Source: Pedobacter sp. Leaf250 (GTDB lineage Bacteria; Bacteroidota; Bacteroidia; Sphingobacteriales; Sphingobacteriaceae). Taken from it: a stretch of DNA of 64,000 nt. Each line of letters starts with the position of its first letter. Position 1 is the first letter of the stretch. The notes under the pieces are model-generated. The model made no database searches. It saw nothing but the letters and a program-made list of their open reading frames with translations, and had not been told where the DNA came from. The position numbers and the translations under genes are program-made. Location: NCBI RefSeq assembly GCF_920984735.1, contig NZ_CAKLBU010000012.1, forward strand, positions 1 to 64,000, given 5' to 3'. This document shows, one piece after another, positions 1 through 64,000 of this stretch.

Positions 1-127
1 TAAAGCTAATAACGGAAGGCTGGCCCAATGACCAGCGAAATAAAACCTTTTTTTGGCCCAGTGACGAATGAAATAGGTGGCCCGCTATGCAGCGAAATGA
101 GTGGCCCAGTGACTTGCGTTATAGACA
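1..127. mobile_element. Repeat-bearing end of a probable IS21-like element
   Basis: Four imperfect 21-bp direct repeats begin at 21, 54, 78 and 102. They share TGGCCCA/G followed by a GCGAAAT-like tail. The array stops at a terminal CA near 127, so the reverse strand starts TGTCTATAAC. Several terminal repeats and a 5'-TG/CA-3' end are typical of IS21-family elements. The transposase genes (istA/istB) would lie to the left, outside the window. The family call is inference from the repeat layout only. Confidence 0.45.
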
Positions 128-795
128 CTCAATTGTTTAAGAAACACTTGGATTGCCTGCTACCAAGTTATCAGATTATCCATTTATCAAAAATAATTAT
201 ATAGCTTGATATTAATTTAGCTAGCTTTAAAATTTTTAGGTCAGCTGATAGTTATCCGGTGATCGAGGTATCGCTATAGGTTAATAGCTCTATAGCTTCT
301 GATCTGCCAATGAAAGATGCTTTGTCGATAGTTTGTTTTTTCATTGGCAAGATGTCTTTTTGTCCGACATTAATTCCTGCGGAATGATGTCCAACAAAAA
401 GAATCTTGCCTTACCGCTTCTTATCGTTCGTGCCTCCGATGAAGCCGTAAGGGGCTGAGAAAACTCGCAACTCGTTTTCTTTTTTAGGATTTAAGCGAAA
501 TCCAAATAGAATTCTCCCTGATTTAACTTAACATCTAACGAGATACCTCAAGAAAACCATTAAGATAGATATTAAATGATAACTTAAGTATGGCGATAAG
601 TAAAACAGGAGTTTATTATTTGTTCTTTATGGTCTAATTTATTTTGTTGGCTAACTATAATTCCTCAATGCATTAACGCGATTCGGCTTGCAAATTAATC
701 AAATCGCCAACAAGCCCGAGCCTAAAAAGAAAATGTAGACTAAACCTGATCATCTTGCCTGATATAGAAATGTCTAAGTAAAATTTTGCTTTGCT
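128..795. other. Non-coding stretch with one long hairpin
   Basis: No convincing gene is seen in this 668-bp stretch. At about 355-404 there is an imperfect inverted repeat with 15-nt arms (CTTTTTGTCCGACAT against ATGTCCAACAAAAAG, 13 of 15 pairing) around TTCCTGCGGAA. The 420-480 part is more GC-rich than its surroundings. It could be the non-coding edge of a mobile element, but nothing identifies it. Confidence 0.35.
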
Positions 796-3700
796 TTAGC
801 CCAAACTTTCAATCTCCTTACTTAGCATTTCAAACCATATTTCTCCATCATTACGGTTTATCCCGCACGGCGTATAACTTACATAACCGGGATAACGAAG
901 GCTGATATTATATTTATCATCCTCCAAGGCTGTAGGGGGAGCTATAAACTCACCTTTATTAGATTGTAGCGGGTGGAGCCTGCAGGCTTTTGGCTTATAG
1001 GTCCATGCGTTTTCGGTAGTCTCCATAGATAGTCTCTGTAATGAACATGCTCCGTCTTGATATGCAAAAACGCATCTGGTTTTTTCAAAGTGCTCCGGAA
1101 AATCCGGACTTGAGTATTGATGACTACGTACAGCAGTTTTCTTTCCGCTATCAGGACTCCAAGTACCCTGAACGATAAAGTCAGTTGGTAAATGCTGAAA
1201 ATACATTGGGTTATCCATTACAAGACGGGTAATGTCATCAGCCTCTTGTTCATGGAGATATACCCCGTCATAACAGCATCTGGCTTCACAGGTAAGGTAA
1301 TCACACTCAACTAACCGTGTCGCACCATCATCTTTTAACTCTGAAGAATAGCTGTTCAACCAGCGAATCAAAAACTCCTTTTGGATTTCACTGATTTTGA
1401 ACAGGCCATTTAAAATGACGGTTATTGTGCCTGCAATTATATTTCTGTCTACCTTAATTCCTTCACACTTTCCCAAAATAATCATGAAATCCTGGACGTG
1501 ATAATCTGACACCAAATCGGAATTTATGCATCCTGCATAATAGAAGAGTTTCCCCACCGGTAGCTGTGGCTCGTAATTTAACTGTAACTTGTTGAATGGC
1601 TCTTGATTAGCGATGCAATTAACACACCAGACAGCAAATGCAAGTTCTGACAGATAATGGTATTGAGCATTTTTACATTCTTGAATCAGCTCCTTGAATT
1701 CAGAAGCACTGAATCTCATTCCGGCTTTGAGGTTGTTTAGACAAGAATATATTTTGCCGTAAAGATAATCCCAGTCATGATTGATTTTCTTAGCGAGCGC
1801 CAATCCCCGGTCGTATAATTCGGCAGCCTCCTCATATTTTCCTAAAGTACTTAATACATTGGCATAACAAATTAATGTAATATCTTCTACATGGGGCAGA
1901 TCATAATCTTTATTGATTTCAATTATTGATTTGAACTCTTCTATTGCACGTCCGTAATATCCAATCGCCCAAAGAGCATCAGCATGGTTAACCTTTGAGA
2001 GCAGTAGTGATTGGATATCACCGGTTTTTTCATAGGTCGAAATACAGGATTCCGCATGTTGCAGCAATTGTTTGTTTTTATCCAGATCATGAAGTACCAG
2101 GCAGGCGGAATGGTTAAATTCGACATTAAGTCTAAGATTTTCCTGTATTGTTTTACGATATGTCTGCTGAAGATTTTCAAGCTCAATCAACGCAGGATAA
2201 ATGTTTCCGTTAGCCCAAAGCGATTTCACTAATCCGTTGAGAGCATGAATTTTAGTGTTATCATCGTAGGCTTTCCTTAGTGCAGAACGCATATATTCGA
2301 TGCTTTTTTCCGCTTGGGAACGCCTGAGCAGAAAATTTGAGTATTTTAAATCAAATTTATAGGAATTAGCCGCAGAACTATTTTTCCATTTATCTAAAGT
2401 TTGCCTTTCTGCATCATTATTTCCCATGTGATAATATGCCTCAGAAATTATTGAGTATAGACTGCTTAACTGTTTATCATTTAATTTATTTCCTAGCAAA
2501 TCCTCAGCAATTTCAATTGCTTTATTGGCATCGCCAATCAATAATCTTTTCTTGCTTATCCGGATAAGGTTTTCTATCCTGGTGAATAATACCTCTTCAT
2601 CCTGAATACCGCAGGAATCGCAAAGGGTGGTAAATGATTCCATGATTCTGGATTTTTCGTTGTCACTTAACAAATCCCAATCCGCCGTATTGATAAAATT
2701 ATTTAATTTTCTAACGATTACCTTTTTAAAATCATTTATTGAGGGATGTTTATTGATCATTGTAGAACATGCCTCAAAAAACACAGCTCGTTTGAATTCA
2801 CCTGAAAACTTAAACGCCGTATTTTCACGGGAATCAATTATTCCAAACCGCTCTTCTGCGTCGTAAAGGTTTTTAAAATAGTTCTCAGATAAACCATGCT
2901 CTTCCAGTAAATCACTGATGAGTTGAAAGTCAAAGTTGATCCCTTGGACAGCGCTCCATGCCAAGTGATTGCGCACATCATTGGGGTAAGATAGTAACCG
3001 TGACTTCGCCATTTCAACAGTTTTTGCCGGCATCTTTTTCAATTCAGATAATGAAACTAAAAGTTCCCCCGACAAGGACAGCCAACCAATAGACTGGGTA
3101 ATCTCGTCTACAAAATCATTTAGTAGATCAATGTCACCCTTTGATCTGTTTACCAGTACCTTGATAGCTTCATGTTGAACGTTTGGCAGTCTCTCTCTGA
3201 CGATGTCGAACAGATTGTCTGCTGCCAGATTAACCAGAGGAACGGTTGTTAGTCTATTCGTTAGAATATCCGTTTGCCAACTCTTAAAATCCTGAAGAAT
3301 TTTAAATTCCTGCGCTTCCCGGTTAAATACATGCTCGGGCCAGTGGGATAGCAGAAAAATAATATTCCAACTGCGCTTCTCAGCTTGCTGAAATAAAGCT
3401 TTTAGAATCTCTAACGTATAGGCATCCACCCAGTGGAAATCCTCCAGATAAATGATGATTTTGAAAGATTTATTTTTATTGAATATTTCAGTAAATACAT
3501 TTACCGTGGATTCAATTAAACTGTTGCTTTCTATTGCATAAAACTCATTTTGAGATTTCGTTGAATCTGAAGTAAGCCTGTCGGTAATTTCATTGATTAA
3601 TTCCAGGACATCAGCAGAATTTGTTGCAGAATCCTTTATTATGTTTATCAGTTCGATAATCCCGCCACTTCCGGGCAAGGAAAAATTGAGAATTACACCG

Positions 3701-4098
3701 ATAGCCGATTTTGTTATCTTTTTGTTGAACTCTTTGTTCCTGATCATCTTGAGAATCTCGGGAAGATGGTAAGAGAATTGATGCCTGATTCTGTCAAAAG
3801 AGAAGTCATATTTACTACCCTTTGCTTCATTGGAACGACTGGATAATATTAGCCATTCAAGCAAGTTTTGACTTTCAGCATGCGGTGTGAGAAGCTCGAT
3901 TTCCTTAGTACCTGTTGTAATATTTGAGGGAAGCCAATATTGTGAGTCTTTTGCCAGATTATTATAAAATTCCTGAACCAACCTTGTTTTTCCGGTGCCG
4001 CTTAAACCTGTCAGAGAAATAATCTGAGGTCCGTTAAGGCGGCGATAAATATCGTTTAAGATTTCTAATTCTCTTTCTCTTTTATAGAATTTACTCAT
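796..4098 (-). CDS. STAND-type ATPase with TPR-like repeats and C-terminal cysteine cluster
   Basis: A predicted signalling ATPase of 1,100 residues from ATG 4098; a TTG nine codons upstream is less likely. A P-loop GLSGTGKT lies at residues 31-38 and a Walker B segment IIIYLEDFHWVD at 214-225, as in AAA_16/STAND proteins. Helical, TPR-like repeats fill roughly residues 510-830. The last 170 residues hold a cysteine cluster: Cys932, 937, 941, 942, then 1009, 1018, 1039 and 1078, with the spacing CxxxxCxxxCC and later KPKACRLHPL. That layout recalls YkgJ/DUF3109-like metal-binding domains (KPxxCxLxP). STAND proteins are often regulators or antiviral sensors. Here the cysteine domain is the likely effector or sensor, but that is inference. 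It sits alone in a mobile island beside other defence-type genes. Confidence 0.7.
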   Translation of the reverse strand: MSKFYKRERELEILNDIYRRLNGPQIISLTGLSGTGKTRLVQEFYNNLAKDSQYWLPSNITTGTKEIELLTPHAESQNLLEWLILSSRSNEAKGSKYDFSFDRIRHQFSYHLPEILKMIRNKEFNKKITKSAIGVILNFSLPGSGGIIELINIIKDSATNSADVLELINEITDRLTSDSTKSQNEFYAIESNSLIESTVNVFTEIFNKNKSFKIIIYLEDFHWVDAYTLEILKALFQQAEKRSWNIIFLLSHWPEHVFNREAQEFKILQDFKSWQTDILTNRLTTVPLVNLAADNLFDIVRERLPNVQHEAIKVLVNRSKGDIDLLNDFVDEITQSIGWLSLSGELLVSLSELKKMPAKTVEMAKSRLLSYPNDVRNHLAWSAVQGINFDFQLISDLLEEHGLSENYFKNLYDAEERFGIIDSRENTAFKFSGEFKRAVFFEACSTMINKHPSINDFKKVIVRKLNNFINTADWDLLSDNEKSRIMESFTTLCDSCGIQDEEVLFTRIENLIRISKKRLLIGDANKAIEIAEDLLGNKLNDKQLSSLYSIISEAYYHMGNNDAERQTLDKWKNSSAANSYKFDLKYSNFLLRRSQAEKSIEYMRSALRKAYDDNTKIHALNGLVKSLWANGNIYPALIELENLQQTYRKTIQENLRLNVEFNHSACLVLHDLDKNKQLLQHAESCISTYEKTGDIQSLLLSKVNHADALWAIGYYGRAIEEFKSIIEINKDYDLPHVEDITLICYANVLSTLGKYEEAAELYDRGLALAKKINHDWDYLYGKIYSCLNNLKAGMRFSASEFKELIQECKNAQYHYLSELAFAVWCVNCIANQEPFNKLQLNYEPQLPVGKLFYYAGCINSDLVSDYHVQDFMIILGKCEGIKVDRNIIAGTITVILNGLFKISEIQKEFLIRWLNSYSSELKDDGATRLVECDYLTCEARCCYDGVYLHEQEADDITRLVMDNPMYFQHLPTDFIVQGTWSPDSGKKTAVRSHQYSSPDFPEHFEKTRCVFAYQDGACSLQRLSMETTENAWTYKPKACRLHPLQSNKGEFIAPPTALEDDKYNISLRYPGYVSYTPCGINRNDGEIWFEMLSKEIESLG

Positions 4099-4557
4099 GG
4101 GAGGATTTAAATTACAACCCCACAATTTAGCTGAAAATCTTAAATATTAGAGCAAAAAATCATTTTGATAGTATTCTATATTTTTTATGTTTAATCAGCT
4201 AAACGGGACATTCTGCAAATAACCTTTAGATTAACTGAGGATATCAGGTTTAAAAACGATTAAGTTATCTATTGGAATCATACTAAAGATTAGATCCATC
4301 TGCCAAATCAAATTGAACTGATCAAACTTGATATGCTGAAAAAACTCAGACACCAGATTTAATAATATTCTCTTGAATCGCAACGTACATTTTGTCAAAC
4401 TAAAGAAGAAAAATTGGCCAACCCGCATTGGCGGCCTGTAACCTCTCCGTGAAAAACGTCGAGGTTTACGCTTGCCGTTACGGAAAAAAGTCAGTCGAGG
4501 TCAAAGAGAATTTGGGGAACGGGAATTGGCTGTTGCCTTTGACTTCATTGTTCCTGA
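4099..4557. other. Intergenic stretch, no convincing gene
   Basis: The left half is AT-rich. The segment at about 4425-4560 is clearly more GC-rich and has an unbroken plus-strand frame of about 50 codons without a start codon, so it may be a gene remnant or a conserved non-coding element. A 65-codon minus-strand frame at 4231-4428 has no recognisable features. No promoter or RNA can be assigned. Confidence 0.3.
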
Positions 4558-5154
4558 TTAATCTGAGTTACTTTTATTTTGACAACGTTGGTTTATGAGC
4601 CAGGCCGCCTCGATCAATCCAACCAAGGATTCATACACTCCGATTACGTCTGCCTTTGATAGATTTTCCTCCATAAATGAGGGATGAAGCGCATCCGACA
4701 GCCATGTTTTTAGAATCCGTTTATAACTGTCAAGGTCCCGCTTGAAAAAAGTTTTTGATATAACTTTATGAGGCTTAATTATATGGTTACTTGAAAGGGA
4801 TTTTGGGTAATGCTCCAGTCTTTTGGATTCCCTTTTCATAATCCACCTCACTAAATCATCAGAGCTTTCTTCCGGAATTCTTAGCTTGCCAATTTTTTTT
4901 CCTTTTAGTAACCATGCGGCCTCCAGCAATCTTAATATAAGGTCACAATCATACAATAAATTCGAAGGTATGAATTGCCTGTACTTTTCATTTTCATAAG
5001 TCACTGCATTCCTCCATTTTTTTAAGGTTTTCAATTGTCCCGGTAGCCAATCAGATTGATAAAAAGCTTCAAAAATTATTAATGGATTTTCCTGTTCTTC
5101 TTTGTCCAAAAAGATTATCCGGTTTTCAAATGAGTTAGTCTTGTAAGTTTTCAT
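4558..5154 (-). CDS. Hypothetical protein with internally duplicated helical domain
   Basis: 198 residues, no signal peptide and no recognised function. Two halves resemble each other: residues about 28-85 (FEAFYQ...LKTLKKW...LLRLLEAAWLLK) and about 133-190 (SKTFFK...RILKTWL...LVGLIEAAWLIN). Each ends in the same EAAWL helix. The ATG lies 60 bp downstream of the HEPN gene on the same strand, so the two are probably co-transcribed. Domain duplication and pairing with a HEPN protein suggest a role linked to that protein, but no function can be given. Confidence 0.5.
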   Translation of the reverse strand: MKTYKTNSFENRIIFLDKEEQENPLIIFEAFYQSDWLPGQLKTLKKWRNAVTYENEKYRQFIPSNLLYDCDLILRLLEAAWLLKGKKIGKLRIPEESSDDLVRWIMKRESKRLEHYPKSLSSNHIIKPHKVISKTFFKRDLDSYKRILKTWLSDALHPSFMEENLSKADVIGVYESLVGLIEAAWLINQRCQNKSNSD

Positions 5155-5213
5155 ATGTAAACTATTAAATAGTGACGCTTAGATCAAGAGATTTTAATTT
5201 TCTATCAGGCAAA

Positions 5214-6077
5214 TTACTTTTCAAGTAATGGCTGATCTTCCTGCTTTAATGCCGAGATTTTTTCATTGCACATTAAAGAAACCATTTCAAGAAATAATTC
5301 TGCTTTATGAAGCAGGTCTTCGGCATCAATCTTCGAAACACAGAAATCGTCTTTATATCTTGCGCAGGAATAGCTTTTTGACAATACATCAAATAGACGA
5401 TCATTATCTGTTGTACCTAAAAATAAATTGTAAGGTTGATCGGAAAAGCAGGAACAAAGCATTATTAATCTTTTAAGATTATGGAATTCCGATCGATAAG
5501 CTATGCAAACCCTTATCAACACAATTAAAGACTGCTCAATCACCTGATGCAACATGAAGGTGCATATCCCGTAATTTTGTTTTTGAAAGCACTCTTTGGC
5601 GCCTATAAGAAATCCCTCGGCGAGAGGAATCCGATGACCGAAATGTCTAAGCGCCTTTTCAGCACTATTTGCCTGTACAAACGGACTAACAGATGAATAA
5701 AATAATCCGTCAAAGCTATACAACAGATCCCCCTCGTTAAATATCGATTTAAAAAACCTGCTGTTAGCATCTATCGCTTCCCAGACTGACCGGTTACCGT
5801 GACAGATTACCGTGATTAAGCCTTGTTTGAAATTTATATTAACATAATCCTGAACCTCATAGTCAATTCGAGTTGCTGTTTCAGTAATCAGGAGTAAGCA
5901 ATAATCACCATGAAATGAATGTGATTCTCCTGCGAAGCACCCTTTTATTTCAGTGAAGTATAACTTTCTGGAAAAGCAAAAGATCTGGAGAGGCTGAAAT
6001 TTTTCCGAGAGTTTGCTGATAAATTGGCCGAAATAAGCTTCATGTTCAGCCTCGATAACGGGAGTTTGTAGTTTCAT
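5214..6077 (-). CDS. Nucleotidyltransferase-like/HEPN domain protein
   Basis: 287 residues from ATG 6077; a TTG lies six codons upstream. The C-terminal half, about residues 155-275, has the HEPN pattern: FMLHQVIEQSLIVLIRVCIAYR, then HNLKRLI, then ARYKDDF and a final helix. HEPN proteins are helical, often bind or cut RNA, and frequently pair with minimal nucleotidyltransferases. The N-terminal half has alternating beta strands like a degenerate nucleotidyltransferase fold, but no clear GSx10DxD site, so it may be inactive. Known Bacteroidota homologues occur on conjugative and mobilisable elements, which fits this island. Role as toxin, regulator or defence factor is inferred. Confidence 0.6.
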   Translation of the reverse strand: MKLQTPVIEAEHEAYFGQFISKLSEKFQPLQIFCFSRKLYFTEIKGCFAGESHSFHGDYCLLLITETATRIDYEVQDYVNINFKQGLITVICHGNRSVWEAIDANSRFFKSIFNEGDLLYSFDGLFYSSVSPFVQANSAEKALRHFGHRIPLAEGFLIGAKECFQKQNYGICTFMLHQVIEQSLIVLIRVCIAYRSEFHNLKRLIMLCSCFSDQPYNLFLGTTDNDRLFDVLSKSYSCARYKDDFCVSKIDAEDLLHKAELFLEMVSLMCNEKISALKQEDQPLLEK

Positions 6078-6433
6078 ATTGATCTTATTTAGCAAAAGTT
6101 AAATAAGCCTCTATGATTGAGAACCCGGGATATAGGGTTGGTAACTCACTCAATCAAATGTAACCAGGCTCTGACAAAGCCAACTTTCATTGCTGAAAGA
6201 TTCCCACAAATGATATAAGCGAGCACCAGCCCTATAGCAAATATAGGGTTTTGGTTGCTCAACTTACTCTCGCGGGAATAAACTGTCAGATTTAGTTGCG
6301 AGGCATTCAAGCAATTCTTTAAAATTTTATTTTAGAATTGCGCTATTCATAATTCATAATCTAATTTAGCAAATTTAATTAATAATAGCAAATTTGCTAT
6401 TAATATTTATGTTAAATTGGTGTCTATTTGTTT
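6078..6433. other. Divergent intergenic region between HEPN and XRE genes
   Basis: 356 bp separating two divergent genes, so it should hold both promoters. The part nearest the XRE gene is strongly AT-rich and contains the palindrome described separately. A repeated short string, cctatagcaaatataggg-like, lies near 6129 and 6232. No RNA gene is recognised. Confidence 0.4.
6383..6402. promoter_or_regulatory. Perfect 20-bp palindrome, candidate operator
   Basis: TAATAGCAAATTTGCTATTA reads the same on both strands. A half-site AGCAAATTTAAT lies just upstream at about 6368. It sits about 30 bp before the XRE start, the usual place for autoregulation by such a repressor. Binding is inferred. Confidence 0.45.
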
Positions 6434-6667
6434 GTGAAGTATTTAAAAGATGAAAAGTTTATCATACAGTTTGGTAAAAAGCTAAAAAAGCTTCGTGAAA
6501 ACCAACGCATTTCGCAAGAACAATTGGCCTTGTTGTCAGGGGTTTCTCAAAGTCAAATTGCAAGAACCGAGCTCGGACTAATAAATACCAGTATCAGCCA
6601 TGTTTCCGTCTACGCAAAATCTTTAAAAGTGAGTCCCATGATATTTTTTGATTTCTCTGATTTATAA
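6434..6667 (+). CDS. XRE-family helix-turn-helix regulator
   Basis: 77 residues from GTG 6434; TTG 6428 is the alternative. Residues about 12-70 form a classic Cro/CI-type HTH: LKKLRENQRISQEQLALLSG, then VSQSQIARTE and a last helix ending in MIFFDF. It has no other domain, so it is a small DNA-binding protein, probably a repressor. It is preceded by a perfect palindrome that may be its operator. The next gene on the same strand is a membrane protein 286 bp away, so they may be separate units. Confidence 0.8.
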   Translation: MKYLKDEKFIIQFGKKLKKLRENQRISQEQLALLSGVSQSQIARTELGLINTSISHVSVYAKSLKVSPMIFFDFSDL

Positions 6668-6953
6668 TTTGTCAGAAATCGAAATACTCCCGATAGACCG
6701 TTTAATTATATCTACTTTTCAACGACATCTAATTGGTTTGGTTGTCGTGACAACAATGTGTTTATTTACGCTAAACTTCTTCCTTTAAATCTGATTTCCA
6801 TCGTATTTTCGAAAATAGTATGCCTTTGTAATTATTTTAAGATCAATAATTTAACTTTTTCATACCTTGCAGTTAAAGCTTCTCTATTTTTAAAAATAGT
6901 TATTGGAATTGAGGAGCGTTAAATATCTTTTGATTCTTCAATTTTACGCCCTA

Positions 6954-8237
6954 ATGAACTCAGTAAACTTTTCCCAGAACGATAAATTAAAATTTAAGCA
7001 AACAGCTATTTTAATTTTTTTTCTTATCCTAATTTTCCTTTGCAACAATACTGTGTTTGGACAAAAAAACAAAATAGAGTATTGGGAGGAAAATGATAGA
7101 TTTAAAGTAGATGAAGATTCCTTGAAAAAATACAGAAATGCCGATATACTCATACTGAAAGCTAATTTGGAGGCGTATAATGTTCATGAGGAAAGAGTTC
7201 AAATCAGAAAGGGAGATACTTTACAATGTCATGTTATATTTAGAGGAAATCTTGGCGGGCATAATGGACTCTGGATTGGTCTGGAACATATTCTTGATGA
7301 GAAATCTCCACTTGTTTTCACGCCCTTTCTTCCCGAAAATGTTGCAATGATTCCTGAAAATGAGATTGTTTACAGTGCTCAGTACAAAAAGATTCGTTTT
7401 TATGAAATCCTTAACAGCTTTTCGATAGTACCAGTCATTCTCATTTTATTTCTGTTTAACAGAATCAGAACTCAAAGAATAAAAAAGGATGTAGCATTAG
7501 TAAACGCTGCGACAAATCAAACTGATGTGGAATTCTTAAAGCTAAAGACATACGTTCGAAAATGGCTGGAGTATTTTGCTGTAGGGAGTCGATGGGAAGC
7601 AGATCCCGGCTTTTCTCATAAATTTAAATGGAGAACAATCTATCATTTCAAATTAAGATTTAACCATAATCTTTATCTTACCATTATTAACCGATCTACA
7701 GTAGACCTTCAAGATATTGAAATTGGGTACAGCGTATTAAAAGGTAACTCAATCATAGAAACGAAAGAATTGTCCCGGCAATGTTTAGTTCCTGAACTCG
7801 ATGCTAATTTTCAAATCTTCCGAGAACGAGGTGAGCGAATTATCATAAATAATCTCTCCTACAGGAAAGAGAATTCAAAGTATTCCTTTCCGATTGAGGT
7901 AAAAATGAGATACAACAGTTTGAGAACTGAAAATATTCTGCTAGGTATGATTGCAATGAGCTGCTTCTTCTATGGTTTTAGCTTAATGTCTATCAACATT
8001 TATGATACGCACTGGGCTGTCATCGGGACATATACCCTGCTTAGCTTTATCGTAATGATGTATTGCGGACGACGAATTCATTACAGCTTATTAATGATCG
8101 CAGCTATGATCGTCAGCATGATGTATACACTCCCGGTTCTGACAGCGATATTGCCTGCTTTTTTTCTAGGATTGCTTTGGCTCAGAAGGATAGATTTCGG
8201 AGATTTTCTTGTTGCTAACAAAACAAATAGAAATTAG
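6954..8237 (+). CDS. Multi-pass membrane protein of unknown function
   Basis: 427 residues from ATG 6954; a TTG at 6903 would add 17 residues before the signal sequence. The N-terminus is a signal peptide or first membrane segment (AILIFFLILIFLCNNTVFGQ). An exported domain of about 110 residues follows, then a second membrane segment (FSIVPVILILFLFNRI), a soluble part of about 160 residues, and a C-terminal membrane bundle of three to four helices. No family is recognised. It lies in the island between an XRE regulator and an AbiE-type pair, without a clear operon partner. Confidence 0.5.
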   Translation: MNSVNFSQNDKLKFKQTAILIFFLILIFLCNNTVFGQKNKIEYWEENDRFKVDEDSLKKYRNADILILKANLEAYNVHEERVQIRKGDTLQCHVIFRGNLGGHNGLWIGLEHILDEKSPLVFTPFLPENVAMIPENEIVYSAQYKKIRFYEILNSFSIVPVILILFLFNRIRTQRIKKDVALVNAATNQTDVEFLKLKTYVRKWLEYFAVGSRWEADPGFSHKFKWRTIYHFKLRFNHNLYLTIINRSTVDLQDIEIGYSVLKGNSIIETKELSRQCLVPELDANFQIFRERGERIIINNLSYRKENSKYSFPIEVKMRYNSLRTENILLGMIAMSCFFYGFSLMSINIYDTHWAVIGTYTLLSFIVMMYCGRRIHYSLLMIAAMIVSMMYTLPVLTAILPAFFLGLLWLRRIDFGDFLVANKTNRN

Positions 8238-8351
8238 CATTTTACACCTAATTAACTTCATTCTTTCGGTTGTTTTCTGCATGTTAATTTGTTAACGACT
8301 CTTAGCTAATTGTCTGCCAATGCTTAAAGTTTGAACCCGATTATCGCCGGT

Positions 8352-9044
8352 TCATCTTTTAAGATTGTTTTTGAGACTATTTTTCGTATCGTGTAATTTA
8401 ATATTCAGTTTGTTAATTTCGTGCAAATCTCGATATTCACGTACAGCATTTGTAATGGCTTGCATTACGTTTTGCCATTTAAGTTTTGTGTCAATCAATT
8501 TTACAGGAACGGTAAAGTCGATATCGTTATAGTACATTAAGGAAGAAATAGCGGAGCCGGGATTGACATTGGGGTATTTTTGACTATAATAATTGATAAT
8601 TTCATCCAATGTCATTCCCTTTAAAAGGTGATGTATATCGATAAAATCCTTGATCCGCTGTCCGCTATTTACAATTGCATTGATTTTCATGGCAGATATA
8701 TCCTGGTTGGACATTATCCTTATTCCTTCAATGGTTTCTATTGGCCTGATAGATGGATACTTATGCGAGATCAAATCAAAATCAACTTCGCCAATGCTAC
8801 CACTTACATAATTGCCTTTGTGGCGTTTTACATCTGCACCATAGCAATTCTTTAAGTGTACGGCGAGTACATTACCATCAAAGTCCGAAGAGCTGAAAAG
8901 GTCGATATCTATGGATTCCCTGTGGCCAATCCTTAAAGATAGTGCGGTACCTCCAACAAGATAAAAGGAGTTGAGCTGATTGTCTTTCATCAGCTCTAGG
9001 ATTAGATCCAGTGTCCCTGGTTTAACTGTTTCTTTGTATAACAT
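8352..9044 (-). CDS. AbiEii-type nucleotidyltransferase toxin
   Basis: 230 residues from ATG 9044, which gives the natural start MLYKETVKPG; a longer frame exists. The nucleotidyltransferase core is visible: YLVGGTALSLRIG at 28-40, then HRESIDIDLF with Asp46 and Asp48 as likely metal ligands. This is the AbiEii (PF08843) pattern, the toxin of type IV toxin-antitoxin or abortive-infection systems. AbiEii-like toxins act by transferring nucleotides, for example to tRNA. The start lies inside the upstream gene (43-nt overlap), so the pair is translationally coupled. Possible phage defence is family knowledge, not shown here. Confidence 0.82.
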   Translation of the reverse strand: MLYKETVKPGTLDLILELMKDNQLNSFYLVGGTALSLRIGHRESIDIDLFSSSDFDGNVLAVHLKNCYGADVKRHKGNYVSGSIGEVDFDLISHKYPSIRPIETIEGIRIMSNQDISAMKINAIVNSGQRIKDFIDIHHLLKGMTLDEIINYYSQKYPNVNPGSAISSLMYYNDIDFTVPVKLIDTKLKWQNVMQAITNAVREYRDLHEINKLNIKLHDTKNSLKNNLKR

Positions 9045-9505
9045 CTGAGTTCTTCTTTGCTCAACTGAAAATATTCGCAAACGGCTTCCATCGTCATATC
9101 GGTAAGGTAGGTGATGTCATTTTTAAGGGCATTTACTACATTTTCCCTCCCGTAAAATCTGATCATCTCTTCCCGGTCACTAATGTTGCCTCTATCAAGC
9201 ACCCGCTCTATAATGGTTTTGTAACTCCTGTTCCAGTCCAGTTTTTCGAAATCAAAGTCCCAAAACAGTACCTTTGGAAGGTCTGGTCTTCTGACCTTTT
9301 GTATCAGTGGCTGTCTTTCAATTTTGATTTCATCGTTTTCGAACGGAATCTTCTTTTTTGAAAGATAGTTGTTCAATGTATGATAGTTATAGGCTGGGTA
9401 GCTGTCGCAAAATCCTTTCAGACTTGAAAACACATCGATATCTGTACCGGCAAATCTTTTCCAATGCACAACGATTACTCTTTTGTTCAATTCCTTTAAC
9501 ATCAT
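9002..9505 (-). CDS. AbiE-partner antitoxin-like protein (DUF6922-like)
   Basis: 167 residues, upstream of and overlapping the AbiEii gene. The N-terminal part (residues about 8-68: VIVVHWKRF, FSSLKGFC, NNYLSKKKIPFE) looks like a small helical DNA-binding module. The C-terminal part (LFWDFDFEKLDW, RVLDRGN, IRFYGRENV, FRCYTKK-like end) fits the DUF6922 pattern that accompanies AbiEii nucleotidyltransferases in Bacteroidota. It is therefore the likely antitoxin and autoregulator of the pair. The domain name is from memory and the antitoxin role rests on gene order. Confidence 0.6.
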   Translation of the reverse strand: MMLKELNKRVIVVHWKRFAGTDIDVFSSLKGFCDSYPAYNYHTLNNYLSKKKIPFENDEIKIERQPLIQKVRRPDLPKVLFWDFDFEKLDWNRSYKTIIERVLDRGNISDREEMIRFYGRENVVNALKNDITYLTDMTMEAVCEYFQLSKEELRCYTKKQLNQGHWI

Positions 9506-9573
9506 ACAAATCTAACTAAAACAGGAGTTAATGCCTAATATTTTTAAATGTTTGTCAGTGGATGGATATTTTT

Positions 9574-11678
9574 CTAATTATATTTATCGCTCAGGTGTGC
9601 CATGTCTCTACTAACCTTGATGTCCAAGACTTTTGCATATATTTGAGTAGTCCTGATGTTCGTGTGCCCAAGCATCTTCGATACGCTTTCCATTGGCACT
9701 CCGTTAAGAAGGGTGATAGTCGTAGCGAATGTGTACCTTGCAATATGTGAGCTTAAAGGCTTATTAATCTCGCAAACTGCAGCGATTTCTTTAAGTGGGC
9801 TAGGCCACCAGCGCTTTGCCACCTTGCAGTGGTAAGTCTCTGCTAACCCGCCCCCGAACCGTACGTACATGTCTCCATGTATACGGCTCTCCATTGTCAA
9901 CATAACCTTACTTATCATAGTTTTTATGGATCAATGCTCATTCTGTCGACGGTTCTGCCGTCGGCGCCCGGCGTCATATTGCCTTGATTGGCATATTTAC
10001 GCTGATAGGCAATAAAGAACATTTCCTCGTTAAACAGAATTCGGTAGAGCCTTTCGTATCGGTAAGCCGAAACTTTGCTATGTTCGCATAAAGCGTTTAA
10101 TACTTGCACTGGATCTCTCATACGTCTCTCACGTTTTCCTTTGTTTGTATTAAGTTGACAACTGCTTCCCTTCGCCATGTACAGGGTGTTACCCAGTTCG
10201 GACTACTACGGAAGCTCCGTTTCCATATCGGGTATTCAGTATCTTCATACATAGCCCATTAAAAAAATGAGCATCCCAACTTAGGAAATCCCCGTTTAGT
10301 TTCGTAATGACTGTTAGCGCGACAGACTGTCGGATGCGACTTTCGTTCTTTTCTCCGCTTATTGCGGTTGTGCCGTAGCAGCGTTCTAAGCTCTCATTGA
10401 GTACCTGACAAATGAGAGAGCTACGGTGTGACAATACAACTGCCTTTCGTCACAGATTCAACATGCCCCACTGAACTATCGTTTAACCAGTATAGGCTTC
10501 ATCCTTGTGTCTGCCTTTCTCCCCAGCGATGCACTCGCCTTTGGCAATTAAAGCGGCCATGCTGTATACCGACATGCTACACTCCCTATTGGGTTTCCCC
10601 TCCAGATAAGTCGGTCGGGAGTAGACCTGGAACCTAGTCTAGTCTCTTGCCAAAGAGACATTCATTACAAAACCTTTACGGGCGCACGATATTCATTCAT
10701 TTTCTGATTACTTGATACCGGCAATACCCGATCTTTTATGATGCAATGTGGATGATCAATATATTTTTCCAACACTGCGATTGCAGGCGGCAAAAGGGGA
10801 ACAGCAGATCGTGTGCCTGTTTTGGTTCTGTTTGTATACACCCATTTTTTTCCATCTACACCTGTTTTAATATTGGCAAGGCTCAGCTTTTCAATGTCAG
10901 AATAGGCAAGTCCGGTAAAACAGCAGAAGATGAAAACGTCCCGTACCTGAGCAAGCCTATCGGTTAGAAATTTTTTCTCTGAAATTTTTGTTAACTCATC
11001 CTCCGTTAAAAACGATCTTTCCACATTCTTACTCTTTAGTTTGTAGCCAAACATTGGATCGCTGTCGATCCATTTTAAGCTCAATGAGATGCGCAGGATT
11101 TTGCCAAGGCTTTTCAGATATCTTACTGTCGTGTTGTTCGCGCAGCCGTTTGTCGACCTTAAGAAAAAATCGAAATCCTTTATAAATGCATAATTAACAT
11201 TTCTGATGTTTATATCTGTTATCTGGTATTTATCATTCATAAAGGCGATTAGATGTCTTTCCAAAACCTGGAAGCGCTTCAAGGTTCCAATGGCATATTC
11301 ACGTCCAACTAATGCTTTCATTTTTTCGTTATGAATTTTGATGCCTTCAATCAAGGTATGCTTTCGAACTTCCCGCCCGATAAATCGACTCTTAATGCTT
11401 TCGGAGGTAATAACTTCGCCGGAATCGAAGAGATCCTTATGAACCTGATAGATCATGGACTGAAGATTGTCCAGATAAGCATTAAAGCTTCTGACATCTT
11501 CCTTTTTTCCATCCTGCCTTCCGGATTTGGCATTCCACCTTAAAGGATCACACTCAAGCCCGCTCGTCATTTCCGACCGGTTTCCGCTGACTGTTATTCT
11601 CAAATAAACCGGGATATCACCGCCACGATAGTTTTTTTGCTTTTTAAGATAGAAAAGCATGCTGAAATTAGTTTTCAT
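9574..11678 (-). CDS. Tyrosine recombinase/integrase, interrupted by a group II intron
   Basis: The island's integrase, in two exons: 11678-10688 and 9794-9574. Joining them gives 1,212 nt, exactly 403 codons plus stop, and restores ...NQKMNEY-LKEIAAV... at the junction. The N-terminal arm-binding and core-binding domains are complete. In the catalytic domain FTGLAYSDI has Ala where most recombinases have Arg I, as in IntDOT-type enzymes; then come TKTG (Lys), HIARYTF (His, Arg), LGHTNIRTTQIYAKV (His and Tyr nucleophile). Start ATG 11678 matches the usual MKTNFSMLFYLKKQ start; an ATG 20 codons upstream is less likely. Its 5' end faces the tRNA-Lys gene about 250 bp away, the expected attachment site. 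Activity would require splicing. Confidence 0.85.
9854..9889 (-). ncRNA. Group II intron domain V catalytic hairpin
   Basis: On the minus strand the lower stem is GAGCCGTA paired with TACGGTTC and carries the AGC triad. The upper stem is TACATG paired with CATGTA, closed by the GNRA tetraloop GAGA. A two-nucleotide CG bulge separates the stems. The catalytic core looks intact. Confidence 0.9.
9924..10178 (-). pseudogene. N-terminal stub of group II intron reverse transcriptase/maturase
   Basis: Residues about 23-80 (VLNALCEHS, YRYERLYRILFN, AYQRKYANQGNMTPGADGRT) match the N-terminal RT-0 region of bacterial intron-encoded proteins. The frame ends 84 residues in, just after RMSID, and the sequence passes straight into intron domain IV/V. 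Full proteins have about 420-600 residues, so RT domains 1-7, domain X and any DNA-binding or endonuclease part are gone. It encodes no enzyme. Confidence 0.8.
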
Positions 11679-11777
11679 ATAAACTGAATTAAGGTTAACA
11701 AAATTAGCCCTGCAGTCTGAAAACGACAAGATGTTCAATTTTTGAACCTCTTGTTAAACAAATGGTTACACGTAATC

Positions 11778-11850
11778 GGTGAGTTCATTTGGTTCCTGAT
11801 TCACTCACCGAATTACACACTTTTAATGTGAAAGTGGGTGAGTGCTTTGG
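11778..11850. promoter_or_regulatory. Repeats beside the integrase, candidate recombinase arm sites
   Basis: Two direct copies of GGTGAGT plus a T-rich tail (TTTGGTT or TTTGGTTT, ending GAT) begin at 11778 and 11837. An inverted copy, ACTCACCG, lies at 11803-11810. They are placed between the integrase start and the tRNA gene, where arm-type integrase sites are expected. The function is inference. Confidence 0.4.
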
Positions 11851-11865
11851 TTTTTCCGATAAAAC

Positions 11866-11900
11866 AAAAAAGCTTGCAATCATTTGATTTGCAAGCTTTT
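11866..11900 (-). terminator. Hairpin terminator downstream of tRNA-Lys
   Basis: Arms AAAGCTTGCAA and TTGCAAGCTTT are separated by a short loop and flanked by A and T tracts, so the hairpin could stop transcription from either side. It lies 25 bp past the tRNA 3' end. Confidence 0.7.
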
Positions 11901-11924
11901 ACGTAGTTTTGGTACTATCTTCTG

Positions 11925-11997
11925 TGATCCCGCTGGGATTCGAACCCAGGACCACTACATTAAAAGTGTAATGCTCTACCAGCTGAGCTACGGAATC
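11925..11997 (-). tRNA. tRNA-Lys (anticodon TTT)
   Basis: A 73-nt cloverleaf on the minus strand. The acceptor arms are GATTCCG and CGGGATC with discriminator A, the D-arm GCTC/GAGC, the anticodon stem TTACA/TGTAG with loop CTTTTAA, and the T-arm CTGGG/CCCAG with TTCGAAT. CCA is not encoded. Its 3' end faces the integrase and island, the usual integration target for tyrosine recombinases. No second copy of the 3' end was seen to the left, so the far attachment site should lie outside the window. Confidence 0.95.
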
Positions 11998-12161
11998 ATT
12001 TCCTTTTGTTTAAGGAGGTGCAAATATAGAGATAAAAATTAATCGAACAAATAAATTTAAATAATTATTAAACAATTTATTGGAAGGCTAAAAAAATGTG
12101 AGCTCAAGTGCTTGATTTTTAATTTTGTAAGCTCTCCTGAGCCATCTAATTTTTTTTAAAA

Positions 12162-12860
12162 TTATTTAATAGCCTTTGGGATGAAATTTAAAAATGATTG
12201 AAATTGCGCCTTGTGCTTGTTTTTATCGAGCTTAAAATAGAAAGCGCCTCGTCTAGAATTCGATTTATCTTTCTCGGTTTGTTTAATTAGAAGTCCGCTG
12301 GCTGTAATTTTACGAATGAAGTTGCGGTTATCAATAGGCGAATCGTAAACTTGCTCGTAAAGTGCCTGCAATTGCGGAATGGTGAATTTTTTAGGCAGCA
12401 GTTCAAATAGAATAGGGTGTAATGCGGCTTGATAACGGATTTTATCCATTGCTGCTTTAACCATATCATCATGGTCAAAAATCAATTCGGGTACTTCTTT
12501 TAGTTTAAACCACTCTGCATGGTACTGATCGTTAATTTGCTTGCTGTATTTATTAATATCAATTAGCGCAAAATAAACTACGGAAATGGTTCGTTCAATC
12601 GGGTCGCGGTCTGGGCGACCGTAGGAGTGGAGTTGCTCCAGGTAAACATCATGAAGTCCGGTTAGTTCTAAAAGAATTCGTTTTGCTGCACCATCCAAAT
12701 CTTCAGTTTCTCCGATAAATCCCCCCATTAAACTCCATTGGTCTTTAACAGGTTCAATAGCTCTTTTAATCACCAACAGTTTAAGTTGATCGCCATCATA
12801 ACCGAAAATAATGCAATCTACTGCTACAAGTACAGGTTTCTGATTTAAATATTTTGCCAT
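12162..12860 (-). CDS. Nudix-fold transcriptional regulator (NrtR/AraR-like)
   Basis: 232 residues: an N-terminal Nudix fold (about 8-140) and a C-terminal winged-helix part (about 150-225: TIPQLQALYEQVYDSPIDNR, NFIRKI, ASGLL, RGAFYFKLD). The Nudix box around residues 46-69 is degenerate: the catalytic RExxEE stretch reads RILLEL. It should therefore bind rather than hydrolyse its ligand, as in NrtR-family regulators, including AraR-type sugar regulators of Bacteroidota. The gene directly follows the HAD gene with one base between. It probably controls that gene, the divergent aldose epimerase, or both; the ligand is unknown. Confidence 0.75.
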   Translation of the reverse strand: MAKYLNQKPVLVAVDCIIFGYDGDQLKLLVIKRAIEPVKDQWSLMGGFIGETEDLDGAAKRILLELTGLHDVYLEQLHSYGRPDRDPIERTISVVYFALIDINKYSKQINDQYHAEWFKLKEVPELIFDHDDMVKAAMDKIRYQAALHPILFELLPKKFTIPQLQALYEQVYDSPIDNRNFIRKITASGLLIKQTEKDKSNSRRGAFYFKLDKNKHKAQFQSFLNFIPKAIK

Positions 12861-12861
12861 T

Positions 12862-13533
12862 TTAAAAAAGAGAATTTAATTTTTCGTCGTTATAATCGTT
12901 AATGTAACCTAAAATATTAGGATAGCCATCAAATTCTTCGATGATGTGAGTGGTGGTCAGTACCACACACTTCATTCCGGCGTTAAAGGCAGATTCAACA
13001 CCTTTAGGCGCATCCTCAAAAACAAGGCAATCTGCAGGCGCTATGTTTATTGCTTTTGCTGCTTTTAAAAATGTTTCCGGGTTTGGCTTACTAATTTTCA
13101 CATCGTCGGCGCTAACAATGGCAGCCAAGTAATCTCGAATGTTTAATCCATCTACTACAAAGTCGATATTAAAAGGAATGGCTGCCGAACCAATGGCCAT
13201 GGCAATGTTACTTGCTTTTGCCCGATCAAGAAATTTGTCTAATCCATCAATTAAAGCCAAATGTGGGAAATAACCTTCCTGGTATCGTTTTTCTTTATCA
13301 ATTGATAATTTTTCTACCTCATCCGGACTGAATTTATCCTTTCCAAATACCCGCTCCAAAACTTCATGGTTTTTGCCATACATTTCTTTTTTAACGGTTT
13401 CGTAAGCTAAATCAGCACCTAAATCCTCATTCATAATAGAATGCCAAGCCATTGTATGATATTCCATATCGTTGATCATGGTTCCATTTAAATCGAATAA
13501 AAAAGCTTTAGGTTTGAAAGTCACTTTTTGCAT
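12862..13533 (-). CDS. HAD-superfamily hydrolase, beta-phosphoglucomutase-like
   Basis: 223 residues with the HAD motifs: FDLNGT (nucleophile Asp14), IGSA (motif II), Lys in KISKPNPETF (motif III) and VFEDAPKGVESAFNAGM (motif IV). A helical cap lies at about 20-90. The family includes beta-phosphoglucomutase and small-sugar phosphatases. The usual second Asp of DxDGT, the general acid/base, is Asn16 here, so phosphatase or mutase chemistry may be altered. Paired with the Nudix-type regulator, it is probably part of sugar or sugar-phosphate metabolism; the substrate is unknown. Confidence 0.75.
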   Translation of the reverse strand: MQKVTFKPKAFLFDLNGTMINDMEYHTMAWHSIMNEDLGADLAYETVKKEMYGKNHEVLERVFGKDKFSPDEVEKLSIDKEKRYQEGYFPHLALIDGLDKFLDRAKASNIAMAIGSAAIPFNIDFVVDGLNIRDYLAAIVSADDVKISKPNPETFLKAAKAINIAPADCLVFEDAPKGVESAFNAGMKCVVLTTTHIIEEFDGYPNILGYINDYNDEKLNSLF

Positions 13534-13644
13534 AGGTTGCTAAATTATGTGATTTTTTTTGATGTAAGTAAATCAACTCAATATTAAAAGAAATTAAATT
13601 GATAATCGTTATAGCGACGTTAATTTATTTTTTCATACTTTAGC

Positions 13645-13656
13645 TTTAACCAAAAA
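13645..13656 (+). promoter_or_regulatory. TTTAACCAAA motif upstream of the epimerase gene
   Basis: TTTAACCAAAAA ends about 10 bp before the ATG of the aldose 1-epimerase. It is one member of a motif found before the first gene of several sugar and pectin units here. Confidence 0.4.
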
Positions 13657-13665
13657 TAAATCAAT

Positions 13666-14817
13666 ATGAAACGAATATTTCTAAAAGGCTTTCCAATTGC
13701 TGCAATCTGCGTAGTTGCAACATTATATGCTTGTAACCCTAAAAGTGAAAAATCTGCTGAAACTTCAGTTGAAGCTGACTCTTCAAAATACACCACTACA
13801 ATTGATGGCAAAAGTGTTAAGCTTTATACACTAAAAAACGAGAAAGGTGCTACAGTTACAATTACCAATTATGGTGGGAGGGTAGTTTCGCTTCTTGTTC
13901 CTGATAAAGATGATAAACTTACAGATGTTGTTTTAGGTTATGACAGCATTGGATCGTATCGCAAAAAAGGAGAGCCGTTTTTCGGCGCTTTAATTGGTCG
14001 GTATGGCAATAGGATAGGTAAAGGAAAATTCACGCTAGATGGAAAAGCTTATCAATTGCAATTGAATGATGGTGTAAATACCTTGCATGGCGGAACAGAT
14101 GGTTTCTTTTCAAAAGTTTGTGAGGCAAAACAAATTGACGGACAAAAACTGGAATTGAGTTATGTTTCTAATGATGGAGAAGCTGGTTATCCGGGTAAAC
14201 TTGATGTAAAAGTGACTTATACATTAACAGATGATAATGCCTTACAAATTGATTATTCGGCAACTACTGATAAAACTACAATAGTTAATTTAACCAATCA
14301 TGCCTACTTTAATTTAAATGGCGAAGGGAATAAAACCATCCTTGATCATGAATTGACAATTGCTGCAGATTCAATCACTCCGGTTGATTCTACATTAATA
14401 CCAACAGGGAAATTACAGGCTGTAGCCGGAACATCATTCGATTTTAACAAAACTAAAGCCATTGGTAAAGAAATTGATGCGCAAGAGGAGCAATTGAAGT
14501 TTGGTAAAGGTTATGATCATAATTTCGCTCTGAAAATACATGATGGCAAAACAGCTGTAGCCACAGTTAAAAGTTCTTCTACAGGAATTATAATGGAAGT
14601 TTTTACCACCGAACCAGGTTTGCAATTTTATAGCGGTAATTTTTTAACAGGCACAGATAAAGATGGTAAAGGCGGAAAATCGTATCCGCATCGTTCTGCG
14701 TTCTGTTTGGAAACACAGCATTTTCCTGATGCACCGAATCATGCAAACTTTGCTTCAACGGTTTTAAAGCCAGGAGAAACTTACAAAACCAGTACAACTT
14801 ACAAGTTTTCGAAATAA
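13666..14817 (+). CDS. Aldose 1-epimerase, lipoprotein form
   Basis: 383 residues. The N-terminus is a lipoprotein signal ending in LYAC (Cys23), so the enzyme is probably anchored outside the cytoplasm. The galactose mutarotase fold shows Arg112 in GRYGNRI, His141 in TLHGG, the catalytic His212 in NLTNHAYFNL and the catalytic Glu349 in CLETQHFPDAPNH. It interconverts alpha and beta forms of hexoses such as galactose or glucose after their release. It is divergent from the HAD/Nudix pair and followed by a terminator, so it is a single-gene unit. galM would be the usual name, but the exact sugar is not shown. Confidence 0.88.
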   Translation: MKRIFLKGFPIAAICVVATLYACNPKSEKSAETSVEADSSKYTTTIDGKSVKLYTLKNEKGATVTITNYGGRVVSLLVPDKDDKLTDVVLGYDSIGSYRKKGEPFFGALIGRYGNRIGKGKFTLDGKAYQLQLNDGVNTLHGGTDGFFSKVCEAKQIDGQKLELSYVSNDGEAGYPGKLDVKVTYTLTDDNALQIDYSATTDKTTIVNLTNHAYFNLNGEGNKTILDHELTIAADSITPVDSTLIPTGKLQAVAGTSFDFNKTKAIGKEIDAQEEQLKFGKGYDHNFALKIHDGKTAVATVKSSSTGIIMEVFTTEPGLQFYSGNFLTGTDKDGKGGKSYPHRSAFCLETQHFPDAPNHANFASTVLKPGETYKTSTTYKFSK

Positions 14818-15195
14818 CCCCCCAGCCCCCTAAAGGGGGAGTTGAAAGGCAAGACGGCTGTTCGAAAATAGATTGAAACTTGTTTAGAAATATAAAAAGC
14901 AAGGCTGAATAAGTCTTGCTTTTTGTTTAGGTGACTAAATTACCATTGATATTCTTATTTATCATCTTTGCGAAATCGATTTTTCATCGATTGAAGCAAT
15001 CTCATTTTTGTAAATATTTAATGGAACGAGATTGCCGCGTCCAGATGAGCGATCGGACCTCACAATGACGAGCGCCTCAAAATGCTTATCATGTTTATTG
15101 GAACATGATATCTGCTCCATGCAAATGACCCTCCCGTGGATTTTAAGCTTGTTATCTACTGATTGCCAAACTCTCCTTTACACGATTTATTAGTT
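14818..15195. repeat. Intergenic region with two hairpins and a dispersed repeat
   Basis: A perfect short hairpin CCCCCTAAAGGGGG lies at about 14826-14839. At about 14961-15070 there is a diverged copy of the inverted-repeat family that recurs in the pectin locus: a ttgcgaa...gaagcaatctca arm and a gagattgc...ctcacaatgacgag arm. No gene is present. Confidence 0.5.
14894..14925. terminator. Hairpin terminator after the epimerase gene
   Basis: Arms AAAAAGCAAG and CTTGCTTTTT around a loop of about 12 nt, with A and T tracts on the two sides. It can serve the epimerase gene and perhaps the opposing lactate oxidase gene. Confidence 0.65.
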
Positions 15196-16365
15196 TCAAG
15201 ACTTAATTAACCGATCACTAAATTGAGTCGTTTTTTCAATGGTTAATTGCTGCATAATTTGGTATAAATGCGTTTTGAACATATTAATGGTATGGTCTCC
15301 ACCTTCATTACCCAAAGCTCCAACGCCGTACATAAATGGTCTTCCCATAAAATTAAATTCAGAACCAACTGCATGCGCTCTTGCTAAATCAACTCCAGAA
15401 CGAATACCGCCATCCAACATAATTTTTAACTTTCCTTTATATAATGGATTATTGGCTAATTTGATGAGTGAATTAATTGACGATTCGCCGGCGTCGATTT
15501 GTCTACCGCCATGATTGGAAACGATTACACCATCGGCACCAATTTGGATAGCTGCCTCCATATCTTCATCAGTGGCAATCCCTTTTAGTACCAGCGGACC
15601 TTTCCAAATATCACGAATGGCAGAAACTTTCTCAATATCAACTTTTCCTGTAAAGGTTTTATTCATGAATTGTCCCAATTGCGACATGTCCATCCCTTTT
15701 TCCATATAAGGTTTCAGGGTTGCGAATGATGGAATACCATGCTGTAAAGTTTTGATTCCCCACAGCGGACGAGCAAAGGCCTGTAAAATATTATTGATCG
15801 ACATTTTAGGTGGAATAGATAATCCACTTTTAATTTCTTTATAACGTAAACCAAATGCAGGCACATCTACCAAAACTACTAAAACCGGGCATTCTACTGC
15901 TTTAAGGCGATTTAAAATATCATCTCTTAAACTATTTTCTGTAGGATGGTACAATTGAAACCACGCTTTTCCGTCAGATACTTCGGCAATGCGCTCTATG
16001 CTGCTGGTTGAAACAGTGCTTAAAGTATAAGGAATATCGGCTTTAGCTGCGGCCCTCGCTAAAATTTCTGGAGCATTTGGCCACATCAAACCCTGCAAAC
16101 CAATTGGCGATATACCAAATGGGGCACTGTATCGCCGTCCAAATAATTCAACCGACATATCAATATCGCCACCAACACGTAAATAATTTGGTTTTAGGTA
16201 GATATTATCGAAGTCGCTTTCATTGCGTGATAAATTAAGTCCCTCATTACAACCACCTTCTAAATAGTCAAAAGCAAACTTAGGAATTCTGGATTTTGCT
16301 TTAACTCTTAAGTCGGCAACAGAAGGGTATTGTGAATTATAAGGGAATGTGATCTTTTTACTCAT
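15196..16365 (-). CDS. FMN-dependent alpha-hydroxy-acid dehydrogenase (L-lactate dehydrogenase-like)
   Basis: 389 residues of the LldD/glycolate oxidase family, a TIM barrel binding FMN. Visible elements are SPIGLQGLMWP, TLSTVSTSSIE, WFQLYHP, the flavin Lys in LVLKGIAT, the catalytic His in VSNHGGRQID and the phosphate-binding stretch LDGGIRSGVDLARAHAVG. It would oxidise L-lactate, or a close 2-hydroxy acid, to pyruvate. It ends an operon with SDR, FAH hydrolase, mutarotase and lactonase, whose deoxy-sugar pathway yields L-lactate, so L-lactate is the natural substrate here. The substrate and electron acceptor are inferred. Confidence 0.85.
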   Translation of the reverse strand: MSKKITFPYNSQYPSVADLRVKAKSRIPKFAFDYLEGGCNEGLNLSRNESDFDNIYLKPNYLRVGGDIDMSVELFGRRYSAPFGISPIGLQGLMWPNAPEILARAAAKADIPYTLSTVSTSSIERIAEVSDGKAWFQLYHPTENSLRDDILNRLKAVECPVLVVLVDVPAFGLRYKEIKSGLSIPPKMSINNILQAFARPLWGIKTLQHGIPSFATLKPYMEKGMDMSQLGQFMNKTFTGKVDIEKVSAIRDIWKGPLVLKGIATDEDMEAAIQIGADGVIVSNHGGRQIDAGESSINSLIKLANNPLYKGKLKIMLDGGIRSGVDLARAHAVGSEFNFMGRPFMYGVGALGNEGGDHTINMFKTHLYQIMQQLTIEKTTQFSDRLIKS

Positions 16366-16494
16366 ATATATTTGTATTGGTCAGATGCTAATTTTTTAAA
16401 AAGCGGAAACTAATATTTTAAATTCTATTTGCCATCCTGTTCTATCTGCTACATTGTCGATTTTTTTAAGCTATAATTGACTATACAGTTCTAT

Positions 16495-17316
16495 TTACAA
16501 CTTATAAAATGCTTTCGCGTTATCGCCAAAAATCATCTTTCTTTCAGCATCATTAAATTTTTCGGTGTATTTATTTACTAAATTAAACCAAGCTTGGTAT
16601 GGTCGGCTGATAAGCATTACTGGCCAATCGCTACCATACATCATTCTTTCAGGTCCAAAATTTTCAAAAACAATGTCGAAGCAATTGAAAAGTTCAATCT
16701 CTTTCCAGTTTTTCCAATCTGCTTCGGCAAACAAACCCGAAACTTTACAGAGTACATTTGGATTTTGAGCAAGAGTTTTAATATTGTCAGCCCAGATTTT
16801 TAGGTCTTGAGATTTGACATCTGGTTTGCCGCAATGATCTAAAACCAAATGTTGATCAGGAATTTGATCGACCATTTTGATGATACTTTCCAATTGGTTA
16901 TGATAGCAAAGTAAATCGTACGTGTAACCGAAATTATTAAGTTGTTTTACTCCCGAAATAAAATCTTTATCCAGTATAAAATCTGCTGTTTCAGCCTGAA
17001 GAACATGTCGCCAGCCTTTAATTTTTTTGAAATTGTTCCAGTAGTTTAATCGTCCTAATAAATTTGGATTTTTAAGATCTATCCATCCTACAATTCCTTT
17101 AATCATTTCATTTTGCTCTGCCAGGGTGAGCAGAAATTCGTTATCTTCTTCCGATTGATTGGCTTGAACAGCAACACAGCCAGCAATTTGAAGTTCGTTG
17201 TAGCAACGAATTAAATTTTTTGGAGAGAAATCCTTTCGTATGGCATTCATTTCTTCCGAAATCCAATTATCTCTTATCGGATCAAAATTCCAAAAATGTA
17301 CGTGAGCGTCGATCAT
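16495..17316 (-). CDS. Amidohydrolase-family sugar lactonase
   Basis: 273 residues of the amidohydrolase_2 family: HVHFW near the start (His5, His7), LDHCGKPD with His161, and MYGSDWPV with the metal ligand Asp230. This is the pattern of L-fucono- and L-rhamnono-lactonases, which open the lactone formed by sugar oxidation. It lies 9 bp after the mutarotase gene, inside an operon for non-phosphorylated deoxy-sugar degradation. Cytoplasmic, no signal peptide. L-fuconolactone is the favoured substrate because of the nearby GH95 gene, but L-rhamnonolactone is equally compatible. Confidence 0.75.
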   Translation of the reverse strand: MIDAHVHFWNFDPIRDNWISEEMNAIRKDFSPKNLIRCYNELQIAGCVAVQANQSEEDNEFLLTLAEQNEMIKGIVGWIDLKNPNLLGRLNYWNNFKKIKGWRHVLQAETADFILDKDFISGVKQLNNFGYTYDLLCYHNQLESIIKMVDQIPDQHLVLDHCGKPDVKSQDLKIWADNIKTLAQNPNVLCKVSGLFAEADWKNWKEIELFNCFDIVFENFGPERMMYGSDWPVMLISRPYQAWFNLVNKYTEKFNDAERKMIFGDNAKAFYKL

Positions 17317-17325
17317 AAATAAAGT

Positions 17326-17655
17326 TTAAAGTTTGAAAATTTGATCCATTAATTTCCATTTTTCGCCAGCTTTGGCACCTGGCAAGGCTTTCTGATAGTT
17401 CCACATCAATGTTTCCCATTCCTGCACCTTTGCATTTTCCAAATCAGCTGATGCTTTTTGTTCAAAAGAAAAGGTATCATTTACATCCATCACCATAAAA
17501 AGGCGGGTGCCAGAAAGGTAAATTTCCATATCGGTTATTCCAGATGCTGTGATACTTTCCAAAACTTCGGGCCAAACAGATTGATGATACTGCCTATATG
17601 CAGCAATAAGTTCTTCGTTATCGATCAAATCGAGCGTAAAGCAGTATCTTTTCAT
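17326..17655 (-). CDS. L-rhamnose/L-fucose mutarotase
   Basis: 109 residues of the RhaM-type family (DUF718, COG3254): DNEELIAAYRQYHQSVWPEV with the active-site His near residue 24, MEIYLSGTRLFMVMDV in the core, and WETLMWNYQKALPGA. Members interconvert anomers of L-rhamnose or L-fucose. The gene starts one base after the FAH gene ends, so translation is probably coupled. The sugar cannot be told from sequence alone. It supplies the right anomer for the first dehydrogenase of the pathway. Confidence 0.82.
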   Translation of the reverse strand: MKRYCFTLDLIDNEELIAAYRQYHQSVWPEVLESITASGITDMEIYLSGTRLFMVMDVNDTFSFEQKASADLENAKVQEWETLMWNYQKALPGAKAGEKWKLMDQIFKL

Positions 17656-17656
17656 C

Positions 17657-18511
17657 TTAGATTTCGCTATAAGCTTTAACAGTTTGTTTACTACTTCCTA
17701 AACCATCTATTCCAAGTTCAACTACATCACCAGTTTTTAAATACCAAGGTTCAGGTTTTTGACCCAAGCCCACACCAGCAGGTGTTCCAGTGGTAATTAC
17801 ATCACCAGGTAAAAGCGTCATAAACTGACTGATATACGAAATCATAAATGGAACATTAAAAATTAGGTTCGATGTATTTCCATCTTGCAAAGTTTTGCCA
17901 TTTACAGTTAGCCATAGGCGAAGGTTATGCACATCTTCAATTTCATCTTTTGTAGCAATAAATGGCCCGATAGGAGCGAAAGTGTCGCAGCTTTTACCCT
18001 TAACCCATTGTCCATTTCTTTCCAACTGAAACTCACGCTCACTATAATCATTATGCAAAACATAACCTGCAATATGATCTAAAGCATTTTCTTCTGATAC
18101 ATAACTGGCTTTTTTGCCAATTACGATGGCCAACTCTACCTCCCAATCTGTTTTTTTACTGTTTTTAGGAATCACTAAATCATCATTCGGACCCACGATT
18201 GCCGAAGTTGCTTTAAAGAATAAAATAGGTTCGGTTGGAATGGCTGCATTTGTTTCAGCTGCATGGTCTTTATAGTTTAAACCTACGCAAATAATTTTCG
18301 AAGGACGAGCCAGTGCTGCACCTAAACGAACATTTTGTTCAACTTTTGGTAATTCTGCAGTTTCAATATCCTTTTTCAGTTTCTCTAAACCATCACCACC
18401 AAAAAATGCCTCATTGTAATCTTCAACCAATGATGATGCGTCGAAGTATTTTTCATTTATAATAACACCTGGTTTTTCAAATCCCGGCTCGCCAAATCGT
18501 ATTAATTTCAT
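17657..18511 (-). CDS. FAH-family 2,4-diketo-3-deoxy sugar-acid hydrolase
   Basis: 284 residues of the fumarylacetoacetate hydrolase family: ICVGLNYKDHAAE, then metal ligands Glu124 and Glu126 in DWEVELAIVIG and Asp155 in HNDYSERE, then TPAGVGLGQKP. In deoxy-sugar operons this family splits 2,4-diketo-3-deoxy-L-fuconate or -L-rhamnonate into pyruvate and L-lactate. The L-lactate dehydrogenase-like gene in the same operon supports that reaction. It starts 26 bp after the SDR gene. A ureidoglycolate lyase label is common for this family but does not fit the context. Confidence 0.8.
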   Translation of the reverse strand: MKLIRFGEPGFEKPGVIINEKYFDASSLVEDYNEAFFGGDGLEKLKKDIETAELPKVEQNVRLGAALARPSKIICVGLNYKDHAAETNAAIPTEPILFFKATSAIVGPNDDLVIPKNSKKTDWEVELAIVIGKKASYVSEENALDHIAGYVLHNDYSEREFQLERNGQWVKGKSCDTFAPIGPFIATKDEIEDVHNLRLWLTVNGKTLQDGNTSNLIFNVPFMISYISQFMTLLPGDVITTGTPAGVGLGQKPEPWYLKTGDVVELGIDGLGSSKQTVKAYSEI

Positions 18512-18537
18512 TGTATTTATTTTGATTATTTTTATTT

Positions 18538-19302
18538 CTAGTTGTTTAATGTTGTAAAGCCACCATCAATTGGATAGTCGCAACCGGTAATGAAGGAAGC
18601 TTCATCACTGCATAAATATAAAGCCAAGGCTCCAATTTCTTCAGGTTTTGCCATTCTGCCAATGGGTTGTGTTTTAGAGAGTTTATCAAACATTTCATCA
18701 ATATTATCTGGGTAGTTTTTTTGCAAAAACCCATCTACAAAAGGTGTATGCACCCGAGCTGGAGAAATGGAATTACACCTAATATTTTCGCCGATGTAAT
18801 CTTTTGCAACGCTCATGGTCATGGCTTTTACCGCACCTTTTGCTGTACTGTAAACAAAGCGATCTGGTAAACCAATTAGCGCAGCAATTGATGCCATATT
18901 AATAATTACACCGCCTCCAGCTGTCCGTAAATGCGGAATTGCTGCGTATAAACAATTGTAAACACCTTTAACATTTATACGCATTACCCTGTCGAAATCA
19001 GATTCTTCTGTTGTATCTGCTTTGCCAATGTGTGCTATTCCAGCGTTGTTAACCAAAATATTAATTGCACCAATTTGATTAAAGATATCATTTACAGATT
19101 GATGATCAGATACATCGCAGGCGTAGCTATATGCCTTACCTCCGGCAGTTTCAATTTCAGATAATGCTGTAGCGGCTTGTTCAATACCAAGCTCAATGAT
19201 ATGCACTTCGGCGCCTTGTTTGGCTAAAATAGTTGCAATGGCTTTACCAATTCCACTTCCGCCACCTGTAACTACAGCTCGTTTATTTTGTAATGAAAAC
19301 AT
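18538..19302 (-). CDS. SDR oxidoreductase of deoxy-sugar oxidation
   Basis: 254 residues, classical short-chain dehydrogenase: TGGGSGIG at 12-19, NNAG at 85-88, and catalytic Ser138, Tyr151 and Lys155. It is the first gene of the operon. It could oxidise 2-keto-3-deoxy-L-fuconate (or rhamnonate) to the 2,4-diketo acid that the next enzyme splits, or act as the initial L-fucose/L-rhamnose dehydrogenase. Only one SDR is present and no dehydratase, so the pathway needs genes from elsewhere. The promoter region is shared with the divergent hydrolase gene at 19,644 and has a TTTTAACCAAAT motif on each strand. Confidence 0.8.
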   Translation of the reverse strand: MFSLQNKRAVVTGGGSGIGKAIATILAKQGAEVHIIELGIEQAATALSEIETAGGKAYSYACDVSDHQSVNDIFNQIGAINILVNNAGIAHIGKADTTEESDFDRVMRINVKGVYNCLYAAIPHLRTAGGGVIINMASIAALIGLPDRFVYSTAKGAVKAMTMSVAKDYIGENIRCNSISPARVHTPFVDGFLQKNYPDNIDEMFDKLSKTQPIGRMAKPEEIGALALYLCSDEASFITGCDYPIDGGFTTLNN

Positions 19303-19333
19303 ATATTTTTATATGGGTTTAAAGTATAGGTAA

Positions 19334-19344
19334 TTTGGTTAAAA
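19334..19344 (-). promoter_or_regulatory. TTTTAACCAAA motif upstream of the SDR operon
   Basis: The minus strand reads TTTTAACCAAA about 32 bp before the SDR start codon. Confidence 0.45.
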
Positions 19345-19583
19345 TTCTGGTTGAAACTCGTAAAACGTAAATATATGGAATGCTTTAATCTGTTTATATT
19401 TATCAACATACAAATAAAGCAGATATTGTTGATTAAATATTTTAGCTTATTACCCAATTATTCTCCGATATTGTCAAAACCCTTTTAGCGGGCTTCAATT
19501 GCTATTTACCTTGCAGAAATATTACAGAATCGAAGCGCTATATTACTTATATTTGAATAATTTATTTATATTTAAATAAAATA

Positions 19584-19595
19584 TTTTAACCAAAT
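19584..19595 (+). promoter_or_regulatory. TTTTAACCAAAT motif upstream of the GH67N-like hydrolase
   Basis: TTTTAACCAAAT lies about 48 bp before the start codon at 19,644. It faces the opposite way to the copy before the SDR operon. Confidence 0.45.
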
Positions 19596-19643
19596 GTGTC
19601 TTAAAGCCTTGTTAACGAGGTTTTGTTATTAGAGCCAAATTGA

Positions 19644-22388
19644 ATGAGAAATTTTCTGATTTTTATTTTCCTATTATTTTCCACAAAAACATTAACAAGT
19701 GCCGCCGAAAGGGCACCAAAAACCAAAACGATTTATGTTTCCTCTCAAAGTGGGCAGCGTGTTGGGTTTGGCATAAAGCGTTTAGTTGACGGCTTAATTA
19801 AAACTGGTTATGAGGTTAAATTAACAGTTGTTGATTATAAACATAAATTTGTTAAAGGAAAAAATTCCATCGTAGTTGGTACTGCAGATGATAAAATTTT
19901 AAAACCACAATTTCCAGTTTCTCTGGTGAAACAGGCTTCAACAGAAGGCAAGGAAGGTTTTTCAATTTCTTACGACCAAGATGGTACACTATATATTATT
20001 GGTGCGGATCATTCTGGTACTTTATATGGCTGCCTTGATTTAATCGACAGAATTGATGTAAGTAAACGTTTGCCAGCCAAGCTAGCAGTAACCGATCATC
20101 CTGAAATGGTATTGCGTGGTACTTGTATTGGCTTGCAGAAACCTGATTATTTGCCTGGCCATGATGTTTACGAGTATCCATATACGGAAGAATCTTTCCC
20201 TTGGTTTTACCATAAAAAATTGTGGATCAAGTATTTGGATATGATGGTGGAAAACCGCTATAATTCTCTTTATCTATGGAATGGTCATCCTTTTTCATCA
20301 TTATTAAGACTTAAAGAATATCCTTATGCAGTGGAGGTTGATGATGCTACGCTTAAAAAGAATGAGGAAATTTTTCGTTTTCTAACAAAAGAAGCTGATA
20401 AACGTGGAATTTGGGTGATTCAGATGTTTTATAATATTATCATTCCAAAACCATTTGCAGATAAACACGGCCTAAAAACCCAGGATCGAAACCGTCCGAT
20501 TATCCCTTTAATTGCCGATTATACGCAGAAATCAATCGCTGCTTTTGTGGCTAAATACCCAAATGTAGGTTTAATGGTGGCTTTGGGTGAGGCCATGGAA
20601 GGTGTTGGACAGGATGATATTGACTGGTTTACCAAAACAATTATTCCCGGAGTGAAAGATGGTTTGAAAGCTGCAGGAATTAAAGAGGAGCCTCCAATTG
20701 TTTTACGTGCCCACGATACTGATGCACCAGCCGTAATGAAAGCCGCTTTACCATTTTATAAAAATCTTTACACCGAAAATAAATTTAATGGCGAGGCACT
20801 TACCACTTACGGTCCACGTGGTGCCTGGGCTGATTTAAATAGAAAATTGGCCGCTATCGGTACGGTAAATATTTCCAATGTTCATATTCTGGCAAATCTG
20901 GAACCTTTCAGATATGGCTCTGCTGATTTTATCCAAAAATCAGTTATCGCAATGAATAAAATATACAATGCCAAAGGTTTGCATTTGTACCCGCAACACA
21001 GTTATTGGGATTGGCCTTATGCCGCCGATGATGTGAAGGGAAGAATTTTAGAAGTCGATCGCGATTGGATCTGGTACAAGGAATGGGCTAGATATGCTTG
21101 GAAATCCGAAAGAAATCGCTCGCAGGAAATTACTTATTGGGGCAAACAATTGGCAGATAAATACGGGTCGAGCTTGGCCGATGGAAAGTCGATTCTAAAT
21201 GCCTATGAGGAATCAGGAGAAATTTCGCCTAAGCTTTTGCGCAGGTATGGAATTACAGATGGTAACCGCCAAACACTCACTTTGGGCATGTTAATGACAC
21301 AATTAATCAATCCCTTCCGATACGGTTTATTCACGTTAATGTACGAATCTGAAGCACCTGAAGGGGAGATGATTATTGAATACGCCGAAAAGGAATGGAA
21401 AAAGCAAGGACATATTGGCGAAACCCCGGTTCGGGTAGCAAAAGAAGTGGTTGAACATGGTAAAAAGGCATTGGCCTCTATTGAAACTGTTGAAGCAACA
21501 AAAGATGTAGAAGAGTTCAATCGCCTGAAAAACGACATGTATTGTTATGATGAAATGGCCAATTTTTATGCTGAAAAGGTAAAATCAGCCTTGTGGATTT
21601 TAAGATTTAAATATTCCAACAACGTTGCAGATTTAGAGCAAGCGCTACCATTTCTACAGAAAAGTGTAGATCATTATGCTAAATTGGTTAAGTTAACTGA
21701 AGACAGTTATTTATATGCCAACAGTATGCAAACCAAACAGCGCAAAATTCCGATGAGAGGAGTTGACAAAACTTTTATCCATTGGAAGGAAATGCTTCCT
21801 GTGTTTACCAAAGAGTTAAATCATTTCAAAAAAAGTATCGATTCATTGAAATCATTAAACGGAACAGAAGCTGCTAAAGTTATTCCTTATAAAGCGGCTG
21901 AAGTAAATGTTTTAAACGAATCTGCGAGTTATATCATTAATAAAAACGTAGATGTTTTTACTGATACATCTGTTCTAATAAAAGAAGTTGCCGAACAATT
22001 GATAGGATTAAAAGGCATTAAAATGTCGAAAGAAAAACAGGTTAAAACAGGAACAGAAATAAAATTCACCACAAAAAATCCAGTGAAGTTATTGGTCGGA
22101 TTTTTCAATCAAAAAAACCCAAAATATTTGGCTCCGCCACAATTGGAAACTGATGCAAGTGCAAATAACTACGGTCAATCGGAAATCAAAATCTCAAATG
22201 CATTGGTTTTGAATGGATTTCCGCCGGCAAATGTTCATGCTTATTTATTCCCTGCCGGAACACATACGCTAAATTTAGGAAAAGGCGAATGTTTAATATT
22301 GGGATTTATTGATGATAAACAAGAACTGCGTATCTTCAATGCAGGTTTAGATGGTAGAGGAAAAGATATAGATTGGCTATTCGAATAA
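19644..22388 (+). CDS. Secreted glycoside hydrolase with alpha-glucuronidase-like N-terminus
   Basis: 914 residues with a signal peptide (IFIFLLFSTKTLTSAAE). Residues about 25-150 look like the GH67/GH20 N-terminal alpha/beta domain (SIVVGTADD, YIIGADHSGTLYGCLDLID). A probable TIM barrel follows (LRGTCIGLQKPDY, RYNSLYLWNGHPF, DKRGIWVIQMFYN), then a helical region and a C-terminal beta domain. Acidic residues in ALGEAMEGVGQDD and ILANLEPFRYG are catalytic candidates. It does not match a GH family that I can name with confidence; GH67-like uronidase activity is one possibility. It ends in a TAATG overlap with the next gene, so the two are coupled. A pectic side-chain substrate is inferred from context. 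Confidence 0.55.
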   Translation: MRNFLIFIFLLFSTKTLTSAAERAPKTKTIYVSSQSGQRVGFGIKRLVDGLIKTGYEVKLTVVDYKHKFVKGKNSIVVGTADDKILKPQFPVSLVKQASTEGKEGFSISYDQDGTLYIIGADHSGTLYGCLDLIDRIDVSKRLPAKLAVTDHPEMVLRGTCIGLQKPDYLPGHDVYEYPYTEESFPWFYHKKLWIKYLDMMVENRYNSLYLWNGHPFSSLLRLKEYPYAVEVDDATLKKNEEIFRFLTKEADKRGIWVIQMFYNIIIPKPFADKHGLKTQDRNRPIIPLIADYTQKSIAAFVAKYPNVGLMVALGEAMEGVGQDDIDWFTKTIIPGVKDGLKAAGIKEEPPIVLRAHDTDAPAVMKAALPFYKNLYTENKFNGEALTTYGPRGAWADLNRKLAAIGTVNISNVHILANLEPFRYGSADFIQKSVIAMNKIYNAKGLHLYPQHSYWDWPYAADDVKGRILEVDRDWIWYKEWARYAWKSERNRSQEITYWGKQLADKYGSSLADGKSILNAYEESGEISPKLLRRYGITDGNRQTLTLGMLMTQLINPFRYGLFTLMYESEAPEGEMIIEYAEKEWKKQGHIGETPVRVAKEVVEHGKKALASIETVEATKDVEEFNRLKNDMYCYDEMANFYAEKVKSALWILRFKYSNNVADLEQALPFLQKSVDHYAKLVKLTEDSYLYANSMQTKQRKIPMRGVDKTFIHWKEMLPVFTKELNHFKKSIDSLKSLNGTEAAKVIPYKAAEVNVLNESASYIINKNVDVFTDTSVLIKEVAEQLIGLKGIKMSKEKQVKTGTEIKFTTKNPVKLLVGFFNQKNPKYLAPPQLETDASANNYGQSEIKISNALVLNGFPPANVHAYLFPAGTHTLNLGKGECLILGFIDDKQELRIFNAGLDGRGKDIDWLFE

Positions 22389-23941
22389 TGAGAAATACAA
22401 GAAATTTTATAGCAACAGTTTCATTGTCGATAGCGGCATTAACAGGCTTTGCGCAACAGAAATCAATCATTGGTAACGAAAAATTGAATAAGTATGTTTC
22501 TTATTTTAATTCGATTGACGATGAAGCGGTAAAAAATTATATTCCAAATGCTGAAGCTTTTAATTGGCTGGCTGATCAGGCGCCTGTGTTTGAATGCCCC
22601 GATTCAGTATTGGAACAAAATTATTATTACCGGTGGTGGACTTTTAGAAAACATCTGGTTAAATCGCCTGAGGGATTTATATTTACCGAATTTATTGAGC
22701 CCGTTAAGCATGCAGGTAAATACAACTCCATCAGCTGTGCTTTAGGACACCATATTTACGAAGGGCGATGGCTAAAAGATAACAGCTATCTAAAAGATTA
22801 TATTAAATTTTGGCTTTATAAGGCTGATGTTGGCCAATCTAAACAACGTTTTCATCAATTTAGCAGTTGGGTAGATGATGCTGTTTATCAGAATTATTTG
22901 GTAAAACCTGATCAGGCATTTCTTAAGGAAATTTTGCCTGCTTTGGATGAAGATTACGCTAAATGGGAAACGCAAAGACAACTTAAAAATGGCTTGTTTT
23001 GGCAGCACGATGTGAAAGATGGAATGGAAGAATCTGTTAGCGGTTCGAGAAAAGATCAAAATCAACGCCCTACAATTAACAGTTATATGTATGGAAACGC
23101 CATCGCTCTAAGCAAAATTGCTGGAATGTTTAATAATCAGGCTTTGGTTTCAAAATATCAATCAAAAGCTGTTGCAATTAAAAAATTGGTTCAAGATAGT
23201 CTTTGGAATTCAACAGAAGCGTTTTTCGAAACCAGAAAAGCAAAAGGTGGTTCATCAGATATACGCGAAGCAATTGGTTTTACACCCTGGGATTTTAATT
23301 TGCCTGATGATAAAGCCGAATATGCAAAGGCATGGAATCAATTATTGGATACCGCTGGTTTCAAAGCGCCATGGGGATTGACTACCGCAGAGCGAAGAGA
23401 GCCAACTTTCAGAACACGAGGTACAGGGCATAGTTGCGAGTGGGATGGAGCACTTTGGCCATTTGCCAGCTCGCAAACATTAAAAGGTCTTTCTAATTTA
23501 CTAACAAATTATAAAAACCATGGAAAAATGAATGCCAGGGTATTTTATTCAGAATTGCACCAGTATGCTGCATCTCATATTAAAAATGGTAAGCCTTATA
23601 TTGGCGAATATCAGGATGAAAAAACTGGCGAGTGGCTAAAAGGCGATAACCCAAGAAGTAGTTTTTATAACCACTCTACTTTTAATGATTTAATTATTAA
23701 TGATCTAATCGGTCTAAAACCTCGGGCAGATAATGTATTGGAGATCTATCCCTTAATTCCGAAAAATCAATGGGATTGGTTCGCTTTAGATAATTTGACT
23801 TATCATGATAAAATAATTACCTTAATTTGGGATAAAAACGGTAAAAAATATAACAAAGGAAAGGGTTTTATGGTGTTTGTTGATGGTAAGCAAATTTACC
23901 GTAACAATACTTTAAAGCCTGTAAAAATTCCAATGAGTTAA
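22388..23941 (+). CDS. Secreted (alpha/alpha)6 glycoside hydrolase (MGH1/trehalase-like)
   Basis: 517 residues from ATG 22388, whose A is the last base of the previous stop (TAATG). A signal peptide is visible (IATVSLSIAALTGFAQ). The helical barrel pattern (YYYRWWTFRKHL, HQFSSWVDDAVYQNY, NGLFWQHDVKDGMEES, RPTINSYMYGNA, GFTPWDF, CEWDGALWPFASSQTL) is that of MGH1-like and trehalase-like hydrolases, a clan that includes GH142 beta-L-arabinofuranosidases of RG-II degradation. The Asp in KDGMEES or WDGALWPF and a later Glu are catalytic candidates. The exact family and bond are not certain. The GH28 gene follows after 176 bp. Confidence 0.6.
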   Translation: MRNTRNFIATVSLSIAALTGFAQQKSIIGNEKLNKYVSYFNSIDDEAVKNYIPNAEAFNWLADQAPVFECPDSVLEQNYYYRWWTFRKHLVKSPEGFIFTEFIEPVKHAGKYNSISCALGHHIYEGRWLKDNSYLKDYIKFWLYKADVGQSKQRFHQFSSWVDDAVYQNYLVKPDQAFLKEILPALDEDYAKWETQRQLKNGLFWQHDVKDGMEESVSGSRKDQNQRPTINSYMYGNAIALSKIAGMFNNQALVSKYQSKAVAIKKLVQDSLWNSTEAFFETRKAKGGSSDIREAIGFTPWDFNLPDDKAEYAKAWNQLLDTAGFKAPWGLTTAERREPTFRTRGTGHSCEWDGALWPFASSQTLKGLSNLLTNYKNHGKMNARVFYSELHQYAASHIKNGKPYIGEYQDEKTGEWLKGDNPRSSFYNHSTFNDLIINDLIGLKPRADNVLEIYPLIPKNQWDWFALDNLTYHDKIITLIWDKNGKKYNKGKGFMVFVDGKQIYRNNTLKPVKIPMS

Positions 23942-24117
23942 TGTTACTTATTATCGCTTTTTGCATAAGAAACAGCTACTGCATTTAGCCTATATCAAAA
24001 CCAATGGTCATCAAGAGCGTAGTTGAAGGATCATTTTTTGGTTCTGAATATTAAGTGGTATTCGACAACGCTCAAACTGACAGTGAGTCTCCAAAAGCTT
24101 AATAATAAAATTGTAAA

Positions 24118-25689
24118 ATGAAAAATTTTTTAAAATCGATTGTTTTCTTATTGGCAACTTTACTTTGCCTATCTGCAAACGCACAGTCTTTTTATAATGT
24201 TACCAAATACGGCGCTAGGAACGATAGCAGTAAATTGGCAACATCAGCTATTAAAAAGGCAATTGATGCCGCTTCCAAGGCAGGTGGTGGAACTGTTTAT
24301 TTTCCTGCAGGAAAGTATTTAACAGGTGCTATTCATTTAAAAAGTAACATTACGATTTTTATTGATGCAGGGGCAGAGCTTCACTTTAGCGATAACTTTG
24401 ACGATTATTTACCTATGGTAGAAAGCCGGTATGAAGGTGTAGATGTAAAAAGCTTTTCGCCCTTGTTTTATGCCTACAAAGCAGAAAATATTTCGATTAT
24501 CGGCCGTGGGTTAATTGATGGTCATGGCAAAAAATGGTGGGATTTTGTTGAAGGATATAAAGAAGGCCAGGCTCGCTCAAAATGGCAATATGAGTTTGAT
24601 AAACTAAACAAGGATATTGTTTTGCCCGATGATCCGAAACAAATGAAACGCGGTTTCCTTCGTCCGCCATTTATTCAAACCATGTTTTGCAAAAATGTTT
24701 TAATCGACGGCATTACCATTAGAAATTCTCCATTTTGGACAGTTAATCCCGAATTTTGTGAGAACGTGAAAATTCATGCTGTAACAATCAACAATCCACA
24801 TTCGCCAAATACAGACGGAATTAATCCAGAATCGTGTAAAAATGTTCATATTTCTGATTGCCACATCAGCGTTGGCGATGATTGCATCACGATTAAATCT
24901 GGAAAAGATGAACCTGGAAGAAGAATGGCCACACCAGCAGAAAATTATGTAATCACCAATTGTACCATGTTATCTGGTCACGGTGGCGTGGTAATTGGCA
25001 GCGAAATGTCGGGCGATGTGAGGAAAATTACCATTTCCAATTGTGTTTTCGATGGAACAGATAGGGGTATCAGAATTAAAACAGCTAGAGGCAGAGGTGG
25101 CGTTGTTGAAGAAATTCGGGTAAGCAACATCATCATGAAAAATATTAAACAGCAAGCCATTGTTTTGGATATGCAGTATGCTAAAACCAATGTAGAGCCT
25201 GTTTCAGATCGTACACCTAAATTCAGAAATATTCATTTTAGTAATATCACGGGGCAGGTAAATCAAGCAGCATACTTAAACGGTTTAGAAGAAATGCCCA
25301 TCGAAAACGTTACTTTCAACGATATCAATATGGATGCTAAAACGGGTTTCGATATCAGTTTTTCCAATAAAATCGAATTTCACAATGTTCAGGTAAATAC
25401 TGAATTAGGCCCGTCATTAAAAGCTTCGAGGGTGAATAATTTAACCATCAATGGTTTAAAAACTTACACACCACACAACAATTCAGCAGTTGTGGATTTA
25501 AAAAATGTGAGTGATTTATTTCTTTACAACTCTTTCCCAGTTGCTGGAACAGCTAATTATTTAAAATTGAGTGGCGCTGGTACCAAGAACATCTCTTTGG
25601 GAAATAACAATTTCAAAAATGCCAGAGTTGGTGTAAAAAAGGAGAAAGATGTTTTTGAATCAATTGATTATGTTTCAGGAGATAAATGA
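24118..25689 (+). CDS. GH28 polygalacturonase-type glycoside hydrolase
   Basis: 523 residues, signal peptide ending LSANAQ, then a right-handed beta-helix. All GH28 active-site motifs are present: NTDG (Asp233), GDDC (Asp254, Asp255), GHGG (His288) and RIK near residue 322. GH28 inverting enzymes cut alpha-1,4-galacturonosyl links of homogalacturonan or related rhamnogalacturonan links. Here it would act in the periplasm or at the surface on the pectic backbone or on galacturonic acid in side chains. It is the third hydrolase in a run of five, with GH95 starting 9 bp later. Confidence 0.9.
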   Translation: MKNFLKSIVFLLATLLCLSANAQSFYNVTKYGARNDSSKLATSAIKKAIDAASKAGGGTVYFPAGKYLTGAIHLKSNITIFIDAGAELHFSDNFDDYLPMVESRYEGVDVKSFSPLFYAYKAENISIIGRGLIDGHGKKWWDFVEGYKEGQARSKWQYEFDKLNKDIVLPDDPKQMKRGFLRPPFIQTMFCKNVLIDGITIRNSPFWTVNPEFCENVKIHAVTINNPHSPNTDGINPESCKNVHISDCHISVGDDCITIKSGKDEPGRRMATPAENYVITNCTMLSGHGGVVIGSEMSGDVRKITISNCVFDGTDRGIRIKTARGRGGVVEEIRVSNIIMKNIKQQAIVLDMQYAKTNVEPVSDRTPKFRNIHFSNITGQVNQAAYLNGLEEMPIENVTFNDINMDAKTGFDISFSNKIEFHNVQVNTELGPSLKASRVNNLTINGLKTYTPHNNSAVVDLKNVSDLFLYNSFPVAGTANYLKLSGAGTKNISLGNNNFKNARVGVKKEKDVFESIDYVSGDK

Positions 25690-25698
25690 CCATAAATT

Positions 25699-28509
25699 TT
25701 GAAGAAACTTATACTTTTTGCCACCATCTGTAGCCTAGCTTTTAGTTATCAGCTGTGTATTGCTCAAGAAAGCGATCAAACTTTATGGTACAATAAACCA
25801 GCGCAAAAATGGACTGACGCTTTACCAATTGGTAATGGACGAATTGGCGCTATGGTTTTTGCTGGTGTTGAAAACGATCATATTCAATTCAATGAAGAAA
25901 CACTTTGGACAGGAAAACCACGAAATTACAATAGAAAAGGTGCATATAAGTATTTAGCCGAAATTCGAAAATTGCTTTTTGAAGGAAAGCAAAAGGAAGC
26001 AGAAGTGCTTGCCCAAAAAGAGTTTATGGGTTTGCAAAGCGAAGCTGGCGATCGTGAAGCCTGGATCGATGACATTAAAGCTGGAAAAGGAATAACTGGT
26101 AATCCTGCATCAGTAAATTATGATGATAAACTTTGGAAAACCATCACTGTGCCAGCTTACGAAGGTTGGGAGACAGTTGGCTTAGCCAATGTTGATGGTG
26201 CAGTTTGGTTCAGAACTACTTTTGAAGCACCAGAGAACTGGACAGGAAAAGATTTAGTGCTCGACTTGAACAAAATTTTTGATGAGGATTTTACTTATGT
26301 GAATGGAGAATTGGTTGGAAATACGGATGGCGCAGATGCCAGAAAATATAAGGTTCCGGCAAAACTAATAAGGCCAGGTAAAAATACAATTGCCATCCAG
26401 GTACTTAATTACTACGATCGTGGCGGAATTGGTGGATACAAAGACACCAGCAAAAAAATCGGTATTTATCCCGAAGGCTCTACTGTTGAGCAAGGCATCT
26501 CTCTGGTAAAATCATGGAAGTACAAAATTCAAGATCAAAATCCTCCAGCTGTTCCTCAATATCAGGCCAGCTATCAGCCGTTTGGCGATTTAAATTTAAC
26601 CTTTCTTCATCAGGGCAATGTAAGCCAATACAAACGCTCACTGGATCTTACTAATGCCACTGCAAAAACGACTTACACCTCAAACAATGTTAATTACACC
26701 CGCGAATATTTTGCGAGTCAACCCAATCAAGCAGTTGTAATTCACTTAACAGCAAACAAAAAAGGATCAATCAGTTTTAACGCAGCGCTTTCCAGTTTGC
26801 ATCAAAATTCTACGGTAAAATCTCTTGATAATAATACCATTTCACTTGCAGTTCAGGTAAAAGATGGCGCACTAAAAGGTGAGAGTAGGTTAACTGCCAT
26901 CATTAAGAAAGGTTCTGTAAAAGTAGCAAACAATAAAATTATTGTAAGCAAAGCTGATGAAGTAACCTTGTATTTAACAGCTGGAACCAACTTCATTAAT
27001 GCCCAGAATATTTCAGGAAATCCTGCTCTTGCAAATATTAATGCGATAAATTCTTTAAAAGGTAAAACCTACGATAACGTTAAAAGCAATCACATTAAGG
27101 AATATAAAACTTATTACAATACCTTCAATGTCGACTTTGGCAATTCTAATAATGAGAAATTGCCTACCGATGAACGTTTAAAAAAGTTTGCTACTTCAAA
27201 TGATGCTGCGTTTGCGGCTTTGTATATGCAATATGGAAGGTATTTGCTAATTTCTAGTTCGAGACCAGGCACACAACCAGCCAATCTGCAAGGCATTTGG
27301 AATGATTTGCTAACCCCGCCCTGGGGAAGTAAATATACCACCAACATTAATCTTGAAATGAATTATTGGCCGACGGAAATTTTAAATCTACCAGGCTTAA
27401 ATGAACCCTTGTTTAATAAAATAAAAGGACTTTCGATAACAGGAACTGAAACCGCCAAAGAATACTATAATGCAAGAGGTTGGGTTTTGCATCATAACAC
27501 CGATATATGGAATGGAACTGCACCCATCAATGCCTCGAACCATGGCATTTGGGTTACAGGTGCAGCTTGGTTAAGCCACCATTTATGGGAACACTATCAA
27601 TTTACCCGAGATCGAAAATTTTTGGAACAGGAAGCCTATCCTTTAATGAAACAGGCTGCTTTGTTTTTTGATGATTTTCTGGTGAAAGATCCGAAAATGG
27701 GTTGGTTAATCAGCACACCATCAAATTCGCCTGAAAATGGTGGTCTGGTTGCCGGACCAACAATGGATCATCAATTGATCAGATCGCTATTTAAACATTC
27801 CATTGAAGCAGCTAAAATTCTCAATGTTGATGCAGATTTCAGGAAAAATTTAGAGGCAAAAGTGAGTCAGATCGCACCAAATCAAATTGGAAAGTATGGC
27901 CAGTTACAAGAGTGGTTGGAAGATAAAGATGATACCACAAATAAGCATCGACATGTTTCACATTTATGGGGCGTTTATCCAGGAGACGATATTACGTGGG
28001 GTAGCAATGAGAAAACGATGAATGCGGCCAAGCAATCGCTTATTTATCGTGGTGATGAAGCAACCGGATGGAGTTTGGCCTGGAAAATTAATTTTTGGGC
28101 AAGATTTAAAGATGGTGATCATGCTATGAAATTAATTAAGATGTTACTGAAACCAGCAGATAATGGAGCAGGCTCATATGTTAATCTTTTTGATGCTCAC
28201 CCACCTTTTCAAATAGATGGAAATTTTGGTGGTGCTGCTGGAATTGCCGAAATGATTGTACAGAGCCATCAAGGGTATATCGATATTTTACCTGCAATAC
28301 CAACTGCTATTCCTTATGGAAATGTTAGCGGTTTAATGGCTAGAGGCGGTTTTGAAGTAAACTTATCATGGAAAGAGGGCAAACTAACCGATCTAAATAT
28401 CCTTTCTAAAGTTGGTGGTAAGTGCAAAGTGAGCTATCTAAATAAAATAATCGAATTCGATACCAGAGCTGGAGAAAGCTATAAGTTGAACAAAGATTTT
28501 AAATTCTAA
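25699..28509 (+). CDS. GH95 alpha-L-fucosidase/alpha-L-galactosidase with inserted domain
   Basis: 936 residues with a signal peptide (LILFATICSLAFSYQLCIAQ). No in-frame ATG fits, so TTG 25699 is taken as start. GH95 features: WTDALPIGNGRIGAMVFAGV at 38-57, NINLEMNYWPTE, the acidic EWLEDKDD segment at 738-745 and HPPFQIDGNFGG with Asp840. Inverting GH95 enzymes release L-fucose or, on RG-II, L-galactose. Residues about 113-285 interrupt the N-terminal beta domain with a jelly-roll-like segment (GAVWFRTTFEAPENWTGKD...FTYVNGELVG...KNTIAIQVLNYYDRGG) resembling GH2 sugar-binding domains. This explains the extra length over the usual 780-830. Confidence 0.87.
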   Translation: MKKLILFATICSLAFSYQLCIAQESDQTLWYNKPAQKWTDALPIGNGRIGAMVFAGVENDHIQFNEETLWTGKPRNYNRKGAYKYLAEIRKLLFEGKQKEAEVLAQKEFMGLQSEAGDREAWIDDIKAGKGITGNPASVNYDDKLWKTITVPAYEGWETVGLANVDGAVWFRTTFEAPENWTGKDLVLDLNKIFDEDFTYVNGELVGNTDGADARKYKVPAKLIRPGKNTIAIQVLNYYDRGGIGGYKDTSKKIGIYPEGSTVEQGISLVKSWKYKIQDQNPPAVPQYQASYQPFGDLNLTFLHQGNVSQYKRSLDLTNATAKTTYTSNNVNYTREYFASQPNQAVVIHLTANKKGSISFNAALSSLHQNSTVKSLDNNTISLAVQVKDGALKGESRLTAIIKKGSVKVANNKIIVSKADEVTLYLTAGTNFINAQNISGNPALANINAINSLKGKTYDNVKSNHIKEYKTYYNTFNVDFGNSNNEKLPTDERLKKFATSNDAAFAALYMQYGRYLLISSSRPGTQPANLQGIWNDLLTPPWGSKYTTNINLEMNYWPTEILNLPGLNEPLFNKIKGLSITGTETAKEYYNARGWVLHHNTDIWNGTAPINASNHGIWVTGAAWLSHHLWEHYQFTRDRKFLEQEAYPLMKQAALFFDDFLVKDPKMGWLISTPSNSPENGGLVAGPTMDHQLIRSLFKHSIEAAKILNVDADFRKNLEAKVSQIAPNQIGKYGQLQEWLEDKDDTTNKHRHVSHLWGVYPGDDITWGSNEKTMNAAKQSLIYRGDEATGWSLAWKINFWARFKDGDHAMKLIKMLLKPADNGAGSYVNLFDAHPPFQIDGNFGGAAGIAEMIVQSHQGYIDILPAIPTAIPYGNVSGLMARGGFEVNLSWKEGKLTDLNILSKVGGKCKVSYLNKIIEFDTRAGESYKLNKDFKF

Positions 28510-28511
28510 AA

Positions 28512-28578
28512 CCGTTATTGCAATGGAAAGAAGTAATCTGATTAATATGTGAGATTGCTTTGTGCCTCGCAATGGCGG
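28512..28578. repeat. Inverted-repeat element in the GH95-GH2 gap
   Basis: A left arm CGTTATTGCAATGGAAAG and a right arm CTTTGTGCCTCGCAATGGCGG frame an agattgctt core. It is a diverged copy of the element that recurs at 48,790, 53,473 and 56,528. The open frame runs back through it, which falsely extends the next gene. Confidence 0.65.
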
Positions 28579-28593
28579 TCAGGGCTAATCAAT

Positions 28594-31500
28594 ATGAAGA
28601 ATAAAAAAACGTCATTTATCATTTTATTTCTGTTTCTACTTTCGAATGCCTATTCCCAAAATCTTCGAAAAGATATTTCCCTTAATGCAAATTGGGAAAC
28701 TGTAGCCAATGAAAAGGATATTAAGGCACATGATGGTTTCCAATCGAACGGTTACAAAGTTTCCAATTGGAAAAAAGTAAATGTACCGCACAATTGGGAT
28801 CAATATGAAGGTTATCAACGAAAGCTTCATGGCAATAAACACGGTTATGCATGGTATCGCAAAATATTTAAAAGCAGCGAAATAAATACTGGAAAACGTT
28901 TCTTTCTATATTTTGAAGGGGTAGGTTCGTACGCTACAATTTGGCTAAATGGAATACAGGTGGGTTATCATGCTGGCGGCAGAACAACTTTTACATTGGA
29001 TGTTACCTCCACAATCAAATTAAATAATCAGGATAATTTGTTGGCCGTACGGGCAGATCATCCGGCAAATATTCAGGATTTGCCTTGGGTGGATGGTGGA
29101 TGTTCAACGGAGCGTGGTTTTTCGGAAGGCTCTCAACCCATGGGGATTTTTCGTCCGGTTCATTTAATTGTTACCAATGAAGCCAGAATTGAACCCTTTG
29201 GTATCCACATTTGGAACGACAATAAAATATCTGAAAAATCGGCCATTTTAAATTTTGTTACCAGCGTTAAAAACTATTCTAAAAAAGCAAAATCCCTAAC
29301 GATTTACAGCCAACTTTATGATGCTGATGGAAATATTGAAAAGGCATTATCAAAGAAGATTAATCTTCCCGCTGGAAAAATTTTAGACATTAATCAAAAA
29401 ACAGATGAGATCATTAACCCTAGGTTATGGACACTGGAAAACCCATATTTATATACCTTAAAAACATCTATCATCGAGAATGGGAAAGTTGTAGATGAAC
29501 TGAAAACGCCTTATGGTATTCGTTGGATAAGCTGGCCAATTGGTGAGCAAGCCAGTCAAAAAGTGTTTTTATTAAATGGAAAACCAATTTTTATCAATGG
29601 AATTGCAGAATATGAACATTTGATTGGTCAAAGTCATGCTTTTACTAATGAGCAAATCCATTCGAGAGTGATGCAAATTAAAGCGGCTGGGTTTAACGCC
29701 TTTAGAGATGCACATCAACCGCATAACTTGTTGTATTCAGATTATTGGGATAAGGAAGGAATTTTATGCTGGACACAAATGGCTGCACACATTTGGTATG
29801 ACACGCCCGAGTTTAGAAAAAACTTTAAAACCTTATTAATAGATTGGGTTAAAGAACGTAGAAATAGTCCGGCGGTTGTTTTATGGGGATTAGAAAATGA
29901 AAGCACACTGCCTGAAGATTTTGCGAAGGAATGTACTGAATTGATTCGCAAGCTCGATCCTACAGCATCCTCACAAAGAAAAGTTACTACCTGCAATGGC
30001 GGAAAGGGTACCGATTGGGATGTACCGCAAAACTGGACCGGCACTTATGGAGGCAATCCATTAACCTATGGCGAAGATTTAAAAAGACAGGTTTTAGTGG
30101 GTGAATATGGTGCCTGGCGAACCATCGATTTGCATGATGTTGATGCAAATGGAAAAGGTTATACCGAAAATAAAATGACTGATTTGATGGAAACGAAAGT
30201 CCGATTAGCGGAAACAGTTAAAGAGCAAACAGCAGGGCATTTTTTTTGGTTGTATAGCTCTCATGATAATCCAGGCAGAGTACAAGGCGGCGAAGGATTG
30301 CGGGATTTAGATCGGATTGGCCCTGTAAATTATAAAGGAATGTTTACCCCTTGGGAAGAACCAACTGACGTTTTTTACATGTTTAGGGCCAATTATGCTC
30401 CAAAAGCAACGGAGCCGATGGTTTATATTGTTTCCCATACTTGGCCAAATCGCTGGTCAACGCCGGGAGTAAAAGATAGCATTGTAGTTTATTCCAATTG
30501 TGATGAGGTAGAACTGTTTAATGATATTGATGGTCAATCTTTTGGCAAGCAAAAACGCGGAACTATTGGTTCACACTTCCAGTGGAACAAACCAAATATT
30601 AAATACAATGTACTTTACGCTGTAGGTTATGTTGATGGAAAAGTAGTGGCAAAGGATCAGATTGTATTGAATAGCCTTCCAAAATCTCCAAAATTCGATC
30701 GCTTGGTCGAAAAAACTGAAATTTTAAATCCGCAAAAGAATTATAATTATTTATATCGTTTAAATTGCGGCGGACCTACATATCAGGATCATTTAGGTAA
30801 TCAATGGCTTGCCGATCAACAATTATCATCAAATAAAAATCATTATGGTTCAAATTCATGGACTTCTGAATTTACTGGCGTTCCATCATTTTTTGCCAGT
30901 CAGCGGAGAACATTTTCACCAATAAGTGGGGGTGAAGATTGGAAGCTATTTCAAACATTTCGGTACGGAAGAGATCAGTTAAAGTTTAGTTTTCCTGTTC
31001 CAAAGGATGGTGAATATTTGGTAGAGTTATATTTCATCGAGCCATGGCTAGGAATTGGCGGTGGAATGAACGCAGAAAAAATGCGTCTTTTCGATGTGGC
31101 GATAAATGATAAAACAGTTTTGAAAGATATTGATATTTGGAAAGAAGTAGGTTCAAATACGGTTCTGAAGAAAACAGTTAAGGTTTTTAGTAAAGCGGGG
31201 CAATTGGTTATTTCATTTCCTCAAATTAAAGTGGGGCAGGCTGTAATTTCGGCCATAGCAATTGCTAATTTGGAAAATGTTACTGCTCAAGCAAATCAAA
31301 GCAATTCCATCGTAAATATTCTGCCAGGCAAAGAATATAAATTAAGCAGTTGGATGGATATAGGTGATAAACAATTTACAAATTCATCAGAGGAATTTAC
31401 TTCATTGCCACCCAACTTATATGGTGCAGAATGGATTCAAACCAACAATAACTTAAAAGATTTAAACTTTACTGTAACTGCAGAGGCAGATGTTTTTATT

Positions 31501-32082
31501 GCATTAAATCAAAATGATGCAAAGCCAAATGATTATGAAGACACCAAAACTCAAATTGTTAATAGTATTGGAGATCAGTTAAATGTTTACCGCAAGAGAT
31601 TTACAGCAAATCAAAAGGTTATGTTAGCTGGAAAACTTAAAGCTGTAGCAATTATACCGCCAAGTGAATTAGAACCTGCTTATGATTTAAAAACTGTAAC
31701 CAGTTATAAAGCCACTGATGCTAAGTTAGCAGGACAAAGTATTGTTAAACAGAATTTAATGGATAAGCAACGTGTTATTTTCACAGAAAATAATGGTGGC
31801 ATTTTGGAGTGGACTATTGGTGTTGGAGTAGCCGATACCTATTCTTTAACCATTAAATACCACAACCCATTTTCAAAAAAATTAAAAGCTAAAATTGAAT
31901 TTCTTTCTGCAGATGGTACTTTGATGAGAACCGAGCAAGCTGAATTTGCACCTACCAAAACTGGAAAATGGAATTACTTAAATACCAATACCGGCAGTAT
32001 GATTAATGCAGGTAGCTATAAGGTTCGCTTAATTGCTGTTGATGCGAAAAATTTGGCTATTGATGCTTTAGATGTTCAATAA
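28594..32082 (+). CDS. GH2 family glycoside hydrolase with malectin-like domain
   Basis: 1,162 residues from ATG 28594; a further in-frame 15 codons upstream come from an intergenic repeat. Signal peptide ends NAYSQ. The GH2 order is sugar-binding domain (VNVPHNWDQYEGYQ), Ig-like domain, and TIM barrel with acid/base Glu436 in WGLENES and nucleophile Glu504 in VGEYGAW. A malectin-like domain follows at about 710-900 (YRLNCGGPTYQD...FQTFRYGRDQLKFSFPVPKDGEYLVELYFIEPW) and a C-terminal beta domain. GH2 members cleave beta-galactosides, beta-glucuronides or beta-galacturonides. In this locus a beta-linked side-chain residue is probable; the sugar is not determined. Confidence 0.85.
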   Translation: MKNKKTSFIILFLFLLSNAYSQNLRKDISLNANWETVANEKDIKAHDGFQSNGYKVSNWKKVNVPHNWDQYEGYQRKLHGNKHGYAWYRKIFKSSEINTGKRFFLYFEGVGSYATIWLNGIQVGYHAGGRTTFTLDVTSTIKLNNQDNLLAVRADHPANIQDLPWVDGGCSTERGFSEGSQPMGIFRPVHLIVTNEARIEPFGIHIWNDNKISEKSAILNFVTSVKNYSKKAKSLTIYSQLYDADGNIEKALSKKINLPAGKILDINQKTDEIINPRLWTLENPYLYTLKTSIIENGKVVDELKTPYGIRWISWPIGEQASQKVFLLNGKPIFINGIAEYEHLIGQSHAFTNEQIHSRVMQIKAAGFNAFRDAHQPHNLLYSDYWDKEGILCWTQMAAHIWYDTPEFRKNFKTLLIDWVKERRNSPAVVLWGLENESTLPEDFAKECTELIRKLDPTASSQRKVTTCNGGKGTDWDVPQNWTGTYGGNPLTYGEDLKRQVLVGEYGAWRTIDLHDVDANGKGYTENKMTDLMETKVRLAETVKEQTAGHFFWLYSSHDNPGRVQGGEGLRDLDRIGPVNYKGMFTPWEEPTDVFYMFRANYAPKATEPMVYIVSHTWPNRWSTPGVKDSIVVYSNCDEVELFNDIDGQSFGKQKRGTIGSHFQWNKPNIKYNVLYAVGYVDGKVVAKDQIVLNSLPKSPKFDRLVEKTEILNPQKNYNYLYRLNCGGPTYQDHLGNQWLADQQLSSNKNHYGSNSWTSEFTGVPSFFASQRRTFSPISGGEDWKLFQTFRYGRDQLKFSFPVPKDGEYLVELYFIEPWLGIGGGMNAEKMRLFDVAINDKTVLKDIDIWKEVGSNTVLKKTVKVFSKAGQLVISFPQIKVGQAVISAIAIANLENVTAQANQSNSIVNILPGKEYKLSSWMDIGDKQFTNSSEEFTSLPPNLYGAEWIQTNNNLKDLNFTVTAEADVFIALNQNDAKPNDYEDTKTQIVNSIGDQLNVYRKRFTANQKVMLAGKLKAVAIIPPSELEPAYDLKTVTSYKATDAKLAGQSIVKQNLMDKQRVIFTENNGGILEWTIGVGVADTYSLTIKYHNPFSKKLKAKIEFLSADGTLMRTEQAEFAPTKTGKWNYLNTNTGSMINAGSYKVRLIAVDAKNLAIDALDVQ

Positions 32083-32084
32083 TT

Positions 32085-32185
32085 TGGTTGCAGGTTACGA
32101 GTTGCAAGTCTGGGTTGACAATTTATTTGTTTTATATCTAGGCTATGCTACCAGACTTATAACTTGTAACCCATAACCCGTAACA
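32085..32185. repeat. Inverted repeat of the ggttac/gtaacc type
   Basis: Left arm GGTTACGAGTTGCAAGTC and right arm GACTTATAACTTGTAACC, followed by further copies of the arm (CATAACCCGTAAC). It is a different sequence family from the CGTCATTGC repeats. It separates the GH2 gene from the symporter unit. Confidence 0.55.
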
Positions 32186-32276
32186 TGAAATTGATAACTT
32201 ATAACTATGTAGATAAGATGGTACAAAATATAGCCAAAATCTTATATGAATACTGATGTTTAGAAATGCATATTTG

Positions 32277-32288
32277 TTTTAACCAAAT
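32277..32288 (+). promoter_or_regulatory. TTTTAACCAAAT motif upstream of the symporter
   Basis: TTTTAACCAAAT ends about 21 bp before the symporter ATG, and is identical to the copy before the hydrolase gene at 19,644. Confidence 0.45.
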
Positions 32289-32309
32289 TAATAAACGAGC
32301 CAATAAGTA

Positions 32310-33878
32310 ATGAAAGGTCTTCCTATTTTCGATCTTGCGATAATCTTCATATACCTTGTTGGGATGATATTAGTTGGGGTTTATTTTTCGCGAAAAAATA
32401 AAAACTCAGAGCAATTTACTAAAGCTTCAGGCCTGATTCCTGGATGGGCGATAGGTTTATCAATCTATGCAACATTTTTAAGCAGTAATACATTTTTAGG
32501 CGTTCCCGGCAAGGCTTTTGGCAGCAACTGGAACGCTTTTGTTTTTAGTATTTCTATGCCTTTGGCAGCCTGGGTGGCTTCAAAATATTTTGTTCCGTTC
32601 TACCGCAATACAGGAGAAATATCTGCTTATACCCATCTGGAGAAACGTTTTGGTGCCTGGGCACGAGTTTATGCAGTAGTTTGCTTTCTGTTAACACAAC
32701 TGGCCAGAATGGGATCCATTTTTTTTGGAATCGCTTTAAGTCTGCAAGCCTTAACAGGTTATTCCATGCAAATGATCATGATTGTAATGGGTATCTGTAT
32801 TATATTTTACACGGTTTTAGGTGGTATCGAAGCAGTAATATGGACAGAAGTTGTACAGGCGGTGGTGAAAACATTTGGGGCGTTACTTATTTTATATCTT
32901 ATCATCACCAATATGCCTGGCGGCGTTTCTAAAATTGTCGAAATTGGTAAAGCTGCAGATAAATTTAGTTTAGGAAGCTTTAAAATGGATTTTGTAGGCT
33001 CCTCATTTTGGGTGGTTTTACTTTATGGTTTTTTCATCAATCTGAATAATTTTGGGATGGATCAAAATTACATCCAACGGTACCATACTGCATCATCAAG
33101 TAAAGCCGCCTCTAAATCAATATGGCTATGTGTTTGGTTGTACATTCCAGCATCACTATTATTTTTTATTATAGGATCTTGCTTATTTGCCTATTACGAA
33201 GTTAATCCTGAATTGGTTCAGTCCATTAAACACCAGGTTGCGGTAGAGAGACTCCCAATAGGCGCAAGTGCGGCAGATATTTTAAAGGTGCAAAACGCAT
33301 TACTTCCATCAGATTATGGCGATAAAATTATGCCTCATTTCATGGTTACAAAGATCCCTGTTGGCTTGGTCGGATTAATTGTTTCGGCAATTTTATCAGC
33401 AGCAATGAGTACCATAAGTTCAGGAATGAATGCATCTGCCACTGTTTTTTCGGAAGATATCTACAAGCGTTACATCAAACCAGATGTAACAGAAAAGCAA
33501 AATCTATCTCTGCTACACATTGCAACAGTTGGTTTTGGTTTGCTGGGCATGATTGCAGGAATTGCGATGATTGGAGTGAAAAGTATATTGGATGTTTGGT
33601 GGGAATTATCAGGAATTTTTGCCGCTGGAATGTTAGGCTTGTTTTTGCTTGGCATTATAAGTAAAAAAACCAAAAATCACGAAGCAATCATTGCTACTAT
33701 TATTGGCATTGTGGTAATCATTTGGATGACATTTTCATCACTACTTCCGCCAGAATATGAGGTTTTTAGAAATCCATTACATAAAAATATGATTATTGTT
33801 GTTGGTACACTAACCATATTTTTAGTAGGAATCTTCGTCACGAAAATCAAAAAAAAGAAACTCAATACCGCAAATTAA
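32310..33878 (+). CDS. Sodium:solute symporter (SSS family)
   Basis: 522 residues with about 14 membrane helices, the SSF pattern of SGLT/PutP-like carriers: FDLAIIFIYLVGMILVGVYFSRK at the start, GFFINLNNFGMDQNYIQRYH, and SAILSAAMSTISSGMNASATVFSEDIY in the conserved core. It would bring a monosaccharide or sugar acid across the inner membrane with sodium. It is followed after 58 bp by a DapA/NanA-type aldolase gene, so the cargo is probably that enzyme's substrate or its precursor. Its own AACCAAAT motif marks the start of a new unit. Confidence 0.85.
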   Translation: MKGLPIFDLAIIFIYLVGMILVGVYFSRKNKNSEQFTKASGLIPGWAIGLSIYATFLSSNTFLGVPGKAFGSNWNAFVFSISMPLAAWVASKYFVPFYRNTGEISAYTHLEKRFGAWARVYAVVCFLLTQLARMGSIFFGIALSLQALTGYSMQMIMIVMGICIIFYTVLGGIEAVIWTEVVQAVVKTFGALLILYLIITNMPGGVSKIVEIGKAADKFSLGSFKMDFVGSSFWVVLLYGFFINLNNFGMDQNYIQRYHTASSSKAASKSIWLCVWLYIPASLLFFIIGSCLFAYYEVNPELVQSIKHQVAVERLPIGASAADILKVQNALLPSDYGDKIMPHFMVTKIPVGLVGLIVSAILSAAMSTISSGMNASATVFSEDIYKRYIKPDVTEKQNLSLLHIATVGFGLLGMIAGIAMIGVKSILDVWWELSGIFAAGMLGLFLLGIISKKTKNHEAIIATIIGIVVIIWMTFSSLLPPEYEVFRNPLHKNMIIVVGTLTIFLVGIFVTKIKKKKLNTAN

Positions 33879-33936
33879 GTATTATCTCAATTTGCATACA
33901 TAAAATACTTAATTAAAAATCCCACATCAACATCAA

Positions 33937-34869
33937 ATGGAAAACGCACAAAAAGGTTTCATCCCAGTAATGCTTACGCCTTTTTTAAGTAACGGAGAAA
34001 TAGATTATCCTGCGCTTACACAATTAACCGAAATATATTTACAAGCGGGTTCTTCGGGTTTATTTGCCAATTGTCTTTCGAGCGAAATGTTTGAATTATC
34101 TGATAAAGAGCGCATTCAAGCCATAAAACATGTACTTAAGGTTGTAGATGGTTCAGTACCAGTAGTAGCCACCGGAACTTTTGGAGGAGCAATATCTAAA
34201 CAAGCAGATTTTGTAAAAGAAGTGAGTGATTTGGGTGTGGAAGCAGTTATTGCCATTACTGGTTTATTGGCTAATGAAGAGGATAGCGATGCTGTTTTTA
34301 ATGATCGTGTTTACGATTTGCTCAATCAAACCGACAAAATTCCAATTGGTTTTTATGAATGTCCTGTTCCCTACAAAAGAGTTTTGAAGCCAGAACAATT
34401 GGCCGATTTTGTATCAACTGGTCGAGTAATTTACCATAAGGATACCTGCCTGGATTTGGAACAGATTAACCAAAAATTGAAATTAACAGAGGGTTACGCA
34501 TTTGGTTTGTACGATGCCTATATTGTTCATGCGGTAGAATCGTTAAAAGCTGGTTCTTCAGGGCTATCGTGTATCCAGGGAAATTATTTTCCAGAATTAA
34601 TTGTTTGGCTTTGCGATCACTATAATGATGAAAGTTTGGCTGACGAAGTAAATGCTGTTCAACAATTTCTCATCGATAACATGGATGTCATGCACAATGT
34701 TTATCCGATAGTTTCAAAATATTTTCTGCAAAAAAGAGGTTTAAATATATCAACTTTCACCAGAAGAAATGTTGGCCAGTTTACTCCAACGATAGCAAAA
34801 GAAGTGGAAAAATTATATGATGATTATACTGCTTTACGAAGCGATTTAAATATTCAGGTTTTTATATAA
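33937..34869 (+). CDS. DapA/NanA-superfamily lyase or aldolase
   Basis: 310 residues, a class I aldolase barrel. Schiff-base Lys168 is in IYHKDTC and the conserved Tyr140 in GFYECPVPYKR. The usual GTTGE-type loop reads NCLSSEMFELS. The superfamily cleaves 2-keto-3-deoxy acids to pyruvate and an aldehyde (sialate lyase, KDG aldolase, KdgD and others). In a pectin locus the candidates are 2-keto-3-deoxy acids from RG-II (Kdo, Dha), from galacturonate or galactonate, or from fuconate. The altered substrate loop makes DapA function itself unlikely. It is co-transcribed with the symporter. The substrate is inference. Confidence 0.75.
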   Translation: MENAQKGFIPVMLTPFLSNGEIDYPALTQLTEIYLQAGSSGLFANCLSSEMFELSDKERIQAIKHVLKVVDGSVPVVATGTFGGAISKQADFVKEVSDLGVEAVIAITGLLANEEDSDAVFNDRVYDLLNQTDKIPIGFYECPVPYKRVLKPEQLADFVSTGRVIYHKDTCLDLEQINQKLKLTEGYAFGLYDAYIVHAVESLKAGSSGLSCIQGNYFPELIVWLCDHYNDESLADEVNAVQQFLIDNMDVMHNVYPIVSKYFLQKRGLNISTFTRRNVGQFTPTIAKEVEKLYDDYTALRSDLNIQVFI

Positions 34870-34877
34870 AGTATGAT

Positions 34878-34925
34878 AACTTACGAAGTCTCAGTGCCCA
34901 ATAGCGTTGAAGTACTTCGTAAGTT
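34878..34925. terminator. Bidirectional hairpin between aldolase and AraC genes
   Basis: Arms AACTTACGAAGT and ACTTCGTAAGTT around about 24 nt, followed by a T-rich stretch. It lies between two convergent genes. Confidence 0.55.
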
Positions 34926-35003
34926 TAATTTATAATCTTCTAGGGAAAACCTACGGTTTTATCCTCATTTTTCAGCCCAATAAAACTTCGTGAATTAATG
35001 GTA

Positions 35004-35873
35004 CTAATTCAAATACTTCCGTTTATAATCCAATGGAGTCATTCCAGTCACTTTTTTAAAATGGCGATAAAAGTTCGAAACGTTGTTAAAGCCACAATCG
35101 AAGCAAATCATTTCTGTAGGAAGCTTGTTTTCTATTAAAAACCGGCAAGCGTGACTTACCCTAATTTCGATCAAAAAATCATAAAAAGTCTTTTTCGTCA
35201 TCAGTTTGAAATACCGACAAAACGAAGTCACACTCAAATTACTTAACGAAGCCACTTCATCGAGGGTAATATCCTTTTTATAATTGCTTAAGGTATAATT
35301 GCAGATTTTGTTAATGCGTAAAGTTTCCGATTCATTAGATTGATAAAAAGTATTTTTACTGGTTACTATCGTTGAATATTCATCTGTTTCGGCCAATGTT
35401 TTCAGTATTGATAATAAAATAATTATCCGATCCAGGTTCGTGGCATCAATTGCAGAGCGCATTAATTTAACTAATTTCTCTTTTGCATTTCCATTAATAA
35501 CCATTCCGCTTTTAGCCTTTTCAAATAATTTTGGCAACAAATAGGCTTCTGGTAAATTGAGCATATACTTTCCTAGGCAGTCTGGCAAGAAATGGATAAC
35601 CATTGCTTCTGTTGTTAACTCACGGTTGTTTTGGAAATATTCGTCTTTACAGCGCCAGGTATGAGGCAGGTTTTCACCTAAAAGGATCATTTCATCAGGC
35701 TCAAAATTGCTGATGTTGTCGCCAATAAATCGAACACCCTCGCCTTTGATTACATAGTGCAATTCCAGCTCTGGATGATAGTGCCAAATATTTCCAAAAT
35801 CAGGTTTTATATCATGACGAATGCTAAACGAACTTTGTAAGGTAACCGGAACTTTATGAAAGTGAGGCTTCAT
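35004..35873 (-). CDS. AraC-family transcriptional regulator
   Basis: 289 residues from ATG 35873; a start 16 codons upstream would place a conserved promoter motif inside the gene, so it is rejected. The N-terminal cupin part (residues about 15-90: IWHYHPELELHYVIKGEGVRFIGD) binds an effector sugar. The C-terminal part has the double helix-turn-helix, LDEVASLSNLSVTSFCRYFKLMTKKTF and the signature FDCGFNNVSNFYRHFKKVTGMTPLDYKRK. It is the only AraC-type regulator seen in the pectin locus and sits at its centre, so it is the best candidate for controlling it. No HTCS or SusR-like sensor is in the window. Confidence 0.9.
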   Translation of the reverse strand: MKPHFHKVPVTLQSSFSIRHDIKPDFGNIWHYHPELELHYVIKGEGVRFIGDNISNFEPDEMILLGENLPHTWRCKDEYFQNNRELTTEAMVIHFLPDCLGKYMLNLPEAYLLPKLFEKAKSGMVINGNAKEKLVKLMRSAIDATNLDRIIILLSILKTLAETDEYSTIVTSKNTFYQSNESETLRINKICNYTLSNYKKDITLDEVASLSNLSVTSFCRYFKLMTKKTFYDFLIEIRVSHACRFLIENKLPTEMICFDCGFNNVSNFYRHFKKVTGMTPLDYKRKYLN

Positions 35874-35887
35874 GGTAAATGTAAAAT

Positions 35888-35898
35888 ATTTGGTTAAG
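35888..35898 (-). promoter_or_regulatory. CTTAACCAAAT motif upstream of the AraC gene
   Basis: The minus strand reads CTTAACCAAAT about 15 bp before the AraC start at 35873. This suggests autoregulation if the motif is its operator. Confidence 0.4.
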
Positions 35899-36040
35899 AT
35901 AAAATAACTTTCATTACTCAATCATGCAGTTAATTTGCTTAAAGTTAATGAGTATTATGGTAACATCCTATATTAATTTGATAAAAAGCACTACTAAATA
36001 CTGTTTTCTATTGTTGAGTTTTGTATACAGCCCACTAGGG

Positions 36041-36052
36041 TTTAACCAAAAT
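36041..36052 (+). promoter_or_regulatory. TTTAACCAAAAT motif upstream of the isomerase-like gene
   Basis: TTTAACCAAAAT lies about 49 bp before the start codon at 36,102, divergent from the AraC copy. Confidence 0.42.
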
Positions 36053-36101
36053 ATAAACTGACAAATTATTTTTATATAAATTTTTTGTTCATTAATAAAT
36101 T

Positions 36102-37739
36102 ATGAGAGAAGGTTATCAAGGAGAAATTCTGCTTGTTTCTAGCGGAGATTTACGACTTTCAGCAAATCAGAATTGCTGGCCGGCACAAGTTGCCATGGAG
36201 GAAGATTTAACTGCTGCAATTGAAAAATTAGGTAGAAAGGTTAAACGGGCTCATCTTTATAATTCAGAAAAAAAACATGGTTTTATAGACTCACAAAGAT
36301 TGGGTATGGATATTTTTAGAAATATCGATCCAAACCAACCGTTAATAGTTGCCGAAAGCGTTTGGCAATATTCGCACCATGTTCTTGCAGGTTTAACAAC
36401 ACACAAAGGTCCGATTTTAACGGTAGCCAATTGGAGCGGCCAATGGCCCGGTTTAGTAGGCATGCTAAATTTAAATGGATGTTTAACCAAAGCACAGGTA
36501 GCATATAGTACTTTGTGGAGCGAAAATTTTACTGATGATTTCTTTGTAGCAGGTTTACAGGAATGGTTGTCGACTGGTAAAATTACTTACGACCAGAGTC
36601 ACGTTAAAAGTTTAGCGCTAAATAAAATCCCTGCCGAAGATGAAAAAATAGGTAGAGCTTTTGCCCGTTCGTTAAAAGAACGCAAAGTTATTATGGGCGT
36701 TTTCGATGAAGGATGTATGGGCATGTACAATGCAATTATTCCTGATGAGTTACTGCATAAAACTGGTTTTTTTAAGGAGCGATTAAGTCAATCGGCACTT
36801 TATGCTGCCATGCTGGATGTAGCTGATGAGGAGGCAAAAGCAGTACTTCAATGGTTAGTAAAAAAAGGAATGACTTTTAATTGGGGAACTGATGAAGTTA
36901 CCCAATTAACCCGCCAGCAAACACTGGAGCAATGCAAAATGTACATTGCAGCACTTCGAATTGCTGATGATTTTAGTTGCGACACCATCGGAATCCAGTA
37001 TCAACAAGGTTTAAAAGATTTAACTGTTGCCAGCGATTTGGTAGAAGGTTTGTTGAATAATCAAGATCGTCCACCAGTATTCTCTATATCTGGAAAAGAA
37101 CTTTATCCTAAAAAAGCTTTACCACATTTTAACGAAGTTGATGAATGCGCAGGCTTAGATGCTTTGGTAACATACAACTTATGGAATGAATTGGGCATGT
37201 CTGGCGAAACAACTCTACACGATATTCGTTGGGGCGAGTATTATAAAGGTGGCGAAGTTGATGGTTTTGTATGGTTATTTTTAATTTCTGGAGCAGCACC
37301 ACCAGCACACTTTATCGATGGTTATGCTGGCGCAAGCAGTGATAGGCAACCCGCCATGTATTTCCGTTTGGGTGGAGGATCGCTAAAAGGTATAAGTAAA
37401 CCAGGTTTTATAGTGTGGAGTAGGGTATATGTAATGGACAACGAATTGCACTGTGATTTAGGCGTTGGAGAAGTAGTTGCGCTACCAAAAGATGAAACCG
37501 AAAGACGCTGGAACAGTACAACTCCAGAATGGCCAATTATGCATGCAATTTTAAAAGGTGTAAGCCGTGATCAGTTAATGGCCAGGCATAAGGCCAATCA
37601 CATTCAGGTGGTTTACACAAATTATGAAGCCAGTGCGCATGAAGCTTGCAGAATTAAAGCTGCCGCATTGGATGAATTGGGTTTAAAAGTGCATTTTTGT
37701 GGCGATGTGAATCTAATCAAGAATATGAGTTTACTATAA
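36102..37739 (+). CDS. L-fucose isomerase-like protein
   Basis: 545 residues, no signal peptide. The sequence follows the FucI/AraA-like fold: an N-terminal region with IVAESVWQYSHH, a central VFDEGCMGMYNAIIPDELL with candidate metal-binding Glu and Asp, and a C-terminal FLISGAAPPAHFIDGYAG...GGGSLKGISKPGFIVWSRV. FucI isomerises L-fucose to L-fuculose. No fuculokinase or aldolase is nearby, so a standard FucI pathway is not complete here. A related sugar or sugar acid is possible. It begins a unit with DUF3826 (12 bp gap), divergent from the AraC regulator. Confidence 0.65.
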   Translation: MREGYQGEILLVSSGDLRLSANQNCWPAQVAMEEDLTAAIEKLGRKVKRAHLYNSEKKHGFIDSQRLGMDIFRNIDPNQPLIVAESVWQYSHHVLAGLTTHKGPILTVANWSGQWPGLVGMLNLNGCLTKAQVAYSTLWSENFTDDFFVAGLQEWLSTGKITYDQSHVKSLALNKIPAEDEKIGRAFARSLKERKVIMGVFDEGCMGMYNAIIPDELLHKTGFFKERLSQSALYAAMLDVADEEAKAVLQWLVKKGMTFNWGTDEVTQLTRQQTLEQCKMYIAALRIADDFSCDTIGIQYQQGLKDLTVASDLVEGLLNNQDRPPVFSISGKELYPKKALPHFNEVDECAGLDALVTYNLWNELGMSGETTLHDIRWGEYYKGGEVDGFVWLFLISGAAPPAHFIDGYAGASSDRQPAMYFRLGGGSLKGISKPGFIVWSRVYVMDNELHCDLGVGEVVALPKDETERRWNSTTPEWPIMHAILKGVSRDQLMARHKANHIQVVYTNYEASAHEACRIKAAALDELGLKVHFCGDVNLIKNMSLL

Positions 37740-37751
37740 ATATACTATAAT

Positions 37752-38420
37752 ATGAAAATATCAATTTTAGCCTTTTTGTTAACGTTCTCCAGTGTGGTTA
37801 CAACTTTCGCTCAAAAAATGACTGCCGAAGAGAAAGTGAAATATGTAAAGTCCATTACTGAACGTGCCGATAAAATTGTAGCCAATCTGGGAATATCCGA
37901 TGCTAAGGAATCGGAAAAAGTTAGAAACATAATCAGGGATCAATACAGTAACTTAAATGATATATATACCATTAGAGATTTAAAGGCAAAGGATATTAAA
38001 AGTAAGCTTGAAGGCAATAAAGTAGAAAGAGATTCTGCATTGTCTAAACAAAATAAAGGCGTGATGGAATCCTTAGCAAAACTGCACAACAAATATATTG
38101 GTAAACTTTCTACACATTTAACACGGGAACAAATTGATTTGGTGAAGAATGGGATGACTTATAATGTACTGCCAATTACTTACAAAGCCTACCAGGAAGA
38201 AATTTTGACACTAACCGAAGATCAAAAGAAACAAATTTTAGTTTGGTTAACTGAAGCTCGTGAATATGCGATGGATGCAGAATCATCAGATAAAAAGCAT
38301 GCCTGGTTCGGAAAGTACAAAGGCCGAATTAATAATTATCTTTCAGCAGCTGGTTACGATTTGAAAAAAGAAGGTATTGAGTGGGAGAAAAGACGTAAAG
38401 CAAAAGCACAAGGAAATTAA
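37752..38420 (+). CDS. DUF3826 family exported protein
   Basis: 222 residues with a signal peptide (ISILAFLLTFSSVVTTFAQK). The mature part is mostly helical, charged and lysine-rich: ITERADKIVANLGISDAKESEKVRNIIRDQY, then helices ending with EWEKRRKAK. This is the DUF3826 pattern, often found in pectin and rhamnogalacturonan loci of Bacteroidota. Its function is not known. It is followed by a strong terminator. A second DUF3826 gene starts at 63,806, beyond the SusC-GH78 block. Confidence 0.75.
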   Translation: MKISILAFLLTFSSVVTTFAQKMTAEEKVKYVKSITERADKIVANLGISDAKESEKVRNIIRDQYSNLNDIYTIRDLKAKDIKSKLEGNKVERDSALSKQNKGVMESLAKLHNKYIGKLSTHLTREQIDLVKNGMTYNVLPITYKAYQEEILTLTEDQKKQILVWLTEAREYAMDAESSDKKHAWFGKYKGRINNYLSAAGYDLKKEGIEWEKRRKAKAQGN

Positions 38421-38467
38421 AATTTTTGGCTGCTTTTTAATCGCTATAGAGCAGCCAAAAATTTTTT
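38421..38467 (+). terminator. Strong hairpin terminator after DUF3826
   Basis: Arms TTTTTGGCTGCT and AGCAGCCAAAAA with a loop of about 16 nt, followed by ATTTTTT. It closes the isomerase-like/DUF3826 unit before the SusC promoter. Confidence 0.75.
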
Positions 38468-38955
38468 AAAATTTTTTATTTAAGAATATTTCATTTATAT
38501 ATGAATTTTATTTCTATATTGTAGCCTAATTAAGAATTGTTAAAACGATTACCATTTCTTGATCTGGATATATAAAATTATCAAATATGATCAAGCTGAA
38601 ATTTTTTAATAAGACTTTGTAATTAAGCCCTCTTAACTGGTTTAATTATACTTTCTAACCAAACAAAATAATAAAGAATCAAAGAGATATGAGCCATCTT
38701 AGCTAAAATTTGATGAGGTTACATTGCTAAATGCTGCAGCCCAATTCCATTGTCTAACTAACAAGCATAAAAGGAATATCAAAATATAAACAAGCCACTC
38801 GTTTCTCTACTAGTAAACTAACATTAATTAAGCTGTAAAGTCGAATAACATTTGCTTCACAAAAATATATTTAACAAAATAGATTTGATACAAGCCAGCT
38901 TGTTCAATCCTCAAATTGAATTTAATTAGTATTAAAAACTAACCAAATAATAAAT
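38468..38955 (+). promoter_or_regulatory. SusC promoter region and long 5' leader
   Basis: About 490 bp without a gene. A conserved block at 38479-38523 (TTTAAGAAT...CATTTATATATGAA...TTTATTTCTAT) ends in TATATTG, similar to the Bacteroidota -7 box TAnnTTTG. If that is the promoter, the leader is about 430 nt. A second conserved block (TTTCTAACCAAA, then AAAGA-ATGAGCC) starts at 38652. Both blocks recur, with the same spacing, before the PL1 gene at 45,437. Confidence 0.55.
38652..38664 (+). promoter_or_regulatory. TTTCTAACCAAA motif in the SusC leader
   Basis: TTTCTAACCAAAC inside a block shared with the PL1 leader. A further ACTAACCAAATAA lies at 38938-38950, six bases before the SusC ATG. 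Confidence 0.45.
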
Positions 38956-41900
38956 ATGAACTTAAAATTTTTACGCAAATTATCTTGGGTATTAGCACTC
39001 ATGACAATTATCAGTACTTCGTTGTTTGCTCAGCAGCGACAAATTACTGGTAGAGTTGTTGATAAAAAGGATGGGCAACCACTTCCTGGAGTGACGGTAG
39101 GAATACGGGGTAAAACTAACAATGTAAGCACCAATGATAAAGGTGATTTCGCATTAATTGCCGATCCGGCTACTGATGCTTTGGTTTTTTCCTATATCGG
39201 CTACGTAAGGCAGGTTGTGCCATTGGCAGGTAAAACCAACATCACCATTAGCTTTGTGGAAGATGCTCAAAGCTTGGATAACGATGCTGTTGTTGTTGTG
39301 GGTTATGGTGTTAAGAAAAAATCAGAAATTCTTGGTGCTGTAGCTACCATTACCGGTGCTGAAATTCAGGATATTCCTGCTCCAAACTTGGCCGGTGCAA
39401 TGCGAAATAGAATTGCTGGTGTTGGTGTAGGTCAAGTTTCAGGTAAACCAGGTTCACCAATTACCTTCAACATCAGGGGTGCTACAACAACCACTGCAGC
39501 CGCTGGTACTACTGATGAGCCGCTTTATGTTGTAGATAATATCGTAGTTACTAGAGAAGCTTTTGATAATATTGATGCTTCGATGGTCGAAAATCTTACG
39601 TTTTTGAAGGATGCTTCTGCTGCCATCTACGGTGCTGCCGGAGCTAAAGGTGTTATTTTGGTGACTACAAAAAAGGGGAAGATTGGTAAGCCGAGTATCA
39701 CTTATAATGGCTATTTAGGTATGTCTGACGCTATTAAAGTTCCTAAAATGTTATCTGGATACGATCATGCGCTATTATTAAATGATACTTATCGTTCTCA
39801 AGGTGCTGCTGCTTCAGAATACTTTGCTCCAGAAGATTTAGACTATATTAAAACATTAGATTATAAAAGTTGGTACGATGAAGTATGGCAACCAGCTACT
39901 ACACAAAGACATAATATTGGTATTTCTGGCGGAAGTGATAAAATTACTTTTTTCGCTGGCGGAAGTTATCAGGGTGAAAATGGAAACTATGCCGGAATGA
40001 AATATAATAAATATTCATTCAGAAGTGGTGTAGTTGCAACAGTAGCTAACGGATTAAAAGCTGACGTTAATTTTAACGTTGATTATGGCACAAAAGAACT
40101 TCATCATAATGCCCAAGAAAACGATGCTGCCTTTTTTGAAAGATTAATTACTGTCCCAAGATGGGTACCTATTAGTATTGATGGAAAATTTGTTAACTAT
40201 AATGTGAATGGGGTTAATTCTGCTAATATAAATCCATTAGCCATCTCCGAATCTGGTTATTACAATAATGGTTCAAATAAATCATATAGGATCAACGCAT
40301 CATTAACTTATGAGCCAACCTTTTTGAAAGGACTTGTTATTCGTGGTCAGGTTTCACAATCAAGTGGGTCTTCAAAAAATACACAGTATATACCACCTTT
40401 TACACTGTATAATTTTGTTAAAAGAGGGAACAATTTAGAACTGTTCACCAATCAACTACCAACTACTACTGCAGCTACTTTTCAGCCCATCAGTGCAACA
40501 AACTCTACTTTTACACCTGGCTTAATAGACAACAATAGCTATCAATTTTTTCTAACACTTCAGTATAATAAGACAATTGGCAAACACACTTTTAGTGTTC
40601 TAGCTGGCGCTGAGCAAAGTGAAGGTAATACTCAACAATCACAAGTTCGTTATTCCAATCAACTTATTCCGGGTGTAGATCAATATTTTGCATACGATAT
40701 TAATACTTTAGTAGCCTCAAATTTAGATCAAACTGCAGTTTCTAAACGTTCGGGATTTGCTCGTTTTAGCTATGATTTCGATAAAAAATATCTAATTGAG
40801 GGTATCGCCCGTATTGATGCATCATCAAACTTCGCACTAGGTAACCGTTGGGGTGTATCGCCAAATATTGGTGTTGGGTGGGTAGTTAGTCAGGAAAATT
40901 TCTTTAAAAATACGAATGCACTCAGCTTTATCAACTTCTTAAAAATTAAAGCAAACGTTGGTGTAACCGGTGATGACAGGGTTGGCGTTCGTTTGTGGCA
41001 AGATAGATTTTTAATTGATGTAACCAATGGTTACATCTACGGAAATTCAAATGGTAATAGCTTAAATCGTAATCGCTTGGCTAATCCTGATATTACCTGG
41101 GAACGTAAAAGAACCATCAACGTTGGTTTAGAAACTTCAATGTTTAACAATAAGTTAGATATTAGTATTGAGGCGTTCCAGAACTATACTTATGATGGCT
41201 TCGAATTGGGAGCGAATAATCAATATCCACAGTATTTTGGTACACAGGCACCTGTATTAAACTATAGACAACTTTATAATTGGGGTTCAGAGTTTAGTAT
41301 TGGCTACAAGGCAAAATTGGCAAAAGATTGGAATCTAAGCGCAAGCATGAACTTCTCTTATGGTAATTCAGTTACAGATAGAGTATTGTATACAGCAGGA
41401 AACTTAATTAACAATACATTTCCGAACTTACAGCTATTTGGTACAGATCCACGTAAATACAGTACCAGTAATTATGGTTTAACCAATTTGGGCATGTTTA
41501 GAACGCAGGGTGAGGTAGATGCGTGGATGGCAAAATATCCTAATTATAGAATATATGATAGAGTTCCGCAACCAGGTTGGTTATATTATGAAGATACGAA
41601 TAGTGACGGAGTAATCTCAGATAGCGATTTGGCACCTTTATTCAATAGTACCAATGCATTTTTATCTTCAGGTATTTCGCTTAATTTAACCTATAAAAAC
41701 TTCAGTTTGAATACTAACATAAATGCAAGATTTGGCGGTAAAGTTTTCTACGATAGCAGAGCAAGAACAGCTCCATCAAAGACCAGAAACACCTTAGAAA
41801 TGTGGACTGATCGTTGGACAATAGATAATCCGATGGATGGTAAATATCCTAGATTTGATGATCCATCTTTAAATATAAACTCTGATTTTTGGGCTGTTGA

Positions 41901-42117
41901 TGGAACAATGATTCGTATTAATACCATGACTTTGAGTTATAAAGCACCTACTGCTTTTGCAAATAAATTGGGGATTGGTGGAGCCCGAATCTTACTAACA
42001 GGAAATAATTTATGGACAATTGTAAATCCTTTGCCATACAAAGATCCGTACACTTCAGGAGCATGGGATTATCCAATGTTGAGAACAATATCTTTGGGAT
42101 TAAGTGTTAACCTATAA
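38956..42117 (+). CDS. SusC/RagA-type TonB-dependent outer-membrane transporter
   Basis: 1,053 residues. Signal peptide ends in SLFAQQ. The carboxypeptidase-like beta domain follows (ITGRVVDKKDGQPLPGVTVGIRGK), then the SusC TonB-box region (AVVVVGYGVKKKSEILGAVATI), the plug (IRGATTTT...PLYVVDNIVV, LKDASAAIYGAAGAKGVILVTTKKGK) and a 22-strand barrel ending in TISLGLSVNL. It imports pectic oligosaccharides with its SusD lid, energised by TonB. It opens the second half of the locus, with the SusD gene 11 bp downstream. Confidence 0.95.
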   Translation: MNLKFLRKLSWVLALMTIISTSLFAQQRQITGRVVDKKDGQPLPGVTVGIRGKTNNVSTNDKGDFALIADPATDALVFSYIGYVRQVVPLAGKTNITISFVEDAQSLDNDAVVVVGYGVKKKSEILGAVATITGAEIQDIPAPNLAGAMRNRIAGVGVGQVSGKPGSPITFNIRGATTTTAAAGTTDEPLYVVDNIVVTREAFDNIDASMVENLTFLKDASAAIYGAAGAKGVILVTTKKGKIGKPSITYNGYLGMSDAIKVPKMLSGYDHALLLNDTYRSQGAAASEYFAPEDLDYIKTLDYKSWYDEVWQPATTQRHNIGISGGSDKITFFAGGSYQGENGNYAGMKYNKYSFRSGVVATVANGLKADVNFNVDYGTKELHHNAQENDAAFFERLITVPRWVPISIDGKFVNYNVNGVNSANINPLAISESGYYNNGSNKSYRINASLTYEPTFLKGLVIRGQVSQSSGSSKNTQYIPPFTLYNFVKRGNNLELFTNQLPTTTAATFQPISATNSTFTPGLIDNNSYQFFLTLQYNKTIGKHTFSVLAGAEQSEGNTQQSQVRYSNQLIPGVDQYFAYDINTLVASNLDQTAVSKRSGFARFSYDFDKKYLIEGIARIDASSNFALGNRWGVSPNIGVGWVVSQENFFKNTNALSFINFLKIKANVGVTGDDRVGVRLWQDRFLIDVTNGYIYGNSNGNSLNRNRLANPDITWERKRTINVGLETSMFNNKLDISIEAFQNYTYDGFELGANNQYPQYFGTQAPVLNYRQLYNWGSEFSIGYKAKLAKDWNLSASMNFSYGNSVTDRVLYTAGNLINNTFPNLQLFGTDPRKYSTSNYGLTNLGMFRTQGEVDAWMAKYPNYRIYDRVPQPGWLYYEDTNSDGVISDSDLAPLFNSTNAFLSSGISLNLTYKNFSLNTNINARFGGKVFYDSRARTAPSKTRNTLEMWTDRWTIDNPMDGKYPRFDDPSLNINSDFWAVDGTMIRINTMTLSYKAPTAFANKLGIGGARILLTGNNLWTIVNPLPYKDPYTSGAWDYPMLRTISLGLSVNL

Positions 42118-42128
42118 TTTTTTGAGCA

Positions 42129-44018
42129 ATGATTATTCAAATAAAAAACAATATAAAAAAAGCAGTTGCCATTTTAACATTAGCTGCACTTATGCCTGCT
42201 TGTGTAAATAAAGATGAGTTTTTCTTATTACCAGATACAGGCGGTATCGATCAGGCAATTTGGGATAATGATGGTTCTGTACAACTACATCTTAATAGAG
42301 TGTACGATGTAGCCATGTATCAGTTTCCATTACAGCTCGTTCCAGATCGCTATGGTGTGCATTATGCAAGTGATGAAAATTATTTTCCAGATGGTGATGC
42401 AAATGCAAAAGCTGCACTTGGTTTACAAGGAGTTTTAGGGAATAATGATGTGAGATATACGGGTAACACATACGGAGGCAATCCAGGAAATAACAAATAT
42501 TGGGATATTGCCAGATGTAATGATGCAATTGCTAATCTTCCCGGAAGTAAAATGCTTACCCCTAAAAAGAATGAATTACTAGGTCAATATTATGCTTTAA
42601 GAGCTATAACTTATTTTGAGTTGGTTAAAGTATATGGTGGTGTTCCGCTACCATTAACGCCCCAAGGAGCTGATACCATTTACGATGAAGGTAGAAGACC
42701 AGCTAAAGAATGTTTTGCGGCAATACTTAGTGATTTAAATAACGCCATCATTTTATTAGAAGGCTTTAATCCAGGTGATACAGATGGAAGAGGTAAAATG
42801 ACAAAATTAATTGCTACTTGTTTAAAAGCTAAAGTGCTATTGTATTGGGCCAGTCCTCAGTTTAATCCAACTAACGATCCAAAACATCCTTATCAGGCTT
42901 CGAGATGGGCTGATGCTTTAGCCGCAAATAAGGAAGCTTATGATATGTGTGTTTCAGCAGGGAAAAAGTTAATGCCAAATTATTTAGATATTTTCCGAGT
43001 AGAGGGGGGTACCAATGTAAACTCTGAAGCAATTTTGGTAAGAACCTATTCTAACACAGTGCCAAATAGAGGGAATGGAACTGAGCAGCGTGTAAGGCCG
43101 ACTTCTGAAGGCGGAAGTCCTAATACTTATTTTATGCCTACTACAAAAATGTTAGATGCCTACCCAATGAGAGATGGAAAACCATTAAACACATCTACTG
43201 CTTTTCCTTATGATCCGACAATGTTTTGGCAAAATAGAGACCCTAGGTTTGAGGCTACATTTGCTACAAACGGATCGGTATATCCATTAAGTGGAAATGC
43301 ATCTCGGAAACAGTGGAATTATAATTTAGCTGTTGGTGAAAGCAATGGAAATGCAGTTTACGTAAAGCGTTTTTCTACGCCTAATTTAACAGCAAGTGCT
43401 TCTGTTTATAACAGTTCTGTAGGTGGTGGTAGTGGTATGGATTGGATTGAGTTAAGGTTCGCAGAAATTATGCTGAATTATGCTGATTGTTTAAATGAGA
43501 CAGGAAATATTACAGGTGCAAAAGATTTAGTAAGACAAATTCGTATGAGAGCTGGTATTGTAGTTGGTGATTCAGATTATGGATTGGGATTAGCTGGAAG
43601 TACTGCTCAGTTGCGTAACTTAATTCTTAACGAAAGGCAAATTGAATTTGCTTTCGAGAATAAACGTAACTCAGATTTGAGAAGATCCCGTACCATGCAT
43701 TTGTTGACAGGTAATATGTCTAAATTAGAAATTCAGTTGGTAAATCCGCCATCTGGATCTGATCAAAGAGATAAGAAAGTATTAGAAGATCCTGTTCCAG
43801 GAACTACAACACCATTAAGAGAAACTATCAACGTTAATGATAAAGCCACTTATACTAAATATTTTAAAAACGTGGTGATTACTAACACCACCTATTTACC
43901 ATACAATGTTCCTGAATTTCATTACTTCTACACTTTCCATAATGATTTTGTGAGTTTTGGTAATAAAATTCTTCCAACAATTGGTTGGGCAGGTGGTACA
44001 TTTGATCCACTTGATTAA
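42129..44018 (+). CDS. SusD/RagB-type surface glycan-binding lipoprotein
   Basis: 629 residues. The lipoprotein signal ends in ALMPAC. The TPR-rich SusD fold shows WDIARCNDAIANLPGSK, GQYYALRAITYFELVKVYGGVPL, and the C-terminal LRFAEIMLNYADCLNETGNITGAKDLVRQIRMRAG and LILNERQIEFAFENKRNSDLRR. It caps the SusC barrel and binds the oligosaccharide. Length is a little above the family's usual 500-600. It is co-transcribed with SusC and the next lipoprotein. Confidence 0.95.
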   Translation: MIIQIKNNIKKAVAILTLAALMPACVNKDEFFLLPDTGGIDQAIWDNDGSVQLHLNRVYDVAMYQFPLQLVPDRYGVHYASDENYFPDGDANAKAALGLQGVLGNNDVRYTGNTYGGNPGNNKYWDIARCNDAIANLPGSKMLTPKKNELLGQYYALRAITYFELVKVYGGVPLPLTPQGADTIYDEGRRPAKECFAAILSDLNNAIILLEGFNPGDTDGRGKMTKLIATCLKAKVLLYWASPQFNPTNDPKHPYQASRWADALAANKEAYDMCVSAGKKLMPNYLDIFRVEGGTNVNSEAILVRTYSNTVPNRGNGTEQRVRPTSEGGSPNTYFMPTTKMLDAYPMRDGKPLNTSTAFPYDPTMFWQNRDPRFEATFATNGSVYPLSGNASRKQWNYNLAVGESNGNAVYVKRFSTPNLTASASVYNSSVGGGSGMDWIELRFAEIMLNYADCLNETGNITGAKDLVRQIRMRAGIVVGDSDYGLGLAGSTAQLRNLILNERQIEFAFENKRNSDLRRSRTMHLLTGNMSKLEIQLVNPPSGSDQRDKKVLEDPVPGTTTPLRETINVNDKATYTKYFKNVVITNTTYLPYNVPEFHYFYTFHNDFVSFGNKILPTIGWAGGTFDPLD

Positions 44019-44065
44019 TATTTAAAGCATAAATGTTTCAGTAAATCTGATTAAAATTTAAAATA

Positions 44066-45052
44066 ATGAAAACTAAATATATTCATAAGTTATTCATCGT
44101 GTTATGTGTGGTTGTTTTTGGTTCCTGTAAAAAGGAGTCGGCAAACATATTTAATATGTTCGAAGATGTAACCATAACTTTTAATAATAGCGATCCGCGT
44201 TGCGTTACGGATTATAAAGTAATCAATGATAAAGATGAAGTTTGGATTGATTTTACCCTTAATTCTGCGAAAGAAGATATGTTTTCATATATCTTCGAAG
44301 TCTCTGCAGGTACAGCTCAAGCCACACGTTATACTGTTGCTATAACAGATCCTGCACAGCGTAGAAATTTTTCATCAATTATAAAATTGCCAAATAGCGC
44401 CTTTCCTGCTGCTGCACTTCGCGATGGGAAACAAAGCTATCGCATTTGCGCCTTGAATGAAAAAGGAGTGTTTATTGGTGATGGATATAAAAAAGTAACA
44501 GTTGAAGTAAATCCGAGTTTTATGATTTATGCCAATAGGGATATTTATTTACCAGATACAGTTGGAAAATCTTTACCAAGTTTTTTCTCACTTAATGATG
44601 CTACTGGTTTCAGCTATAATAATGCAGCAACTAATGCTGGAAAAATAGATCTTGGAATATATAGAAAACCTGGTTCAAACTCTACAACGCAAACGCCAAC
44701 TTGGGTTGTTAATCTGTATTCACCAAGTGTTGCAACTAATCCATTAACTGTTTATGATATTAGTAGCTTTAGCCCTAAAAGAACCACGAAATTTAGTCAG
44801 CCAGTTACTGGCCAGGCCAATGCCTTTTTAACTACTGCAATTTCTGGTTCCTCTATAGAAACTTTAGCTAAAGCGAGAGCAATTACTTTTAACGAAACAA
44901 CACAAACTCTTCCGGCAAATGGACTGGCGGCAGGTAATGCCGTATATTTTCTTACGCCCGAAGGTAAGTATGGAATGTTATATATTAATGCTAACACTTC
45001 CGATTTACAGAAAAGACCATTCATCAACGTCAGCATAAAAGTGCAACGGTAA
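44066..45052 (+). CDS. Surface glycan-binding-type lipoprotein (SusE position)
   Basis: 328 residues with a lipoprotein signal ending FGSC. The rest is predicted beta-rich, with two or three Ig-like or jelly-roll parts (VWIDFTLNSAKEDMFSYIFEVSAG, SYRICALNEKGVFIGDGYKKVTVEV, YFLTPEGKYGMLYINA). No named family is recognised. The place directly after SusD is that of SusE/SusF or surface glycan-binding proteins, so a role in capturing the glycan outside the cell is likely. It is followed by a terminator. Confidence 0.6.
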   Translation: MKTKYIHKLFIVLCVVVFGSCKKESANIFNMFEDVTITFNNSDPRCVTDYKVINDKDEVWIDFTLNSAKEDMFSYIFEVSAGTAQATRYTVAITDPAQRRNFSSIIKLPNSAFPAAALRDGKQSYRICALNEKGVFIGDGYKKVTVEVNPSFMIYANRDIYLPDTVGKSLPSFFSLNDATGFSYNNAATNAGKIDLGIYRKPGSNSTTQTPTWVVNLYSPSVATNPLTVYDISSFSPKRTTKFSQPVTGQANAFLTTAISGSSIETLAKARAITFNETTQTLPANGLAAGNAVYFLTPEGKYGMLYINANTSDLQKRPFINVSIKVQR

Positions 45053-45110
45053 AATGCCTTTTCAGGCGGCTCAACACCGCCACAATTTTATATATATTTG
45101 GTTAGGAAAA

Positions 45111-45136
45111 AGGGGGCAGCGATTGCTTCCTTTTTT
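45111..45136 (+). terminator. Rho-independent terminator after the SusC-SusD-lipoprotein unit
   Basis: GGGGGCA pairs with TGCTTCC (two G-T pairs), loop GCGAT, followed by TTTTTT. Confidence 0.65.
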
Positions 45137-45310
45137 CATTTAAGAATGTTACATTTATATATGAAATTTATTTCTATCTTGGATCGTGGCTAATTTGGAA
45201 AGGTTTTGCAAGTATAATTCAATGTAGCAATTGCTAATATTGTATAATTCAAAGCAAAAATTCTAGATAAAATTGCCAAAATTTACGGTTAACTTTAAAT
45301 TTTAATATAC

Positions 45311-45324
45311 TTTCTAACCAAAAT
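45311..45324 (+). promoter_or_regulatory. TTTCTAACCAAA motif in the PL1 leader
   Basis: TTTCTAACCAAAAT, identical in core to the SusC leader copy, about 115 bp before the PL1 start. Confidence 0.45.
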
Positions 45325-45436
45325 TATTTACTTGGATTAACAAAGAAATGAGCCTCATTTTGTAATATTTATTTTTAGCATTAGTTATTCATAAATATTC
45401 GCTTATGTTCTTTGCTTTCCCTACGAGCAAAACAAT

Positions 45437-47092
45437 ATGAAAAAGAACTTTTTTAAACTACTATTTTCATCAGCATTAATTCTCTCGGCTGGTTCAGCTT
45501 TTGCACAATACCCAAAAATCCCTGATAATGTTAAAAAGGAATCAGATTCGATGATGAAGGAAGCCTATCGTCAATCAGACATTGCATGGGAAAAGGCTAA
45601 GCCTATTATCGAACAGGAAGCTAAACAAGGTAAACCTTATATTCCATGGGCTGGGCGTCCAACTGATTTGCCACAAGCAGAAATCATTGCTTTTCCAGGT
45701 GCTGAAGGTGGCGGCGCTTACAGTTTTGGCGGCCGTGGTGGCAGAGTAATCGTAGTTAAAAATTTAAATGATAATGGTCCGGGATCTTTGCGTGATGCCT
45801 GCGAACAAGGTGGCGCTCGTATTGTAGTGTTTAATGTATCTGGAATCATTAGATTAAAAACCCCCTTAATTATTCGTGCACCATACATTACCATTGCTGG
45901 GCAAACCGCTCCAGGTGATGGTGTTTGCGTTGCCGGAGAATCAGTTTGGTTAAATACCCACGATGTAATTGTACGTTTCATGCGCTTCAGAAGGGGAGAA
46001 ACTTTTGTTGGTCGCCGCGACGATGCTATTGGTGGAAATCCGGTAGGTAATATCATGATTGATCACGTATCTGCTAGTTGGGGCTTAGATGAAAACATGT
46101 CGATGTATCGCCATATGTATAATGACAGCACAGGTAAAATTGAAGATAAATTGGCTACGGTTAATATCACCATCCAAAACTCAATTTTTTCTGAAGCATT
46201 AGATACATGGAACCATGCTTTTGGTAGTACTTTAGGAGGGGAAAATTGTACTTTTATGCGTAACCTTTGGGCCGATAACGGTGCCAGAAATCCATCGATA
46301 GGATGGAACGGTATTTTCAATTTCGCAAACAATGTAATTTTCAACTGGAACAACCGCTCTACTGATGGAGGCGATTACACTGCTTTATTTAACATTGTAA
46401 ATAATTATTATAAACCAGGCCCAGTAACAAATACAAAAGAGCCTATTAGTTATAGAATTTTAAAACCAGAATCAGGCCGTAGCAAATTACCTTATGTGGT
46501 TTTCGGTCGTGCTTATGTAGAGGGAAATATTATTGAAGGAAATGAAAAAGTAACAAAAGACAATTGGGACGGTGGCGTTCAATTGGAAAATAAGAAAGGC
46601 GAGTTAATGACTTTTGAACAAGCAGCGCCATATTTCGCAGCGATGCGTGTTAAAAAACCTTTCCCAATGCCAAAAATTACTATACTTCCTACTTTACAAG
46701 CTAAAGAATATGTATTAACAAATGTTGGTGCAAATTTGCCAAAACGTGATCCAGTTGATACCCGTGTAATTAAACAGGTAAAAACAGGTAAAATCGAATT
46801 TATTGAGGGTGTAAAATTGCCAGAGAAAGATTTCGAGCACCGCCGTTTACCAAAGGATTCTTATAAAATGGGTATCATAACTGATGTTAGCCAGGTGGGT
46901 GGATATCCTGAATATAAAGGAACGCCTTACAAAGATTCGGATAATGATGGAATGCCAGATGCTTACGAATTAAAAAATGGATTAAATCCAAAAGATGCAT
47001 CTGATGCTACCAAAATTTCAAAAAGTGGTTATTCCAATATTGAGGTTTATTTGAATAGTGTTGTAAATGTTTCTACAGTTAAGCCTAATTAA
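45437..47092 (+). CDS. PL1 family pectate lyase, copy 1
   Basis: 551 residues with a signal peptide (LFSSALILSAGSAFAQ). The beta-helix domain shows AFPGAEGGGAYSFGGRGG, TIAGQTAPGDGVCVAGESVW and the PL1 core DDAIGGNPVGNIMIDHVSASWGLDENMS, the pattern of the Bacteroidota PL1_2-type branch. The C-terminus has an acidic DSDNDGMPDAYE motif like calcium-binding thrombospondin type 3 repeats, then SGYSNIEVYLNSVV. The enzyme would cut polygalacturonate by beta-elimination. A second, closely similar gene follows after a single base. Confidence 0.9.
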   Translation: MKKNFFKLLFSSALILSAGSAFAQYPKIPDNVKKESDSMMKEAYRQSDIAWEKAKPIIEQEAKQGKPYIPWAGRPTDLPQAEIIAFPGAEGGGAYSFGGRGGRVIVVKNLNDNGPGSLRDACEQGGARIVVFNVSGIIRLKTPLIIRAPYITIAGQTAPGDGVCVAGESVWLNTHDVIVRFMRFRRGETFVGRRDDAIGGNPVGNIMIDHVSASWGLDENMSMYRHMYNDSTGKIEDKLATVNITIQNSIFSEALDTWNHAFGSTLGGENCTFMRNLWADNGARNPSIGWNGIFNFANNVIFNWNNRSTDGGDYTALFNIVNNYYKPGPVTNTKEPISYRILKPESGRSKLPYVVFGRAYVEGNIIEGNEKVTKDNWDGGVQLENKKGELMTFEQAAPYFAAMRVKKPFPMPKITILPTLQAKEYVLTNVGANLPKRDPVDTRVIKQVKTGKIEFIEGVKLPEKDFEHRRLPKDSYKMGIITDVSQVGGYPEYKGTPYKDSDNDGMPDAYELKNGLNPKDASDATKISKSGYSNIEVYLNSVVNVSTVKPN

Positions 47093-47093
47093 T

Positions 47094-48725
47094 ATGCGCA
47101 GGTGGAATTCAATTTTTAGCCTCGCGGTGCTGTGTGGGATTGGAAACGCAGCTTTTGCACAGTATCCGGTTATTCCAGAGGCAATGGAAAAGAAGGCTGA
47201 CTCACTTTTAAAAAGTATTGAAGAGAAATCGGAACTACAATTTTTAAAAGTGAAACCTATTGTTGATGCTGAAGCAAAACAAGGCAAACCTTATATACCT
47301 TGGGCGGCTAAACCAAGTGATTTACCCCAAGCAAAATTGGTGGCTTTTCCGGGTGCAGAGGGTGGCGGTGCTTATACTTTTGGAGGTCGTGGTGGTAAAG
47401 TTTTTGTAGTAACCAGCTTAGATGATTCGGGTAAAGGTACTTTACGGGAAGCTTGTGAACAAGGTGGAGCAAGGATTATTGTTTTCAATGTTTCAGGAAT
47501 TATCAAGCTAAAAACACCATTGATTATAAGAGCACCTTACATCACCATTGCAGGTCAAAGTGCACCTGGTGATGGAATTTGTGTGGCTGGGGAATCAGTG
47601 TGGATTAATACTCACGATGTGGTGATCCGTTATATGCGTTTCCGCCGTGGAGCTACGGATGTTACCCGTCGCGATGATGCCATTGGGGGCAATCCTGTGG
47701 GTAATATCATGATTGATCACGTTTCTGCAAGTTGGGGATTAGACGAAAATATGTCCATTTATCGCCATGTTTATGATCCAAAAGATGGCTCTAAGCCAGA
47801 AAAATTGCCAACAGTTAATGTAACTATCCAGAATTCTATTTTTTCTGAAGCTTTAGATACTTATAACCATGCTTTTGGAAGTACCATTGGAGGATTAAAT
47901 TCCACTTTTATGCGTAACCTGTGGGCTTCCAATATTGCTAGAAATCCTTCTGTTGGAATGTATGGCGATTTTGGATTCGCCAATAACGTAGTATTTAACT
48001 GGTGGAATAGAAGTGCCGATGGTGGTGATAATGCATCATTTTATAGTTTTATAAATAATTATTACAAACCTGGGCCAATTACACCTGTAGATCAACCAAT
48101 CGCATACCGAATCTTAAAACCAGAATCGGGTAGAGATAAAACATATACTAATGAATTTGGTCGTGCTTACGTTACCGGAAATATTGTTGAAGGCAATGAA
48201 AAAGTAACCAAAAACAATTGGGACGGAGGTGTTCAGCCAGAAAGTAAACGCGATAAACAAAAGTTGTTAGATTCTATTCGTGCAGATAAGCCTTTGCCAA
48301 TGGCTAAGATTTCCATCATCGATACCAAAAAAGCTTATGATTATGTATTGGCAAATGCCGGTGCATCCTTGCCTGTTCGCGATGCGGTAGATCAACGTAT
48401 TGTTAAACAAGTTTCTACTGGTAAAATCGAGCATGTTGAAGAAGGTAAACTTCCGGCACCACAAAATTATGTAAAGCGCCGTTTGCCTGCCGACTCTTAT
48501 AAAAAGGGTATTATTTCTGATATTGCCCAAGTGGGAGGTTACCCAGAATATAAAGGAAAACCTTATTTAGATTCAGATAATGATGGTATTCCAGATGCCT
48601 GGGAAATAAAAAATGGCTTAAATCCAAACGACGCGAAAGATGCCGTCAAAATTTCGAAATCGGGTTATTCTAATATCGAAGTATATTTAAATAGCTTAGT
48701 GGATGTGAATAAGGTGAGGCCTTAA
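47094..48725 (+). CDS. PL1 family pectate lyase, copy 2
   Basis: 543 residues from ATG 47094, one base after the first lyase stop; a start inside that gene is rejected because the signal peptide (FSLAVLCGIGNAAFAQ) begins here. It is a tandem paralogue of copy 1, with the same AFPGAEGGGAYTFGGRGG, DHVSASWGLDENMS and DSDNDGIPDAWE motifs, so it arose by duplication. It lacks about ten residues near the middle (copy 1 has GELMTFEQAAPYF). The two may differ in chain length or methyl-ester preference. Confidence 0.9.
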   Translation: MRRWNSIFSLAVLCGIGNAAFAQYPVIPEAMEKKADSLLKSIEEKSELQFLKVKPIVDAEAKQGKPYIPWAAKPSDLPQAKLVAFPGAEGGGAYTFGGRGGKVFVVTSLDDSGKGTLREACEQGGARIIVFNVSGIIKLKTPLIIRAPYITIAGQSAPGDGICVAGESVWINTHDVVIRYMRFRRGATDVTRRDDAIGGNPVGNIMIDHVSASWGLDENMSIYRHVYDPKDGSKPEKLPTVNVTIQNSIFSEALDTYNHAFGSTIGGLNSTFMRNLWASNIARNPSVGMYGDFGFANNVVFNWWNRSADGGDNASFYSFINNYYKPGPITPVDQPIAYRILKPESGRDKTYTNEFGRAYVTGNIVEGNEKVTKNNWDGGVQPESKRDKQKLLDSIRADKPLPMAKISIIDTKKAYDYVLANAGASLPVRDAVDQRIVKQVSTGKIEHVEEGKLPAPQNYVKRRLPADSYKKGIISDIAQVGGYPEYKGKPYLDSDNDGIPDAWEIKNGLNPNDAKDAVKISKSGYSNIEVYLNSLVDVNKVRP

Positions 48726-48864
48726 AAAGTTGAAAGTTAAAGGTTGAAAGTTTAAAGGGAAAAGCTGAAAGCACCTTACTTTCCTATCTCGTCATTGCGA
48801 GGCACGAAGCAATCTTAAACATTAGCTTTAGCAATGAGGATTGCTTCGTGCCTCGCAATGACGG
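48726..48864. repeat. Two repeats: AAAGTTGAAAG-type tract and a 25-bp-arm inverted repeat
   Basis: At 48727-48770 short variants of AAGTTGAAAG repeat in tandem. At 48790-48864 the arms CGTCATTGCGAGGCACGAAG and CTTCGTGCCTCGCAATGACG continue into AATC/GATT, about 25 bp and essentially perfect, around a 24-nt loop. It is the best copy of the dispersed element in this window. It would fold into a long RNA hairpin between the lyase and the following gene. Confidence 0.75.
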
Positions 48865-48883
48865 AAAGTACAATAAAAGAAAA

Positions 48884-51800
48884 ATGCCAAATACTAACCA
48901 TATATTAAAAGTTAATCAGCTAAAAACCTTATCAATTCTGATAATTGTCCTTCTGGTTGTGAACTTTTCTTTTGCTCAAAAAACAAAGCCTGTTGAACCT
49001 CCAAAACCTATCTTTAAAGGCAAAGACGGAAAATTGGCTTATACACCTGATGAGCAAGGAAATCGCATTCCTGATTTTTCTTATGCAGGATATATGGCTG
49101 GCGAAAAAGCCATTCCATCGGCTACAATTAAAGTGATTGTTCCGGTATCGAAAGGCGATGCTACTTTAAGAATTCAATCTGCAATCAATTACGTTTCAAA
49201 ATTGCCTATCGGAAAAGATGGTTTACGTGGTGCGGTATTGTTGGAAAAAGGAACTTATGAAGTTGCAGGAACTTTAAAATTATCAGCTTCGGGTGTAATT
49301 CTTCGCGGCAGCGGTTTCGGCGAAAACAGAACTAAAATTTTCGCAACAGGTTTGGATAGAATCGGGGTAATCAGAATTTTAGGTAAAAATAATAAAGTTG
49401 AGGAAACGCCGATAGCCATCAGCGATAGTTATGTTCCTGTTAATTCCAATCAATTAACTTTATCAAATGTTAACGGCTTTAAAGTTGGTGATAAAATCAT
49501 CATCAACAGACCATCAACTAAAGAATGGATTGAAACCCTAAAAACAGTTGAGTTTGGTGGCGGTGAAAGTGCTTTAGGTTGGAAACCTGGCACAAGAGAT
49601 ATTCATTGGGACAGAAAAATCACAGCAATTAATGGTTCGAAGATCACTTTAGATGCATCTATTACCACGGCACTGGATTCAAAATTCGGTGGCGCTACGG
49701 TTTCGAAATATCAGTGGGATGGAAGAATTTCGCAATCAGCTGTTGAAAATCTAAAAATCGAATCGGATTATCATAAAGAAAATATTAAAGATGAATACCA
49801 TCGCTGGACAGCAATAAGTTTAGAAAATGTTGAAGATGCATGGGTTCGTCAGGTGGTTTTTGAGCACTTTGCAGGTTCTGCAGTCAATGTTTTAGAAACA
49901 GCAAAAAGAATTACTGTTGAAGATTGTAAATCACTTTCACCAATTTCTGAAATAGGAGGCGAACGTCGTTACACATTTTTAACTACCGGTCAGCAAACGC
50001 TTTTCCAAAGGTTATATTCGGAGTATGGCTACCATGATTTTGTCGTGGGTTTTTGTGCTCCCGGTCCAAATGTGTTTGTTCAATGCCAGTCTTATTTACC
50101 ATTCAGTTTTAGCGGTGCTATTGATAGCTGGGCATCGGGCGTTTTGTTCGATATTGTAAATATCGATGGACAAGCATTAAGTTATTTAAATCGCGGTCAG
50201 GATGGTCAGGGAGCTGGATGGAGTGCTGCAAATAGTGTATTCTGGCAATGTAGTGCTGCTAGAGTTGATAATTTTCAACCGCCAGCTGCTCAAAATTGGG
50301 CTTTTGGAACCTGGGCGCAATTTTCAGGGAATGGCTATTGGGATATGTCGAATGAACAAATTCAACCACGAAGTTTATATTATGCGCAGCTAAAAGATAG
50401 ATTAGGCAATGACATTGATTCAAGAGCTTTTGTTTTACCTATGGAAACTGAAGCATCAAGCAGTCCGCCAGTTGATGTTGCCCAAAAACTAACCAAACTT
50501 GCCGTTAAACCTGCTTTAACAGTTTCTGAATATATTGACGCAGCTGTTGAAAGAAACAAAATATCTACTGATTCAAAAGATGTTAAAAGTATTGATAAAA
50601 TCGGTTTGGATAAAGTTGTTCAGCCAACGCTTGCCGACGCAATGTCGGTTAAAAATGGTTGGTTGGTTCGTGGCAGTGAAGTTATTGTCGGTAACCGTCA
50701 AGATGTGCCTTGGTGGAACGGTAGTGCCCGACCTCATGGCTTAAAGAAAACTAAATTTCATGTAACCAGATTTGTTCCTGGTCGCGAAGGCAATGGTTTA
50801 ACCGATGATTTAGATGAAATTACCGATTCAATGAAAAATGGGTCGGTAAAAGTTCTTGATCATAATTACGGACTTTGGTACGACAGAAGAAGAGATGACC
50901 ACGAACGCATCCGCCGTATGGACGGCGAAGTTTGGGCACCATTTTATGAATTGCCTTTTGCCCGTAGCGGCCAGGATAAGGCTTGGGATGGTTTGAGCAA
51001 ATACGACATCACAAAGTATAACCTTTGGTATTGGGATCGGTTAAAAACCTTTGCCAACCTAGCCGACCAGAAAGGTTTGGTATTAATCCACGAAAATTAT
51101 TTTCAACATAATATTATTGAGGCTGGTGCCCATTATGCCGATTTTCCATGGCGCACCGCAAACAATATTAACAGCACTGGTTTTCCTGAACCTGTTCCGT
51201 ATGCAGGCGATAAACGGATTTTCATGGCCGAGCAATTTTATGATATTACCAATGAGCATCGCAAAGCAATACACAAGGCTTACATCAGAAAATGTTTAGA
51301 TAATTTTGATGGCAATTCAGGTGTAATCCAATTAATTGGTGCTGAATTTACTGGTCCGTTGCATTTTGTTCAATTCTGGATTGACACGATTAAAGAATGG
51401 GAAAAGGAAACGGGTAAACATCCAATTATCGGTTTGAGTGTAACTAAGGATGTACAGGATGCCATTTTAGCCGACCCAAATCGTGCAAATGTTGTTGATT
51501 TAATCGACATCAGATATTGGCATTACCAGGCCGATGGAACAGCCTATGCACCACTAGGCGGACAAAACCTGGCACCCCGACAACATGCCCGTTTGCTAAA
51601 GCCAAAGAAAACATCATTTGAAGAAGTTTATCACGCTGTATCAGAATATAAAACTAAATTTCCCGAAAAGGCAGTAGTTTATTCAGGCGATAATTTTGAT
51701 TCATTTGGTTGGGCAATTTTAATGGCAGGTGGTTCATTATCAAACGTTAGTGGCATTGATCAAGCTGCCCTATCTGCTGCTTCAACAATGAAGCCGTTTC

Positions 51801-52045
51801 TTCCTTCTGGTAAATCTGCAAAACAATATGGCTTGGAAAATACAGGCAAGGCTTACCTTTTATACAATGCATCTGCCGATGCCATCAATTTGGATTTAAG
51901 TAAAGTAGCTGGCAAATTTGCTGTGAAAATTATAAATACCAGAAACGGAAAGGTGCTTAAGGAAGAAAAAATTAACGCTGGCGCAATAGTTAAGTTAAAC
52001 AAAGTAGGTACGGGCGACGAAGTGATCACCATTAATAAAATCTAA
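48884..52045 (+). CDS. Secreted beta-helix protein with large C-terminal domain (DUF6298-like)
   Basis: 1,053 residues from ATG 48884; an upstream in-frame ATG lies inside the repeat. Signal region: LKTLSILIIVLLVVNFSFAQ. The first half, about residues 40-530, is a pectate-lyase-like right-handed beta-helix (GAVLLEKGTYEVAGTLKLSASGVILRGSGFG, ISLENVEDAWVRQVVFEHFAGSAVNV). The second half is probably a TIM barrel (GLWYDRRRDDHERIR, KGLVLIHENYFQHN, GVIQLIGAEFTGPLHFVQFW, IIGLSVTKDVQDAIL) with a short beta end domain. It may match DUF6298-containing proteins of pectin loci. Activity unknown; acidic residues in HENYFQH and GAEFTG are candidates. Confidence 0.6.
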   Translation: MPNTNHILKVNQLKTLSILIIVLLVVNFSFAQKTKPVEPPKPIFKGKDGKLAYTPDEQGNRIPDFSYAGYMAGEKAIPSATIKVIVPVSKGDATLRIQSAINYVSKLPIGKDGLRGAVLLEKGTYEVAGTLKLSASGVILRGSGFGENRTKIFATGLDRIGVIRILGKNNKVEETPIAISDSYVPVNSNQLTLSNVNGFKVGDKIIINRPSTKEWIETLKTVEFGGGESALGWKPGTRDIHWDRKITAINGSKITLDASITTALDSKFGGATVSKYQWDGRISQSAVENLKIESDYHKENIKDEYHRWTAISLENVEDAWVRQVVFEHFAGSAVNVLETAKRITVEDCKSLSPISEIGGERRYTFLTTGQQTLFQRLYSEYGYHDFVVGFCAPGPNVFVQCQSYLPFSFSGAIDSWASGVLFDIVNIDGQALSYLNRGQDGQGAGWSAANSVFWQCSAARVDNFQPPAAQNWAFGTWAQFSGNGYWDMSNEQIQPRSLYYAQLKDRLGNDIDSRAFVLPMETEASSSPPVDVAQKLTKLAVKPALTVSEYIDAAVERNKISTDSKDVKSIDKIGLDKVVQPTLADAMSVKNGWLVRGSEVIVGNRQDVPWWNGSARPHGLKKTKFHVTRFVPGREGNGLTDDLDEITDSMKNGSVKVLDHNYGLWYDRRRDDHERIRRMDGEVWAPFYELPFARSGQDKAWDGLSKYDITKYNLWYWDRLKTFANLADQKGLVLIHENYFQHNIIEAGAHYADFPWRTANNINSTGFPEPVPYAGDKRIFMAEQFYDITNEHRKAIHKAYIRKCLDNFDGNSGVIQLIGAEFTGPLHFVQFWIDTIKEWEKETGKHPIIGLSVTKDVQDAILADPNRANVVDLIDIRYWHYQADGTAYAPLGGQNLAPRQHARLLKPKKTSFEEVYHAVSEYKTKFPEKAVVYSGDNFDSFGWAILMAGGSLSNVSGIDQAALSAASTMKPFLPSGKSAKQYGLENTGKAYLLYNASADAINLDLSKVAGKFAVKIINTRNGKVLKEEKINAGAIVKLNKVGTGDEVITINKI

Positions 52046-52048
52046 TAC

Positions 52049-53449
52049 ATGAACTTTAAATCTAAAATATTTCTATTTGCTTTGGTTTCTATTTTCGCTT
52101 TTGGCTGTAAGAATAAACCTCATTTTGGCGATAAAAGTCTTTTAATTTCAGAAAATGGAAGATATTTTACCACTGGTGATGGCAAACCATTTTTCTGGTT
52201 GGGCGATACTGGGTGGCTTTTGTTCAGCCGTTTAAATCGCGAAGAAACAAATACATATCTCGAAGACAGAAAACAAAAAGGTTTCAATGTGATTCAGGTT
52301 ATGGTTTTACATGATGTGGCCGCAAAAAATATTTATGGTGATTCTGCTTTAATCGGCAAAGATGTATCCAAACCACTTTTAACAGATAAAAATGATTATA
52401 AAGATTCTGTGGCTTATGACTATTGGGATCATGTAGATTACGTGGTTGATAAAGCTGCCGGAAAAGGACTTTATATGGCTTTGGTTCCGGTTTGGGGTAC
52501 TAATGTTAAAGAGAAAAAGGTAAATGAAGTTCAGGCAAAAAAATACGCCGAATTTTTAGCTAAACGATATCAGGATAAATGGAATATCATCTGGTTAAAT
52601 GGTGGTGATATAAAAGGTAGTGATGGTTTAAAAGTTTGGACAACCATTGGTGAAACCATTAGGGCAAATGATCCGAACCACTTAATGACCTTCCACCCAC
52701 GTGGAAGAACAGCTTCTTCGGCATGGTTTCACAATGCGAAATGGAATGATTTTGATATGATTCAATCTGGGCACAGACGTTATTCTCAAGATACGTCTGC
52801 AAAAGAGAAATTGCATTACGGAGAAGATAACTGGAAATACATTGAAAGTGATTATAAATTAAAACCTACGAAACCAACTATCGATGGCGAACCATCATAC
52901 GAAGACATTCCACAAGGTTTACATGATGTAAGAGAGCCTCGCTGGACTGATTCGGATGTGAGAAGATACGGATATTGGTCGGTTTTTGCTGGTGCGTTCG
53001 GATATACTTACGGACATAATTCGGTGATGCAGATGTATAAAAAAACAGATTTAAAACCTGCTTATGGTCCGAAAGACCAATGGATTACTGCAATAAACGC
53101 ACCGGGTGCTAAGCAGATGCAATACCTGAAAGATTTAATGTTGGCTCATTCTTATTTCGACCGTGTACCTGATCAAACATTGGTTGCCGGGAAAAATGGT
53201 GAAAAATACGATCGTGTTATTGCTACACGGGGCGAAGAATTTGCACTACTTTACACTTACACAGGCAAAAATTTCAGTGTTCAATTAGGTAAAACCGATG
53301 GCGATGATGTTAAGGCATCGTGGTTTGATCCGAAAACAGGGAAATCTATTGAAATCGGAAAGTTTGAAAATAAAGGGATTAAAGAATTTAATCCGCCAGG
53401 AGAACCAGCAAATGGTAACGATTGGGTTTTAGTATTGGAGAAGCAATAG
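52049..53449 (+). CDS. GH140 endo-apiosidase-like lipoprotein
   Basis: 466 residues with a lipoprotein signal ending FAFGC. The GH140 TIM barrel (DUF4038-type) is clear: PFFWLGDTGWLLFSRLNREE, FNVIQVMVLHD, Asp187 in LNGGDIKGSD as probable acid/base, and Glu281 in TIDGEPSYED as nucleophile. These match in position the catalytic Asp/Glu described for the B. thetaiotaomicron apiosidase BT1012. A C-terminal beta domain ends in GNDWVLVLEK. GH140 cuts the apiose link between RG-II side chains A or B and the galacturonan backbone, so this is the strongest pointer to RG-II in the locus. It starts 3 bp after the preceding gene. Confidence 0.87.
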   Translation: MNFKSKIFLFALVSIFAFGCKNKPHFGDKSLLISENGRYFTTGDGKPFFWLGDTGWLLFSRLNREETNTYLEDRKQKGFNVIQVMVLHDVAAKNIYGDSALIGKDVSKPLLTDKNDYKDSVAYDYWDHVDYVVDKAAGKGLYMALVPVWGTNVKEKKVNEVQAKKYAEFLAKRYQDKWNIIWLNGGDIKGSDGLKVWTTIGETIRANDPNHLMTFHPRGRTASSAWFHNAKWNDFDMIQSGHRRYSQDTSAKEKLHYGEDNWKYIESDYKLKPTKPTIDGEPSYEDIPQGLHDVREPRWTDSDVRRYGYWSVFAGAFGYTYGHNSVMQMYKKTDLKPAYGPKDQWITAINAPGAKQMQYLKDLMLAHSYFDRVPDQTLVAGKNGEKYDRVIATRGEEFALLYTYTGKNFSVQLGKTDGDDVKASWFDPKTGKSIEIGKFENKGIKEFNPPGEPANGNDWVLVLEKQ

Positions 53450-53472
53450 TTGGTAGTCATTGGCTCCATAGT

Positions 53473-53595
53473 CGTCATTGCGAGGCACGAAGAAATCTCA
53501 TTTGAGAAGTCAGATTGCTTTAGCTCGTACAAACCTGGCTTTGCAATGCCGACCCGCATTAAAGTAATTGCGAAGAAGTACCACGAAGCAATCCG
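53473..53595. repeat. Dispersed inverted-repeat element, diverged copy
   Basis: A left arm CGTCATTGCGAGGCACGA, a central agattgctttagctcgt unit and a right part aattgcgaagaagtaccacgaagcaatcc show a compound copy of the repeat. It fills the gap between GH140 and the next gene, whose GTG start lies about 24 bp past its end. Confidence 0.65.
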
Positions 53596-53618
53596 TTTAA
53601 TAGAAAATGTAAATAAAA

Positions 53619-54545
53619 GTGTGTAAATCAAAGTTCATATCATCATTTCGTTTAGCCATTATTGGCCTGGCTTTGTGCGGATTATCATCTTGCTCAAAAC
53701 AAGGTTATATTTTTACTTCATTTCATGAGCCTGCAACAGATGGATTAAGATTCTTGTACAGCTATGATGCATACCATTGGACAGATTTAAATAAAACTTT
53801 TCTTAAGCCGGAAATTGGAACGCAAAAAGTAATGCGTGACCCATCTATCGTTCAAGGACCTGACGGAACTTTTCATTTAGTTTGGACTTGCAGCTGGAAA
53901 GGTGATAAGGGTTTTGGTTACGCATCATCAAAAGATTTAATTACCTGGAGCGAGCAAAAATTTCTACCAGTAATGGAAAGCGAACCTAAAACGGTAAATG
54001 TATGGGCGCCAGAAATTTTTTATGATGACGAAAAAAAGGAGTTTGTAATTATTTGGGCATCCACTATACCTTTCCGATTTGCAAAAGGAATTGAAGATGA
54101 AGATAACAACCATCGCATGTACAGCATCACTACAAAAGATTTTGTGAGTTTTTCTAAACCTGCGTTATTTTTGGACCCTGGTTTTAGCGTAATTGATGCA
54201 GTGATTGTTAAGCGGGCAGTGAAAGATTACGTTTTGGTTTTGAAAGATAACACTCGCCCGAACAGAAATTTAAAAGTGGCTTTTGGAAAAAATGCTTTAG
54301 GACCATACGAGAATGTTTCAGAAACATTTAGTCCGAAGTTAACAGAAGGCCCAACCGTTGTAAAGGTGGGTAAAGATTGGTTGATTTATTTTGATGCTTA
54401 TGGTCAGAAGATTTATTCAGCTTATAAAACATCCGATTTCAAAAATTTTAAGGATGTAACGGGCGAAGTTTCCATCCCGGAAGGACACAAACACGGAACA
54501 ATTATAAAAGTGAAAAGGAAAGTGATTGAGGGATTGAAGAAGTAA
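53619..54545 (+). CDS. GH43-like five-bladed propeller hydrolase, lipoprotein
   Basis: 308 residues. Start is GTG 53619; no in-frame ATG precedes the lipoprotein signal (ALCGLSSC). The five-bladed propeller of the GH43 type is suggested by MRDPSIVQGPDGTFHLVWT (Asp74), VWAPEIFYDDEKKEFVIIW, FSVIDAVIVK and the likely general acid Glu243 in LTEGPTVVKVGKDWLIYFD. GH43 enzymes mostly remove alpha-L-arabinofuranosyl, beta-xylosyl or galactosyl residues. In pectin loci such short forms often act on arabinose. The exact sugar is unknown. Confidence 0.78.
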   Translation: MCKSKFISSFRLAIIGLALCGLSSCSKQGYIFTSFHEPATDGLRFLYSYDAYHWTDLNKTFLKPEIGTQKVMRDPSIVQGPDGTFHLVWTCSWKGDKGFGYASSKDLITWSEQKFLPVMESEPKTVNVWAPEIFYDDEKKEFVIIWASTIPFRFAKGIEDEDNNHRMYSITTKDFVSFSKPALFLDPGFSVIDAVIVKRAVKDYVLVLKDNTRPNRNLKVAFGKNALGPYENVSETFSPKLTEGPTVVKVGKDWLIYFDAYGQKIYSAYKTSDFKNFKDVTGEVSIPEGHKHGTIIKVKRKVIEGLKK

Positions 54546-54553
54546 TAGATAAC

Positions 54554-54656
54554 TCGTCATTGTGCACAAGGTCTTCATTTCGACTGGAGCGAAGTGAAAT
54601 GGAGGAATCTTTGAACCTAGTTTAAAAGACTTCTCCACTGCGGTTGAAATGACGAT
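54554..54656. repeat. Dispersed inverted-repeat element, tcatttcgactg variant
   Basis: Left arm TTCATTTCGACTGGAGCGAA, internal ggaggaatcttt, right arm CTGCGGTTGAAATGACGA. It is a related but different version of the CGTCATTGC element. It lies between two hydrolase genes. Confidence 0.6.
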
Positions 54657-54672
54657 ATAACTAAGGAAAAAA

Positions 54673-56505
54673 ATGAAATTATTTAAAATACTTTGCTTAA
54701 TGTTGCCATTTGCACTTGCGCTATCAACGTCGCAGGCGCAAGACACAGTGCGTTACACAGGCAAAACTTTGGTAAATGCCGATTACCATCACGGGCAACT
54801 TTCGCCAGTAATTGGTGTACATAATATCCAAACGTTTAGAGCAAATAGAGAACACCCTGAATTGGCTGAAAACTTTGGCTGGACGTATAACCACGCTCCA
54901 ATGTTAGCCTATTGGAACAACAAATTTTATGTAGAATATTTGAGTGATAAAGTAGGTGAAAGCATCCCACCAGGACAAACTTTATTGCAGTCCTCATCAG
55001 ATGGCTATACCTGGACGAAACCAGATGTGATTTTTCCTATTTACAGAATTGCTGATGGAACCACAAAAGAAGGTAGAACCGATGTTGCTAAAGATTTAGA
55101 TGCCGTAATGCACCAACGCATGGGTTTTTATGTTTCTACTAAAAATGTGTTTTTGGTTTTAGGCTTTTACGCCATCAGTTTCGATGCAAAGGATGACCCA
55201 AATGACGGTCATGGAATTGGTAGAGCTGTTCGCGAAATTCAAGCCGATGGTAAATATGGACCAATTTATTTCATCCACTACAATCCAGGTTACACAGAAA
55301 AAAACACAAAATATCCTTATTTCACCAAAAGCAAAAATAAAGCTTTCATTGCAGCTTGTAATGAATTGTTAGCGAATAAGTTAATGACACAGCAATGGAA
55401 TGAGGAAGCGGATAGAAAAGATCCGTTGATCACTTTGCAAAAGCAATACAAAGCTTTTAGTTACTATCATTTGCCCGATGGAAAAGTGGTGGGTTTGTGG
55501 AAGAATGCATTAACTGCAATTAGCAACGATAATGGAAAAAGCTGGCCAGAAAGTGCTTTTCGTGCACCTGGTTTTGTAAATAGCAATGCTAAAATATGGG
55601 GACAAAAAACTGCTGATGGAAATTATGCTACCGTTTATAACCCATCAGAGTATCGCTGGCCTTTAGCCATATCAACCAGCAAAAATGGATTAGATTATAC
55701 GAATTTACTATTAATTAACGGCGAGATCACGCCAATGCGTTACGGTGGAAATTATAAATCTTACGGTCCACAGTATGTTCGTGGCATAATTGAAGGAAAC
55801 GGAAAACCAGCTGATGGCAAACTATGGGTTACCTACAGCATGAACAAGGAAGATATTTGGGTTTCTTCCGTTCCGCTACCTGTTAATGATCAAGCAACAG
55901 CGCATGTAAATGATGATTTTGAGAAATTACCAAAAGGCAAGGAGCTGGAGCTATGGAATATTTACAGTCCACTTTGGGCACCCGTAAAAGTAGAAAATGG
56001 AGCTTTGGTTTTACGAGATAAAGATCCATTTGATTACGCGAAAGCGGAAAGAATATTTCCTTCATCAAAAAAAATAATTACTTCTTTTTCGGTAACTCCA
56101 AAGCAAAACGATTTCGGTTTATTGGAAATTGAATTACAGGATGCAAAAGGGACGGCAAGTGTTCGTTTGACTTTTGATACCGCTGGAAATTTAAGTGGAA
56201 AAGCTGGCGCCCGTTATAAAAACTTCATGAAGTATGAGGCTGGGAAAAGTTATGATATTAAGCTGAAATTAGATGCGCACACCAGGTTTTATTCACTAAC
56301 GGTTAACGGAAAAGAACTCTCGCTAAGTTTAGCTTTCCAGCCTGTGGCGGATGTTTCCAGGATTGTTTTCCGAACCGGAGATACACGCCGTTTCCCTAAT
56401 GTAGATACACCTGCAGATCAAACTTACGACTTGAAAAATGCAGGAGAATCAGATAAGAAAGAAGCGGTTTATTTGATTAAGTATTTAAAAACGGAGGGGT
56501 TTTAG
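54673..56505 (+). CDS. Secreted propeller (BNR-like) protein with lectin-like C-terminus
   Basis: 610 residues with a signal peptide ending STSQA. Residues about 25-410 look like a six-bladed sialidase-type propeller: HAPMLAYWNNKFYVEYLSD, LLQSSSDGYTWTKPD, LTAISNDNGKSWPESAF, PLAISTSKNGLDYTN. Residues about 415-580 form a concanavalin/LamG-like beta sandwich (WAPVKVENGALVLRDKD...IELQDAKGTASVRLTFDTAG). No GH or PL family can be named. Sialidase activity is not supported because the typical Arg triad and true Asp boxes are not evident. The place between GH43 and the esterase suggests action on a pectic side chain. Confidence 0.55.
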   Translation: MKLFKILCLMLPFALALSTSQAQDTVRYTGKTLVNADYHHGQLSPVIGVHNIQTFRANREHPELAENFGWTYNHAPMLAYWNNKFYVEYLSDKVGESIPPGQTLLQSSSDGYTWTKPDVIFPIYRIADGTTKEGRTDVAKDLDAVMHQRMGFYVSTKNVFLVLGFYAISFDAKDDPNDGHGIGRAVREIQADGKYGPIYFIHYNPGYTEKNTKYPYFTKSKNKAFIAACNELLANKLMTQQWNEEADRKDPLITLQKQYKAFSYYHLPDGKVVGLWKNALTAISNDNGKSWPESAFRAPGFVNSNAKIWGQKTADGNYATVYNPSEYRWPLAISTSKNGLDYTNLLLINGEITPMRYGGNYKSYGPQYVRGIIEGNGKPADGKLWVTYSMNKEDIWVSSVPLPVNDQATAHVNDDFEKLPKGKELELWNIYSPLWAPVKVENGALVLRDKDPFDYAKAERIFPSSKKIITSFSVTPKQNDFGLLEIELQDAKGTASVRLTFDTAGNLSGKAGARYKNFMKYEAGKSYDIKLKLDAHTRFYSLTVNGKELSLSLAFQPVADVSRIVFRTGDTRRFPNVDTPADQTYDLKNAGESDKKEAVYLIKYLKTEGF

Positions 56506-56527
56506 GATGGGGGATTTTCCTAGACAT

Positions 56528-56680
56528 ATCGTCATTATGAGGAACGGCCTGTCCCGTCGTTTCGGGAAAGCAATCTCATTCGAGAAATTAGATTGCTTCA
56601 ACTCGCACAAGTCCAGCTTCGCAATGACGAAACTATTATCGTCATTGCAAGGAGGTACGATGTGGCAATCTTTAATACTC
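56528..56680. repeat. Compound dispersed repeat that runs into the esterase start
   Basis: It contains CGTCATTATGAGGAACGGC, AGATTGCTTCAACTCGCACAAG and CTTCGCAATGACGA, and a further unit CGTCATTGCAAGGAGGTACG followed by ATGTGGCAATCTTTAA. The last unit lines up with CGTCATTGCGAGGCACGAAG-CAATCTTAAA at 48790. The change to AAGGAGGT and ATG created a ribosome site and start codon. Confidence 0.65.
56649..56656 (+). promoter_or_regulatory. Strong Shine-Dalgarno site in a repeat
   Basis: AAGGAGGT sits just before ATG 56660. Such a site is exceptional here, where nearly all genes lack one, and it falls inside a dispersed repeat. Confidence 0.6.
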
Positions 56681-58090
56681 GTTGCAGTTTTTGCATTACT
56701 TTCCTTCTCCGCAAACGCCAAAATCCTTTTGCCTCAAATTCTATCAAGCAACATGGTGTTACAGCGTGAAAAACCCATCAATATTTGGGGTTTTGCTTCG
56801 CCAGATGAAAAAGTGGAAGTTACTTTTGCGGGACAAATAAAGCAAACTACAGCTGACAAAAATGGAAATTGGTCAGTTGTTTTAAGCCCGCTAAAAACTT
56901 CATCGAAACCACAAATGATGACCATTTCTGGTTCAAACAAAATCGAATTAACCAACATTCTTGTGGGCGAAGTTTGGGTATGTTCTGGTCAGTCGAATAT
57001 GGAATATCAAATGCGTAAGCTTGCTAAAATTCCAAAGCCAAAAAATGAAAAACTTGGTTTCCCCGCTGATGAAGTAGAGAAAGCGAAAAATACTCAAATC
57101 AGGATTTTCCTGGTAAACCGCAAACAATTAACAAAGCCTGATTCTGTCCATAGAAGTTGGTCGATTGCACAAGATTCAGCTCTAAAAGCTTTTTCTGCGG
57201 TGGGTTACTTTTTTGCTAAAGAAATTCAGGAGAAATTAGGTATTCCTGTCGGGATGATTTCTTCTTCCGTTTCGGGCAGTGCTATCGAACCCTGGATTGC
57301 TCCAGAAGCATTTGCACAAGAGCCTTATTTTAAAAATGTAAAGGTAAGTAACGACCCAGGCAAGTTTTATACACCCATGATTGAACCATTAACCAAATTT
57401 GAAATCCGTGGTTTTTTATGGTATCAGGGCGAGACAAACTGCTTTTTGAACGAAGACATCAGCTATGCCTATAAAATGAAAACCTTGATTAACCTTTGGC
57501 GAAAAGCCTGGGGCGAAAAAGATTTACCGTTTTATTACGTACAAATTGCTCCTTACGATTATAGTAAGCAAAAAAGTGATAAGGTTACACTTACCGCCGA
57601 AACGCAACCAAAATTTTGGGAGGCTCAACAGCAAATTCTACGCTTGCCAAATACTGGAATGATTTCTACTTCGGATTTAAATGATAACGGCGGAGATTTG
57701 CACCCGACTTATAAATGGGAAGTAGGCAGGAGATTGGGCCTTTTGGCTTTGGGTAAAACCTACAATCAAAAAATAGATTTTTCGGGACCGGTTTTTAAAG
57801 CAGCTTCATTTAAAAATAATCAAGCTGTACTTGATTTCGATTATTTAAAATCAACGAACGCTACAAACATCACCGGATTCACAATTGCTGATGCTAATGG
57901 GAAATTCGTAAATGCTGATGCTGTAATCAAAGACGGTAAGGTTGTCATTTCTTCAAAAGAAATTGCAAAACCAACAGCTGTTCGATATAATTGGACAGAA
58001 AATCCGACAGGAAATTTTTATGGCAATGGCTTACCAGCGCTGCCATTCCGTACCGATAATCCATTAACCAATCAATTTAAAACCAATTAA
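56660..58090 (+). CDS. SGNH-type carbohydrate acetylesterase (sialate O-acetylesterase-like)
   Basis: 476 residues from ATG 56660, which gives a normal signal peptide (LILVAVFALLSFSANA); the longer frame back to 56,507 translates repeat sequence. The SGNH hydrolase blocks are CSGQSNMEYQM with Ser112, GFLWYQGETN, and a late Asp-His in DLNDNGGDLHPTYKWE. An Ig-like N-terminal part starts with LLPQILSSNMVLQREKPINIWG. This family, including CE20-type members, removes O-acetyl groups from plant glycans, and pectin is often acetylated. The name sialate O-acetylesterase should not be taken literally. Its stop overlaps the next start: the TAA of one ends at 58090, where the ATG of GH2 begins. Confidence 0.82.
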   Translation: MWQSLILVAVFALLSFSANAKILLPQILSSNMVLQREKPINIWGFASPDEKVEVTFAGQIKQTTADKNGNWSVVLSPLKTSSKPQMMTISGSNKIELTNILVGEVWVCSGQSNMEYQMRKLAKIPKPKNEKLGFPADEVEKAKNTQIRIFLVNRKQLTKPDSVHRSWSIAQDSALKAFSAVGYFFAKEIQEKLGIPVGMISSSVSGSAIEPWIAPEAFAQEPYFKNVKVSNDPGKFYTPMIEPLTKFEIRGFLWYQGETNCFLNEDISYAYKMKTLINLWRKAWGEKDLPFYYVQIAPYDYSKQKSDKVTLTAETQPKFWEAQQQILRLPNTGMISTSDLNDNGGDLHPTYKWEVGRRLGLLALGKTYNQKIDFSGPVFKAASFKNNQAVLDFDYLKSTNATNITGFTIADANGKFVNADAVIKDGKVVISSKEIAKPTAVRYNWTENPTGNFYGNGLPALPFRTDNPLTNQFKTN

Positions 58091-60861
58091 TGAAACGCAG
58101 ATTTATACTTTTCTTTTGTTTAACAATGATGTTTGGCTTGGTAAAAGCACAACAAACAGAGAAATTATATCTTTCAGGAACTGGAAATGACAATACCGTA
58201 AACTGGGATTTTTTCTGTACAGAAGGAATGAATTCTGGTAAGTGGGCAACCATTCCCGTGCCTTCAAACTGGGAATTGCAAGGCTTCGGAAAATACAATT
58301 ACGGTTTTAATAAAGAAGCAAATAAAGGCAAAGAGCAAGGACTTTACAAATATAAATTCTCTGTTCCAACCGATTGGAAGAGCCGAAAAATCAATATCGT
58401 ATTTGAAGGTTCGATGACGGATACGGAAGTTAAAATCAATGGAAAGTTGGCTGGAGAAATTCATCAAGGCTCATTTTATGTTTTCAGATACGATATTTCT
58501 AAACTTTTAAATCCAGGTGAGAATTTGCTTGAAGTAAAAGTTTCCAAGCATTCTGCCAATCAATCTGTTAACGAAGCTGAGCGGAAAGCAGATTTCTGGA
58601 TTTTTGGTGGTATTTTCAGACCTGTGTATTTGGAAGCTTTACCGCAAACCCATATCGATAGAATTCAAATTGATGCCAAAGCAGATGGAAATTTAAATGC
58701 TCAGTTAACTTACGTTGGCGATGCTGATAAATTAGAAGTTGAGGTTTTTGGGAAAGATGGAAAACGATTTGGCAATAAATTTACCACAGCTATTAAAAAA
58801 GGAAATCAAAAATTGGTTTTGAACCAGAAATTTTCAAATCCCGAACTATGGTCTTCAGAATTTCCCACCCTTTACGCCGCAACTTTCACTTTAATCAAAA
58901 AGGGAAAGGAAATTCATCAGGTTTCTAAGAAAATAGGTTTCAGAACTATTGAAGTTAAAGAACGCGATGGCGTTTACGTAAATGGCGTAAAAATGAAATT
59001 CAAAGGCGTAAATCGTCACTCTTTTTATCCTTCATCGGGCAGAACAACCAGTAAAAAAATCAGCATAGCTGATGTTGAATTGATGAAGGAAATGAACATG
59101 AACGCCGTTCGTATGTCGCATTATCCGCCTGATGGGCATTTTTTGGATGTTTGCGATTCTCTGGGACTATTTGTTATGGATGAACTTGCTGGCTGGCATG
59201 GAACTTACGACACGCCGACCGGAACAAAGTTGATGAAAGAAATGATGTTGAATGACGAAAATCATCCGTCGATTATATTTTGGGCAAACGGAAATGAGGG
59301 TGGACATAACCGTGAACTCGATCATCTTTTATCAGAAGAAGATATTCAAAAACGTCCTTTAATTCATCCTTGGGAAGTTTTTAATGGATTTGAAACGACA
59401 CATTACCGTGAGTTTAATTACGGAATAGGCAATTACGATCACGGCCATAACATTTTAATGCCAACAGAATTTCTTCATGGCATGTGGGATGGCGGTCATG
59501 GCGCAGGAATTGAAGATTACTGGAACGCCATGTGGAACAATCCACTTTCTGCGGGTGGTTTCCTTTGGGATTTTGCCGACCAGGCCGTTGTGCGCACTGA
59601 TAAAAATGGCGAATTGGACACGGATGGAAATCACGGTCCTGATGGAATTGTTGGTCCATACCACGAAAAAGAAGGCAGTTTCTTTACCATTAAAGAAGTT
59701 TGGAGTCCTGTTTTTGTAGAGAAAAGAGAAATGACATCTGGTTTTGATGGTTCGTTTTTACTGGAAAATCGCTATGCTTTTACAAACCTCAATCAATGCA
59801 CTTTCGAGTGGAAATTAAAAAAACTTAAAGCTGGCGAGGATGCCGATTTCAAAGCGGGAAAAGCCGATGCACCAAACATCAAACCTTTTGAAAAAGGGAG
59901 ATTACAAATAAGTCTTCCAGCAGATTGGAGAAGTTTTGATGCTTTATATTTAACGATTAAGGATTTTTACGGCAAGGAATTATTTACATGGAGTTTCCCT
60001 ATTGCTTTACCTGCAGCCGATGCAGCGAAAATTGTAGTAAAAACAGCTGCTTCAAAAGTGATTTTAAAAGAAGATGCAAAGGTTTACCAGGTTTCGGCAA
60101 ATGGAATTGATTTAACCTTTGATAAAATAACAGGATTACTACAGCAAGCAAAAAATACCAAAGGTGTGATTCCATTTTCAAATGGACCTATTTTGCAGGA
60201 AGGCGTTAATAATTTCAAAAACTTCACCACTAAAATGGAAGGGGAAAATTTAATTATTTCGTCCAAATTTGATAAGAAAGAAAGCTGGAATACTTTGCAA
60301 TGGACAATTTATCCTTCGGGATGGTTAAAAATGGAAGTTAAATATTTCCCATCTGAATACTTTACCACATTTGTGGGATTAAACTTTTCTTATCCTGAAA
60401 CGGAAATAAAAGCTGTTGAATATAAAGGCAATGGTCCATATCGCGTTTGGAAAAACAGAATGAAAGGACAGCAGTTCGGCATTTGGAAAAAGGATTACAA
60501 TAATTCTGCGACGGGAGAACCAGCTTGGCAATATCCAGAATTTAAGGGTTATTACTCAAATATGTATTGGTGCGAGTTTATCGGCAAAAAACAATCATTT
60601 AAAGTAGTTACCGATAGGGAGGATGTGTTTTTAAGGTTATTTACACCCAAAAAATCGAAAGATACTGAATGGGATAACATGAGTCCGACTTTCCCTAACG
60701 GCGACATTTCATTTATGAATGGAATATCGGCAATAGGTACGAAGACACAAAAGCCAGAAACAACTGGTCCGATGGGCATGAAGAATATCTTTTATGATTT
60801 TGACAAAGAACCGAGCAGGGCATTAGAAATGATTTTGTATTTTGATTTTTCGGGGAAATAG
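58090..60861 (+). CDS. GH2 family beta-galactosidase-like hydrolase
   Basis: 923 residues with a signal peptide (ILFFCLTMMFGLVKAQ). GH2 domains in order: sugar-binding (IPVPSNWELQGFGKYNYG), Ig-like, TIM barrel with acid/base Glu403 in WANGNEGG and nucleophile Glu460 in PTEFLHG, then a long C-terminal beta-sandwich part as in LacZ-type enzymes. GNEGG and the HG motif after the nucleophile differ from the classical LacZ GNESG, so the sugar may be a beta-galacturonoside, glucuronoside or other residue. It overlaps the esterase stop by one base (TAATG), so the two are translated together. Confidence 0.85.
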   Translation: MKRRFILFFCLTMMFGLVKAQQTEKLYLSGTGNDNTVNWDFFCTEGMNSGKWATIPVPSNWELQGFGKYNYGFNKEANKGKEQGLYKYKFSVPTDWKSRKINIVFEGSMTDTEVKINGKLAGEIHQGSFYVFRYDISKLLNPGENLLEVKVSKHSANQSVNEAERKADFWIFGGIFRPVYLEALPQTHIDRIQIDAKADGNLNAQLTYVGDADKLEVEVFGKDGKRFGNKFTTAIKKGNQKLVLNQKFSNPELWSSEFPTLYAATFTLIKKGKEIHQVSKKIGFRTIEVKERDGVYVNGVKMKFKGVNRHSFYPSSGRTTSKKISIADVELMKEMNMNAVRMSHYPPDGHFLDVCDSLGLFVMDELAGWHGTYDTPTGTKLMKEMMLNDENHPSIIFWANGNEGGHNRELDHLLSEEDIQKRPLIHPWEVFNGFETTHYREFNYGIGNYDHGHNILMPTEFLHGMWDGGHGAGIEDYWNAMWNNPLSAGGFLWDFADQAVVRTDKNGELDTDGNHGPDGIVGPYHEKEGSFFTIKEVWSPVFVEKREMTSGFDGSFLLENRYAFTNLNQCTFEWKLKKLKAGEDADFKAGKADAPNIKPFEKGRLQISLPADWRSFDALYLTIKDFYGKELFTWSFPIALPAADAAKIVVKTAASKVILKEDAKVYQVSANGIDLTFDKITGLLQQAKNTKGVIPFSNGPILQEGVNNFKNFTTKMEGENLIISSKFDKKESWNTLQWTIYPSGWLKMEVKYFPSEYFTTFVGLNFSYPETEIKAVEYKGNGPYRVWKNRMKGQQFGIWKKDYNNSATGEPAWQYPEFKGYYSNMYWCEFIGKKQSFKVVTDREDVFLRLFTPKKSKDTEWDNMSPTFPNGDISFMNGISAIGTKTQKPETTGPMGMKNIFYDFDKEPSRALEMILYFDFSGK

Positions 60862-60965
60862 AGGATAGAAAATTGTAAATAGAGAATAGGAAATGGGCAA
60901 AATGGAAATGGTTAATAGGCTTGAAGTTGTATGTCAATTTCCTATTTTCAGCTTTCTATTCCCTC
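60861..60965. repeat. Inverted repeat between GH2 and GH78
   Basis: Left part GAGGATAGAAAATTG, then AGAATAGGAAAT; right part ATTTCCTATTTTC, then CTTTCTATTCCCTC. It is a third repeat family, unlike the CGTCATTGC and GGTTAC types. Confidence 0.55.
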
Positions 60966-60978
60966 AATCAAAGCGTAA

Positions 60979-63717
60979 ATGAACATAAGAATATACACAG
61001 CGATCATCAGCATCTGGTTACTACCATTTTCAAAAGTGGTGGCGCAGGTTTCGTTACAAAATACCACCTGCGAAATGCTTACAAATCCTTTGGGGATTGA
61101 TGTTCAAAAACCTCGATTTGCCTGGCATATTATTTCGAAAGAAAGAAATGTGATGCAAAGCGCTTATCAGGTTTTGGTAGCTTCATCGTTGGAGAAATTA
61201 AATGCAAATGAAGGCGATTTGTGGGATTCTGAAAAGGTAAATTCATCAGCATCTATTCATGTAAATTATAATGGAAAAGAACTCAAAAGCAGATTGAAAG
61301 CCTATTGGAAGGTAAAAGTCTGGACAACTGCTGGTCAAAGTGAATGGTCGGCTAATAATTATTTTTCGATGGGTTTGCTCTACTATAAAGACTGGCCCAA
61401 AGGTTGGATTGGTTTCGACAGGGCTTTTGCTTGGGATAATATTAAAACTGATTCACGTTTATCTGCAAGGTATTTCAGAAAGGAATTTCAAGCTACGAAA
61501 ACCATCAAATCAGCTACGGCATCGATCATTGGCTTGGGTTTGTACGAGCTTTACATCAATGGCAAAAAAGTAGGGGAAGATGTATTGTCTCCATCACCAA
61601 CAGATTACACCAAAAATGTAAAATACAATACTTATGATGTTACGGCATACATTAAAAACGGTAAAAACGCGGTTGGAACAGTTTTAGGAAATGGTCGTTT
61701 CTTCGCCATGCGCCAGAATGAAAAACCTTATAAAATTAAAACCTTTGGTTTCCCTAAGATGCTGATGAACATCAATATTGTTTATAATGATGGAACAACT
61801 GCAAACATTGATACGGACGACAGTTGGAAAGGCACTACTGATGGACCCATTAGAACCAATAATGAATACGACGGTGAAGAATATGATGCGACCAAAGATT
61901 TTTTAGGTTGGAATAATGTTGGTTTTGATGATGGTAAATGGCTAAAGGCCGAGTTTGTTCAAGAACCATCTGGTGTAATTGAAGCGCAGATGAACGAAAA
62001 TATGCGTGTGATGAATACTCTTAAACCGGTTTCCATCAAGAAAATTTCTGGCGATAGGTACATCCTCGATATGGGGCAAAACATGGTTGGTTGGCTTCAA
62101 ATCAAGATAAAAGGTTTAAAAGGAAAACAACTGAAATTACGTTTTGCAGAATCTTTGCAAGAAAATGGCGAACTTTTTACCGCTAATCTTCGTAACGCAA
62201 AATGCACCGATTTATATACTTTAAAGGGTGGAGAAACTGAAACTTGGGAACCTACTTTTTCTTATCGCGGCTTTAGGTATGTAGAACTTTCAGGTTATAC
62301 TTATCAGCCATCGGTAAATGATTTTGTAGGAAAAATGATTTACGATAACATTAAAACAGTTGGAACTTTTGAAACTTCGGACGCTTTAACCAATCAAATT
62401 TTTAAAAATGCCTGGTGGGGAATCGCCGGAAATTATAAAGGAATCCCGATTGATTGTCCGCAGAGAAATGAACGCATGCCTTGGTTGGGCGATAGGGGCG
62501 CAGTGGCTTATGGCGAAAGTTTTGTTTTTGATAACGGCAGATTTTACACGAAATGGTTACAGGATATCAGAAACTCGCAAAAGGAAGACGGAGCAATTCC
62601 TGATGTTGCGCCAGCATTCTGGCGATATTACAGCGACAACATGACCTGGCCGGGCGCAATGCTTTTGGTTACAGAAATGGTTTACAAACAAACTGGCGAT
62701 GTTTCTGCCGTTAGAGATAATTATCCAGCGATGAAAAAATGGCTTTCGTATATGCAAGACCGCTACATGCAAGATTATATTTTAACAAAAGATAGTTATG
62801 GCGATTGGTGTATGCCTCCAATCACGATTGAATTTGGTCGCGGAAAAAGTGCCGATAAAAAATATCCCTCAGCCTTAATTTCAACTGCTTATTATTATCA
62901 TTTTACGAATTTAATGGTTCAGTTTGCGCAAGCGATAGGTAATGAAGAAGATGTGAAAAATTATCAGGCTTTAGGAAATAAAATAAAAGCAGCTTTTAAT
63001 CAGAAATACTATAATGAAAAGGGTTATTATGCCTCGAATGCTTTAACGGATAACATTATTCCTCTTTATTTTGGAATGGTTCCGCAAAACAAAGTTGATG
63101 ATGTTTTTAAAAATATTACCTACACCATTGAGGTAACTAATAAAGGGCATTTGAGCAATGGTTTAGTCGGCATTCAATGGTTAATGCGTTGTTTAAACGA
63201 TTATGGTAGACCAGATTTGGCTTACACCATCGCCACGAAAAAAACTTACCCAAGCTGGGGATATATGGTTGATAATGGCGCCACAACGATTTGGGAGCTA
63301 TGGAATGGCAACACTTCCGACCCGAAAATGAATTCGCAAAACCATGTAATGATGCTTGGCGATTTATTAATCTGGTATTATGAAAATCTTGCTGGAATTA
63401 AATCCGAAAGCCAAGCATTTAAAAAAATCATCATGAAACCTGAAATAATTAATAGTTTGAAATCAGTTAATGCCAGTTATAATTCGACTTATGGAACAAT
63501 AAAAAGCAGTTATACAAAAACAGCAAAGCAGTTCAACTGGAATGTTACTATACCACCAAATACAATTGCTTTGGTTTATGTTCCAGCTAATAATAAAAAT
63601 GAGGTTACCGAAAAATTGAAATCAATAAAAGATTTAAAGTTTATAAAAATGGAAAGCGGAAGAGCAATTTATGAGATAGGCTCGGGTGAATATTCTTTTG
63701 TAGTAGAAGGGAAATAA
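60979..63717 (+). CDS. GH78 alpha-L-rhamnosidase
   Basis: 912 residues with a signal peptide (AIISIWLLPFSKVVAQ). The GH78 domain order is clear: N-terminal beta domains (NPLGIDVQKPRFAWHI...AYQVLVASS), the Bac_rhamnosid_N part (ARYFRKEF...LYELYINGKKVGEDVLSP), the concanavalin-like part (VSIKKISGDRYILDMGQNMVGWLQIKIKG), and the (alpha/alpha)6 catalytic domain with DCPQRNERMPWLGD (general acid candidate Glu498) and TTIWELWNG (Glu773). It inverts and releases L-rhamnose from pectic side chains or oligosaccharides. The released rhamnose is a possible substrate of the mutarotase operon at 15-19 kb. Confidence 0.92.
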   Translation: MNIRIYTAIISIWLLPFSKVVAQVSLQNTTCEMLTNPLGIDVQKPRFAWHIISKERNVMQSAYQVLVASSLEKLNANEGDLWDSEKVNSSASIHVNYNGKELKSRLKAYWKVKVWTTAGQSEWSANNYFSMGLLYYKDWPKGWIGFDRAFAWDNIKTDSRLSARYFRKEFQATKTIKSATASIIGLGLYELYINGKKVGEDVLSPSPTDYTKNVKYNTYDVTAYIKNGKNAVGTVLGNGRFFAMRQNEKPYKIKTFGFPKMLMNINIVYNDGTTANIDTDDSWKGTTDGPIRTNNEYDGEEYDATKDFLGWNNVGFDDGKWLKAEFVQEPSGVIEAQMNENMRVMNTLKPVSIKKISGDRYILDMGQNMVGWLQIKIKGLKGKQLKLRFAESLQENGELFTANLRNAKCTDLYTLKGGETETWEPTFSYRGFRYVELSGYTYQPSVNDFVGKMIYDNIKTVGTFETSDALTNQIFKNAWWGIAGNYKGIPIDCPQRNERMPWLGDRGAVAYGESFVFDNGRFYTKWLQDIRNSQKEDGAIPDVAPAFWRYYSDNMTWPGAMLLVTEMVYKQTGDVSAVRDNYPAMKKWLSYMQDRYMQDYILTKDSYGDWCMPPITIEFGRGKSADKKYPSALISTAYYYHFTNLMVQFAQAIGNEEDVKNYQALGNKIKAAFNQKYYNEKGYYASNALTDNIIPLYFGMVPQNKVDDVFKNITYTIEVTNKGHLSNGLVGIQWLMRCLNDYGRPDLAYTIATKKTYPSWGYMVDNGATTIWELWNGNTSDPKMNSQNHVMMLGDLLIWYYENLAGIKSESQAFKKIIMKPEIINSLKSVNASYNSTYGTIKSSYTKTAKQFNWNVTIPPNTIALVYVPANNKNEVTEKLKSIKDLKFIKMESGRAIYEIGSGEYSFVVEGK

Positions 63718-63726
63718 TTTTAACAC

Positions 63727-63790
63727 TCGTCATGCTGAATTCATTTCAGCGTCTCAGTAATAAGACCCTGAAATGAATTCAGGGTGACGA
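63727..63790. repeat. Inverted repeat with ctgaaatgaattcag arms
   Basis: TCGTCATGCTGAATTCATTT and CCTGAAATGAATTCAGGGTGACGA face each other around a short loop. It ends 15 bp before the next start codon. Confidence 0.65.
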
Positions 63791-63805
63791 CCAAATAATA
63801 AAGAT

Positions 63806-64000
63806 ATGAGAAAGTTTTTAAAGCCATTTATATTACTGATTTTACTGCTAACCACGGTAAATGTGTTCAGTCAAACTAAGGATATTGTTGTACCTGAAGA
63901 AATGTTAACCAAAGCTAAAGAATTTGTTTCCGCATTAATTATAACCGATGCGAAGAAAAAATCCGAAGTAGAAAATGTTATCGCTGTCCACTTAACAACA
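63806..64000 (+). CDS. DUF3826 family exported protein, second copy, cut by window end
   Basis: 65 codons are visible from ATG 63806, with no stop before the window ends. The start gives a signal peptide (FILLILLLTTVNVFSQ). The mature part, EEMLTKAKEFVSALIITDAKKKSEVENVIAVHL, lines up with the DUF3826 protein at 37,752 (ADKIVANLGISDAKESEKVRNIIRDQY). It is therefore a second member of the family in the same locus, following the GH78 gene after 88 bp. Function unknown. Confidence 0.72.
   Translation, partial: MRKFLKPFILLILLLTTVNVFSQTKDIVVPEEMLTKAKEFVSALIITDAKKKSEVENVIAVHLTT

Follow-up and report, generated by a model that had tools for sequence, protein, structure and literature searches.

An ORF-deleted group II intron in a tRNA-Lys island integrase of Pedobacter and its lineage at one codon of Bacteroidota integrases

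In Pedobacter sp. Leaf250, a genomic island beside a tRNA-Lys gene has its integrase gene cut in two by a group II intron that lacks an intact protein gene. How might such an integrase still be made, and where did such an intron come from? We analyzed a 64,000-nucleotide stretch of contig NZ_CAKLBU010000012.1 (positions 1–64,000, hereafter the window) together with related loci in its own and other genomes. With a probability of roughly 0.7, we read the intron as a non-autonomous copy of an Ll.LtrB-type lineage that homes to a single codon of Bacteroidota integrase genes, with splicing gating the island. At the sequence level, the comparisons below establish the identity of the intron, its exact junctions, its target specificity, its internal deletion, and the presence of a full-length sister in the same genome. 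An earlier, sequence-only reading of the window had recognized the anatomy (a group II intron, an exact join, and a tRNA-Lys island integrase) but overlooked both the loss of the maturase gene and the same-codon lineage.

The intron and the integrase that it interrupts

The intron spans 893 nt on the minus strand (9795–10687), exactly where the sequence-only reading had placed it, and both of its ends are readable on that strand: GTGCGCCC at 10687 and CCCAC at 9795. The 5′ GTGCG, also called correctly before, agrees with the GUGYG consensus of group II introns, and the terminal AC agrees with their 3′ AY. A covariance search, proposed earlier as a check, matches RF00029 (Rfam) at 9795–9891 (minus strand; 62.5 bits, E 6.8e-10, cut-off 40); the only further match to an Rfam group II family at E ≤ 1 is a plastid domain V (DV) model at 19.7 bits. 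DV and domain VI (DVI) fold together at −46.8 kcal/mol (z −5.08), which none of 200 shuffled sequences equals. The Rfam match and the fold place DV at 9856–9889 (minus strand), with its catalytic triad and with the GAGA tetraloop and two-nucleotide bulge that had been described from the letters; the bulge was then given as CG, whereas the fold draws it as AC. The DVI stem claimed previously is likewise found in the fold, in a region at 9795–9853 (minus strand), and the predicted branch point is a bulged A at 9801 (minus strand), 7 nt before the intron 3′ end. Domains I–IV match 0 Rfam models at E ≤ 1; hairpins are seen there, one stretch of which folds no better than its shuffles. Part of the DV–DVI segment (9825–9882, minus strand) also gives a sub-threshold match to the sRNA family Bacilli-1 (25.2 bits, cut-off 55.6), which may itself be intron-like.

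Excised in silico, the intron leaves a continuous 403-codon tyrosine recombinase. Exon 1 (991 nt, 10688–11678, minus strand) encodes Arm-DNA-bind_5, Phage_int_SAM_5, and the first part of the catalytic domain; exon 2 (221 nt including the stop, 9574–9794, minus strand) encodes HxxR, GH, and the catalytic Tyr. The two join in phase 1 within a Leu codon (C/TT, the slash marking the junction). This join, as previously claimed, is borne out by a PF00589 match (57.6 bits) in the joined protein; the exon 1 reading alone gives the two N-terminal domains only. Intron-less homologues with the same junction, suggested earlier as a further check, do exist: L084, L085, and L086 are 89, 88, and 87% identical to the joined protein and align with it unbroken over residues 1–402, straight through the join. 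Read without splicing, the frame terminates seven codons past the junction (RAPVKVL, then two stops) and never reaches HxxR, GH, and Tyr. An active recombinase would therefore need splicing, and the anatomy makes splicing-gated mobility of the island likely. A separate frame of the unspliced RNA runs into exon 2 (9574–9918, minus strand). It begins at an ATG near or overlapping the stop of the intron protein, crosses DV and DVI, and could yield a peptide with the integrase C-terminus. This arrangement occurs in 11 of 12 copies, which may be chance, the tails being ∼95% alike.

The window integrase keeps K, H, R, H, and Y, and the conserved His after the Arg of HxxR is replaced by Tyr. Its Arg I position is Ala, and is Ala or Ser in 20 of 21 intron-free relatives (one has a gap). 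Both exons are open, with pairwise dN/dS values against L084 of 0.070 for exon 1 and 0.052 for exon 2, although these mostly measure the time preceding the recent insertion. The adjoining tRNA-Lys gene (TTT; 11924–11997, minus strand) is the likely attachment gene, as a tRNA-Lys also lies near each of the intron-free L084, L085, and L086. Only the tRNA-proximal end of the island is seen: no 14-mer of the tRNA region recurs in the window, and the distal end was not found there. Elsewhere in the genome, 22-nt stretches resembling the tRNA-Lys 3′ end (2 mismatches), with no tRNA, occur at C12:147307 and C28:19690 and are possible att sites; the latter adjoins another integrase match. The window also contains a weak AbiEii-like gene at 8352–9080.

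A full-length sister and the lost maturase gene

The Pedobacter genome (4.82 Mb, 50 contigs) contains this intron at two places, with two DV matches. The second copy (C17:19351–21851) is full length at 2501 nt, and its core is 99.7% identical to that of the window copy. Three single-base differences separate the two (nt 37, nt 165, and one G fewer in the window at nt 250), together with a ∼1.6-kb deletion from the window copy. We considered that the window copy had lost the base at nt 250 and rejected this, as an alignment of 12 copies assigns the extra G to C17 and gives the window the majority form. The deletion, whose junction lies at 9931–9937 (minus strand), has the letters GCATT common to both ends and removed most of the reverse-transcriptase (RT) gene. 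An intact RT-maturase-endonuclease ORF is present in the C17 copy and absent from the window copy, where an 84-aa N-terminal remnant persists (9924–10178, minus strand).

The C17 protein (625 aa) carries RVT_1, Intron_maturas2, and AI2M-like HNH domains. Its nearest PDB match, end to end, is LtrA (501.5 bits over 26–621; next best 153.3), a likeness to the Ll.LtrB/Ef.PcfG introns of Lactococcus and Enterococcus (IIA, LtrA-type) that is drawn through the C17 protein, the window copy itself keeping 84 aa only. A TIGR04416 search of the genome returned C17 at 285 bits (curated cut-off 300) and, on C28, a partial match of 74 bits. No near-full-length group II RT other than the C17 maturase was found in this genome, and the cognate maturase, if any, is therefore that of C17; since the window copy has lost its own gene, its splicing would probably require the C17 protein in trans. 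The C17 host is a different tyrosine recombinase, 40% aa identical to that of the window, and it is interrupted at the homologous codon (NQRMNGY/LKEIADL versus NQKMNEY/LKEIAAV in the window). AbiEii and AbiEi genes (L006:5211–6867) lie directly downstream of this C17 integrase.

Bacterial ORF-less introns are described in PMC4424553 as rare and nearly always found alongside a related intron that may supply its protein in trans. The window intron resembles them, as there described, in sharing its genome with a related protein-encoding intron. It differs in that donor and dependent intron occupy the integrases of two different loci, and dependence would therefore link two islands. PMC4424553 also offers a reported precedent for an intron that splices without any intron-encoded protein, C.te.I1 of Clostridium tetani. 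A further pointer in this direction comes from genome G294, where an ORF-deleted copy (L045) lies in an open integrase frame and a search for group II RTs came up empty; this genome would break the rule that ORF-less introns share a genome with a related maturase-encoding intron. We nonetheless regard protein-free splicing of the window intron as quite unlikely, given that the Pedobacter genome encodes a cognate protein and that, according to PMC6003770, introns of the Ll.LtrB type need their own protein for efficient splicing in vivo.

One codon in many integrases

Among 399 genomes of the same bacterial family, 33 had some match to the intron; two candidates were scored per genome, which makes every copy number a minimum. 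In the complete genome G320 this search picked up two copies, and a search of that genome by itself picked up four and a 3′ fragment. Sixteen close copies have a 5′ junction that can be read, and all 16 interrupt the NQxMNxY/LKEI codon, just before the HxxR motif of tyrosine-recombinase genes, in Sphingobacteriaceae, Chitinophagales, and Bacteroidales, though these 16 are partly non-independent (C17 and G372 share 96.6% integrase identity, and L080 and L081 come from the same genome and have similar exons). At the other end, 17 of 18 close 3′ junctions run into an integrase (12 full copies, L042, L043, and L044, and L113 and L114, possibly the far ends of L080 and L081); the exception is the G320 fragment, L112. 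An internal intron fragment, L047, adjoins an integrase start. An exon-blind scan, in which a 24-base pattern of the intron 5′ end was run against a collection of 84,980 species, returned eight loci: three in Mucilaginibacter (two genomes), three in Pedobacter (two genomes), and one each in a Chitinophagales and a Proteiniphilum MAG. All eight, which are counted among the 16, fall at the NQxMNxY/LKEI codon, and four of them are in genomes already seen (G372, G359 on two contigs, and G294). A class-wide draw gave intron matches in 4 of 395 genomes, with a close match only in the Pedobacter genome itself. Viral contigs yielded 0 matches to the exact 5′ pattern, and plasmids and phages yielded partial matches only (2018 and 6 records), none covering 80%. 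The literature that we searched, largely open-access papers, returned nothing on introns at this integrase site.

How is this codon recognized? Other targets are used by a wider family of introns (∼67–78% identical), which allows the exon-binding sequences (EBS) to be found by covariation with the intron-binding sequences (IBS) of the exons. We used one representative per target (11 targets) and 20,000 permutations, trying five stretches for EBS1 and seven, in two registers, for EBS2. For EBS1, the hairpin loop at nt 274–296 fits its own IBS1 with a score of 52.5 against a mean of 44.2, and for EBS2, nt 218–234 scores 46.0 against 37.2; in both cases 0 of 20,000 permutations did as well. With the EBS2 register shifted by one, 617 (nt 218–234) and 76 (nt 222–236) of 20,000 did, and every other stretch gave at least 1077. 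Two candidates were discarded: GGTATT at nt 250 was dropped as wrong for EBS1, and GTTCA at nt 212, which is conserved in distant relatives too, was rejected for EBS2 (1542 of 20,000 permutations).

In the window, covariation and pairing place EBS1 (GGTACT, intron nt 283–288) at 10400–10405 and EBS2 (GTTGA, intron nt 226–230) at 10458–10462. Pairing places IBS1 (AATATC) at 10688–10693, IBS2 (TGAAT) at 10695–10699, and the delta A (intron nt 282), partner of the T at exon position +1, at 10406 (all minus strand). Exon positions −4 to −1 pair with GGTA in 12 of 12 close copies, as does the +1 T with the delta A next to EBS1; in L043, +1 is G. The EBS2 interaction comprises four of five pairs, with a constant mismatch at −11, in all 12 copies including the window, and the full six EBS1 pairs form in three of the 12, the window having five of six. 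Positions −8, −2, and −1 are pyrimidines in 16/16 occupied sites and in 21/21 intron-free sites, the latter having been selected through a protein motif in which the Tyr is invariant. Each of the three faces a G, able to pair with C and U, at a synonymous position (AAY or GAY, TAY, YTN), and the guide should therefore tolerate silent changes.

We compared 12 copies over the intron core (first 600 plus last 124 nt). Mean core identity is 95.2% and mean integrase aa identity 47.4%, and across 66 pairs the two are uncorrelated (r = 0.01). The four G320 copies have cores 99.7–100% identical in host integrases that are only 37–51% identical. Identity that ends so sharply at the intron borders fits retrohoming. 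DNA-level gene conversion between integrase genes could be proposed instead, every site being in homologous genes, but the stop of identity at the intron ends, the divergence of the G320 hosts around near-identical cores, and the missing correlation between intron and integrase identity make it highly improbable. tRNA genes near the interrupted integrases are Lys for G320a and G293, Pro for G320b, and Ser for G320c, and none was found at the other five of the nine loci scanned. We had also considered the G320a integrase dead for want of HxxR and dropped this idea, its RxxK form being common to six intron-free relatives (L098–L103).

The wider family (L050, L051, L053–L059, L062, and L064) has different hosts. 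Ten were checked, by one exon each, and the matches were to TraG (two), TraJ (three, one at 33 bits), MobB (one, at 49 bits, below the cut-off), DUF4133 (one), and DUF932 (one); two of the ten gave no match, one of these being scanned in Pfam only. Judged by these exons, the family at large inhabits transfer genes of Bacteroidota conjugative elements, and the integrase branch has moved to an integration gene.

Part of the ORF has been lost in four of the 12 complete copies: the window, G294 (750 nt), G389 (724 nt), and L083 (2094 nt). The deletions of the window, G294, and G389 differ, and all lie within nt 603–2378, DV beginning at 2405; their sparing of DV agrees either with selection that keeps the ribozyme working or with mere survivorship. 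Upstream breaks interrupt exon 1 of G293 and L083; that of G389 is short, and its integrase is probably broken. DV is changed in G293, L079 is cut by a contig end, and truncated copies include L042 and L044 (without 5′ parts), L043 (5′ part missing near a contig start), and L112. With some sister copies truncated or in broken integrases, insertion may often end an integrase.

Might the window copy itself have ceased to splice usefully, leaving the integrase in effect knocked out and the island immobilized? The decay of several sisters would agree with this, as would the deleted maturase gene, the imperfect EBS1 and EBS2 pairing, and the His-to-Tyr change beside the catalytic Arg. Yet the ribozyme ends and domains V–VI are intact and, three single bases aside, identical to those of the full-length sister, the exons are open, and a maturase is encoded elsewhere in the genome. 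We consider such a knockout unlikely, though less so than protein-free splicing.

Splicing and the possible control of island mobility

The favored reading, a non-autonomous intron that still splices, can be set out as a series of steps. Full-length copies would invade intron-free island integrase genes by retrohoming. The window copy would have shed most of domain IV while retaining the ribozyme core, and its pre-mRNA would be spliced in trans by the maturase from the C17 copy. An integrase complete with HxxR, GH, and Tyr would come from the spliced mRNA only; splicing, together with a protein encoded in another integrase gene, would therefore gate excision and integration of the tRNA-Lys island.

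Known introns offer parallels to parts of this scheme. Ll.LtrB and Ef.PcfG, according to PMC5072309 and PMC4256276, are 99.7% identical introns at one conserved position in 61% identical exons, and PMC4256276 describes Ll.LtrB splicing as required for its relaxase. As described there, they have in common with our lineage near-identical introns at one conserved position in differing mobile-element genes; their transfer protein requires splicing, as the integrase here probably would. Unlike them, the introns described here are in Bacteroidota, with a tyrosine integrase rather than a relaxase as host; the window copy is without a protein gene, and several genomic copies occupy separate islands. 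RmInt1, within the transposase of ISRm2011-2, likewise interrupts a DNA-mobility gene of its host element, and PMC4238363 states that its splicing is essential for movement of that insertion sequence, proposes that it limits this movement, and mentions class D introns that interrupt transposases and integrases. RmInt1 belongs to a different intron class (the RmInt1 lineage), however, and resides in an insertion sequence rather than a tRNA island.

A broader control network can be imagined. The intron of one island would supply the maturase indispensable for making the window integrase, its spliced RNP could also attack the mRNA or DNA of every other integrase with the conserved NQxMNxYL codons, and a single intron family would thereby set the mobility of many unrelated islands. 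Ll.LtrB is reported in PMC6003770 to attack spliced mRNA via EBS–IBS pairing and to lower conjugation. We put this network forward tentatively and consider it doubtful as a whole.

Intron-free, intron-full, and ORF-deleted alleles are all present in close relatives. If the favored reading is correct, the movement of many Bacteroidota islands would be gated by RNA splicing at one common codon, and a deleted intron would tie the integrase of one island to a protein encoded within the integrase gene of another. This would extend the story of Ll.LtrB and its relaxase to the integration step and provide a natural example in which one mobile element controls several more.
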